A stretch of 42,663 bases of DNA from Paraburkholderia ginsengiterrae (lineage in GTDB: Bacteria > Pseudomonadota > Gammaproteobacteria > Burkholderiales > Burkholderiaceae): contig NZ_LXKA01000344.1 of the NCBI RefSeq assembly GCF_001645125.1, positions 1 to 42,663 on the forward strand, written 5' to 3'. Position 1 is the first letter of the stretch, and each line of letters opens with the position of its first letter. Both the position numbers and the translations under genes were made by a program. The notes under the pieces were generated by a model that was given only the letters and a program-made list of their open reading frames with translations, had not been told where the DNA came from and did not search any database. Of this stretch, positions 1-42,663 are shown in pieces.

Positions 1-2
1 TG

Positions 3-218
3 ACGCAAAGTGGCCTCAAGCCGGTCGGCGCGTTCCGAACCTTTCAAAAGGATATCGACACCGTCGCCGCGACCGCTTACGAGACCGGCACGCCGATGCC
101 GGTGGCGTCGACGGTTCAGCAATTGCTGCGGCTTGGCGCGGCGATGGGGCTCGCCGAGGCCGACCTGTCGGCCTTCATCGACGTCCTGCAGACGCCGCGT
201 GGCGCGCAAAGCCGGTAG
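3..218 (+). CDS. 3' end of a 3-hydroxyisobutyrate dehydrogenase-family NAD(P)-dependent oxidoreductase (partial)
   Basis: Only the last 71 codons are in the window; the gene starts upstream. The peptide carries the FQKDID segment, which matches the conserved lysine-aspartate motif of the beta-hydroxyacid dehydrogenase family (3-hydroxyisobutyrate dehydrogenase, tartronate semialdehyde reductase). It is followed by the helical C-terminal domain (LRLGAAMGLAEADLSAFIDVL) usual for that family. The catalytic lysine of this family lies in this motif; the NAD-binding Rossmann part is outside the window. Substrate cannot be told from this fragment. The gene ends about 35 bases before the putative promoter of the next gene, so the two are probably separate transcripts. 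Confidence 0.7.
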   Translation, partial: TQSGLKPVGAFRTFQKDIDTVAATAYETGTPMPVASTVQQLLRLGAAMGLAEADLSAFIDVLQTPRGAQSR

Positions 219-252
219 CTCGACGCACGCGCGGGTCGGTTTCGCGATAACC

Positions 253-261
253 TGCTAAAAT
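253..261 (+). promoter_or_regulatory. Putative extended -10 promoter element of ybiT
   Basis: TGCTAAAAT is an extended -10 (TG-n-TAAAAT) about 40 bases before the GTG start of the ABC-F gene. No good -35 is visible at the usual distance, which is tolerated for extended -10 promoters. The assignment is by motif only. Confidence 0.4.
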
Positions 262-301
262 ATTGGGTTTTTCGCCGATATCACATTCAAAGGGACGCGC
301 C

Positions 302-1894
302 GTGCTGTCTACCGCCAATATCACCATGCAATTCGGGCCAAAGCCCCTCTTCGAGAACATCTCGGTCAAATTCGGGGAAGGGAACCGCTATGGCCTGATC
401 GGTGCGAACGGCTGCGGCAAGTCCACCTTCATGAAGATTCTGGGCAGCGACCTGGAGCCGAGCTCGGGCAATGTCATGCTCGAACCGAACGTGCGTCTCG
501 GCAAGCTGCGTCAGGACCAGTTCGCGTACGAAGACGTGCGCGTGCTCGACGTCGTGATGATGGGCCACACCGAAATGTGGGCCGCCATGACCGAGCGCGA
601 CGCGATCTACGCGAACCCGGACGCCACCGACGACGACTACATGCACGCGGCCGAACTCGAAGCGAAGTTCGCCGAGTACGACGGCTATACCGCAGAAGCG
701 CGCGCGGGTGAACTGCTGCTCGGCATCGGCATCGCGATCGAGGACCACAACGGCCCGATGAGCAACGTGGCGCCGGGGTGGAAGCTGCGCGTGCTGCTGG
801 CGCAGGCACTGTTCTCGAAGCCGGACGTGCTGCTGCTGGACGAGCCGACCAACAACCTGGACATCAACTCGATCCGTTGGCTGGAAGACGTGCTCAACCA
901 GTACAACTCGACGATGATCATCATCTCGCACGATCGTCACTTTTTGAACCAGGTCTGCACGCACATGGCCGATATGGACTTCGGCACGCTGAAGGTCTAT
1001 CCGGGCAATTACGACGACTACATGCTGGCGAGCACGCAGGCGCGCGAGCGTCAGCAGAACGCCAACGCGAAGGCGAAGGAGCGTGTCGCCGACCTGCAGG
1101 ACTTCGTGCGCCGCTTCTCGGCGAACAAGTCGAAGGCGCGTCAGGCCACCAGCCGTCTGAAGATGATCGACAAGATCAAGATCGAGGAATTCAAGCCGTC
1201 GTCGCGGCAGAACCCGTTTATCCGCTTCGAGTACGAAAAGAAGCTGCACAACATCGCGGTGGTGGCGGAGAAGATCTCGAAGAAGTACGAGCGTCAGATT
1301 TTCAACGACTTCAGCATCAGCGTGCAGCCGGGCGAGCGTATCGCGATCATCGGCGAGAACGGCGCGGGCAAGACCACGCTGCTGCGCTCGCTGCTCGGCA
1401 AGCTGACGCTCGATCACGGCACGGTGAAGTGGGCCGAGAACGCGAATGTCGGCTACATGCCGCAGGATACGTATGAAGAGTTTCCGGACGACGTGACCCT
1501 GATGGACTGGATCGACGGCTACCGCAAGGAAGGCGACGACGAGCAGATGGTGCGTGGTACGCTCGGCCGCCTGCTGTTCAATGCCGACGACATCCGCAAG
1601 TCGGTCAAGGTGCTCTCTGGCGGCGAGAAAGGCCGCATGATCTGGGGCAAGCTGATGCTGGGCCGCCACAACGTGCTGCTGATGGACGAGCCGACCAACC
1701 ACATGGACATGGAATCGATCGAGTCGCTGCAGATTGCGCTCGACAAGTTCGAAGGCACGCTGATTTTCGTCTCGCACGACCGTGAGTTCGTGAGCGGTCT
1801 GGCCAACCGGGTCATCGAAGTGAAGACGAATGGCACGCTGAACGACTTTGGCGGGAACTATGAAGACTTCCTGCTGAGCCAGGGCGTGCAGTAA
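302..1894 (+). CDS. ybiT: ABC-F family ATPase, YbiT type
   Basis: This is a soluble protein with two ABC cassettes and no membrane segments, about 530 residues, the usual ABC-F length. ABC-F proteins bind the ribosome E site and act on stalled or slow translation. Cassette 1 has Walker [10 protein letters not shown] and Walker [10 protein letters not shown], with a degenerate signature (VAPGW) as in YbiT. Cassette 2 has GENGAGKTT, signature LSGGEKGRM and LLMDEPTNH. The linker between them is charged and helical. The GTG at 302 ([11 protein letters not shown]...) is preferred over the upstream in-frame ATG at 263, because YbiT homologues begin at this point and an AAAGGGA ribosome site lies just before it. 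It is followed by a strong terminator. Confidence 0.93.
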
Positions 1895-1931
1895 GCGCTG
1901 GATTTGTACCTGTCCTGGTGACAAGAAAGGG

Positions 1932-1966
1932 CGCGCCGATAGCGGTTGTTATCGGCGCGTTTTTTT
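1932..1966 (+). terminator. Rho-independent terminator of ybiT
   Basis: A perfect 10-bp stem (1932-1941 with 1950-1959) closes an 8-base loop and is followed by seven T. It lies 38 bases after the ybiT stop. It is also just past the stop of the convergent gene on the minus strand. Confidence 0.85.
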
Positions 1967-1978
1967 ACGCCCGGCCGG

Positions 1979-2452
1979 TTATGGCGCCGGCTTTTCGATG
2001 GCCTTGAGCAAAATGAATTTCGACGCTTCCAGGCGGTAGTAGTACACACCTCCACCCGCCTCGTTGCGGCTTCCGTGAACGACAATCGGACTGCTACTGC
2101 GTTTGAACTCAATGGGTTCGTTCACGTCGACGTCCCAGCAGCACACCGTAAAGGGAAGCCACACGACGTTCCCAGTTTTGGCATCAATGGCGACAGTCTG
2201 AATGCAGGATGAGCCGCAGCCCCAGCTCGTGAGGGTGTAATGCCCCGCGAAATTGGGTTTCTGGCCGCTTAGCTCATGTAGCCGGGTTGAAAACTCGCGG
2301 TCTTTCGGCGAGACGATTTTGACTTTTGCCGGCTTACCCTTAAAGACGTCCTTGACGGGAAAATCATCAAAGCGTGGCACATCTTCGTCGGCGTATGATC
2401 GGCCGACGAAGCAGACTAGCAACATCAAAAACGGCGTAAAGAGCCTGTTCAT
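1979..2452 (-). CDS. Secreted hypothetical protein with conserved Cys motifs
   Basis: This 157-residue protein is not recognised by name. A signal peptide is clear (MNRLFTPFLMLLVCFVGRSYA, cleavage after A21 or so), so the mature protein is periplasmic or secreted. The mature part has a WGCGSSC motif and a CCW motif, four cysteines that could form two disulphides, and a run of beta-prone segments ending in a GGGVYYYRLE strand. Similar short exported proteins with a GHY...GWGCG core occur in other proteobacteria, but I know of no function. It stands alone, convergent with ybiT and divergent from the next flavoprotein gene. Confidence 0.75.
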   Translation of the reverse strand: MNRLFTPFLMLLVCFVGRSYADEDVPRFDDFPVKDVFKGKPAKVKIVSPKDREFSTRLHELSGQKPNFAGHYTLTSWGCGSSCIQTVAIDAKTGNVVWLPFTVCCWDVDVNEPIEFKRSSSPIVVHGSRNEAGGGVYYYRLEASKFILLKAIEKPAP

Positions 2453-2631
2453 CTTGTCCCCCCGTGCGGATTGAGCGCGTATTTTTCAATCCCGAGCATA
2501 CATCCAGATGACCGGCATCAACCCGCCAACACGTGCGCTCGAGCTACCGGCAGGCTCATTGATCTGAAGCAAACCACGCTGGGCCCGACCGACGATTATC
2601 TGCGCTTCGATAATCCGCCATCGGGCCAGCC

Positions 2632-3822
2632 ATGTTCACCTCTCACTCGTTCCCGCCGCTCGTCATTCGCGGCCGCTCGCTGCTTCCTGTCGTGCAAGGC
2701 GGCATGGGCGTCGGCATCTCAGCCCACCGCCTCGCCGGCAGCGTCGCCCGCGAAGGCGCGCTGGGCACCATCGCCAGCATCGATCTGCGGCATCATCATC
2801 ACGACCTCGCCGAGCGCTGCCGCCAGTCGCCGGATCGCGCCACGCTCGAACAGGCCAACCTGACGGCGCTCGCGCGCGAAATCCACGCGGCCAAGGCACT
2901 CAGCGAAGGGCGCGGCATGATCGCCGTCAACGTGATGAAAGCGGTCAGCGCGCAAGCCGACTACGTGCGCGTCGCCTGCGAGAACGGCGCCGACGCGATC
3001 GTGATGGGCGCGGGTTTGCCGCTCGACCTGCCGGACATGACCCAGGGCCACGACGTTGCCCTGATTCCCATTCTGTCGGATAGCCGCGGCGTGGCGATCG
3101 TGCTGAAGAAGTGGATGAAAAAAGGCCGTTTGCCCGACGCGGTCATCATCGAACATCCGGCTCACGCGGGCGGCCATCTCGGCGTCGGCCATCTCGACGA
3201 TCTGCATGATCAACGTTTCGACTTCGCGCGCATTTTCGGAGAACTCGCCACGGTTTTCGCTTCGCTTGGTCTGAATCGCCAGGACGTGCCGCTGATCGTC
3301 GCGGGCGGCATCAATAGTCACGATGCCGTGCGCGCGCTGCTTGACGCGGGCGCAAGCGGCGTGCAACTCGGCACGCCGTTCGCCGTCACTGAGGAAGGTG
3401 ACGCGCATCCGAATTTCAAACGTGTGCTGGCCGAGGCCACGCCCGACGATATCGTCGAATTCGTCAGCGTGACGGGCTTGCCCGCGCGCGCGGTGAAAAC
3501 GCCATGGCTGACCCGTTATCTGCGCCACGAAACGAAAATCCGCGCGAAAGCCGGCGCGCTCGAACACGCATGTCCGACCGCGCTCGAATGTCTGAGCGCC
3601 TGCGGCTGGCGCGACGGTATCGAAAAGTTCGGCCACTTCTGCATCGACACACGACTCGTCGCGGCATTGCGTGGTGACGTGGCCAATGGTCTCTTCTTCC
3701 GCGGCCGCGAGGCTCTGCCATTCGGCACGGCCATTCGGAGTGTCCACGATCTGCTCGAACTGCTGCTCACCGGTGTGACGCGACCGGCTGTCGCAGGGCG
3801 ACAGGCATTTTCGCTGGGTTGA
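2632..3822 (+). CDS. Nitronate monooxygenase-like FMN-dependent oxidoreductase
   Basis: This 396-residue TIM-barrel flavoprotein belongs to the nitronate monooxygenase / 2-nitropropane dioxygenase family, related to enoyl reductase FabK. The N-terminal GGMGVGIS loop and the later VAGGI and GVQLGTPF segments are the FMN phosphate-binding signatures. HPAHAGGHLG near residue 180 carries the family histidine that acts as base in nitronate oxidation. The family uses FMN and oxygen to oxidise alkyl nitronates; some members only have NADH:quinone reductase activity, so the substrate is not certain. An HHHH run at residues 54-57 is an oddity of unknown meaning. The start at 2632 is chosen because it begins just before the first conserved strand; the ribosome site is weak. 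Confidence 0.85.
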   Translation: MFTSHSFPPLVIRGRSLLPVVQGGMGVGISAHRLAGSVAREGALGTIASIDLRHHHHDLAERCRQSPDRATLEQANLTALAREIHAAKALSEGRGMIAVNVMKAVSAQADYVRVACENGADAIVMGAGLPLDLPDMTQGHDVALIPILSDSRGVAIVLKKWMKKGRLPDAVIIEHPAHAGGHLGVGHLDDLHDQRFDFARIFGELATVFASLGLNRQDVPLIVAGGINSHDAVRALLDAGASGVQLGTPFAVTEEGDAHPNFKRVLAEATPDDIVEFVSVTGLPARAVKTPWLTRYLRHETKIRAKAGALEHACPTALECLSACGWRDGIEKFGHFCIDTRLVAALRGDVANGLFFRGREALPFGTAIRSVHDLLELLLTGVTRPAVAGRQAFSLG

Positions 3823-3892
3823 TAAGGGTCAACGTGCCGCAGGGCGAGCGCTTCGACAATCCCCGCATGCCTAACAACACTCGGGGAAGCAC

Positions 3893-4549
3893 ATGAAGCA
3901 CTCGCTCAGGAACAGATTCAGATTCAGGACTGCCGCCATTGCAGCCGGCCTGTCATGCGCGCTTGCGCCGCAGGCGCATGCCGCCGGCGACGACACCATG
4001 AACGGCATTCACGCTGGCGACGTGCTGGTGCGTTTGCGCGCCATCAGCATCATGCCGAACGTGAGCACCACCCAGTCGCTGACAGCACTCAACGTGGGCG
4101 TGAACAACGCCATCGTGCCGGAGCTGGATCTGACTTACATGATCCGCGACAACCTCGGCGTCGAGCTGATTCTCGGCACGTCGCGCCATCAACTGACATC
4201 GAGCCTCGGCGGTCTCGGCGGCGTGAACGTATTGCCGCCCACGCTGCTGCTGCAATATCACTTCAATCACGCCGGGCGTATCCGTCCGTATGTCGGTGCG
4301 GGTCTCAACTACACGCTGTTCTATAACAACGGGCTGAACGCGGGTGGCCAGCCGATCTCGATCACCAACCACAGTTGGGGACCCGCGCTGCAGGCCGGCG
4401 TCGACGTGCAGGTGACCAAGTCACTGTTCGTCAACGCGGACATCAAGAAGATCTGGATGCATACGGATGCATCGCTCGGCGGTCAGCCGCTCGGCCGCTT
4501 GAGCATCGATCCGGTGGTGGTCGGTTTGGGTGTCGGTATGCGGTTCTGA
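3893..4549 (+). CDS. ompW: OmpW-family outer membrane beta-barrel protein
   Basis: This 218-residue protein has a signal peptide ending in AHA-AG near residue 31, followed by an eight-stranded barrel pattern of alternating hydrophobic residues that ends in F (VVVGLGVGMRF). That C-terminal aromatic residue is the usual Bam recognition signal. The segment GRIRPYVGAGLNYTLFY and the preceding LPPTLLLQYHF are typical of OmpW. OmpW forms a narrow hydrophobic channel in the outer membrane and is often tied to stress or small hydrophobic solutes; the substrate here is unknown. A GGGGAAG ribosome site precedes the ATG. It is probably transcribed alone. Confidence 0.9.
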   Translation: MKHSLRNRFRFRTAAIAAGLSCALAPQAHAAGDDTMNGIHAGDVLVRLRAISIMPNVSTTQSLTALNVGVNNAIVPELDLTYMIRDNLGVELILGTSRHQLTSSLGGLGGVNVLPPTLLLQYHFNHAGRIRPYVGAGLNYTLFYNNGLNAGGQPISITNHSWGPALQAGVDVQVTKSLFVNADIKKIWMHTDASLGGQPLGRLSIDPVVVGLGVGMRF

Positions 4550-4568
4550 TGACCGCGTCGGCTCAATG

Positions 4569-4772
4569 CTAGAGCTTGTCGTTCGCGAAGCGCATGGCCG
4601 TGCCTTCCTGCTCGATGCGCACCCACACCGCGCGCTTTTCCTCGTCGCTGAGGAAAACCCAGTTGGATACTTCGGCAGCGGTGCGGCCGCAGCCTTTGCA
4701 CACTTCGTCGAAAAGCGTGGAGCAGACGCCGATGCACGGGCTGTCAGGAAGAGCGTGAAGAGTCGAAGCCAT
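4569..4772 (-). CDS. DUF1289 domain small protein
   Basis: This 67-residue protein has the DUF1289 pattern SPCIGVCST...CKGCGRT followed by a W...L..EE.R..VW helix. The four cysteines look like a metal-binding site; the role of the family is not known. It is convergent with ompW, with only about 20 bases between the two stop codons. Confidence 0.88.
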   Translation of the reverse strand: MASTLHALPDSPCIGVCSTLFDEVCKGCGRTAAEVSNWVFLSDEEKRAVWVRIEQEGTAMRFANDKL

Positions 4773-5197
4773 CGGAAACCTTGGGGGCGGAGAAGCAGAG
4801 TTCCGCTATGTTAACCGATGCGGGGCCTGCGCCTCGCCGAGGTCAACCGCATGGCTGTCAGTCACGCGTATCTGGCAGGTTTCGCCGTGCCTCTTTGGCA
4901 ACAAAGCTCGTTCAAAGGCCCCTGGGTTTATCCGCCGAAAGCCAATTGCCACAACAACGCGCCGTTGCACAAGGCAATGAATGCGGCGGATGCCCGCGCC
5001 AGCGCGAGCGGCCCGCCACCAGGCGGCATCCATGCCCGATTGTGCATCGCCGGGCGACGTGTGGCGGGCGCCCGCTACAACCTGAGCCGCACCGCATAGA
5101 ATCAAAAAAGACGGCAACCGGGCGCCACCCGGCAAGCCGGCGCGGCAACAACTTGACAACCAGATAACAGCCCGCTTCACACAGGTGTATTTTTGGG
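4773..5197. other. Intergenic stretch with no supported gene
   Basis: About 425 bases separate the DUF1289 gene from the putative pot promoter. Open frames exist on both strands but none has family resemblance, a ribosome site or a consistent codon pattern. A TTGACA hexamer occurs at 5153-5158 without a convincing -10 at the right distance. Confidence 0.5.
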
Positions 5198-5225
5198 TAG
5201 ACACACGCCCATAACCCGCTAAAAT
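5198..5225 (+). promoter_or_regulatory. Putative sigma-70 promoter of the pot operon
   Basis: TAGACA (5198-5203, five of six to TTGACA) is followed after 16 bases by TAAAAT (5220-5225). This would give a leader of about 170 bases before potF. The leader holds a hairpin TGGCCGG/CCGGCCA at 5374-5389, directly upstream of the GGAGAA ribosome site. Confidence 0.5.
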
Positions 5226-5404
5226 TGCGCCGGATTTTCTTGCGGTGCGGCATACGCTGTACCGTTTGCGCGACAGCCTGGCATTTTTTTTGAAGCGCGC
5301 AATAATTGATGGTACTTTTCGGGTTTTTCAGGGGAGCCGTGCGCGAGCGCGCCGCGGCGTAGGTGATGACGGTTGGCCGGAGCCGGCCAGGATCGGAGAA
5401 CGGA

Positions 5405-6505
5405 ATGAAAAGACGAGTGGTAGGGCAAGTGGCGGCGCTGGTGCTGTGCGCGACGCCGTGGTTGACGGCCGCTGCGAAAGACACGCAGCTGAACGTATAT
5501 AACTGGTCCGATTACATCGCCAAGGACACCATTCCGAACTTCACGAAGCAATCCGGCGTCACTGTCAAGTACGACAACTACGACAGCGACGACACGCTGC
5601 AAGCCAAGCTCCTGACCGGCAATTCCGGCTACGACATCGTCGTGCCGACCAGCAATTACGCCGGCAAGCAGATCGCCGCCGGCATCTTTGCGCCGCTCGA
5701 CAAATCGAAGCTGCCGAACCTGAAGTACCTCGACCCGTCGCTGATGGCGCTGGTGGCCGGCGCCGATCCGGGCAACAAATTCACGGTGCCCTGGGCGTAC
5801 GGCACGACCGGGCTCGGCTACAACGTCACCAAGGCCCAGCAGGTTCTCGGCAAGAACGTGCCGCTCGACAGCTGGGACGTCCTCTTCAAGCCTGAGAACA
5901 TTTCGAAGCTGAAGGCTTGCGGCGTATCGGTGCTCGACGCACCGGACCAGATGTTCGCCGCCGCGCTGCATTACATCGGTAAGGATCCGATGAGCACGAA
6001 CCCGGCCGACTACCGCGCCGCGCTCGACATGATGAAGAAGATCCGCCCGTACATCACGCAGTTCAACTCGTCGGGCTACATTAATGACCTGGTCGGCGGC
6101 GACGTGTGCTTCGCGTACGGCTGGTCGGGCGACGTCGTGATCGCCAAGCACCGCGCGGTCGAAGCGAAGAAGCCCTACAAGGTCGAGTATTACATTCCGA
6201 AGGGTGGCGCGCCGGTGTGGTTCGACGTGATGGCGATTCCGAAAGACGCAAAGAACAAGGAAGCCGCGCTCGAGTGGATCAACTACATCGAAACGCCGCA
6301 GGTGCACGCCGCGATCACCAACGAGGTCTACTACCCGAGCGCCAACCTCGAAGCGCGCAAGTACGTGGACAAGGACGTGGCGAACGACCCGGCGGTGTAC
6401 CCGTCGCCTGAAGTCATCAAGACCCTGTTCCTGCTGAAGCCGCTGCCGCCGGAAATCCAGCGGCTGCAAACGCGGTTGTGGACTGAATTCAAGTCCGGCC
6501 GCTAA
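5405..6505 (+). CDS. potF: Putrescine ABC transporter periplasmic binding protein PotF
   Basis: This 366-residue exported solute-binding protein has a short signal peptide (to about TAAA) and then LNVYNWSDYI, the hallmark start of mature PotF/PotD proteins; the W-S pair contributes to the polyamine site. Further segments match PotF closely: LDAPDQMFAAALHYIGKDP, YINDLVGGDVC and the C-terminal RLQTRLWTEFKSG. PotF captures putrescine in the periplasm and delivers it to the PotH/PotI channel. The ATG at 5405 has a GGAGAA ribosome site; an in-frame ATG at 5363 would add 14 residues before the signal peptide and is less likely. It is the first gene of the operon. Confidence 0.92.
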   Translation: MKRRVVGQVAALVLCATPWLTAAAKDTQLNVYNWSDYIAKDTIPNFTKQSGVTVKYDNYDSDDTLQAKLLTGNSGYDIVVPTSNYAGKQIAAGIFAPLDKSKLPNLKYLDPSLMALVAGADPGNKFTVPWAYGTTGLGYNVTKAQQVLGKNVPLDSWDVLFKPENISKLKACGVSVLDAPDQMFAAALHYIGKDPMSTNPADYRAALDMMKKIRPYITQFNSSGYINDLVGGDVCFAYGWSGDVVIAKHRAVEAKKPYKVEYYIPKGGAPVWFDVMAIPKDAKNKEAALEWINYIETPQVHAAITNEVYYPSANLEARKYVDKDVANDPAVYPSPEVIKTLFLLKPLPPEIQRLQTRLWTEFKSGR

Positions 6506-6540
6506 CCCGCGCTCTGGGTAAGCAGATCAGCATCATCAAG

Positions 6541-6568
6541 AAGCCCTCGGTGTCCACCGGGGGCTTTG
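6541..6568 (+). terminator. Intercistronic hairpin (attenuator) between potF and potG
   Basis: An almost perfect inverted repeat, AAGCCCTCGGT with ACCGGGGGCTT (one G-U pair), sits in the 89-base gap and is followed by a short, interrupted T-rich tract (TTTGTT). It looks like a partial terminator or a 3' end that stabilises the potF message, giving more binding protein than transporter. Confidence 0.55.
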
Positions 6569-6597
6569 TTCGTCAAACGCCGGAGTAAAGCATTGTG

Positions 6598-7760
<1,163 letters not shown>

Positions 7761-7764
<4 letters not shown>

Positions 7765-8690
7765 AGCGCGCGCTCAATTCTTTTGCGATGTGGCCGGTGC
7801 GCCGCTTCAACCTGACCGGCCGCACGGCGGTGGTGGCCGGGCCGTTCATCTGGCTGCTGCTGTTTTTCCTCGTGCCGTTCCTGCTGGTCGTGAAGATCAG
7901 CTTCGCCGACCTGCAGCTTGGCATTCCGCCGTACACCGAGTTGGCCACCGTTGCGGAAGGCGCGGTCCACATTACGCTCGACCTGTCGCATTACGCGTTT
8001 CTGCTGACGGACAGCCTCTATTTCGCGACCTATGTGAACTCGGTGGTGGTCGCCGCGATTTCGACGCTGCTGTGTCTGCTGATCGGTTACCCGATGGCGT
8101 ATTACATCGCGCGCTCGAATCCGGCCACGCGTAACCTCCTGATGATGGCCGTGATGCTGCCGTTCTGGACGTCGTTTCTGATTCGCGTGTATGCGTGGAT
8201 CGGGATTCTGAAGAATAACGGACTGCTGAATAACTTCTTGATGTCGATCGGGCTGATTCACACGCCGATCGAGTTGTATCACACGAATACTGCCGTCTAC
8301 ATCGGCATGGTCTATTCGTATTTGCCGTTCCTCGTTATGCCGCTGTATGCGCATCTGGTGAAGATGGACATGACGCTGCTGGAAGCCGCCTACGACCTGG
8401 GTGCGAAGCCGTGGAAGGCGTTCTGGCAGATCACGTTGCCCCTTTCGAAGAACGGCATCATTGCCGGTTGCCTGCTGGTGTTCATTCCCGCGGTAGGCGA
8501 GTACGTGATTCCCGAACTGCTGGGCGGCGCGAACACGTTGATGATCGGCCGCGTGATGTGGAATGAGTTCTTCGACAATGCCGATTGGCCGATGGCGTCC
8601 GCCGTGACGTGCGCAATGGTGTTGCTGCTATTGGTGCCGATGGCGTTTTTCCAGTACTCGCAGGCAAAGGCGATGGAGGAAAAGCGCTAA
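7761..8690 (+). CDS. potH: Putrescine ABC transporter permease PotH
   Basis: This 309-residue inner-membrane protein has about six membrane segments, the first being PFIWLLLFFLVPFLLVVKIS. It has the EAA-type loop LLEAAYDLGAKPWKAFWQITLPLS that docks on the ATPase. The long periplasmic loop after the first segment is typical of PotH/PotB. The start at 7761 overlaps the potG stop by four bases, and its own stop overlaps the potI start by one base. It forms the channel together with PotI. Confidence 0.92.
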
Positions 8691-9508
8691 TGAAGCCGAA
8701 CCGGATTTTGCAGTTCATTGCCCTGGGGATCGGGTTTCTCTTTTTGTATGTGCCGATCGTCAGCCTGATCGTGTATTCGTTCAACGAATCGCAACTGGTC
8801 ACGGTGTGGACGCGCTTTTCGACCCGCTGGTATGCGGCGCTGTTGCAGGATAGCGAGCTGATCGCAGCGGCGTGGCTGTCGTTGCGGGTGGCGTTGCTGA
8901 CGGCGTTCGCGTCAGTGATTATCGGCACGTGGGCTGGTTTCGTGCTGGCGCGCATGGGGCGGTTTCGCGGTTTCACGCTGTATACGGGGATGATTAACGC
9001 GCCGCTGGTGATTCCCGAGGTGATTCAGGGCATCTCGTTGCTGCTGCTGTTTATCGAAATGGCCAAATGGCTGGGTTGGCCCGCCGGGCGTGGCATTTTC
9101 ACGATCTGGATCGGGCACGTGATGCTGTGTATTTCGTATGTGGCGATTATCGTGCAGTCGCGGGTGAAGGAGTTGCATCCTTCGCTCGAGGAAGCTGCTC
9201 TGGATCTTGGGGCTACGCCGCTGCGGGTGTTTTTTGCCATTACCTTGCCGTTGATCTCGCAGGCGCTTGTGTCGGGTTGGCTGTTGTCGTTCACCTTGTC
9301 GATTGACGATCTGGTGTTGTCGGCGTTTTTGTCCGGACCTGGGTCGACAACGCTGCCGCTCGTGGTTTTCTCCCGGGTCCGGCTTGGGTTGAATCCTGAG
9401 ATGAACGCGCTGGCTACGTTGTTTATTGCTGTGGTGACCGTTGGGGTTGTGGCTGCGAACTATTTTATGCAGCGGGCGGAGAGGAAGAGGGCTGTGATGG
9501 CGGTTTAG
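8690..9508 (+). CDS. potI: Putrescine ABC transporter permease PotI
   Basis: This 272-residue inner-membrane protein begins MKPNRILQFIALGIGFLFLY and contains YVPIVSLIVYSFNES, a PotC/PotI signature. The EAA loop LEEAALDLGATPLRVFFAITLP contacts PotG. The start at 8690 overlaps the potH stop (TAATG) and has a GGAGGAAA ribosome site, so the longer upstream frame is not needed. It is the last gene of the operon. No strong terminator is visible in the 70 bases before the convergent tssE. Confidence 0.92.
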   Translation: MKPNRILQFIALGIGFLFLYVPIVSLIVYSFNESQLVTVWTRFSTRWYAALLQDSELIAAAWLSLRVALLTAFASVIIGTWAGFVLARMGRFRGFTLYTGMINAPLVIPEVIQGISLLLLFIEMAKWLGWPAGRGIFTIWIGHVMLCISYVAIIVQSRVKELHPSLEEAALDLGATPLRVFFAITLPLISQALVSGWLLSFTLSIDDLVLSAFLSGPGSTTLPLVVFSRVRLGLNPEMNALATLFIAVVTVGVVAANYFMQRAERKRAVMAV

Positions 9509-9578
9509 GTTTTTTCCTTGGACGGCGCTTTGGGGTCAGCGTATTGGACCACACACCCGTTTCTCCCGCCCCTCTGAT

Positions 9579-10016
9579 TCAACGCGCGCCCTGAATCCGC
9601 TGCACGCGCATACGCCCAGGCGGCTCGAAGTAAGTGCCGAAGCGCACAAGTCCGGCTTTCTTCAGATGGCACGTCATTTCGTAGCTCACCAGAACGCCAG
9701 GGTCGGGATTGTCGAGGTACTCCACGTCGATTGACCGGATGCGCGGCTCATACACCAGCAGAGTGGCCTCCATCTGCTGCTTGAGCAGATGTGCCGAAGC
9801 GGGTAGCGCCTTGTAGATGTTCGTGAGATCCGGGAGTCCATAATCGGGCAGATGTTTGAGTGCGCCCGCTCGTGAATTGAGAATGCGGCGTATGTTTTGC
9901 TGCACGCTCAGAATCTCGAGTGTCCTGTCGTCGTAGGCGTCTAGCGGCTCACCACCGATCTGGCCAAGCAGCTTATCGTACAGGGAAGGGCCAATGGGCA
10001 TCACGCGCTCCTTCAC
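9579..10016 (-). CDS. tssE: T6SS baseplate protein TssE (gp25-like)
   Basis: This 145-residue protein has the GPW/gp25 fold: SVQQNIRRILNSRAG, then LPDYGLPDLTN, then the EPRI motif (YEPRIRSIDVEYL) that defines TssE and phage gp25. TssE is part of the baseplate wedge with TssF and TssG and helps start sheath polymerisation. The start is GTG at 10016, overlapping the tssH stop by four bases, so it is probably translated by coupling; an in-frame ATG lies at 10001. It is the last gene of the minus-strand arm of the cluster. Its normal partners TssB and TssC are not in the window. Confidence 0.9.
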   Translation of the reverse strand: MKERVMPIGPSLYDKLLGQIGGEPLDAYDDRTLEILSVQQNIRRILNSRAGALKHLPDYGLPDLTNIYKALPASAHLLKQQMEATLLVYEPRIRSIDVEYLDNPDPGVLVSYEMTCHLKKAGLVRFGTYFEPPGRMRVQRIQGAR

Positions 10017-12748
10017 AGACTGGTCGCAACCAGATCGTCGGCGGTCGAGTTTGGAGGAGAGTCGATGTCTTGACGATCCAGGAAATCAATCACGAGACTT
10101 TCGTCAGCGGACATCGACAGCCTAATTTCAGCCGGCATCAAGTCCTTCGCCATGCGCGCCAGAAGCTCGCGCGATACGGCAGGAAGAATGCGCTGATTGA
10201 GAAACGCATCGACGTTGCGCGCACCAGATTCGCGTGCGAGGCAAAGCTGTGCGAGCGAGCCGGTCAACGCGTCATCGCAGGTGAGCACCACGTCGTAACG
10301 GCGGCGCAGACGTTCGGCGACCTTTTCGACCTTCAGACGCACGATCGACGCGAGTGCCGTAGCGTCGAGCGGGCGGTAGACGAGCGTCTGGAAGCGGGCC
10401 AGCAGCGCGGGCTGGAAATGCCCGACAAGCTGCGGACGGATGGCGTCGAGCAATTCGGCCTGCGAGATTGCCGGGTTCTCCGCCGTGGCTTCGTCGATCT
10501 GCATGCTGCCGAGATTGGACGTCATCAGGATCACGCAGTTGCGGAAGTCGATCTCACGACCTTCGCCGTCGCGCATCGTGCCGCGGTCGAACACCTGATA
10601 GAACATGTCGAGCACGTCCCGATGCGCTTTCTCCACTTCGTCGAGCAGCACCACGCTATAGGGTCGCTTCCGGACGGCTTCGGTGAGAACGCCGCCACGT
10701 CCGTACCCGACGTAACCGGGAGGCGAGCCCTTCAGTTGCGAAACGGTATGAGCCTCCTGATACTCCGACATGTTGATTGTCGTTAGAGCGGCTTCGCCGC
10801 CAAACAGCAGGTCCGCAAGCGCGAGCGCCGTTTCGGTCTTGCCCACTCCTGATGGTCCCGCCAGAAGGAATACACCCAGTGGCGAATGGTCGTTTTTCAG
10901 GCCTGCTTTCGCTGTGCGCAGGCTTTCGGCAAGCGCGGTCAGTGCGTCGTTCTGGGCGACTACGCGGGTGGCGAGATGGTATTCGAGCGCGAGCAGTCCG
11001 GTCAGCTCGTCTTCGAGCAGATTGCCAACCGGCACGCCGGTCCACTCGGCGACCACGCGGGCGATGGCCTGTGCGTCCACGTCGACAAAGACGAGCGGCG
11101 TTTTCCCTTGTGCGTCGATCACGGCCTGTCTGGCGATGGCAAGCGCGTTGTTGCCATGGTCCGGTGCGTCGCGATGCGAATTGCGGTGCGTGTGCACCGC
11201 GTTGACCAGTTCAAGCTCGTGTGTGTAGCGGTGATGTAGCGTATCCCGTTCCGTACGGGCATCGGAGAGCGCGGTTTGCAGGGCGTCATGCCGCTCCTGC
11301 AGACTTTGCGCACCCGCCCGCTGGTCCGCGGCGAGTGTGTTGATCTCCAGTTCGAGTGCGGCAACCGCGGCGTTCGCCCGCTGAAGTTCAGCCGGCGGCG
11401 ATTCCAGTCCCATGCGCACCCGCGCGGCCGCCGTGTCGATCAGATCGACCGCCTTGTCCGGCAACTGGCGGGCCGGGATATAGCGGCGTGACAGGTTGAC
11501 CGCTGCCGTGATGGCCTCATCGAGGATATGTACGCCGTGGTGTCTCGCATAGCGACTGGCCAATCCACGCACCATCAGGCAGGCGGTGTCGTCGTCGGGT
11601 TCTTCGACCTTGATTACCTGGAAGCGCCGCTCGAGCGCTGCGTCGCGCTCAAAATACTCCTTGTACTCGGACCAGGTGGTCGCGGCGATCGTCCGCAGTT
11701 CGCCGCGTGCGAGGGCCGGTTTCAGGAGGTTTGCCGCATCGGCGCCGCCGGTCGCGTTGCCCGCGCCGATCAGCGTATGCGCCTCATCGATGAAGAGCAG
11801 CACCGGTGCTTCCGACTGTTGTACTTCATCGATAACGTTTTTCAGGCGCTGCTCGAATTCGCCCTTCACACCGGCACCGGCTTGCAACAATCCCAGATCG
11901 AGCGTCAGGATGCGCACGTCGCGGATCACATTCGGCACCGAACCTTCAGCGACGCGAAGCGCCAGTCCTTCGACAAGCGCGGTTTTGCCCACGCCGGGCT
12001 CGCCAACGAGGATCGGATTATTCTTTCGGCGCCTCGCGAGGACGTCGACAACCTGCTGGATTTCGCGATCGCGCCCGAACACCGGATCGATCTCACCGCG
12101 CTGGGCCCTTGCCGTCAGATCGATGGTGAAGCGGGCCAAGGCCTCGCCCTCTGGTTGCCGCGCACGCGTGTGGGGCTGTGGTTTCGTCGATGTGCCCGGA
12201 TGCGCTTCGTTTTCGGCGCCGGTTGTCTCGCGGGGTGAATCGCTGTCAACTGCCGCAGCAGTGGTATTGTCATTGGCTTCGACCGAATGCCGGTCGATCA
12301 CTGCGGCAAGCCGTTGGATCTGGGCTGCATTGATGGATAGCAGCGGCCACGCGTCGGTGGCGCGCAGGCAATGGGGGGAGTCGGCCAGCGCCTGCAACAC
12401 ATGACTCGAGCGTATCGTCGGCATATTGCCGGCGACGGATGCAAGAAGCCATGCACCTTTCAGAATTTCAGCGAGCGAACGCGACAGAGCAGGCTTGCCA
12501 CGAAGTTCACGCGGCAACCGCTCGATCGATGCAAGAAGCGCGTCCCACACCGTGTCGATGTCAATTTCGTAATGCCGAAGGATCGCGGGAATATCACCGT
12601 CGCCTTGTTCAAGCAATTTCAGCAGCCAGTGTTCTGGCGTGATCTCGCCGTGCAGGCGGGCGTTGCACAGACTGGCGGCATTGGCGAGCGCGCTCGCGCA
12701 GTGCGGGTTGAGCTTGCGAAGCAGATGCGTGGAGTCGCGCAGCGTCAT
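10013..12748 (-). CDS. tssH: T6SS sheath-disassembly ATPase TssH (ClpV)
   Basis: This 911-residue AAA+ disaggregase has two ATPase modules. From the ATG at 12748: a Clp N-domain (1-160), a poorly conserved linker (165-205), Walker A GEPGVGKT (249-256), Walker B LLFIDEAH (317-324), a coiled middle domain (about 455-525), and a second Walker A GPSGVGKT (631-638). ClpV strips contracted TssB/TssC sheath for reuse. The reading frame is intact although the sheath genes are missing. ATG 12748 (MTLRDST) is preferred because ClpV proteins start near this helix; GTG 12757 and a further 5' extension to 12847 are possible. It lies downstream of the hcp remnant, behind a terminator. Confidence 0.92.
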   Translation of the reverse strand: MTLRDSTHLLRKLNPHCASALANAASLCNARLHGEITPEHWLLKLLEQGDGDIPAILRHYEIDIDTVWDALLASIERLPRELRGKPALSRSLAEILKGAWLLASVAGNMPTIRSSHVLQALADSPHCLRATDAWPLLSINAAQIQRLAAVIDRHSVEANDNTTAAAVDSDSPRETTGAENEAHPGTSTKPQPHTRARQPEGEALARFTIDLTARAQRGEIDPVFGRDREIQQVVDVLARRRKNNPILVGEPGVGKTALVEGLALRVAEGSVPNVIRDVRILTLDLGLLQAGAGVKGEFEQRLKNVIDEVQQSEAPVLLFIDEAHTLIGAGNATGGADAANLLKPALARGELRTIAATTWSEYKEYFERDAALERRFQVIKVEEPDDDTACLMVRGLASRYARHHGVHILDEAITAAVNLSRRYIPARQLPDKAVDLIDTAAARVRMGLESPPAELQRANAAVAALELEINTLAADQRAGAQSLQERHDALQTALSDARTERDTLHHRYTHELELVNAVHTHRNSHRDAPDHGNNALAIARQAVIDAQGKTPLVFVDVDAQAIARVVAEWTGVPVGNLLEDELTGLLALEYHLATRVVAQNDALTALAESLRTAKAGLKNDHSPLGVFLLAGPSGVGKTETALALADLLFGGEAALTTINMSEYQEAHTVSQLKGSPPGYVGYGRGGVLTEAVRKRPYSVVLLDEVEKAHRDVLDMFYQVFDRGTMRDGEGREIDFRNCVILMTSNLGSMQIDEATAENPAISQAELLDAIRPQLVGHFQPALLARFQTLVYRPLDATALASIVRLKVEKVAERLRRRYDVVLTCDDALTGSLAQLCLARESGARNVDAFLNQRILPAVSRELLARMAKDLMPAEIRLSMSADESLVIDFLDRQDIDSPPNSTADDLVATSL

Positions 12749-12797
12749 GATGGTCACGAAAAAGAGAGCCCGGGGCCGGACTGGCTCCGGCGTATGA

Positions 12798-12832
12798 ATA
12801 AAAAGCGCCAGCGCGCCTAGGGTGAGCTGGCG
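12798..12832 (-). terminator. Terminator between the hcp remnant and tssH
   Basis: On the minus strand a 7-bp stem (CGCCAGC with GCTGGCG, 826-832 and 806-812 of the 12-kb block) is followed by CTTTTTATT. A leaky terminator after hcp is expected, because Hcp is normally made in far larger amounts than ClpV. Its presence suggests the gene arrangement here is the ancestral one. Confidence 0.65.
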
Positions 12833-12897
12833 AAAGGACGCTGACACACGCGGAAATGCGGAGGATCAGAAGGCTTGCGCCAGCATCTCCGGGAGCC

Positions 12898-13173
12898 TTA
12901 CGAGCGCTCGTTCCAACTGTCGGCGTGGATGATGTTGCCGTCCTTGTAGGACCATGTGATCTTCTCGTAGCGCAGTTCGATCTCTTCGAGGTGGTTGTGC
13001 TTCTCAAATGCCGGATTCTTGATGTCGTGCATCTTCGGCTTGACCGCGACGACCTTCACATTGTCGAGCTTCGTGTTGAAGTACTCCTTTTCCTTGCCTG
13101 CGTCGTCGATCTTGTACCACCTGATCTCGATCGACTTCAGCGTCTGACCGCTCGTCACTGCCTTGTACAGGTA
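12898..13173 (-). pseudogene. hcp: 3' remnant of hcp (tssD), truncated at its 5' side
   Basis: The last 91 residues of a Hcp-type tube protein are clear: YLYKAVTSGQTLKSIEIRWY, then KEYFNTKLDNVKVVAV, a P/H/D loop, and the terminal strands ending in IIHADSWNERS. A full Hcp is about 160 residues, so the first 65-70 are missing. Upstream of Tyr at 13171-13173 the frame continues without a stop, but into sequence that is antisense to tssM. The frame could start at 13362 and make a 154-residue chimera, but its first 60 residues have no Hcp character. Hcp normally stacks into the tube inside the sheath; this copy cannot. Confidence 0.85.
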
Positions 13174-14070
13174 CCCGCGCAGGGCACGGGCCGTAACTCG
13201 CTGACGATCGACCCAACCTTCCTCACTGCGCTGAACACACTCATGCGCGTGTCGACCTCGCTCTTTCCATCGGGCGATGCGCGCGTGCGTTTCGAGCTGC
13301 GCGCAGTGCCGACGCCAGGCGTCACCGACATGAAGTTCGTGCTGTCGAGCCGGGAGCTGCACTACTTCAACCAGAAGGAAGAGTGGACGCCGTTCGTCTG
13401 GCCGGGCGACACACTGGAGAACATCTCGCGCGTCGAATGGCAGACCGAGGAAGCCGGACTACGATCGACCTTCGATACACAGGGCCGCTTCGGACTGATC
13501 CGGCTGCTCGAGCGGGCGAAGGTCACGCCGCAGGACAACGCACGCTATCTGCTTGCCTGGACGCCGGACCAGAGTCAGGGCATCCCGTTGAAGGTGCAAC
13601 TGCGCAGCGAAGCCGGCGCGGGTCCGCTCGACATGCTCGTCCTCCGGCATTTCTCCCTGCCGCAGCGGATTTTCCTGACCGGGTTGTCGCGGGGCGCGCA
13701 GCCGCAGCCGCTTGGCGGGCCGCCGCCGCTGCCGGCAGCAATGCTGGAATCCGCCAGGCTTGCGGAGGTGCCGTTTCCCTCCGGCTGGCCAGGTGGCGCC
13801 AGCCGGACCGGCAATGCTGACAGCGTCCCCCTGCATGCAGGCGCCGATCATGCAGCAGCGGCCAGTGCGCCAAAGCGGCCCCGGCCTGTTGCGCCCAAAG
13901 TCTCGGAAAGCGCCGCGAAGCCTGCGGCAAGCCAGGCGACACCGACGACAACGTGGCTGGAACCCAACGAGGGCCGACCGCTGTCTGAATCGAAACCACC
14001 CGAGACATTCCGGCTGGAATCCGCTTTGACCAGTGCCCATCGCCTGCTGGCCGATGCTTTTGCTTATTGA
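13174..14070 (+). pseudogene. tssM: 3' remnant of tssM (IcmF/VasK), 5' truncated
   Basis: About 298 residues remain from the C-terminus of the inner-membrane T6SS protein TssM. Recognisable parts are the helix TALNTLMRVSTSLFPSG, the strand region RFELRAVPTP, FVWPGD, and the C-terminal domain that binds TssJ (GRFGLIRLLERAKV). A Pro/Ala-rich tail of about 110 residues follows. A complete TssM has 1,100-1,300 residues with three membrane segments and a GTPase-like domain; all of that is gone. The open frame extends leftward to 12856, but that part is antisense to hcp. The real 5' boundary is about 13,174. The stop lies 9 bases before the tssA start. Confidence 0.85.
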
Positions 14071-14079
14071 GGTCAACGG

Positions 14080-15663
14080 GTGATTACTGATTTCGTCAAG
14101 AACCTGCTGGGCACAAACCCGGCGCCTGCGTTGCCCTCTGCAAGAACCGACGTCTGGTCATCGTGGCTCGTGCCATTTCCCGGCGAACTTCCCTGCGGGC
14201 GCGATCCCGGCTACGAGGATGCGTTCTTCGAGCTGAAGGACCAAGCCGCGAAGCTCACGGACATCGATGACGCCCTGATCGTGCGCTCGTGCGAGCAGCT
14301 GATCCGGGAGACCGGCAAGGATCTGCGCGTGGCCGGCTACTACACGTTCGCGCGATTGCGCCAGGACGGCCCGGCAGGCTTTGCGGACGGCGTGGAGTTG
14401 TGCGCGGCGCTGGTCGACCGCTTTGGTGTTGCGCTGCTGCCGGCACGTGCCGAAACGAAGAAGGGTGCGCTCGAAATACTCGCGACCACACGTATGGTCG
14501 ATCTGCTCGGAAGCCGGGGCGAGTTCGCGCCGGCAGACCTCGAGCGCACGATCGCAGCGCTGAACCTGCTCGTCGTGCGTACCAGCGAGTGGCCCGAAGC
14601 GGCGCGCCCGAATCTGCAACCGCTCGTCACGCGCTTTGACCGCAACGACAAGTCGCCGCACGGTGCCGGTCAGGAAGCGGACTCACCGCAGCCGACATCG
14701 CAGGGCGCCACGGGCAAAGCAGCCGGCACCGTGTCTTCAACGCGCGACCTGCTGGACCAGGCGCGCACGATGGCGACATGGCTGCGCGATCAGGAAAACG
14801 GCTACCTGCCGTCAGCGCGGCTCGTGCGTAGCGTACGCTGGGACACGCTGCATGAGGTTCCGCCCGCGGACGCTCAGTTCCGCACGCGGCTTGTCCCGCC
14901 ACGCACCGAATTGCGCCAGCAGATGACGCGGCTCGTATTGCAGAAGCATTGGCACGAACTGCTCGAGCGTGTCGAAGGCGCATTCATGGAAGGCGTGAAT
15001 CACCTATGGTTCGACCTGCAGTATTTCCAGCATGTCGCGCTCGACCATGTCGGCGCACCGTATAACGCCTGGCGCGAACTCCTGCGGGCGGACTTCGCGC
15101 TATTCCTTGAACGCCTGCCCGGAATCGAACGGCTCGCATTCAACGACGGTACGGCATTCGCTGACGACACGACGCTCGAATGGATCGCTCGGCACGCGGT
15201 CGTACGCGACATCGAGGCGGGCGAGACTGTCACGCCGCTACCAGTCTCGGCCGACAGTGCCAACGGTGCGTCCGGCGACTGGCCCGAGATCGAGGCGCAG
15301 GCGAGAGATCTTGCCGCAAGCCAGAGCCTCGAGGCCGCGTTCGCGTGGCTCGAAACGCTCCCTGGCCTCAGGACCGAACGCCAGCGCTATCTGCAGCGGT
15401 TTGTGATGGCGCGCCTTGCTGATTACGCCGGCCGCACCGATGCCGCGTTGCCGCTGCTGGCCGAACTTGACGCCGCCACACACGCCGTACCGCTCGCGCG
15501 TTGGGAGCCGGCGCTCGCTTTCGAAGTGAAGCACCAACTGATCAAGGCGCTCAAGACGATGAGCACCCGCAAGGAAGCGGACAAGCCCACGCTTGCACGC
15601 CGCATCGAGCAACTCCAGGGTGAGCTGACCGTGCTCGATCCCGCGCGAACCCTCGCGCTATAA
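14080..15663 (+). CDS. tssA: T6SS protein TssA (ImpA N-terminal domain)
   Basis: This 527-residue protein has the ImpA N-terminal domain at about 20-160 (FPGELPCGRDPGYEDAF ... DLRVAGYYTFARL), which marks TssA. A linker rich in T, G and S (200-230) and a helical C-terminal half (VasJ-like) follow. TssA primes and caps the growing sheath and contacts the baseplate. It starts with GTG at 14080, just after the tssM remnant. The spacing to tssF is 15 bases. The frame is intact. Confidence 0.88.
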   Translation: MITDFVKNLLGTNPAPALPSARTDVWSSWLVPFPGELPCGRDPGYEDAFFELKDQAAKLTDIDDALIVRSCEQLIRETGKDLRVAGYYTFARLRQDGPAGFADGVELCAALVDRFGVALLPARAETKKGALEILATTRMVDLLGSRGEFAPADLERTIAALNLLVVRTSEWPEAARPNLQPLVTRFDRNDKSPHGAGQEADSPQPTSQGATGKAAGTVSSTRDLLDQARTMATWLRDQENGYLPSARLVRSVRWDTLHEVPPADAQFRTRLVPPRTELRQQMTRLVLQKHWHELLERVEGAFMEGVNHLWFDLQYFQHVALDHVGAPYNAWRELLRADFALFLERLPGIERLAFNDGTAFADDTTLEWIARHAVVRDIEAGETVTPLPVSADSANGASGDWPEIEAQARDLAASQSLEAAFAWLETLPGLRTERQRYLQRFVMARLADYAGRTDAALPLLAELDAATHAVPLARWEPALAFEVKHQLIKALKTMSTRKEADKPTLARRIEQLQGELTVLDPARTLAL

Positions 15664-15678
15664 CAACAACGAGTTTCC

Positions 15679-17505
15679 ATGGACCAAGACGATTCAATCC
15701 TGCGCTACTACGAAGCTGAGATGCGCTATCTGCGGGAGTCCGGCAAAGAATTCGCGCGAGCGCATCCCGACCGCGCACGCATGCTCAACCTCGATCGCGT
15801 TGGCGATCGCGATCCATCCGTCGAACGCCTGTACGAAGGCTTCGCATTCCTGACGGGGCGTTTGCAGCAGAAGCTCGACGACGAACTGCCGGAACTGACC
15901 GAGGGGCTCGTAAGTCTGCTGTGGCCGCACTATCTGCGCATGATTCCGTCGCTGTCGATCGTGGAGCTGTTTCCGCTCGAGGAGAAGTTGCAGAAGACGG
16001 AAACGGTGCCCGCCGGGGTGCCGGTGCGCTCGGCGCCGCTCGTGACGCCACCGTCGGCAGGCATGGAAGGCACAATGCCCAAAACCGTGCAGTGCATCTA
16101 TCGCACGACTCAGGCCGTGGCGCTCCAGCCGGTGCGCCTGACGCATGCGGGACCGGACGTGCGTCACGACGGCCGGTCAGTGATCCGGCTGCACTTCGCG
16201 ATCGACCACTCGGCGCGACGTGAGGCCACCGATCTGTCGAGACTGCCCCTGTACCTGAACGCGGATCTGCCCACCGCATTCGCGATGCACCTCGCGCTCA
16301 CGCGCCACGTCGATTCGGTCGCATGGCGTATCCCCGAAGCGCACGAGGGCCGGGCTGCGGGCGAAGCACGGCCGCTTCCGGACGGGACGCTCGAAGCGGC
16401 GGGGTTTTCGACCGAGGAGCGCTTGTGGCCGAAGTCCGAAGCCGCCTTCTCGGGCTTTCAGCTGCTGCTCGAATACTTCACGTTCCGTGAGAAATTCCTG
16501 TTCGTCGATTTGTGTGGTCTGGACCTCGCAAAACTGCCGGCGAACGCCTTCAGCTTCGAACTGGAAATCGTGCTCAAACACAGTTATCCGTCCGATCAGC
16601 GCTTCACTGCGGAGAACGTGCGGCTTTTCTGTACGCCGGTCATCAATCTGTTTCCGCTCGACGCCGAGCAGGTTCAGGTCAATCACCACGAGACGGAATA
16701 CCGGGTCGTGCCCGCTGGCCACCAGGGCGAACACGTGGAGACCTACTCGGTCGACGCGGTCGCGTCGTTCGATCACGCGAGCGCACATCGCTACGAGTAC
16801 GTGCCGTTCGCCACGTTCCGGCATCGCGGCGGCATGCTTCGACACGAAGCACCGGAACGGTACTTTCACACGCGAGTACGTCAAGGGGTGACGGGCTTGC
16901 ACGATACGTGGCTCATATTCGGCGGGCACGCCTGGGAGAACATCGAAGATCTGCCGGAGGAAAGCCTGTCGCTACAGGTGACCGGCACCAATGGCCTGCT
17001 GCCTAGAAAGGGCCTGCGCGAAGCGAGCATCAACGAACTGGGCGAGAGCACGCCGAACGTTTCGGCCGTGCGCAATCTGGCGGCGCCGACGTTGCCGCTT
17101 TATCCCCCGACCGGCGACCGCTTCCAGTGGCGGGTGCTGTCGCACCTCGCGCCGAACTTCCTGTCGATGATGGACGCGGAAGTGCTGCGTGGCGCATTGG
17201 CGCTCTACGACTGGACCAATGACGAGCTGAACCGCCGGCGCCTCGCGGGCATCCTGCACGTGTCGGAGGAACTGCTTGAAGAAGTGTCGGGCGGTTCGGT
17301 CGAGCGGGGTGTGCTGATCGAGGTCACGCTCGACAGTCACGCATTCGCGGGCGAAGGCGATGTGATGCTGTTCGGTGAACTGCTGCACCGGTTCTTCGCG
17401 CTGTATGCGGAAATCAACCTGTTCACGAAGCTCGCGATCGTCAGCCTGCCGTCACAGCAGCGCACCGAATGGCCGCGCAGCAAGGCGCAGCGCTCCCCGC
17501 TATGA
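15679..17505 (+). CDS. tssF: T6SS baseplate protein TssF (VasA/ImpG)
   Basis: This 608-residue protein starts with ILRYYEAEMRYLRESGKEFA, the TssF signature, followed by RDPSVERLYEGFAFLTGRLQQKLDDELPE and SLLWPHYLRMIPSLSI. TssF forms the baseplate wedge as a TssF2-TssG heterotrimer and docks on TssK. Length is normal for the family. The stop overlaps the tssG ATG by four bases (ATGA at 17502-17505), indicating translational coupling. TssK, its contact to the membrane complex, is not in the window. Confidence 0.92.
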   Translation: MDQDDSILRYYEAEMRYLRESGKEFARAHPDRARMLNLDRVGDRDPSVERLYEGFAFLTGRLQQKLDDELPELTEGLVSLLWPHYLRMIPSLSIVELFPLEEKLQKTETVPAGVPVRSAPLVTPPSAGMEGTMPKTVQCIYRTTQAVALQPVRLTHAGPDVRHDGRSVIRLHFAIDHSARREATDLSRLPLYLNADLPTAFAMHLALTRHVDSVAWRIPEAHEGRAAGEARPLPDGTLEAAGFSTEERLWPKSEAAFSGFQLLLEYFTFREKFLFVDLCGLDLAKLPANAFSFELEIVLKHSYPSDQRFTAENVRLFCTPVINLFPLDAEQVQVNHHETEYRVVPAGHQGEHVETYSVDAVASFDHASAHRYEYVPFATFRHRGGMLRHEAPERYFHTRVRQGVTGLHDTWLIFGGHAWENIEDLPEESLSLQVTGTNGLLPRKGLREASINELGESTPNVSAVRNLAAPTLPLYPPTGDRFQWRVLSHLAPNFLSMMDAEVLRGALALYDWTNDELNRRRLAGILHVSEELLEEVSGGSVERGVLIEVTLDSHAFAGEGDVMLFGELLHRFFALYAEINLFTKLAIVSLPSQQRTEWPRSKAQRSPL

Positions 17506-18608
17506 AGCCGGCAGAACTACCCAACCTGGAGCCGCTGGTCGCGTCGCTGCTCGCCCGGGCGCCGCTGATGAACTTCATGCAGTTGTGCCGGCTGCTCGAA
17601 GTGCGCGTGCCTGAACATCCCGGCTTCGGTACACGGGACACGCCCGAACATGAACCCGTGAGGTTTCGCCCGCGAGCTCGCGTCGGCTTTCCGGCGGGTG
17701 AAATCGCGTCAGCGGAGTTCGACGAGGAGGGCCTCAGGTACGGACCCAACGCCCCACCGACGGTGCGCACGACGTTCATGGGGCTGTACGGCGTGGATGC
17801 GGCTATGCCCTCGTACATGGTCGACGACATCGTGCTGCGAACGGAAGGACACGAAGCTCTCGAAGCGTTCCTCGACCAGTTCAATCATCGGATCGTGACG
17901 CTGTTGTATCGCGCGTGGAAAAAATATCGCTATCCGATCGGCTTCCGTCCCGGCGGCACCGATGCGCATTCACGCAAGCTACTGTCTCTGGCAGGTTTCG
18001 GCTGGGGTGAGAAGCCTGCGCGAGTGGGGCTGCCCGACTCGCGCGTGCTTACGCTGCTGGGCCTGCTGATCCAGCGCACGCGCACGCCTGAAGGTCTTGC
18101 CGGTGTCGTCGCACTCGCCGCACCCGGCGTCGAGGTTCGTGTCGATGAGTTCTTTCCGACCCTCAAGGGCGCAGGCCAGCCGCAGCCACTCACGTCCAGA
18201 GGCGGTGTTGACAACACGCGAGGTGAAGGCAGGCGCCGTGGCCTTGGTGGTGGCTACGTGCTGGGCACGCGGCTTACCTATCGCAGCCGGGCAGCCCGCG
18301 TGACGTTGCGGCCCGCATCCGCCGAACAGGCTCACGACCTGTTGCCGGGCGCATGGCTGCATCGCGAGCTGACGGCCTTCATCCGCTTGTACGCCGGGAC
18401 GAAGGCCGACGTATTCCTGCGCATGGAAGTATCGTCGCGAATCGCACCCGCACCGAAAGTCGGTGTGGTGCACGAAGGTCCGGCGCCACGGCTTGCCTGG
18501 ACCACCGTGCTGCCTTCAGACGAAGAGCGTCTGATCACCATTCCGCTCGGTTCTTATGAAGCGTTTCCGGCGCCGGGACCGAACCCGTTCCTTGCACCTT
18601 CTGCCTGA
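17502..18608 (+). CDS. tssG: T6SS baseplate protein TssG (VasB/ImpH)
   Basis: This 368-residue protein has the TssG features: an N-terminal NFMQLCRLLE helix, VRFRPRARVGFPAGEI, FMGLYGVDAAMPSYM and FLDQFNHRIVTLLYRAWKKYRY. It partners TssF in the baseplate wedge. The ATG at 17502 overlaps the tssF stop; another in-frame ATG at 17469 would add 11 residues, and neither has a strong ribosome site. A Gly/Arg-rich insert (about residues 240-255) is a local oddity. The frame is intact. Confidence 0.9.
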   Translation: MKPAELPNLEPLVASLLARAPLMNFMQLCRLLEVRVPEHPGFGTRDTPEHEPVRFRPRARVGFPAGEIASAEFDEEGLRYGPNAPPTVRTTFMGLYGVDAAMPSYMVDDIVLRTEGHEALEAFLDQFNHRIVTLLYRAWKKYRYPIGFRPGGTDAHSRKLLSLAGFGWGEKPARVGLPDSRVLTLLGLLIQRTRTPEGLAGVVALAAPGVEVRVDEFFPTLKGAGQPQPLTSRGGVDNTRGEGRRRGLGGGYVLGTRLTYRSRAARVTLRPASAEQAHDLLPGAWLHRELTAFIRLYAGTKADVFLRMEVSSRIAPAPKVGVVHEGPAPRLAWTTVLPSDEERLITIPLGSYEAFPAPGPNPFLAPSA

Positions 18609-18623
18609 TTCTGGAGTACTACC

Positions 18624-19154
18624 ATGTTCGTCCGTTTAAGCGCGCCCCTTCTTGCCGCCAGTCTGCTGCTCAGTGCATGCGGCGCGTGGCAGTCCGTGTC
18701 GGATTCGACCGCGAGCGCGTATCACGCCGTCTTCTACAAACAGGTGAAGGTGCTGAACGTCGACCTGACCGCACGGGCCTCGCTCAACCCCGACGAAGCG
18801 AACCGCTCGACTTCGGTTGCCGTGCGCGTGTACCAGCTCAAGGATCGCAAGCTCTTCGACAAGGCGTCATATGACGATCTGCTAAAGAACGACAAGACCG
18901 TGCTCGCGCAGGATCTGCAGGACAGCATGGCGACAGTCGTCAATCCCGGCGCTTCCGCCAGCGTGACGCAGCCGATGCAGCCTGACGCGGAGTATGTGGG
19001 CATCGTCGCGTTCTACCGTAAGCCGGACGCGAACGGAACCTGGCGTCGAATAGTGCAGAAGAAGAGGCTCTCGGCGGATGCGCCACTGAAGCTGGAACTG
19101 GTCGACCGGGAACTCGTGGCAACGACAGATCCCGTCAAATCGAGGCCAGAATGA
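18624..19154 (+). CDS. tssJ: T6SS outer-membrane lipoprotein TssJ
   Basis: This 176-residue lipoprotein has a signal peptide ending in the lipobox LLSAC (Cys 19). The mature domain shows the TssJ beta-sandwich pattern: LTARASLNPDEANRSTSVAVRVYQLKD, FDKASYDDLL, and a final strand pair VGIVAFYRKPD ... RIVQKKRL. TssJ sits in the outer membrane and binds the C-terminus of TssM; here the matching C-terminal part of TssM survives only as a remnant. It starts 15 bases after tssG with a GGAG site (18613-18616) and ends the plus-strand arm. Confidence 0.92.
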   Translation: MFVRLSAPLLAASLLLSACGAWQSVSDSTASAYHAVFYKQVKVLNVDLTARASLNPDEANRSTSVAVRVYQLKDRKLFDKASYDDLLKNDKTVLAQDLQDSMATVVNPGASASVTQPMQPDAEYVGIVAFYRKPDANGTWRRIVQKKRLSADAPLKLELVDRELVATTDPVKSRPE

Positions 19155-19219
19155 CGAGAATCATGATACTCAACGGGACCAGTCTTTGAAATGAACACCA
19201 GTTAGCCGAAAGGAGCGGC

Positions 19220-20623
19220 TCAAACCTTATACCCAATCCGAACCCCACCCCAATGCCGACCACCAACGAAAACCGGCGCGGACGCATCCTTCATCAGCAC
19301 AAACTCACCACCTCCCATATCGCGCCGATAAGTCTGCAACAAAAACGCCTTGGCATGCGACGCGGCCGCCAGTCCCGTACGATCGTCGAACATCCGGCGA
19401 TTACGGCAATTCGCCATGTTCCAGACCACGTCATCGCGCTGCGGCAATGAAAACTTCAGATTGTGAGTGGGCAAATAGCCCCGCACATCGACCGCCGCGC
19501 AGAACGCCACGCGCGGATCGAGATCGAGCAGGGGCTCCTGAATCGCCGGCAACACGCGGTCAGTCAGCGCAGTAAAGCGAGTCAAAAACTGCGGCGGATT
19601 GCTCCCGGCCACGGGCACGTAGTGCTGATCGAACAGATCCTCGATCGACACTTCACCGCGCGCCACGGCCGTCTCGAATGCCTTGCCCACTTTTGCCGCG
19701 GCCTGTTGCACCGCTTCGATAAAACGCGTGTCCGCGGTCTCGACACCGGTCGCGGCGGTCAACTCGATCAAGGTCTCGGACACGCCGAGCAGATTCCCGA
19801 GGCGATCCTTCGCCTGCACGAAATTTTCGCTCGAATCCTCGACGCCGCTCGCCATCTCCAACACCTGGGCCTCGAGCCCGTCGCATTGCGTTTCAATCTC
19901 GCTGGTCAGTGCGGCGATCTGCCCGGCCTCGTCATTCAGATGTGCGATTGCATCGCCCGTTGCGTGCACGACTTCGCCGATCTTGCGCGTGCCTTCGCGC
20001 ACACGATGCGCCCGCGCCGTATTCACCGAACCCTCGCTGATCAACTGTTCGGTCTGCTGCGTGAGTTGCGCGAGCGTTGTCTCGATCTGTCCAGTGGCCT
20101 GCGCGGTCTTGGCCGACAGGTTCTTCACCTCGGCCGCGACCACCGCGAAACTTCTGCCGGATTCGCCGGCGCGCGCGGCCTCGATGGCGGCGTTCAGCGC
20201 CAGCAGATGGGTCTGGCGGGCAATCAGCGAAATCTCCTCGGAGACATGGCTCACATGCGCCAACGCGCTGCGTAGCGCGCTGATCTGGCTTTCGATGATT
20301 GTCACGCCTTCCACCAGGCCGTGAATATCGGCGAGCGACGCTTCCAGCGTCTGCTGCGATTCCTGCACGCCAGTCGCAGCTTCAGCGGAAACGTTGCGCA
20401 TCTTCCGCGCAGCGGCGGCAATGCGATGATTGCCCGCGAGCGTTTGCGCCGCGGATTCGCGCAACGCCCGGCATACGTGCGCCTGGCGCTGCACGCGCGC
20501 GGCCACTTCCTCGACGTGGCCCGAGACGTCGCAAATCTCGATGCCCAGTTTGCCGGCTTGCGCCGCGATATCGCCGACGAGCGTGTGTGAGCGGGCAGAG
20601 CGGCGAAAGCTGAAACGCGTCAT
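19220..20623 (-). CDS. Soluble methyl-accepting chemotaxis-type protein with C-terminal sensor domain
   Basis: This 467-residue protein has the chemoreceptor signalling tip at about 130-164 (ISLIARQTHLLALNAAIEAA and GRSFAVVAAEVKNL), flanked by long coiled coils. There is no signal peptide or membrane segment, so it is cytoplasmic. The order is reversed compared with most receptors: the signalling coil comes first, and a sensor-like domain follows at about 300-467. This domain ends in FLLQTYRRDMGGG, APVFVGGRHWGGVRIGY, which resembles cache-type ligand folds. It would talk to CheA/CheW. ATG 20623 has an ideal AGGAGA site, so the upstream extension to 20671 is rejected. Ligand unknown. Confidence 0.85.
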   Translation of the reverse strand: MTRFSFRRSARSHTLVGDIAAQAGKLGIEICDVSGHVEEVAARVQRQAHVCRALRESAAQTLAGNHRIAAAARKMRNVSAEAATGVQESQQTLEASLADIHGLVEGVTIIESQISALRSALAHVSHVSEEISLIARQTHLLALNAAIEAARAGESGRSFAVVAAEVKNLSAKTAQATGQIETTLAQLTQQTEQLISEGSVNTARAHRVREGTRKIGEVVHATGDAIAHLNDEAGQIAALTSEIETQCDGLEAQVLEMASGVEDSSENFVQAKDRLGNLLGVSETLIELTAATGVETADTRFIEAVQQAAAKVGKAFETAVARGEVSIEDLFDQHYVPVAGSNPPQFLTRFTALTDRVLPAIQEPLLDLDPRVAFCAAVDVRGYLPTHNLKFSLPQRDDVVWNMANCRNRRMFDDRTGLAAASHAKAFLLQTYRRDMGGGEFVLMKDASAPVFVGGRHWGGVRIGYKV

Positions 20624-20834
20624 GCTTGTCTCCTGGATGGCGCGCTTGGCGCAGTCAATTCGCGCGGCCATCCAGTGCGGATGCAGCGTCTCCTTGAAGC
20701 GTCTACGGCAGACTTTCGGTCAACTTGATAGGGGGTATCCCGCAGTCGTTATGATGTGAAGCCGACCTGGCCTTCTCGGGCACATTTACTGCGCCTGCCT
20801 TATTGACAGACCTTTCCGCTTCTTACCAGCAATT

Positions 20835-20951
20835 ATGTTCGACTCCTTTGCGCGCGTTTCGGGCTGGCAGCAGCTCTACCACCTATGGGAGCTGATCGTG
20901 ATACTCGCTAAATTTCTCTGGGGGCTGCTGCGCCTGCTGGGCGGTGGCTGA
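20835..20951 (+). CDS. Possible small membrane protein (38 residues)
   Basis: A short frame starts at ATG 20835 and encodes 38 residues with a single hydrophobic stretch (LIVILAKFLWGLLRLLGGG) preceded by an aromatic segment (WQQLYHLWE). This pattern is common in small single-span membrane proteins. There is no strong ribosome site and I recognise no family. It lies between the divergent chemoreceptor gene and the end of the convergent hydrolase gene. It may be chance. Confidence 0.35.
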   Translation: MFDSFARVSGWQQLYHLWELIVILAKFLWGLLRLLGGG

Positions 20952-21044
20952 GTGCCGGCGGCGCGGCGCGAGGGGAGCGGGATGCGCGCGAGGCATGTGC
21001 GCGCATCCGCGATTGAATGAATCAGATGGAGGAAGCAATCAAGG

Positions 21045-22034
21045 TCAGACGGCCGCCCGGTTCGAGTCTTCGTCGGCCAGCAAAGGTGTTGCGCGCGTGC
21101 CGAGAAACGCGCGCAGATCTGCCATGACCTGCTCGGGCGCTTCTTCCATGGGAATGTGGCCGAGTCCCGGGTACATGACCGACTTCGCGCCCGGAATGCG
21201 GCTTGCGAATTCGGCCGCGTGCGCCGGCGGAATCCAGCGATCTTTCGCACCCCATAGCACCAGCGCCGGCACATCGAGCGTCTTCAGCACGTTGGTGTCG
21301 ACTTCCTTGAAGTCGAGCGTCGGCACCATCTTGCCGATGGCGGCGCGCGTGCCTTCGCCATGGAAAAACTCGACGTAGCGGCGTAGCGTGACCGCGTCGA
21401 TCTTGCGCGGATCGCCATACACATTGCGCACCGCGCTTTTGATAATGGCCTCGGGCAGCCACCTGGGCGAACTGACGCGCACCAGCGCGCTATTGAACAG
21501 GCCGATATATATTGGCAGCTTCATTGGGAAGCCGGCCGAATCGATCAACACGAGCCGTTCGACAGCGTCGCGATGACGCACCGCGTAGTCCCACGAAATC
21601 AGCCCACCGAGCGAGTTGCCCACGAACGTCGCGCGCGAAATGCCGAGCGCCTGCATGAAGGTATCGATGAAACGCCGGTAAGTCGGCAGATTCATGGTTT
21701 CGATTTTGCCGGCGCTGGAGCGCAGCGGCCCGGTTACGCCGAACGGCGGCAGATCGAGGCGAATCACGCGATGATCGCGCTTGAGTTCATCGGCGACGCG
21801 GTCCCATGTGTGCAGCGAAGACGCAAAGCCGTGAATCATCACGATGATATCGCCGCTGCCTTCGTCGACGTAATGCACGTCGGCGCCCATGATCTCGACA
21901 AACCTGGAGCCGCTTTGCGTATAGCGTCGCCGCAATTCGGCGCGCGACACGCTAGTGATGCCGAGTCGCGCGGCGAGCGAGCGCGACGGCAGGCGTGCAG
22001 CCGAGGCGCGTGTGTTGGAATCGAAACCTGTCAT
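21045..22034 (-). CDS. Alpha/beta hydrolase
   Basis: This 329-residue hydrolase has the oxyanion motif HGF (68-70), nucleophile elbow GNSLGG (Ser 141), acid Asp 265 in WGAKDRW and His 293 in GLGHIP, so the catalytic triad is complete. A cap domain lies between about 165 and 240. No signal peptide; the first 40 residues are Arg/Ser-rich and may not all be translated. It lies 56 bases downstream of a Baeyer-Villiger-type monooxygenase on the same strand. By context it may cleave the ester or lactone made by that enzyme; this is inference. Confidence 0.88.
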   Translation of the reverse strand: MTGFDSNTRASAARLPSRSLAARLGITSVSRAELRRRYTQSGSRFVEIMGADVHYVDEGSGDIIVMIHGFASSLHTWDRVADELKRDHRVIRLDLPPFGVTGPLRSSAGKIETMNLPTYRRFIDTFMQALGISRATFVGNSLGGLISWDYAVRHRDAVERLVLIDSAGFPMKLPIYIGLFNSALVRVSSPRWLPEAIIKSAVRNVYGDPRKIDAVTLRRYVEFFHGEGTRAAIGKMVPTLDFKEVDTNVLKTLDVPALVLWGAKDRWIPPAHAAEFASRIPGAKSVMYPGLGHIPMEEAPEQVMADLRAFLGTRATPLLADEDSNRAAV

Positions 22035-22090
22035 GTTTTATTGTCTCCCTTGTAATTCGATTGAACTCGAATCAGATTGCAGCCGCCGCG

Positions 22091-23581
22091 TTACGGCGCG
22101 AACCGATAGTCATGGGGCCGCACACGCCGCGTGCGTTTGCGAAAACTGAAGGTGAATCCCGGCCACAACGCAGTCACTTTGCCGCTTCGCGTCTGATACC
22201 AGCTATGACATCCGCTGGTCCACACCGAGTGCTGCATGGCCGCTTGCAGGCGCGCATTGAAATCGCGCTGGACGTCCGCCCGCAAGTTCATCGTGCGAGC
22301 GTTGCGCCGGCGCAATACACGCAGGCAATCGGCGATGTACTGCACTTGCGACTCGATCATGTAGATCATCGAGTTGTGCCCGAGCCCCGTATTCGGGCCG
22401 GCGATCATGAAGAAATTCGGAAAGTTCGCCACACTGACGCCGAAGTAAGCTTCCGGTCCGTCGCGCAACCACAGGGCGCCGAGATCGGCACCATCGAGGC
22501 CGGTCACGTCGAACGGTGCGCCGACGTCGTTGACCTGGAAGCCCGTGCCGCAAATGATCGCATCGGCGCGATGATGCGCGCCGTCTTCGGTGACGATGCC
22601 GTCGGCGACGATTTCGCGGATGCCGCTCGTCACCACGTCGACGTTCGGCTGGCCGAGTGCCGGGTAGTAATCGCTCGACAGCAGCACTCGCTTGCAGCCG
22701 AAGCGGTAGTTCGGCGTCAGCTTGGCGCGCAGAGCCGGATCCTTGACGCGTCGTTCGAGATAGCTCAGGCTGAACTTCATCGGAAACTTCATCAGCTTCG
22801 GATTCACCACGAATGCGATCGCGCGCGATTCGTGTTGCCAGTACATCGCACTGCGCACGAAGAACTGGGTGGCTGGCAAGTTCCGAAACAACCAGTGCGC
22901 GCGCGAACCGATCGGCTTGTTGGGCTTGGGCATCACCCAAGGCGCGGTGCGCTGGAACAGATCGAGATGCGCGACGCGCGGCTGGATCTGCGGCACGAAC
23001 TGGACCGCGCTCGCACCGGTGCCGATCACCGCGACGCGTTTGCCTTCCAGCGGGTACGCATGGTCCCAGCGTGCCGAGTGAAACAGCTTGCCTTCGAAGC
23101 GCTCGAGCCCGGCGATCCGCGGCATGGCCGGGCGGGACAAGGGGCCGCTTGCGGCGATCACGACATCGGCCTCGATGCTTTCGTGCACGCCGTTCACATC
23201 GAGTTCGACGTGCCAGACCTGACGCGTGTCGTCGAAACGCGCCGCGCTCACGCGGGCGTTGTAACGCACATAGCGATCCACGTCATACTTGCGCGCGCAA
23301 TGCTTCAGATAGGCGAAGATTTCCGCCTGGCCGCCGAACGCATGCGACCACGCAGGATTGGGCTCGAACGAAAACGAATAGAGGTGCGACGGCACATCGC
23401 AGGTTGCGCCGGGGTAGGTGTTGTCGCGCCACGTGCCGCCGATATCGCCGGCGGCCTCGTAAATCGTGAACGACGTGATGCCCATGCGCTGCAGGCGTAT
23501 CGCCATGCCGATGCCGGCAAAGCCGCTTCCAACAATCGCGATGCGCGGCGTGGCGGGTGTGGCAGGTGAGGCGGGCGTCAC
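22091..23581 (-). CDS. Flavin-containing Baeyer-Villiger-type monooxygenase
   Basis: This 496-residue enzyme has two dinucleotide-binding sites, GSGFAG (18-23, FAD) and GTGASA (NADPH). The fingerprint FEGKLFHSARWDH between them fits the FxGxxxHxxxW pattern of Baeyer-Villiger monooxygenases. GGTWRDNTYPGATCDVPSHL is also typical. Such enzymes insert oxygen next to a ketone to give an ester or lactone. The start is taken as GTG 23581, because GGAGAA lies 6 bases upstream and the FAD motif falls where expected; a frame extending to 23833 overlaps the divergent regulator and is unlikely. It is probably the first gene of an operon with the hydrolase. Confidence 0.87.
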   Translation of the reverse strand: MTPASPATPATPRIAIVGSGFAGIGMAIRLQRMGITSFTIYEAAGDIGGTWRDNTYPGATCDVPSHLYSFSFEPNPAWSHAFGGQAEIFAYLKHCARKYDVDRYVRYNARVSAARFDDTRQVWHVELDVNGVHESIEADVVIAASGPLSRPAMPRIAGLERFEGKLFHSARWDHAYPLEGKRVAVIGTGASAVQFVPQIQPRVAHLDLFQRTAPWVMPKPNKPIGSRAHWLFRNLPATQFFVRSAMYWQHESRAIAFVVNPKLMKFPMKFSLSYLERRVKDPALRAKLTPNYRFGCKRVLLSSDYYPALGQPNVDVVTSGIREIVADGIVTEDGAHHRADAIICGTGFQVNDVGAPFDVTGLDGADLGALWLRDGPEAYFGVSVANFPNFFMIAGPNTGLGHNSMIYMIESQVQYIADCLRVLRRRNARTMNLRADVQRDFNARLQAAMQHSVWTSGCHSWYQTRSGKVTALWPGFTFSFRKRTRRVRPHDYRFAP

Positions 23582-23653
23582 GGCGTTCTCCAGCAGGGGG
23601 CGAATGTCGGATGTATGCAGTTGTCGATTGCAGTCTATCGAGAGATAACGCGC

Positions 23654-23682
23654 AGGGTAGACAACTGTACACTTGGCGTCAA
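23654..23682 (-). promoter_or_regulatory. Putative promoter of the monooxygenase-hydrolase operon
   Basis: On the minus strand TTGACG (23677-23682) and TACCCT (23654-23659) are 17 bases apart, giving a leader of about 65 bases. The -35 overlaps the CTTG-GCGT-CAAG inverted repeat at 23672-23683. Confidence 0.4.
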
Positions 23683-23685
23683 GAT

Positions 23686-23709
23686 CGTTTAGAGTACTGC
23701 TATTAAACG
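23686..23709. promoter_or_regulatory. Inverted repeat between divergent tetR and monooxygenase genes
   Basis: CGTTTA (23686-23691) and TAAACG (23704-23709) form a perfect 6-bp inverted repeat with a 12-base centre, 27 bases before the TetR-type start. Together with the CTTG/CAAG repeat at 23672-23683 it is the best operator candidate for the divergent regulator. No binding data can be read from sequence. Confidence 0.4.
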
Positions 23710-23736
23710 CGTGCGCCACGCCATGATTGAAAACCC

Positions 23737-24414
23737 ATGACATCCTTACCCGAATCGGCGTCTGCTTCCGGTCACGGCGTGGCCGCCGAGCAGGCGTTGC
23801 CGGCCGGCAAGCGCAAGCTGATCGAGGCTGCATTGCGGCTGACGGCGGGCGGCCGCAGCTTTGCCAGCCTGGGTTTGCGCGAGCTGGCGCGCGAGGCGGG
23901 GCTCAACCCCAACACGTTCTACCGTCATTTCGACACGCTCGACGATCTGGCGCGCGAGGCGGTCGAGTCGGTCAGCCGGCGCCTGCGTCCGATGTTGCGG
24001 CGCGAGCGCTGGCTCGCCGCACACGACGAGCCGCACAGCGTGCCGCGCCGCGCCTGTGTGGCGTTTTTCGAGTTCGCGCAGGAAAACCGCGAAGCTTTTC
24101 TGAGCGCGCTGGCCGAATATCACGGCACGTCGCCCGCGCTGCGCGAAGCGGTGCGCGCAAATCTCCACGAGGTGTCGGCGGAAATGGCGGACGATGTGGT
24201 GCAGCTGAAACTGATGCCAATGCTCACGCGCGAAACCGTCGACGAAGTCTGCACGCAGATCGTGCTGCAACTGTTTCATCTGTCGGCTGAGTATCTCGAC
24301 GCATCAGCTGCGCGGCGGGATGCGCTGGTTGCGTACGCGGAGCGTTTCATCGTCAGACTGTTCTCGGGGGCGATGGTGCTGGCGCAGCTTGAGCCGGGCA
24401 GGGCGCCGGCGTAG
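23737..24414 (+). CDS. TetR-family regulator, FabR-like
   Basis: This 225-residue protein has a TetR HTH at about 25-75: KLIEAALRLTAGGRSFASLGLRELAREAGLNPNTFYRHFDTLDDL, of which RSFASLGLRELAREAG and FYRHF closely resemble FabR/DesT-type regulators of fatty acid metabolism. The C-terminal ligand domain has FFEFAQENREAF and EYHGTSPALREAV, again FabR-like. It is divergent from the monooxygenase-hydrolase operon and probably represses it and itself. The ligand could be a lipid or acyl compound by analogy, which is inference. Confidence 0.85.
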   Translation: MTSLPESASASGHGVAAEQALPAGKRKLIEAALRLTAGGRSFASLGLRELAREAGLNPNTFYRHFDTLDDLAREAVESVSRRLRPMLRRERWLAAHDEPHSVPRRACVAFFEFAQENREAFLSALAEYHGTSPALREAVRANLHEVSAEMADDVVQLKLMPMLTRETVDEVCTQIVLQLFHLSAEYLDASAARRDALVAYAERFIVRLFSGAMVLAQLEPGRAPA

Positions 24415-24464
24415 ACGCGGGCCTGAGACGTCGTGATTTGACGTTTGAAAACGGATCTGCATAA

Positions 24465-24500
24465 AAAACAGGCTCGCTTCACATGGAAGGAGCCTGTTTT
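24465..24500. terminator. Bidirectional terminator between tetR and the TPR protein gene
   Basis: A perfect 10-bp inverted repeat, AAAACAGGCT (24465-24474) and AGCCTGTTTT (24491-24500), has a nested CTTC/GAAG stem in its loop. Read on the minus strand it ends in at least six T; on the plus strand it ends in four T. It can serve both convergent genes. Confidence 0.8.
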
Positions 24501-24549
24501 CATTGCTGCGTGCTTATTGGCCTCGATTAATGGCCTCGATGGCCGCCGC

Positions 24550-25746
24550 TCAGGTGTCGGTCCAGCCGCCGGAGTCGTCGTTATTGCCCATGTCGACTCC
24601 GCCGCCGCTGTTGTCGCTCCAGTCGTTCGAACCCTGGCCGAAGTCGACTCCGCCGCCGTTGCCGCCGTCGTTGCGGCGACGGCGCAGTTCGTCGTCGTCG
24701 ACGATCACGTCACGCTCCACCACGCGTTCACGTCCCGAATTCAACGCTTCGCCAAGCAACACGCCGGTCAGCAGACCGCCCATGCCGCCGCCGAATCCTC
24801 CGCCGCCTTGCTGCACGATGACCTGCGGCTGCTGCTGATACGGTCCTTGCTGCGGATAGGGCGCTTGCGGCGGATTGCCGAAACGTTCGGCTTCCTGAGC
24901 ATACGGCGATTGCTGACTGCTGGCAGCGGGCGCGGCATACGGATCGGGCCGGCCGTCGGCGCGTGCGCGCATGCTCGCGAGACGCTGTTCCAGTTCGTCG
25001 AGTTGGTACGGCGGCACGGGATTCTTGCTGTTCGACAGCGTTTCGACGAGGCCGCGCAACTGATCTTCAGTCGCTTCGACTTCCTTTTCAAGCGCCTCAT
25101 GACCTTGCGCGGTGGAGAGTTTCACGTCGAGCTTGAGTGAACGCACGGTGTTGAGCATCTCGGTGGCGCGCTTGAGTTGCACGCGGCGGTCGTCGTCGGC
25201 CTGCGTGTCACCCTGGGTGCGGGCACGCCGCAAGGTCCAGCGCAGCACCAGCGCGATCACGCCGAACAGCACCGCGATGCCAACCCACATGCCGATGCCC
25301 GGACCATGCTTTTGCGGCACTTGCGTCATCATGGCCGACTGCTGCTGCACGGCGGGCGCCGTCTGCTGCACGAATGGATTCGCCGCGCGTGCTGTGGTAT
25401 TGCCGCCTGCGCCGCCGGCGCGTTCCGCGTCCTTGCGGATGCGCGCTTCGGTTTGCGCGAAGCGGGTCGGGTCGGTGAAGCGGATTTGCGGGTCGAGCGT
25501 CTTGGCCTGTTGCACCTGAGCCAGTGCGTCGCCGTAGCGGCCCTCGCGGTTGAGCACCTGTGCGTACAGATAGTGCGCGCGCGCATTGTTGGGATGCGCC
25601 TGCAGCACCTCGCTCAGACCTGCGTCGGCCTGCTGCCAGTTGCCTTGCGCCATGGCCGATTCGATCTGCTGAACCGTCGGCACGGCGAACGCCGCTGCTG
25701 AGACAAACAGCAACGAGGCGAACACCGCTGAGAGAAATTTTTTCAT
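24550..25746 (-). CDS. TPR-containing membrane protein with Gly/Asp-rich tail (pspA operon)
   Basis: This 398-residue protein has, in order: a signal-like segment (1-22), TPR-like helices (about 25-95, NNARAHYLYAQVLNREGRYGDAL), a low-complexity linker, a membrane segment at about 152-168 (MWVGIAVLFGVIALVL), a cytoplasmic coiled region (180-260), a Pro/Gln-rich stretch (PYPQQGPYQQQPQ), a Gly-rich hydrophobic patch (GGGFGGGMGGLLTGVLLGEAL) and an acidic Gly/Asn/Asp tail. I do not know a name for it. It is 90 bases downstream of pspA on the same strand, so it probably works with PspA at the inner membrane. The coiled region is a possible PspA contact; this is inference. Confidence 0.75.
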   Translation of the reverse strand: MKKFLSAVFASLLFVSAAAFAVPTVQQIESAMAQGNWQQADAGLSEVLQAHPNNARAHYLYAQVLNREGRYGDALAQVQQAKTLDPQIRFTDPTRFAQTEARIRKDAERAGGAGGNTTARAANPFVQQTAPAVQQQSAMMTQVPQKHGPGIGMWVGIAVLFGVIALVLRWTLRRARTQGDTQADDDRRVQLKRATEMLNTVRSLKLDVKLSTAQGHEALEKEVEATEDQLRGLVETLSNSKNPVPPYQLDELEQRLASMRARADGRPDPYAAPAASSQQSPYAQEAERFGNPPQAPYPQQGPYQQQPQVIVQQGGGGFGGGMGGLLTGVLLGEALNSGRERVVERDVIVDDDELRRRRNDGGNGGGVDFGQGSNDWSDNSGGGVDMGNNDDSGGWTDT

Positions 25747-25836
25747 GTGCGGACCGGGCGCGATGCGCCCGTCTCCTTCAGTCGATTCCGGCGGCCGCGG
25801 GATTGCCGGCCGCCGTGGGCACTGCCGCCGGCGCGA

Positions 25837-26517
25837 TTACTGGGCCGGCGTGTTGAGCTGCTTCTTCAACGCTTCGAGACGATCTTCGACGGACGGGCCG
25901 CGGTTCAGGTCGGCGAGCTTGTCGTCGAGCGCCTTGCCGGTCTTCACGTCGGCAGAATTCAGGCGAGCGTCCGAGCGGGCATTCGACAATGCCACCTTGT
26001 CTTCCAGCTTCTGGAAATCTTCGGACAGATTCTTGCCGCCGATGCCACCCAGCGCCGTGGCCGCGACATCTTTGGCCTGCGCGATCTGCTGCTTGGCCTG
26101 GAGGATGTTCGAGCGTGCGTTCAGGTCGTTGCGACGGCTGCGCATGTCGTCGATCTGGCTCTTCAGTTGCGCGACCGACGGCTCCAGCGAAGTCAGTTCC
26201 TTCGCCAGCGCGTCGCGTTCCGCTTCGGCCGTGGCCTGCGCGCCGAGGGCTTCGCGTGCGAGCGCTTCGTCGCCGGATTGCAGCGCGCGTTTGGCGCCGT
26301 CTTCGTACTTCTTTGCCTTGTCCGCGGCAACATCGCGCTTGCTTTGCTGCGTGGCAACCTGCGCCTGAATCTCGATCAGCGAGTTCTCGGCTTTGGCGAT
26401 GCTCTCATCGAGCTCGCGCACGATCTGGCGCGAATCGCGCGACGGGTCCTGCACGGAATCGGCTGCGTCGTTCAGGAGACCTTTAAGCGTGCGCGAAATG
26501 CTGTCAAAAAGCGACAT
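25837..26517 (-). CDS. pspA: PspA/IM30-family membrane-stress protein
   Basis: This 226-residue protein is nearly all helical coiled coil. It starts MSLFDSISRTLKGLLNDAAD, which corresponds to the amphipathic membrane-binding helix of PspA/Vipp1, and continues with IVRELDESIAKAENSLIEIQ and a long charged coil. ESCRT-III-like PspA proteins coat and seal damaged inner membrane. ATG 26517 is chosen for its GGAGG site; the frame upstream is not needed. pspB, pspC and pspF are not adjacent; instead a TPR membrane protein follows. Confidence 0.88.
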   Translation of the reverse strand: MSLFDSISRTLKGLLNDAADSVQDPSRDSRQIVRELDESIAKAENSLIEIQAQVATQQSKRDVAADKAKKYEDGAKRALQSGDEALAREALGAQATAEAERDALAKELTSLEPSVAQLKSQIDDMRSRRNDLNARSNILQAKQQIAQAKDVAATALGGIGGKNLSEDFQKLEDKVALSNARSDARLNSADVKTGKALDDKLADLNRGPSVEDRLEALKKQLNTPAQ

Positions 26518-27073
26518 GAAAACCTCCAAAGAATGTAAACGGCGCTGAATAATCCCGCGCGCCCAACTGCATTCAACTGCTACTTTACGCCGCTGCGCGC
26601 GAAGCTGCGCAACGTTCGAACCGGAGTTCAGGGCGCACACGCCAATTGCAATAGCGGCGCCTTGAATTGTTCGATTCGAATATCGTTTGGCAAGCAGCCT
26701 CAAATGTTAAAACGCGCGGCACGTTATTCAGCCGCTCGCGGATATTACACCATGGGTTCTCTTAAAACCGGCTTAAAGGGTTCGATGACAAAATGCCTAA
26801 CATTGCATGCGGCAAATGTCGCCGGCGTGAATCGGCGCGGTGTGTACGCATTGTTATTGAAGTAACTGTCGATGCAAGCGAGCGCGTTCAGACGTGTCCT
26901 GTAAATCGAGGAAATGCATGCGTCACGAGACTTTTGGATCTGCACGATGCTGTGGCAAGCGGTACCCGATATATCAATGCTTGCAATTCTGAAAGCTCGC
27001 GGCGTTGATCAGTATCGGGCAAGCACAGACAGCGTGCCGATTCGCATTGTGCGACAGGCCGCGCCCATGTCTG
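26518..27073. other. Intergenic region with no supported gene
   Basis: This 556-base stretch is visibly lower in G+C than its surroundings. Several frames of 60-80 codons are open but none has a ribosome site with family resemblance. It must hold the pspA promoter at its left side; TAAAGT near 26590 on the minus strand is a possible -10, without a good -35. No sigma-54 site was recognised, unlike enterobacterial pspA. Confidence 0.45.
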
Positions 27074-27697
27074 CTACGCGAAGCGGCCGCCTTTGGTGCT
27101 TGGATCGCCGAGGGGATCGTCGTCTTCGCGCGCGCTATCGAGGCGAGGGCGTTTGAGCACGCTGCGCAATTGCGCGTCTGCATCGGCTTGCTGCGAGGAG
27201 GCGCCCGCAGAGGAGCCGTCGGTTGCCGCCGCTTTGGCCGCCGCCACGCGTGCGACTGCTTCGGCTGTTGCCGCGGCCTGCTCGTCGACTTCAGCGGCGA
27301 GGGCGGCTGCGACACCCGCCGGCAGCAAGGGGGCTGGCTGCGGCGCCACGGCGGTGCCCGGTGCCGAATCTGAAGCCGCCGCGGCGACATCGTCTGCCGG
27401 CGCGCCGGTCGTGCTGCCGCCGCGCTTTTGCAGGGCGGCGGGCAACGCCTCGCGTGCGTGCCGCGTGCTGCGCGCAACGCGCTGCAGCGCCGCGTCGAGC
27501 GCGTCCGGTGCGCGCGGCGCGCGCAGACGGTCGACGATGCTAGCCGCTTTCACCTGTTCGCCGGTCGCGCCGAAATTCATTACCGCGCGCCGCATCAGTT
27601 CGCTGACGCTAATGCCCAGATTGTCGGCGGTGGCGGTGATCGCGCGTTTCTGCGCGGTCGTGACGAATACGACGATGCGTTCGCTGGGCTTGTTCAT
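27074..27697 (-). CDS. Ribbon-helix-helix-like protein with Ala-rich tail
   Basis: This 207-residue protein is not recognised by name. Its first 45 residues (SERIVVFVTTAQKRAITATADNLG then ISVSELMRRAVMNFG) have a strand followed by two helices, as in ribbon-helix-helix DNA-binding or MobC-like proteins. The rest is strongly Ala-rich with short charged segments and ends in a polar tail, probably flexible. ATG 27697 fits the start of the domain. It is divergent from mrcA and could be a DNA-binding accessory factor, but nothing in the context proves a role. No plasmid mobilisation genes are nearby. Confidence 0.65.
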   Translation of the reverse strand: MNKPSERIVVFVTTAQKRAITATADNLGISVSELMRRAVMNFGATGEQVKAASIVDRLRAPRAPDALDAALQRVARSTRHAREALPAALQKRGGSTTGAPADDVAAAASDSAPGTAVAPQPAPLLPAGVAAALAAEVDEQAAATAEAVARVAAAKAAATDGSSAGASSQQADADAQLRSVLKRPRLDSAREDDDPLGDPSTKGGRFA

Positions 27698-27815
27698 GGT
27701 CGGCTCGCATACTTGTTGGCATGGGCGGTTCGGGGCACGCATCTGGCGCGCGCCGAGTCCATCATATGACGAGTTGCCCCGATGCGGAACGGGCGCGGCA
27801 TTAAAATCCCGTGAC

Positions 27816-27880
27816 ATCAATGAGTTGTAGCGTTTGCGGGCGGCTTGTCCACAGGCCTTTCAACATTTTCTGTGTATAAG
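27816..27880 (+). repeat. Dispersed three-box repeat, unit 0 (upstream of mrcA)
   Basis: This 65-bp unit has the same layout as the three units at 31963-32337. It has a TCAATGAGTTG block at its start, TTGTCCACA 29 bases in (27845), CTTTCAACA 12 bases further (27857) and TGTGTATAA at +26 from the first box (27871). These are variants of the DnaA box TTATCCACA, the last one inverted. It lies in the gap between the ribbon-helix-helix-like gene and mrcA. Confidence 0.65.
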
Positions 27881-27966
27881 TGCGGCCATGCGTACACAGT
27901 GCTCGCGTAAGCGCCGGGACCGGCCGGATTCACTCGCGCGAAGGGAATTCTTACAAAAAAACTGAC

Positions 27967-27993
27967 TTGAACCGCGCTTGATTTCTTTAGAAT
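27967..27993 (+). promoter_or_regulatory. Putative promoter of mrcA
   Basis: TAGAAT (27988-27993, five of six) is preceded by TTGAAC (27967-27972) at a short 15-base spacing. Transcription would begin near 28000, leaving a leader of about 150 bases before the chosen ATG. Confidence 0.4.
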
Positions 27994-28152
27994 GCCCTGT
28001 TACGTTGCGCCGGGCAGGGTTCCAGGCGTGCCGTGCGGCCGGCCCGGGGGCAAGGGGCCGCGCGGTGGTTCGCGCCTGAGGCCACGTTGCCCGATCACGA
28101 TCCATGCGCGCGCCAGGAGCGCGTGCGGAAGGCGTTCAGTTCCGCGCCCACT

Positions 28153-30663
28153 ATGCCAGTCATGCCAATCATCAAACGACCGCCTTCTTCCAATTCTCCG
28201 TCGGGTGACGACCGGAATTCCTACCAACGCACGCCGGGCCGCAACGCCGCATCACGCGAGGCTGAGGCGAGCCGCGGTTCCATCGGCGCGGCCATCCTTC
28301 TCTGGTTCGTCGGCCTGCTTGCCACGGTCGCAGTGGTCGGCGCGCTGATCCTCGGCTATGCGCTGGTGGTGATGGGGCCGCAACTGCCGTCGCTCGACGC
28401 GTTGACCGACTATCGTCCGAAAGTGCCGTTGCGGGTGTACACCGCGGACCACGTGCTGATCGGCGAATTCGGCGAGGAGCGGCGCAGCCTCGTGCGCTTT
28501 CAGGACATTCCCGACCAGATGAAGAAAGCGGTGCTCGCGATCGAAGACTATCGCTTCTACGAGCACGGCGGCGTCGACTTCGTGGGCATTCTGCGCGCCG
28601 GTTTCGCCGACCTCACGCACGGCGGCGCCTCGCAGGGCGCGAGTACGATCACCATGCAGGTGGCGCGCAATTTCTTCCTCTCGAGCGAGAAGACCTACAC
28701 GCGCAAGATCTACGAAATGCTGCTCGCCTATAAGATCGAGCGCGCGTTGACCAAGGATCAGATTCTCGAACTGTACATGAACCAGATTTATCTGGGCGAG
28801 CGCGCCTACGGTTTCGCGGCGGCCGCGCGCGTGTACTTCGGCAAGGATCTGAAAGACATCTCGCTGGCGCAAGCGGCGATGCTGGCCGGCTTGCCGAAAG
28901 CGCCGTCCGCGTACAACCCGGTGGTCAATCCGAAGCGCGCGAAGATCCGTCAGGAGTACATTCTGCGGCGCATGCTCGAGCTGAAATACATCAGCCAGGA
29001 TCAGTACGACCAGGCGGTGAAGGAAGAGATCCACACCCGCAACCCGGGTAATGAATACAGCGTGCATGCCGAGTACATCGCCGAAATGGTGCGGCAGATG
29101 ATGTACGCGCAGTACAAGGACGAAACCTATACGCGCGGCCTGAACGTCACCACCACGATCGATTCGGCGGATCAGGACGCCGCCTACCGCGCGGTGCGCA
29201 AGGGCGTGATGGACTACGAGCGGCGCCACGGCTATCGCGGACCGGAAGGCTTCGTGCAACTGCCCGCGCCGGGCGACGACCGCGATCAGGCTATCGACGA
29301 CGCGCTTACCGACCACCCCGACAACGGCGAGATCATCGCCGCGGTGGTGACGGACGCGAGTCCGAAAGAGGTGAAGGCGCAGCTGGTGGACGGCACGCAG
29401 GTGTCGATTAGCGGCGACGGTTTGCGTTTCGCGGCCGGCGCGCTGAGCGCGCGCGCGGCAGCGGCCTCGAAGATCAAGCCGGGTTCGATCGTGCGCCTCG
29501 TCGCCGATGACAAGGGCAACTGGCAGATCACGCAACTGCCGCAGGTGGAAGGCGCGCTGATTTCGCTCACGCCGCAGGACGGCGCGATTCGCGCGCTGGT
29601 GGGCGGCTTCGACTTCAACAAGAACAAGTTCAATCACGTGACCCAGGCGTGGCGTCAACCGGGTTCGAGCTTCAAGCCGTTCATCTATTCAGCGGCGCTC
29701 GACAAGGGGCTTGGACCGGCCACGATCATCAACGACGCGCCGCTGTACTTCCCGCCGAGCGCGCCGGGCGGCGACGCGTGGGAGCCGAAGGACGACGACC
29801 AGCCGGATGGTCCGATGCCGATGCGCCTCGCGTTGCAGAAGTCGAAGAACCTGGTGTCGATCCGCATTCTGTCGTTCATCGGTACGAAATACGCGCAAGA
29901 CTTCGTCACGCAACGATTTGGTTTCGACGCCGACAAGACGCCGCCGTATCTGCCCATGGCGCTCGGTGCGGGTCTCGTGACGCCGTTGCAATCGGCGGGC
30001 GCCTACTCGGTGTTCGCGAATGGCGGCTACCGGATCAATCCGTATCTGATCAACGAGGTGACGGATGCGCGCGGCCAGCCGCTCTCGAAAGCGCAGCCGC
30101 TGACGGCCGGACGCGATGCGCCGCGCACGCTCGAACCGCGTAACGCGTTCATCATGAACAGCCTGCTGCATTCGGTCGCGACGGCGGGCACGGGCGCGGG
30201 CACTAATGTGCTGCATCGCTCGGACTTGCAGGGCAAGACGGGTACGACCAACGACGCGAAGGACGGCTGGTTTGCCGGCTATCAGCAGTCACTCGTGGCG
30301 GTGGCGTGGATGGGTTACGACCAGCCGAAGAGCCTTGGCAGCCGCGAGTTCGGCGCGCAGCTGGCGTTGCCGATCTGGGTCGAGTACATGCAGCGCGCAC
30401 TACGCGGCGTGCCGCAAAGCGAACCGGAGCAGCCGGACGGCGTGACCTCGGTCGACGGCGAACTGTTCTATACCGACATGACGCCGGGTAATGGCTTCGT
30501 GGCCAGCATCGGCCTGGATTCGTCGAACCCGACTGCCGGCGCGAGCGATGCCGTAGGCGGGGTGGGACCGGCGGGCATGACGCCGCCGGCCGTGCCGCCG
30601 CCGAACGTGTCGTCGAACGAGAGGAAGCAGATCATGGATATGTTCGAGTCGAACAAGCCTTGA
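28153..30663 (+). CDS. mrcA: Penicillin-binding protein 1A (bifunctional glycosyltransferase/transpeptidase)
   Basis: This class A PBP of about 836 residues makes and crosslinks peptidoglycan. A short cytoplasmic tail is followed by a membrane anchor (about 43-70). The glycosyltransferase domain starts with the catalytic EDYRFYEHGG (Glu about 131), then GGASQGASTITMQVARN and LYMNQIYLGERAYG. An OB-like insert (about 330-420) precedes the transpeptidase with SSFK (in QPGSSFKPFIY), SKN (in LQKSKNLVS) and KTGTTND, the three active-site motifs. ATG 28153 is used; ATG 28162 is equally possible, and the far upstream GTG 28033 would add a non-conserved leader. A terminator follows. Confidence 0.93.
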   Translation: MPVMPIIKRPPSSNSPSGDDRNSYQRTPGRNAASREAEASRGSIGAAILLWFVGLLATVAVVGALILGYALVVMGPQLPSLDALTDYRPKVPLRVYTADHVLIGEFGEERRSLVRFQDIPDQMKKAVLAIEDYRFYEHGGVDFVGILRAGFADLTHGGASQGASTITMQVARNFFLSSEKTYTRKIYEMLLAYKIERALTKDQILELYMNQIYLGERAYGFAAAARVYFGKDLKDISLAQAAMLAGLPKAPSAYNPVVNPKRAKIRQEYILRRMLELKYISQDQYDQAVKEEIHTRNPGNEYSVHAEYIAEMVRQMMYAQYKDETYTRGLNVTTTIDSADQDAAYRAVRKGVMDYERRHGYRGPEGFVQLPAPGDDRDQAIDDALTDHPDNGEIIAAVVTDASPKEVKAQLVDGTQVSISGDGLRFAAGALSARAAAASKIKPGSIVRLVADDKGNWQITQLPQVEGALISLTPQDGAIRALVGGFDFNKNKFNHVTQAWRQPGSSFKPFIYSAALDKGLGPATIINDAPLYFPPSAPGGDAWEPKDDDQPDGPMPMRLALQKSKNLVSIRILSFIGTKYAQDFVTQRFGFDADKTPPYLPMALGAGLVTPLQSAGAYSVFANGGYRINPYLINEVTDARGQPLSKAQPLTAGRDAPRTLEPRNAFIMNSLLHSVATAGTGAGTNVLHRSDLQGKTGTTNDAKDGWFAGYQQSLVAVAWMGYDQPKSLGSREFGAQLALPIWVEYMQRALRGVPQSEPEQPDGVTSVDGELFYTDMTPGNGFVASIGLDSSNPTAGASDAVGGVGPAGMTPPAVPPPNVSSNERKQIMDMFESNKP

Positions 30664-30671
30664 TCGAATCA

Positions 30672-30710
30672 GCGTGTGCGGGCCGTGCAGGCCGCACACG
30701 CAACCGTTTT
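30672..30710 (+). terminator. Terminator of mrcA
   Basis: A perfect 10-bp stem (30672-30681 with 30692-30701) with a 10-base loop is followed by AACCGTTTT. A weaker CGCTT/AAGCG hairpin followed by five T lies at 30751-30781. Confidence 0.65.
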
Positions 30711-30792
30711 AGCGGGCAGGGAACGTACCTGCCATGCGTATCTGTCAAAACGCTTTTCACTCGGCTGAAGCGGCAGTTTTTGTAGCCGCCTA

Positions 30793-30906
30793 CCGCAGTG
30801 TGTTTTAATCATGCCTGCGGTGCTTCACGTTGGGTCCCACAGGGACGCCCGATTTCCAAACGGTATCGGCCTCCAGCACCACTGCGTCTCGCCGTGAGCG
30901 AGGCGT
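30793..30906 (+). promoter_or_regulatory. Hairpin-rich leader of the lipid A acyltransferase gene
   Basis: The 320-base gap before the acyltransferase gene holds no gene but a series of inverted repeats. These are ACCGCAG/CTGCGGT (30792-30798 and 30815-30821), GGG-TCCC-ACA-GGGA-CG-CCC (30832-30850), CCGAT/ATCGG (30849-30853 and 30865-30869, overlapping the previous stem so that the two exclude each other), and a 9-bp stem with loop CGTGA at 30884-30906. A TTTAAT hexamer near 30804 could be a -10 upstream of most of these. It matches no riboswitch family that I can recognise. Confidence 0.4.
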
Positions 30907-31031
30907 CCGTCTTCAGAACGCGCCGCGCGAGACCCGGTTTGACGCGCGCGCTTGCCGCATCGTCTGTTAGCACCTCTGAGGTTGCGGCGGTCGACGCATT
31001 TGCCATCTAGCATCCACCGGGTCCCCTCCTT

Positions 31032-31910
31032 GTGAAAAGTCGAATTCTCATCTGTCTGATGACGGGTCTGCTACGCGCCTTCGCTATCCTGCCGTACGGC
31101 GTTGTCGCGCGTATCGGTACCGGAATCGGCGCATTGCTGTACCGGATTCCGAGCGCACGCCGGCGCGTCGTGCATACCAATCTGAAACTGTGCTTCCCGG
31201 ACATGAGCGACGAGGCACGCGAACGTCTTGCTCGCGCGCACTTCTGCCATGTGATTCGCAGTTACGTGGAGCGCGGGCCGCAATGGTTCGGCAATGCGCA
31301 GGCGCTGGCACGTCTCGTCGAAGTGGAAAGCGCAATCGATCTCTCCGACATGCAAGGCCGCCCGACGATTTTCGTCGGCTTCCATTTCGTCGGCATCGAG
31401 GCCGGTTGCATGATGTATTCGACGCGGCATCCTGTGGCGTCGTTGTACACGCCGATGTCGAATTTGCTGCTCGACGCAATGGCGAAGCGGCAGCGCGGGC
31501 GTTTCGGCACGGAGATGATTCCGCGCAGCGATAGCGTACGGCGTGCGTTGCGCGTGTTGCGCGAAGGCAAGCCGGTGATGCTGGCCGCCGATATGGACTT
31601 CGGTTTGCGGGATTCGGTGTTCGTGCCGTTTTTTGGCGTGCCGGCCTGCACGCTGACGTCCGTGTCGCGGATGGCGCGTGCGGGGAATGCGCGGGTCGTG
31701 CCGTTCGTGACCGAGGTCCTGCCGGACTATCGCGGCTACAAGCTGACCATTTTCAAACCGCTAAGCGATTTTCCGTCGGATGACGTTGCCGTTGACGCGC
31801 GCAGGATTACCGAGTTTCTGGAGACTCAAGTAAGACGGATTCCTGATCAATATTACTGGGTGCACAAACGGTTCAAGAACCGGCCGGCGGGCGAGGCGGG
31901 GGTGTATTGA
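31032..31910 (+). CDS. lpxL: Lipid A biosynthesis (lauroyl) acyltransferase, LpxL/HtrB family
   Basis: This 292-residue membrane-bound acyltransferase has an N-terminal hydrophobic segment (LLRAFAILPYGVVARIGTGI), RRRVVHTNLKLCFPDMS, and the catalytic HX4E motif at His 118-Glu 123 (GFHFVGIEAG). Then come FGTEMIPR and VMLAADMDFG, all typical of the LpxL/LpxM family. These enzymes add a secondary acyl chain to Kdo-lipid A at the inner membrane. The start is GTG 31032. Chain length and position cannot be told. It is separated from mrcA by a terminator and a long structured leader. Confidence 0.88.
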   Translation: MKSRILICLMTGLLRAFAILPYGVVARIGTGIGALLYRIPSARRRVVHTNLKLCFPDMSDEARERLARAHFCHVIRSYVERGPQWFGNAQALARLVEVESAIDLSDMQGRPTIFVGFHFVGIEAGCMMYSTRHPVASLYTPMSNLLLDAMAKRQRGRFGTEMIPRSDSVRRALRVLREGKPVMLAADMDFGLRDSVFVPFFGVPACTLTSVSRMARAGNARVVPFVTEVLPDYRGYKLTIFKPLSDFPSDDVAVDARRITEFLETQVRRIPDQYYWVHKRFKNRPAGEAGVY

Positions 31911-31962
31911 TGCGTCGTGATGCTGTGTCAGCAAACGCGCCGGAACCTGATTTCGTTGCGCG

Positions 31963-32027
31963 TTCAAGCACTTAGGCTGTCTCTCCTGGCGTTATCAACA
32001 GGCTTGCGAACAAAATCTGTGGATAAG
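31963..32027 (+). repeat. Three-box repeat, unit 1
   Basis: TTCAAGCACTTA opens the unit. TTATCAACA follows at +29 (31992-32000), TTGCGAACA at +41 (32004-32012) and TGTGGATAA at +55 (32018-32026). The last is an exact DnaA box (TTATCCACA) on the minus strand. Confidence 0.75.
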
Positions 32028-32116
32028 CCGCGGTTGTCCCATCGGTGTGCCGGGCCGCGCCCGCGCACTGCCTCGCTGCTGCATCCACCCACACCGCGCC
32101 TGACAAACCGATTCGC

Positions 32117-32181
32117 TTCAAGCACTTAAGCGTGTAGCCCCAGAGTTATCAACAACCCTGTCAACATAAATTGGGGATAAC
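32117..32181 (+). repeat. Three-box repeat, unit 2
   Basis: The opening TTCAAGCACTTA is identical to unit 1. The boxes are TTATCAACA (32146-32154), CTGTCAACA (32158-32166) and TGGGGATAA (32172-32180), at exactly the same offsets as in unit 1. Period from unit 1 is 154 bases. Confidence 0.75.
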
Positions 32182-32272
32182 GTTGAGGCATCCCAGGTGC
32201 TGCATCGTGTGAAAAGCCAGGCGCTCAGGAACCTCTGGTTCATTCCGCACCGCGCACGCAAATCCCTGCGCG

Positions 32273-32337
32273 TTCAATGTGTTAGCCCGCTTGTCAGATA
32301 GTTTTCAACAGGCTCATCAACATAAACTGGGGATAAG
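32273..32337 (+). repeat. Three-box repeat, unit 3
   Basis: TTCAATGTGTTA opens the unit. The boxes are TTTTCAACA (32302-32310), TCATCAACA (32314-32322) and TGGGGATAA (32328-32336), again at identical offsets. Period from unit 2 is 156 bases. The unit ends about 30 bases from the stop codon of the efflux outer-membrane gene. Confidence 0.75.
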
Positions 32338-32366
32338 TCTTCCGCATTCAGTATGGAATCCCAGGT

Positions 32367-33905
32367 TTAGTTTGATATGCCAGTATTCGCGGCGGGCGTC
32401 GCAGTCGCCGTCGCCGCTGCCGTCGCGGCATTCGAGGACCCCGATTCAAGCGGCGGATTGCCCATGGCCTGGAACAAAGCCGCTGTGTCCGTCAGGCGCG
32501 CGCTGGTATAGCGGATTTCATCGAGCTGTGCGTTACGGAACTGCTGTTCGCTAGAACGCGTCGACGCGATAGGCACGGCACCGAGGCGGTAGCGCCCCGA
32601 CGTTTCGTCGAAGACACCCTGCGCCGAGCGCGCGGCAATGTTCGCCGCATCCAGTGCCTGCGAATCGTGCTCGAGCGCGGCGAGCGTATCGGCCACGTTC
32701 TGGAACGCGGCCAGCACCGTCTGCTTGTACTGCGACACCGTTGCGTCGTAGGTATCGATTGCCGCGCGGCGCTGGGCAAACAGTGCACCACCGTGGAAGA
32801 GCGGCTGCGACAGCGACGCGCCGATGCTCCAGATCGCTCCCGCGCCAGAGAGCGCCACAGGCCAGCTAAACCCGCCTTGTCCCATCGACGCGCTCAGCGA
32901 GATGCTCGGAAACATCTGCGCTGTGGCCACGCCGACGTCGGCCGCCGCAGCCTTCAATGCCGCGTCGGCGGCCTGAATGTCGGGCCGGGAGCGCAGCAGT
33001 TCCGAAGGCACCACAATGGGCACCTGTTCAGGCAGGTGCAGTTGCGCGAGATCGAGATCATCCGGCGCGGTGTCCGGGGTGCGGCCGAGCAACACCGCCA
33101 GCGCGTGGCGCGTCGTCAGCCATTGCTGCTTCAGCCCCGGCAGGCTCGCCGACAGACTCGCCGCACTCTGTTGCGCACTCAACTGATCGGCGTGCGAGAC
33201 CGCGCCCAGCACATAGCGCCGCTGTGTGTCGCGTGCCTGGTCGTTGGCGAGCGTGACGAGCCGTTCGGTCGTCTCGATCTGCGCATGCAGCGCGGCACTC
33301 GTGATCGCGGCCGTCACGATGTTGGCGGCCAGCGCGCGGCGCGCGGCGTCGAACTGATACGCCTGCACGTTCACGCGAGCGGCGAGCGCCGCATCGGCCA
33401 GCCGCGCGGCGCCGAACAGGTCGAACGTATAGTGCGCCTGCAATTGACCAACAAAGACGTTGTAGAGAAACGTGTTCGGACCGGCCTCGGGGATCGCCAA
33501 CGCGCGATTGCGGGTTGCCTGGCCGCCCGCGTCGATGGTGGGCAACATCGAACTGCCAATCTGGGCGCGCAACTGCTCGCGTGCGGCGGCGAGACTTTTG
33601 TCGGTCGCGGCGAGTGTCGGGCTGTTGCGCAAGCCTTCATCGACCAGCGCATTCAGCGCGTCCGACTGGTACAGCTTCCACCACTCAGGCACCGGCTTCG
33701 CGCCGACCACGAACTGCTGCGTGACGCCTTGCGCCGGCACGGTTTGCGTCGGCTGCGGTTCGGCGCCGTAGTGGGCCGGTTGCGGCATCGCGGGCGGTTC
33801 GCCGTTCGGGCCGAACGAGCAGGCTCCCAACGTGGCGGCCAGAGTCAGTGTTGCAGCGCCGAGGAGCGTGCGGCGCAGATGCCGAGGGAATGTCGAAGTA
33901 GCCAT
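32367..33905 (-). CDS. RND efflux outer-membrane lipoprotein (NodT/OprM family)
   Basis: This 512-residue protein has a lipoprotein signal with lipobox LGAC (Cys about 29), then PVPEWWKLYQSDALNALVDEGLRNSPTL, the usual start of the OprM-type TolC fold, and two repeats of long helices with beta strands. ELLRSRPDIQAADAALKAA is a family hallmark. The C-terminal tail is Ala/Thr-rich and low-complexity. It is the exit duct of the efflux pump encoded by the two upstream genes, 4 bases behind the pump gene. ATG 33905 is chosen because it begins just before the signal peptide. Confidence 0.9.
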   Translation of the reverse strand: MATSTFPRHLRRTLLGAATLTLAATLGACSFGPNGEPPAMPQPAHYGAEPQPTQTVPAQGVTQQFVVGAKPVPEWWKLYQSDALNALVDEGLRNSPTLAATDKSLAAAREQLRAQIGSSMLPTIDAGGQATRNRALAIPEAGPNTFLYNVFVGQLQAHYTFDLFGAARLADAALAARVNVQAYQFDAARRALAANIVTAAITSAALHAQIETTERLVTLANDQARDTQRRYVLGAVSHADQLSAQQSAASLSASLPGLKQQWLTTRHALAVLLGRTPDTAPDDLDLAQLHLPEQVPIVVPSELLRSRPDIQAADAALKAAAADVGVATAQMFPSISLSASMGQGGFSWPVALSGAGAIWSIGASLSQPLFHGGALFAQRRAAIDTYDATVSQYKQTVLAAFQNVADTLAALEHDSQALDAANIAARSAQGVFDETSGRYRLGAVPIASTRSSEQQFRNAQLDEIRYTSARLTDTAALFQAMGNPPLESGSSNAATAAATATATPAANTGISN

Positions 33906-33909
33906 GATC

Positions 33910-36900
33910 TTAATTCCCCGTATGCGTCGCACCGGACGGTGCCGGCGGCTCGCGCTCGTCGCCCCGCACTCTGAACGAGGCGGCGTACAGCGCGGGCAGA
34001 TAGAACAGCGTGAGGATGGTCGCGCTAGTAATACCGCCCATCAGCGCGGTTGCCATCGGGCCGAAGAAGTTCGAGCGCAACAGCGGAATCAGCGCGAGCA
34101 CAGCCGCCGCCGCGGTCAGCGTGATGGGCCGGAAACGCCGCACGGTCGCGCCGACAATCGCGTCGAAACGCTTATGTCCAGCGGCGATGTCCTGCTCGAT
34201 CTGGTCGACCAGAATCACTGAGTTGCGCATGATGATGCCGAACATCGCAATCACGCCGAGCATCGCCACAAAGCCGAACGGCTGGCCGAACAGCAGCAGC
34301 GTCAGCACCACGCCGATCAGGCCGAGCGGGGCGGTCAGCACGACCATCAGCACGCGCGCGAAGCTCTGCAGCTGGATCATCAGCAGCGTGAGGACGGCAA
34401 TGATCATGATCGGCATCTGCGCATTGATCGACGTCTGGCCCTTGCCGCTTTCTTCGACCGAGCCGCCGATCTCGATCCGGTAGCCGACCGGCAGAGAGGC
34501 GCGAATCGGGCCCAAAGCCTTGTCCACGGCATGCGTGACGTCGATGCCTTGCGCGTCCGGCGCGACGTCGGACTGCACGGTAATGGTCGGCTGGCGGTCG
34601 CGTTCCCAGATCACGCCGTATTCGAGGTCGTTGCGCAAGTGGCCGAGCGTGCCGAGCGGCACGGGACCGTTCGGCGTGGGCATGGCCAGTGTGACGAGTT
34701 GCGCGGGGTCGACGCGCTCCGCTTTCGGCGCGCGCAGATCGACGCTGATGAGCTTGTCGCGTTCGCGATACTGCGTGACCGTGTAGCCGGAGAGGGTCAT
34801 CGCAAGGAAGCTCGAAATGTCGTCGGAACTCACGCCGAGTTCGCGCGCTTTCTTCTGGTCGACTTCGAAGCGCACCGAGCGTTCGGCGGGCTCGTCCCAG
34901 TCGAACTGCACGTTGCGGGTGCCCTGGTCGGCGCGCATAGTCGCCGCGACGCGTTCAGCGATCGAGCGCACGGTGGCGATATCGTCGCCGCTTACGCGGA
35001 ACTGCACCGGATAGCCGACGGGCGGTCCATTCTCGAGGCGCGACAGGCGCGTGCGGATCGCGGGGAAGCGGTTGCGCAATTCCGGTTCGAGCCACTGCGC
35101 GAGCTTCTCGCGGTCCTTCACCGATTTCGCCGTGATTACGAACTGCGCGAAATTGGGTGTCTGCAATTGCTGGTCGAGCGGCAGATAGAAGCGCGGCGCG
35201 CCGGTGCCGACGAAGTCCACCGTATGATCGATTTCCGGCCGGCCGACCAGCGCTTTCTCGAGCCGCTCCGCCTGGCGCAAGGTGGCCTCGAACGATGCAC
35301 CTTCAGGCAGGCGCACGTCCACCAGCAACTCGGGACGATCCGAGCTCGGGAAGAACTGCTGCGGCACCAGCGTGAAACCCGCGAGCGCCAGCACGAACAG
35401 CGCGACGGTAATGAGAAGCACGACGAAGCGCCGTTCGATGCACCAGCCGATCCAGCCACGCAGGCGCTGGTAGAAGCGCGTGTCGTAGATGTCATGTTCG
35501 TGATCGTCCGGCAGATGCGCCTCGTGCGCCTCGCGTTTGCGCTCGGGCAGCAGGTGATAGCCGAGCAGCGGAATCAGCACGACTGCCGCGAGCCACGAAG
35601 CGATCAGCGCAATGGCGGACACTTCGAAGATCGAGCGCGTGTATTCGCCGGTGCTCGATTTGGCGAGGGCGATCGGCAGAAAACCGGAGACGGTGACGAG
35701 CGTGCCGGTCAACATCGGAAACGCGGTACTGGTGTACGCGAAGGCCGCCGCGCGGGTGCGGCTCCAGCCTTGCTCCAGTTTCACCGACATCATCTCGACC
35801 GCAATGATCGCGTCGTCGACGAGCAGCCCCAAGGCGAGCACCAGCGTGCCGAGCGACACCTTGTGCAGGCCGATATCGAACAGATACATGCACAGCGCAG
35901 TGACCGCGAGCACAACCGGGATCGAGATCACGACCACCATGCCAGTGCGCACGCCCAGCGAGACCAGGCTCACCACCAGCACGATCGCGACGGCTTCGGC
36001 GACGGCTTCGAGAAAGTCGTCGACCGATCGCGCGACCGCGTGCGGCATGCTCGACACTTCGACCAGTTGCAACCCTGCCGGCAACGCCCGGCGCAACTGG
36101 ATCATCTGCTGATCGAGCGCCTTGCCGAGACGGATCACGTCGCCGCCCGGCTGCATCGTCACGCCGATGCCGAGCACGGCCTTGCCGCCCGCGCGCATTT
36201 GCGTGACGACCGGATCGTCGTAGCCGCGCTTGATCGTGGCGATGTCGCCGAGACGGAACGAACGGTTGTTGATGCGGATCAGCGTGTCGGCGAGCGCGTT
36301 GACGTCCTTGAACTGGCCTGTGGGGCGCACGAACACGCGGTCGTCGGTGGTGGTCAGCGTGCCCGCCGGCGCGACGCTGTTCTGCGAATTGATCGCCTGG
36401 CCGAGTTGCTGTGGCGAGATGCCAAGCCGCGTGAGTTGCGTATTGGCGATTTCGATGTAGATGTGCTGATCCGGGTCGCCGAAGTAATCGACCTTGCCGA
36501 CGCCCGGCACCCGCAGCAGCACGGTGCGCAACTGGTCCGCGTAATCGTGCAGTTGCGCGGCGGAGAAGCCGTCGCCTTCGAGCGTCCAGATGTTGGTGTA
36601 GACGTCGCCGAATTCGTCGTTGAAAAACGGCCCCTGGATGCCTGGCGGCAAGGTCGCCGCGATATCGCCGACTTTCTTGCGCACCTGATACCAGGTTTGG
36701 GGCACGTCCTTGACCGGCGCGGAGTCTTTCATCGAAAAGAACATCAGCGACTCGCCGGGGCGAGAGTAGCTGCGCACGAAATCGATGGCGGGTGTCTCCT
36801 GCAATTTGCGGCCGATGCGGTCCGTGACCTCCTCCTGCACCTGCCGCGCGGTGGCGCCGGGCCAGAGCGTGCGGATCACCATGACGCGGAACGTGAAGGG

Positions 36901-37041
36901 CGGGTCCTCGGATTGCGCCAGCCGGGTATAGGCGAGGATGCCGAAGGCGGTCGACAGCGCGATCAGGAAGACGACCAGCGCCTGGTGGCGCAACGCCCAT
37001 GCGGACAGGTTGAAGCGTCCTTCTTCATGCGTAGTGCTCAT
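33910..37041 (-). CDS. RND efflux pump inner-membrane transporter (AcrB-like)
   Basis: This 1,043-residue proton-driven pump has twelve membrane segments in two halves with large periplasmic loops. The first segment is LVVFLIALSTAFGILAY. LALGLLVDDAIIAVEMM in the fourth segment has the paired aspartates used for proton relay. The second half shows QSFARVLMVVLTAPLGLIG and GVIAMFGIIMRNSVILVDQ. It resembles the multidrug (HAE-1) branch rather than the heavy-metal branch, since the metal-site motif of CusA is not seen. It overlaps the adaptor stop by four bases. Substrates are unknown. Confidence 0.92.
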   Translation of the reverse strand: MSTTHEEGRFNLSAWALRHQALVVFLIALSTAFGILAYTRLAQSEDPPFTFRVMVIRTLWPGATARQVQEEVTDRIGRKLQETPAIDFVRSYSRPGESLMFFSMKDSAPVKDVPQTWYQVRKKVGDIAATLPPGIQGPFFNDEFGDVYTNIWTLEGDGFSAAQLHDYADQLRTVLLRVPGVGKVDYFGDPDQHIYIEIANTQLTRLGISPQQLGQAINSQNSVAPAGTLTTTDDRVFVRPTGQFKDVNALADTLIRINNRSFRLGDIATIKRGYDDPVVTQMRAGGKAVLGIGVTMQPGGDVIRLGKALDQQMIQLRRALPAGLQLVEVSSMPHAVARSVDDFLEAVAEAVAIVLVVSLVSLGVRTGMVVVISIPVVLAVTALCMYLFDIGLHKVSLGTLVLALGLLVDDAIIAVEMMSVKLEQGWSRTRAAAFAYTSTAFPMLTGTLVTVSGFLPIALAKSSTGEYTRSIFEVSAIALIASWLAAVVLIPLLGYHLLPERKREAHEAHLPDDHEHDIYDTRFYQRLRGWIGWCIERRFVVLLITVALFVLALAGFTLVPQQFFPSSDRPELLVDVRLPEGASFEATLRQAERLEKALVGRPEIDHTVDFVGTGAPRFYLPLDQQLQTPNFAQFVITAKSVKDREKLAQWLEPELRNRFPAIRTRLSRLENGPPVGYPVQFRVSGDDIATVRSIAERVAATMRADQGTRNVQFDWDEPAERSVRFEVDQKKARELGVSSDDISSFLAMTLSGYTVTQYRERDKLISVDLRAPKAERVDPAQLVTLAMPTPNGPVPLGTLGHLRNDLEYGVIWERDRQPTITVQSDVAPDAQGIDVTHAVDKALGPIRASLPVGYRIEIGGSVEESGKGQTSINAQMPIMIIAVLTLLMIQLQSFARVLMVVLTAPLGLIGVVLTLLLFGQPFGFVAMLGVIAMFGIIMRNSVILVDQIEQDIAAGHKRFDAIVGATVRRFRPITLTAAAAVLALIPLLRSNFFGPMATALMGGITSATILTLFYLPALYAASFRVRGDEREPPAPSGATHTGN

Positions 37042-38201
37042 GAAGCGAAGTCCTCGGGATGCAGCGGCGGGATGACGTGAACTTTTTCGCCGGCAGTCAC
37101 CGTATGGACCCCTTGCAGCACGACGCGCTCGCCCTCCTTGAGCCCCCCGGCAATCACGATCGTGCGTTCGTTGTAGCGCGTGACGCTTACGCGGCGCAGT
37201 TCCAGCGTGCCGGTGCCGGCCGCGTTATCCGTGGCGCGCACGATCCACACGGCCGGTTGCGTGCCGTCGTGGAACAGTGCGGTGGCGGGCACGGTGAACA
37301 CCCCCGTGGACGCCGCCGTGGAAGTTGGTGCGGCGAGTTCAATATCCGCGGTCATGCCGAGGCGCACATCCGGGCCGGGATTGTCGAGCGTGAGTTTGGC
37401 GCGATAGGTGCGGCTTTGCGGATCGGCGGCAGGCGACAGTTCGCGCACGCGCGCGGTGAACTTGCGCCCCGGCAGTGCCGCGAGCGTCACGTTGGCGGTT
37501 TGCCCGACCGAAAGCGAAGCGAGTGCGCTTTCCGGCACGTCGCACACCGCGTCGACGTCACCGCTCCAGGCGAGGTTGTAGACGGCCTGGCCCGCGGACA
37601 CGTTCTGGCCGGTGTCGGCCTGTTCTGCGGTGATGACGCCCGCGTGATCGGCGGCGAGCGTGGTGTATTGCAACTGGTCTTTCGCAAGCGCCGCCTGTTG
37701 GGCGGCCTGATCGCGCTGCGCGAGGGCGGACGCGTACGCATTGGTGGTCTGTTCGAGCTGCGCGGGTGCGATCAGGTTTTCTTTCGCCTGCGCCTGATCG
37801 CGATCGAGCTGCTGCTTCGCGTACACGAGGCTGTGCAGCGCGGCGGCAAGCTGGGCGTCCGCGCTCGCGGCATTCTTCTGGGCGTCGGCCTGGTCGAGCT
37901 TGGCGACGATCTGGCCGCTCTTCACGACGTCGCCGAGCCGCACCCGCCGCTCGAGAATCTTGCCGGCAATGCGGAACGACAGCGGCGTCGAGTAGCGCGC
38001 CTGCACTTCGCCGGGCAACGACGCGGACTGCATCGCGCTGCCGTCGGCATGGACCGCGACGGCGACCACGGGGCGCGGCGCGGGCGCCGCCGCTTCTTGC
38101 TTCGAGCAGGCGGCCAGCGTGACGACGCCGGCGAGGAGGAGCACCGAGGCGGCGCGGCGCAGGCGCGCGGGGCGGGCAGACCGGCGGGTTGGCGGGCGCA
38201 T
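37038..38201 (-). CDS. RND efflux periplasmic adaptor lipoprotein
   Basis: This membrane-fusion protein of about 387 residues has a lipoprotein signal with lipobox LAAC (TLAACSKQ). It has the split lipoyl motif (GKILERRVRLGDVVKSGQIVAKLD and later AGVITAEQADTGQNVSAGQAV) around a coiled-coil hairpin (SADAQLAAALHSLVYAKQQLDRDQ), and then beta-barrel domains. It links pump and outer-membrane duct. ATG 38201 is used; GTG 38234, with a GGGG site, is an alternative. It is the first gene of a three-gene operon with a divergent TetR regulator. Confidence 0.88.
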   Translation of the reverse strand: MRPPTRRSARPARLRRAASVLLLAGVVTLAACSKQEAAAPAPRPVVAVAVHADGSAMQSASLPGEVQARYSTPLSFRIAGKILERRVRLGDVVKSGQIVAKLDQADAQKNAASADAQLAAALHSLVYAKQQLDRDQAQAKENLIAPAQLEQTTNAYASALAQRDQAAQQAALAKDQLQYTTLAADHAGVITAEQADTGQNVSAGQAVYNLAWSGDVDAVCDVPESALASLSVGQTANVTLAALPGRKFTARVRELSPAADPQSRTYRAKLTLDNPGPDVRLGMTADIELAAPTSTAASTGVFTVPATALFHDGTQPAVWIVRATDNAAGTGTLELRRVSVTRYNERTIVIAGGLKEGERVVLQGVHTVTAGEKVHVIPPLHPEDFAS

Positions 38202-38349
38202 CGCTGACGATGCAGGAGGACCGGGACGCTTCACAATTACCCCAACTGGAGACAGCGAACGAACTCGGCAAGCCGCAGCGGCCCGCCAGCGAAAACACGA
38301 TGCCGGATCATGCAATTGGCATACGCGTCTGTTTTGCAATGACGATTTG

Positions 38350-38377
38350 CATTCTAATACACACCTGTATTTGAATG
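38350..38377. promoter_or_regulatory. Palindromic operator between tetR and the efflux operon
   Basis: CATTCTAATACA (38350-38361) and TGTATTTGAATG (38366-38377) form 12-bp arms with one mismatch around a 4-base centre. This is a typical TetR/AcrR operator layout, 43 bases before the tetR start, in an A/T-rich island that must hold both divergent promoters. Confidence 0.7.
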
Positions 38378-38419
38378 TAGAGGTGAATCGGAATTCTTTT
38401 CGGTGCTAGACTGGCGCCC

Positions 38420-39037
38420 ATGAAACGGCAACGACTAACACGCGAGCAGAGCAAAGATCAAACGCGCGAGCGTTTGCTCGACGCTGCGCAAGCGATTTTT
38501 ATGAAGAAAGGCTTTGTCGCGGCGAGTGTCGAAGACATCGCCGGGGCGGCGGGCTACACGCGCGGAGCGTTCTATTCGAACTTCCGCAGCAAGAGCGAGT
38601 TGTTTCTCGAGCTATTGCGGCGCGACCACGAGGCCATGCAGGCGGGCCTGCACGCCATTTTCGAAAGCGCGGCCTCGCGCGAGGAAATGGAAGAGCGTGT
38701 GCTGCGCTATTACAGCAGCCTGCATCGGGAGAACAAGTGCTTCCTGCTGTGGGTGGAGGCGAAGCTGCTCGCGGTGCGCGACGGCCGTTTCCGGATTCGC
38801 TTCAATGCGTTCCTGCACGAGAAGCTCGAGCAGTTGAGTGCGTATATCCACGAGTTTTCAGCGCGGGTCGGCACGCCGCTGCTGCTGCCCGCGCAGTCGC
38901 TGGCGATCGGCTTGATGGGGTTGTGCGACGGCGTGCAGTTTTTCTACACGGTCGATCCGCAGAACGTGTCGGCGGAAGTGGCGGAAGGGGTGCTGGCCGG
39001 GTTTTTCGCCCGCGTGGTGTACGGGCGCGACGCTTGA
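38420..39037 (+). CDS. TetR/AcrR-family repressor of the efflux operon
   Basis: This 205-residue protein has the TetR HTH at about 15-60: RERLLDAAQAIFMKKGF, SVEDIAGAAGYTRGAFYSNF and KSELFLELL. The C-terminal half is all helical, with a ligand pocket typical of AcrR-type repressors and an aromatic segment (CDGVQFFYTVD). It is divergent from the RND operon, and the palindrome at 38350-38377 is its likely site. It would be released by a pump substrate; the inducer is unknown. Confidence 0.88.
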   Translation: MKRQRLTREQSKDQTRERLLDAAQAIFMKKGFVAASVEDIAGAAGYTRGAFYSNFRSKSELFLELLRRDHEAMQAGLHAIFESAASREEMEERVLRYYSSLHRENKCFLLWVEAKLLAVRDGRFRIRFNAFLHEKLEQLSAYIHEFSARVGTPLLLPAQSLAIGLMGLCDGVQFFYTVDPQNVSAEVAEGVLAGFFARVVYGRDA

Positions 39038-39071
39038 GTGATGCGCTTGAACGACGCTTGGAGGCGTCGAA

Positions 39072-39284
39072 TCAGTTGGTCGGCATTTGCGCGCAGATGT
39101 CGGCGGCCGGGCTCACGCAGGCGTACGAATACTGCCCGCTATAGCGCAGCACTTCTTCGCCGGCGTGCAGCACGACTTTGATATCGGGGCAGCGCTCGTA
39201 AGCAATGAACGCCGAGCAGGCGGCCGCGGACCAGCACACCAGCGAGAACGCGATTTTTTCCAGAAGCTGAAAACGATGGGTCAT
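39072..39284 (-). CDS. Small Cys-containing exported or membrane hypothetical protein
   Basis: This 70-residue protein has one hydrophobic N-terminal segment (IAFSLVCWSAAACSAFIAY), followed by a polar domain with three cysteines (RCPDIKV, YACVSP, ICAQ). It is not recognised. No strong ribosome site is seen before ATG 39284. It is convergent with the TetR gene and divergent from the LysR gene. The composition looks coding, but support is modest. Confidence 0.5.
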   Translation of the reverse strand: MTHRFQLLEKIAFSLVCWSAAACSAFIAYERCPDIKVVLHAGEEVLRYSGQYSYACVSPAADICAQMPTN

Positions 39285-39546
39285 AGCGATTAATGCAATT
39301 GATTTCCTGTCGGTCGCTATGTTACCAGTATCCTAGGGTTTATACCTATCCAATACTCACAATAAGCGCTGAAATGGTGACGTGAGCGCATCGGAAACCT
39401 GTCTGGATTGTCATCTTCAGGTCAGGGTTGGGACAGGGTTGGCCTCATACAATTGAATCGTTGGGCTAACCCGGGCGCCTTTCCGCCGGGTCGACACAGG
39501 CGGCAGGCATGCGCCGGCCCGGCTTTACCGAGGCAGGAGTCGTCCC

Positions 39547-40608
39547 ATGAATCAATTGCAGTCGATGCGCGTATTCGTCAAAGTGGCCGATTTGGGCAGT
39601 TTCGTGGGTGCGGCCGGTGCGCTGGATCTGTCCACCGCAGTCGTGACGAGGCACGTTGCCGATCTCGAGGCGCGTCTGAGCACACGCCTGCTCAATCGCA
39701 CCACCCGCCGGCTCTCGCTGACCGAATCCGGCATGACCTATCTGGAGCGCGTGCGCCATATTCTCGACGACCTCGACGGCGTGGAGCAGATGGTGGTGGC
39801 GCGCAATCATGAACCGGTCGGCACCCTGCGCATCGTCGCGCCGGTGGTGTTCGGGCTGCACAGCCTCGCGCCCGTGGTGCAATCGTATGCCGCGCGCTAT
39901 CCGAATGTCGTGCCCGACGTGACGCTCGCGGATCGCCAGGCCGATCTGGTGGACGAGGGGTTCGACGTCGGGATTCTCGTGGCGCGGCCCATGCGTAGCG
40001 CGAGCATCGTCACGCGGCGGCTGACCACGGGCTACATGACGGTCTGCGCGACGCCCGCGTATCTGGCGCAGCACGGCACGCCGAGGCGCCCGGAAGATCT
40101 GCTGACGCATCCGTGCCTGAGCCGGCCGGCCGAGCAGGGCGGCGAGGAGCGCGTATTCACCGGGCCGGACGGCGAAGTCCGGGTGCGGCCCACCAATGCG
40201 ATCGTCGCGAACAATACGGAGATGCTGAGGCAGTTCGCGCTGCTGGGCATGGGCGTGGCGATCCTGCCGAGCTACCTGATCGGCCGCGATCTGGCGGCCG
40301 GGCGGCTCGTGCCTTTGCTCGGCGATTACCATTTGCCGCCGATCGAAATCACCATCGCCTATGCGAGCCGCCTGCATCTGCCGGCGAAGGTGCGCACCTT
40401 CATCGATCATCTCGTCGCCCATTTCGAGCAGACCGACCGTCAGGCGCGTGATCCGCGCGCTACCGCGGTGGCACTTTCCAAGGCCATCACGCAAGTCGCC
40501 GGGCACGATGACGTAGAAGACGATTTGCCGGTGCCGGACTTGTCCGCCGATACGGCGCGTCCTGTGCACAAAGCGGCGCGCGAGCGGGTCGTGGCGGCGT
40601 CGTTCTGA
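39547..40608 (+). CDS. LysR-family transcriptional regulator
   Basis: This 353-residue protein has a winged HTH at 1-60 (MNQLQSMRVFVKVADLGSF, VVTRHVADLEARLSTRLLNRTTRRLSLTESG) and then a two-lobed effector domain (GTLRIVAPVVFGLHSLAPVV, GFDVGILVARP). The tail after about residue 300 is about 45 residues longer than usual and low in conservation. It has an AGGAG site at 39533. No divergent target gene is close: the upstream gap holds only the small 70-residue frame. Target and effector are unknown. Confidence 0.9.
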   Translation: MNQLQSMRVFVKVADLGSFVGAAGALDLSTAVVTRHVADLEARLSTRLLNRTTRRLSLTESGMTYLERVRHILDDLDGVEQMVVARNHEPVGTLRIVAPVVFGLHSLAPVVQSYAARYPNVVPDVTLADRQADLVDEGFDVGILVARPMRSASIVTRRLTTGYMTVCATPAYLAQHGTPRRPEDLLTHPCLSRPAEQGGEERVFTGPDGEVRVRPTNAIVANNTEMLRQFALLGMGVAILPSYLIGRDLAAGRLVPLLGDYHLPPIEITIAYASRLHLPAKVRTFIDHLVAHFEQTDRQARDPRATAVALSKAITQVAGHDDVEDDLPVPDLSADTARPVHKAARERVVAASF

Positions 40609-40726
40609 TCAAGGGCGCGCGGGCATGCACGTACGACATCGGGCTGGACGTTCAGCGCCGGTCATTCAGGAAAGGGTAGCGCAAGCGGGAACACCCAGGC
40701 ACGGGGCGACAGCCCCGGTGCCTCGC

Positions 40727-40957
40727 TCAGGCGCCTAGACCCGGGCCGTAGTTGCCGCCAATCAGGCAAGTGACGGATGCGACGTCGGCATAGTCCTGTT
40801 CCGGCAAGCCGTCGAGCATCGACAGCACCTCGTTGCTCGCGCCGGCTTCGCGCGCGGCGTCGACGAGGGCGTCTTTATAGGTCGGAAATTTGACCGCGCT
40901 CAGCAGATCGCTGATCTGCAGATCAATCGATTCGCCCGGGATGGCCGATGCGGTCAT
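40727..40957 (-). CDS. DUF2795 domain small protein
   Basis: This 76-residue acidic protein has the DUF2795 pattern VKFPTYKDALVDAAREAGAS followed by LSMLDGLPEQDYADVASV. The family is small and of unknown role. ATG 40957 has a GAGAGGAGC ribosome site, so the longer upstream frame is rejected. The stop lies beside a GC-rich hairpin at 40697-40723. Confidence 0.8.
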   Translation of the reverse strand: MTASAIPGESIDLQISDLLSAVKFPTYKDALVDAAREAGASNEVLSMLDGLPEQDYADVASVTCLIGGNYGPGLGA

Positions 40958-41037
40958 GTCAACGCTCCTCTCGATGTCTTGCCGCCAATTGGCCGCCAGG
41001 CGCGCACGCCACGCGCCGGCGTGTGAACGCGAAGAAT

Positions 41038-41292
41038 TCAGGTCTGCAAGTGCTCGTTCTGCCCCACGAAGCTCCGATCGAGATGCCGCGATTTCGGCAG
41101 CGCAATATGCTGCCATTGCTGGGGACTAGTGTCGTCGGTGGCGGCGACGTCCGGCGCCGGGGGAGCGACCGGCGCCGCGTTGGCGCGTTCGGCAAGGGTA
41201 TTGGCGTTCGTGCCGTCCAGCGCGGTATGAACCGGCGCCGCAAAACACGAGGCTGACAGCGTCACCATGGTCAACAGTGTCGAGGTTTTCAT
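41038..41292 (-). CDS. Small secreted hypothetical protein
   Basis: This 84-residue protein has a clear signal peptide (MKTSTLLTMVTLSASCFAA, cleavage after FAA or CFA) and a mature part rich in Ala, Pro, Asp and Thr with no cysteines. It is not recognised. ATG 41292 has a strong AGGAGG site. It lies upstream of the DUF2795 gene on the same strand with 80 bases between; co-transcription is possible. Confidence 0.65.
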   Translation of the reverse strand: MKTSTLLTMVTLSASCFAAPVHTALDGTNANTLAERANAAPVAPPAPDVAATDDTSPQQWQHIALPKSRHLDRSFVGQNEHLQT

Positions 41293-41563
41293 CGCCCGAC
41301 CTCCTAAGCTCATGCGGCGCTGACAGGTGAGCAAACGCTGTGCCGTCCCCGCGTCGAAAGGACGGCGCATGCCATACACGGCTTTGCCGTGCGCGCACTT
41401 TCAATCTTAGAGGGGAGGATCCCTCAGCGTGCGCGCGTTTACGGCAAAACGCTATTGTAGATTTCAGATGATGGCAGAAACGGGGCAACCCCGCAGCAAC
41501 TGTGTCGCTTACGGTCGTGCCGAACGGATGCTGCGCCGCGGCAAACGTCAAGCCTGATGCTGC

Positions 41564-42661
41564 CTAACGCAGCACCTCGAAACGCGTCCAGGGCCACGAC
41601 GGGCGGTCGCGCATGTAGCCGTTCAGCCAGTTCCATTGCGGATGGCGCTTCATGAACGCCTGGGCGTCGAACGGCCGTCCGCACGGATGGCCCCAGCGTG
41701 CGCTGAACGCCATCGAACGCGCCATTTCGCTGTCGACCACCTTGCCGTCGTTGGCGCCCCACGGGTTGAACGGCCCGTGATCGGTGCCGCCAAAGCGCGC
41801 GTCGTCCAGTTCCAGATGCCCGCAGATCGTCCGCGAGCACGGGTTGTCGTTGCGGTCGAGGTAGACATCGTGATGGTCGGCGATCATCTCCTTGGCGAGA
41901 TCCACGTCGATCTTGCCGCGATGCATTTCTTCTAGCTGCATGAAGCGCAGGCGACGTGCGCCGTTCTTGCGCACGTCCGTATAGTCCTCGCCTTCGCCGA
42001 TGCATTCCTGATTGCGGATCTTCAGGTCGGTGGCGGTGTTGTAGCCGCTGTAGAAACCGTCCTTGGTGCTCTCGAAACCGGAGTAGTGCAAGCCCAGTTC
42101 ATAGCGCGCGATCTCGCCGGTTTTGGCGTCGCCGAGCAGCCAGCTATTCGCATAGCCGCCGTTGTTGGCGACCGCGAACATTTCGCACCACTCGGCGATG
42201 CTGTTGGCGTACTGCGACGCGCGCCGTGAGCGGTAGAACTCGGGGGCGCCGGCCGCGTCGTAGCCGGCGAAGTTGGAAATGGTGGTTTCGGTCACCATCA
42301 GCCCGGCGGCGGTGACCCAGAAATCCGTGAGGCTGGAAATGCAGCCGGGCAAGCCCTGCATGAGGATGCGGTTGCCCCGGTCCGGCACGATATCGAACAC
42401 GACGTTGAACGCGTCGCCCGCGGCGTAGCGGTCCCACGAGTTGTGCGCCATCACGATGCGGCCGTCGCGGGTCGCGCGGCCGGTGGCGACGAACGCGCTG
42501 CAGTGGTGGCCGCGCCGTCCGCGCCACGGCTTCACGCCGAGCGCCGGTTGCCGCTGCGCCGCGTGCGTGGGCCACCAGCTTTGCAACAGATCCATGTAGC
42601 CGTTCCATGCCAGGACTTCGGCGAACGGCAGCTTGGCCCCGTCAGCGATTCCCTGGATTTC
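41564..42661 (-). CDS. C45 / phospholipase B-like Ntn hydrolase (5' end outside window)
   Basis: At least 365 codons are in the window and the frame runs off the right edge; the ATG at 42595 is internal, because the preceding 22 codons (EIQGIADGAKLPFAEVLAWN...) match the conserved segment before the cleavage site in this family. HHCSAFVATG carries the candidate N-terminal nucleophile cysteine released by self-cleavage, followed by GRIVMAHNSWD. CSRTICGHLE and GPFNPWGANDGKVVDS in the C-terminal part are typical of bacterial phospholipase B-like/C45 proteins. Reaction type is amide or ester hydrolysis; the substrate is not known. Confidence 0.8.
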   Translation of the reverse strand, partial: EIQGIADGAKLPFAEVLAWNGYMDLLQSWWPTHAAQRQPALGVKPWRGRRGHHCSAFVATGRATRDGRIVMAHNSWDRYAAGDAFNVVFDIVPDRGNRILMQGLPGCISSLTDFWVTAAGLMVTETTISNFAGYDAAGAPEFYRSRRASQYANSIAEWCEMFAVANNGGYANSWLLGDAKTGEIARYELGLHYSGFESTKDGFYSGYNTATDLKIRNQECIGEGEDYTDVRKNGARRLRFMQLEEMHRGKIDVDLAKEMIADHHDVYLDRNDNPCSRTICGHLELDDARFGGTDHGPFNPWGANDGKVVDSEMARSMAFSARWGHPCGRPFDAQAFMKRHPQWNWLNGYMRDRPSWPWTRFEVLR

Positions 42662-42663
42662 GT

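What the first reader, a model, noticed from the sequence alone, without database searches (positions are those of the whole stretch)
12898..14070. Internal deletion has fused the ends of two divergent T6SS operons
The 3' 91 codons of hcp (minus) abut the 3' 298 codons of tssM (plus) at about 13,174. The left arm keeps tssE and tssH; the right arm keeps tssA, tssF, tssG and tssJ. Everything expected between them (hcp start, tssB, tssC, tssK, tssL, most of tssM) is gone. Because the two arms are divergent, one simple deletion explains the structure without any inversion. A T6SS cannot work from this locus alone.
Basis: partly seen in the sequence, partly recalled or inferred. Interest (0 to 1): 0.75.

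Follow-up and report, generated by a model that had tools for sequence, protein, structure and literature searches.

The report
Gutted T6SS locus, recurrent breakpoint
A type VI secretion gene cluster in a Paraburkholderia-like bacterium has lost its whole middle, and the cut in one of its genes falls at the same base as separate cuts in related species, which points to a specific cutting process rather than random decay.

Summary
At 13,173/13,174 the last 91 codons of hcp (minus) meet the last 298 codons of tssM (plus); tssE, tssH, tssA, tssF, tssG and tssJ are whole. In 36 relatives both halves lie on one contig in the same orientation, 7.4-22 kb apart. tssB, tssC and tssK of this type and the tssM 5' part were not found elsewhere in the assembly; tssL was not searched genome-wide. 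One deletion fits; reads were not available.

The surprise lies outside the window. Of 17 loci with a truncated hcp that I examined, 15 are cut at the same hcp base (codon 71): twelve join it to the same base of tssF (codon 260), the window to tssM, one each to tssG and tssJ. The twelve need 11 separate origins; an AU test rejects one clade; in six of twelve, bases within 8 nt of the joint already follow an undeleted sister. Exact shared sequence at the joint is 0-3 bp.

Best reading: recurrent sequence-specific break-and-join. The enzyme is unknown.

The parts
9579..10016 (-). tssE, whole (left arm)
   Evidence: TIGR03357 E 3.9e-23
10013..12847 (-). tssH (clpV), whole (left arm)
   Evidence: TIGR03345 1116.7 bits, cut-off 885
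12898..13173 (-). hcp (tssD) 3' remnant, codons 71-161
   Evidence: TIGR03344 model 80-167; alignment to intact hcp of relatives
13171..13176 (.). joint: last hcp letters ...CAGGTA, first tssM letters CCCGCG; the same hcp base is the break point in 14 other loci
13174..14070 (+). tssM 3' remnant, about codons 983-1280
   Evidence: IcmF_C E 1.8e-20; aligns to residues 977-1280 of an intact TssM
14080..15663 (+). tssA, whole (right arm)
   Evidence: TIGR03362 E 2.3e-105
15679..17505 (+). tssF, whole (right arm)
   Evidence: TIGR03359 E 1e-171
16456..16458 (+). tssF codon 260, TTT here; the site that twelve relatives' deletions use, where 65 of 72 distinct loci without that joint have TAC or TAT
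17469..18608 (+). tssG, whole (right arm)
   Evidence: TIGR03347 E 3.9e-68
18624..19154 (+). tssJ, whole (right arm)
   Evidence: TIGR03352 E 6.1e-28

Best explanation
The window holds the two arms of a divergent T6SS cluster whose middle (about 17-20 kb in near relatives) was removed by one deletion. Shown: the joint, the loss of most missing genes from the assembly, the collinearity of relatives, and that the left break in hcp lies at the same base as in separate deletions in other species. Inferred: a sequence-specific break-and-join process (site-specific recombinase, transposase or topoisomerase type) cuts at a conserved TA of hcp codon 71 and joins it to a second site, most often a TA of tssF codon 260; in the window's lineage, where that tssF codon reads TTT, the partner was a site in tssM. 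The product is a dead secretion locus that persists because loss of this T6SS is neutral or favoured. The enzyme is not identified.
For: Same hcp base in 15 of 17 truncated-hcp loci examined, with four different right partners: tssF260 (12), tssM (window), tssG (1), tssJ (1). A second left site, tssH about codon 694, is also reused: with tssF260 in G061, G082 and G148 and with tssF341 in G019. Eleven separate origins of hcp|tssF260 on the right-arm tree, 10 of 10 on the left-arm tree, 11 Fitch changes for 12 tips on rpoB (shuffled mean 9.6). AU test rejects one clade, p 2.3e-4, and rejects it within each of the two cluster types, p 1.3e-34 and 4.3e-7. Letters that follow an undeleted sister and are rare in the other deletion loci come within 8 nt of the joint in 6 of 12: G004, G027, G087, G144, G149, G150. 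Middle and arms of undeleted clusters have similar histories: identity correlates at r 0.99 over 136 pairs, 0.86 and 0.89 within the two types. Joints lie in contigs of 2.9-7.0 Mb of genomes with 2-5 contigs in G150, G027, G074, G086, G132 and G149.
Against: No recombinase gene was found in the parts scanned; genomes were not searched for one. The partner sites share little: at the tssM break 1 of 6 relatives reads GGGTA, the other five GGGTC or GGGTT, and the tssJ and tssG homologues have no TA there. In 6 of 12 loci no lineage letter lies within 8 nt of the joint. G121 and G111 break hcp at another base, about 33 nt away. The site is not the break in hcp of plasmids (0 of 52 records with a match). 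For the window itself there is one genome and no reads.
Confidence: 0.53

Rival explanations
1. Ordinary gene decay: T6SS loss is selected or neutral, and each deletion is a random short-homology event; the shared hcp base is a mutational hot spot of no special mechanism.
For: Core T6SS deletions are known elsewhere. 23 of the genomes examined, window included, carry fused arms with various joints.
Against: Exact shared letters at hcp|tssF260 are 0-3 bp in the 7 intact relatives placed correctly, against longest exact direct repeats of 13-17 bp between left and right blocks in 5 relatives. In one relative 4,534 pairs of hcp and tssF sites share 4-mers, yet one pair was used about 11 times.
Confidence: 0.2
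2. The joint formed once (or few times) and spread between species by homologous recombination over very short flanks, or is an old polymorphism whose flanks were homogenised.
For: All twelve joints are identical at the core, flanks next to the joint are well conserved, and in 6 of 12 loci (G032, G067, G074, G086, G101, G132) no lineage letter lies within 8 nt of it. TTG at tssF codon 262 is frequent among deletion loci, also where the sister reads otherwise.
Against: Beyond that, flanks mostly resemble undeleted relatives: the 50 tssF codons from 262 of G144 are 96.7% identical to L068 and at most 74% to any other deletion locus; letters at +7 and -6 in G144 and G150, +4 in G004 and G027 follow undeleted relatives. 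It does not explain tssM, tssG and tssJ partners with the same hcp base.
Confidence: 0.17
3. Assembly misjoin in this 393-contig draft.
For: Draft genome, joint seen in one assembly, no reads; tssL and the OmpA gene were not searched in the whole genome.
Against: No orthologue of tssB, tssC, tssK or the tssM 5' part on any contig, and the hcp break base is seen in long contigs of other genomes.
Confidence: 0.05
4. The reduced locus is a working derivative: retained TssE, TssH, Hcp C-terminus, TssG, TssJ still serve something.
For: In the window the branch dN/dS of tssE, A, F, G and J equals that of sister branches; in the twelve hcp|tssF loci the retained hcp part and the aligned tssF part show no stop.
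Against: Equal dN/dS is also what a young deletion gives: the upper bounds leave 2-8% of the branch after the loss. Some loci decay further: tssH fragments in G027, frameshifts in tssH and tssF of G132, no tssH in G087. A TAG precedes the joint in the tssF frame in G067, G144 and G150, so no fusion protein is conserved.
Confidence: 0.05

Closest known systems
E. coli ST410 T6SS deletions (PMC10711316; passages seen)
   [quoted passage not shown] gene ends remain.
   Different: The paper treats the main joint as one early event within one clade (941 of 969 genomes); here one joint formed about eleven times across species.
V. cholerae Aux3 T6SS module (PMC7721734; passages seen)
   Same: Precise site-specific excision of T6SS genes.
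   Different: Aux3 is an auxiliary effector module flanked by att sites with its own tyrosine integrase; here core structural genes are lost, break points lie inside core genes, and no integrase was found in the parts scanned.
Ralstonia solanacearum complex T6SS losses (PMC11481896; passages seen)
   Same: Repeated loss of the core cluster or of its tssL-to-tssH part (30 genomes).
   Different: No shared nucleotide break point appears in the passages seen; the authors suggest homologous recombination.
Undeleted cluster of near relatives, on contigs that equal those of P. haematera, P. polaris and P. sartisoli in length
   Same: Same arms and order (tssH is missing from the last two), 70-98% protein identity of the shared parts.
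   Different: They keep 17-20 kb with tssK, tssL, OmpA gene, tssB, tssC, vgrG, cargo and tssM 5' part.

Membership tests
Complete T6SS locus | All 13 core genes tssA-tssM | tested here: not met
   6 whole (A, E, F, G, H, J), 2 remnants (D, M); B, C, I, K and L absent from the locus
Simple internal deletion | Undeleted relatives collinear with both flanks, same orientation | tested here: met
   36 genomes with both halves on one contig, 7.4-22.0 kb apart, median 17.8 kb; the two shortest, G024 and G097, have losses of their own
IS-mediated deletion | Insertion sequence at the joint | tested here: not met
   hcp and tssM letters meet directly
Repeat- or microhomology-mediated deletion | Long shared sequence at both break points | tested here: not met
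   0-3 bp for hcp|tssF260 in 7 relatives; window joint GGT in most relatives, GGTA at most
Site-specific recombination | Same sites used in separate events | tested here: met
   short-tract transfer stays open for 6 of 12 loci
Site-specific recombination | A recombinase gene linked to the locus | tested here: inconclusive
   None by Pfam among 9 proteins of unknown family from the middle of two relatives, 10 window neighbours, 10 neighbours in G086 and G132; genomes were not searched
Site-specific recombination | Common core between partner sites | tested here: inconclusive
   TA in hcp 30 of 30 pattern hits, TAC/TAT in tssF 65 of 72 distinct loci; tssM has TA in 1 of 6 relatives shown, tssG and tssJ partners lack it
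Assembly artefact | Missing genes on another contig | tested here: not met
   tssB, tssC, tssK, tssM 5' part; tssL and the OmpA gene not searched

The most novel reading that the evidence does not exclude
Paraburkholderia genomes are repeatedly exposed to a dedicated site-specific recombinase (2-bp TA core, perhaps of a mobile element that profits from T6SS-free hosts) that removes the T6SS core by cutting at fixed sites inside hcp or tssH and tssF; the window is one such event with a secondary site in tssM because its tssF site lacks the TA core.
Probability: 0.2. Interest if true: 0.9.

Novelty: new variant of a known kind. Interest (0 to 1): 0.7.

Why it matters
Loss of T6SS clusters is usually read as decay under changed selection. 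Nucleotide-exact, repeated loss of the same core block in separate species would mean that loss has a mechanism, and would make the question of what disarms these bacteria, and why, directly testable: about eleven deleted loci with close undeleted relatives are at hand for comparison.

Tried and rejected
Protein-fusion selection as the cause of the exact joint: rejected, because 3 of 12 loci (G067, G144, G150) have a TAG two codons before the joint codon in the tssF frame. Re-insertion of the middle into an ancestral deleted state: not supported, since trees of middle and arms largely agree (G117 shifts). Virus or plasmid carriage of the joint: no match in viral contigs for the joint and two half-site patterns, none in phages, no plasmid record covers 80% of a joint query. 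Two Cupriavidus plasmids and one Caballeronia plasmid with an hcp hit have a whole hcp and whole middle genes in the stretch read. A full-length hcp query gave 52 plasmid records, none starting at codon 71, and 1,375 E. coli genomes, of which 60 rows were seen, none starting there. Recombinase in cargo or flanks: none among the proteins scanned.

Own errors and limits: the G092 row used a wrong tssF position and is not counted (7 of 8 rows used; G063, G085 and G003 have TTT or TTC there). In one search the last counter read the wrong codon; replace it. The 94 right-arm rows and the 82 rows hold some genomes twice (82 rows, 72 distinct). The hcp pattern demands conserved letters beside the site. 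The hcp-tssM spacings were typed by hand; genomes whose halves lie on different contigs or were not listed are left out, and the first of two tssM copies was taken for G030. In one search tssH is not included, and the sister dN/dS is a point estimate in the upper bound. Trees use FastTree; one search repeats the right arm with IQ-TREE on 35 rows (12 deletion loci, 23 others, the window among them). Left-arm sisters of G144, G150, G101 and G004 differ from their right-arm sisters.

Papers: passages of PMC8356804, PMC11481896, PMC7721734, PMC10711316 and PMC9601139; all others only in search listings. Searches that listed no report of this joint.

Full report
WHAT IS THERE. The window is the whole of contig C345 (42,663 bp) of an 8.5 Mb draft in 393 contigs. 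The nearest named relatives of its tssA are Paraburkholderia (P. haematera, P. polaris, P. domus, P. sartisoli), so the genus is Paraburkholderia by inference. Left arm, minus strand: tssE, tssH, and the last 91 codons of hcp. Right arm, plus strand: the last 298 codons of tssM, then tssA, tssF, tssG, tssJ. The letters of hcp and tssM meet directly at 13,173/13,174 with no element between.

IT IS A DELETION. In relatives the order, in window orientation, is tssE (tssH) hcp OmpA-gene tssL tssK on minus, then tssB tssC vgrG cargo tssM tssA tssF tssG tssJ on plus. Of 144 other genomes of the genus, none has a listed match that covers both sides of the window's joint; 36 have both halves on one contig in the same orientation, 7.4 to 22.0 kb apart, median 17.8 kb (the two shortest, G024 and G097, have losses of their own). 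Most of the missing block is not elsewhere in the assembly: 15.0 kb of the 19.6 kb interval of relative G092, tssM 5' part to the start of tssK, hit only an orphan vgrG on C344 (86%) and two weak stretches on C112; the whole TssM of a relative finds the window's remnant at 74% and two paralogues at 27%; TssC of this type is absent (present in 60 of 145 genomes); tssB and tssK occur only in the two other clusters. tssL and the OmpA gene were not searched genome-wide. The genome has two other T6SS clusters, on C112 (all 13 core genes seen) and C361 (12 of 13; vgrG not seen in the stretch), plus an orphan hcp on C353. A T6SS from this locus alone would lack sheath, spike, TssK and TssL; that it cannot work is an inference from the known core set.

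IT IS YOUNG. Over 1,820-1,824 codons of tssE, A, F, G and J the window branch has dN/dS 0.117-0.135 against 0.094-0.131 on sister branches in six comparisons, all difference intervals including zero; the upper bounds allow 2-8% of the branch to have passed without constraint. The six whole genes are open reading frames.

THE SURPRISE. Reading the relatives' matches, I found genomes in which hcp is also cut and abuts a cut tssF. In twelve genomes (G004, G027, G032, G067, G074, G086, G087, G101, G132, G144, G149, G150) hcp ends at the same base as in the window, in the Tyr codon 71, and joins tssF at codon 260. G145 joins the same hcp base to tssJ and G162 to tssG (in G162 up to 3 letters could belong to either side). 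Of 17 truncated-hcp loci examined, 15 share this base; G121 and G111 break about 33 nt away, both after the same letters. I did not check every one of the 90 genomes with an hcp or tssM match for truncation. A second left site, tssH about codon 694, joins tssF260 in G061, G082 and G148 and tssF341 in G019. G138 and G161 join the OmpA gene to tssF about 475; G068 joins tssH about 79 to tssF. G024, G097 and G155 have lost parts of the middle in other ways.

NOT ONE EVENT. On a right-arm tree of 94 rows (some genomes twice) the twelve hcp|tssF260 loci form 11 separate groups, and on the left-arm tree 10 of 10; on rpoB (30 genomes) they need 11 changes, no fewer than shuffled labels (mean 9.6). 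IQ-TREE on 35 rows gives 11 changes, all forced by starred branches, and the AU test rejects one clade for all twelve (p 2.3e-4) and within each of two deeply split cluster types (p 1.3e-34 and 4.3e-7). Sister groups with support of about 0.97 or more on the right arm are G149-G129, G032-G137, G067-G117, G074-G125, G144-L068, G132-G092 and G087-G063/G085, each deleted against undeleted (for L068 only tssM onwards is held). It is weaker for G004 with G027 (0.58) and G150 (0.37); the right-arm sister of G086 is the window (0.90), that of G101 is G068 (1.0), both fused in other ways. Sequence beside the joint mostly follows an undeleted relative: G144 is 96.7% identical to L068 in the 50 tssF codons from 262 and at most 74% to another deletion locus. 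Letters within 8 nt of the joint do so in 6 of 12 (G004, G027, G087, G144, G149, G150); in the other six (G032, G067, G074, G086, G101, G132) no such letter lies that near, so transfer over very short flanks is not excluded for them. Trees of the middle (TssC, TssK, TssL, Hcp N-terminus) and of the right arm largely agree among 17 loci (r 0.99 overall, 0.86 and 0.89 within types), which speaks against deletion first and re-insertion later.

NOT EXPLAINED BY REPEATS. At hcp|tssF260 the exact shared letters are 0-3 in seven relatives (an eighth row was misplaced). In five relatives hcp has 11-14 TA and tssF 27-40, and the longest exact direct repeats between left and right blocks are 13-17 bp. 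If 10 further events chose among about 12 x 30 TA pairs at random, the chance of the same pair is about 3e-26; this only shows that the choice is not uniform.

MECHANISM. hcp71 carries TA in 30 of 30 pattern hits, tssF260 is TAC or TAT in 65 of 72 distinct loci, and the joint keeps exactly one TA. The window's tssF reads TTT there, and its joint is with tssM. A two-base core would suit a serine-type recombinase (recalled, not tested). Against this, the tssM site reads GGGTA in 1 of 6 relatives shown and GGGTC or GGGTT in five, tssG and tssJ homologues have no TA at the break, and no recombinase was found in the parts scanned. I commit to a sequence-specific break-and-join process and leave the enzyme open.

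KNOWN WORK. Core T6SS deletions are known in E. coli ST410 (PMC10711316, passages) and Ralstonia (PMC11481896, passages), and integrase-driven excision of an auxiliary T6SS module in V. cholerae (PMC7721734, passages). Eight searches listed no report of a shared break point in hcp.

LIMITS.

Noticed in passing
G112, G063, G085, G131, G003 and G087 (L145, L147, L149, L152, L039, L175), between hcp and tssE: tssH (clpV) is absent from five otherwise intact clusters and from the deleted G087, leaving short spacers of different length between hcp and tssE; each of the five has a clpV over the cut-off elsewhere, G087 was not searched.
   Followed up: partly
G024 (L046-L047), G097 (L172-L173), G155 (L188): Further clusters with a damaged middle: G024 lacks tssK, tssL, tssB, tssC and vgrG in the stretch; G097 has tssC pieces and no tssB; G155 keeps a start of tssC and an end of tssF with about 1.2 kb between.
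   Followed up: partly
G030:C3 (L044-L045): tssM and the gene beside it occur twice with vgrG between, on a contig of the same length as a P. sprentiae plasmid.
   Followed up: no
G111 (L245) 8599-8859 and beyond: hcp is cut at another base and followed by genes unlike T6SS genes; the same hcp letters precede the break in G121, where tssF about 504 follows.
   Followed up: partly
G000:C353:4279-4701 and G000:C344:24530-26274: Orphan hcp and orphan vgrG in the window's genome; the vgrG is 86% identical in DNA to the one in the missing block of a relative.
   Followed up: no
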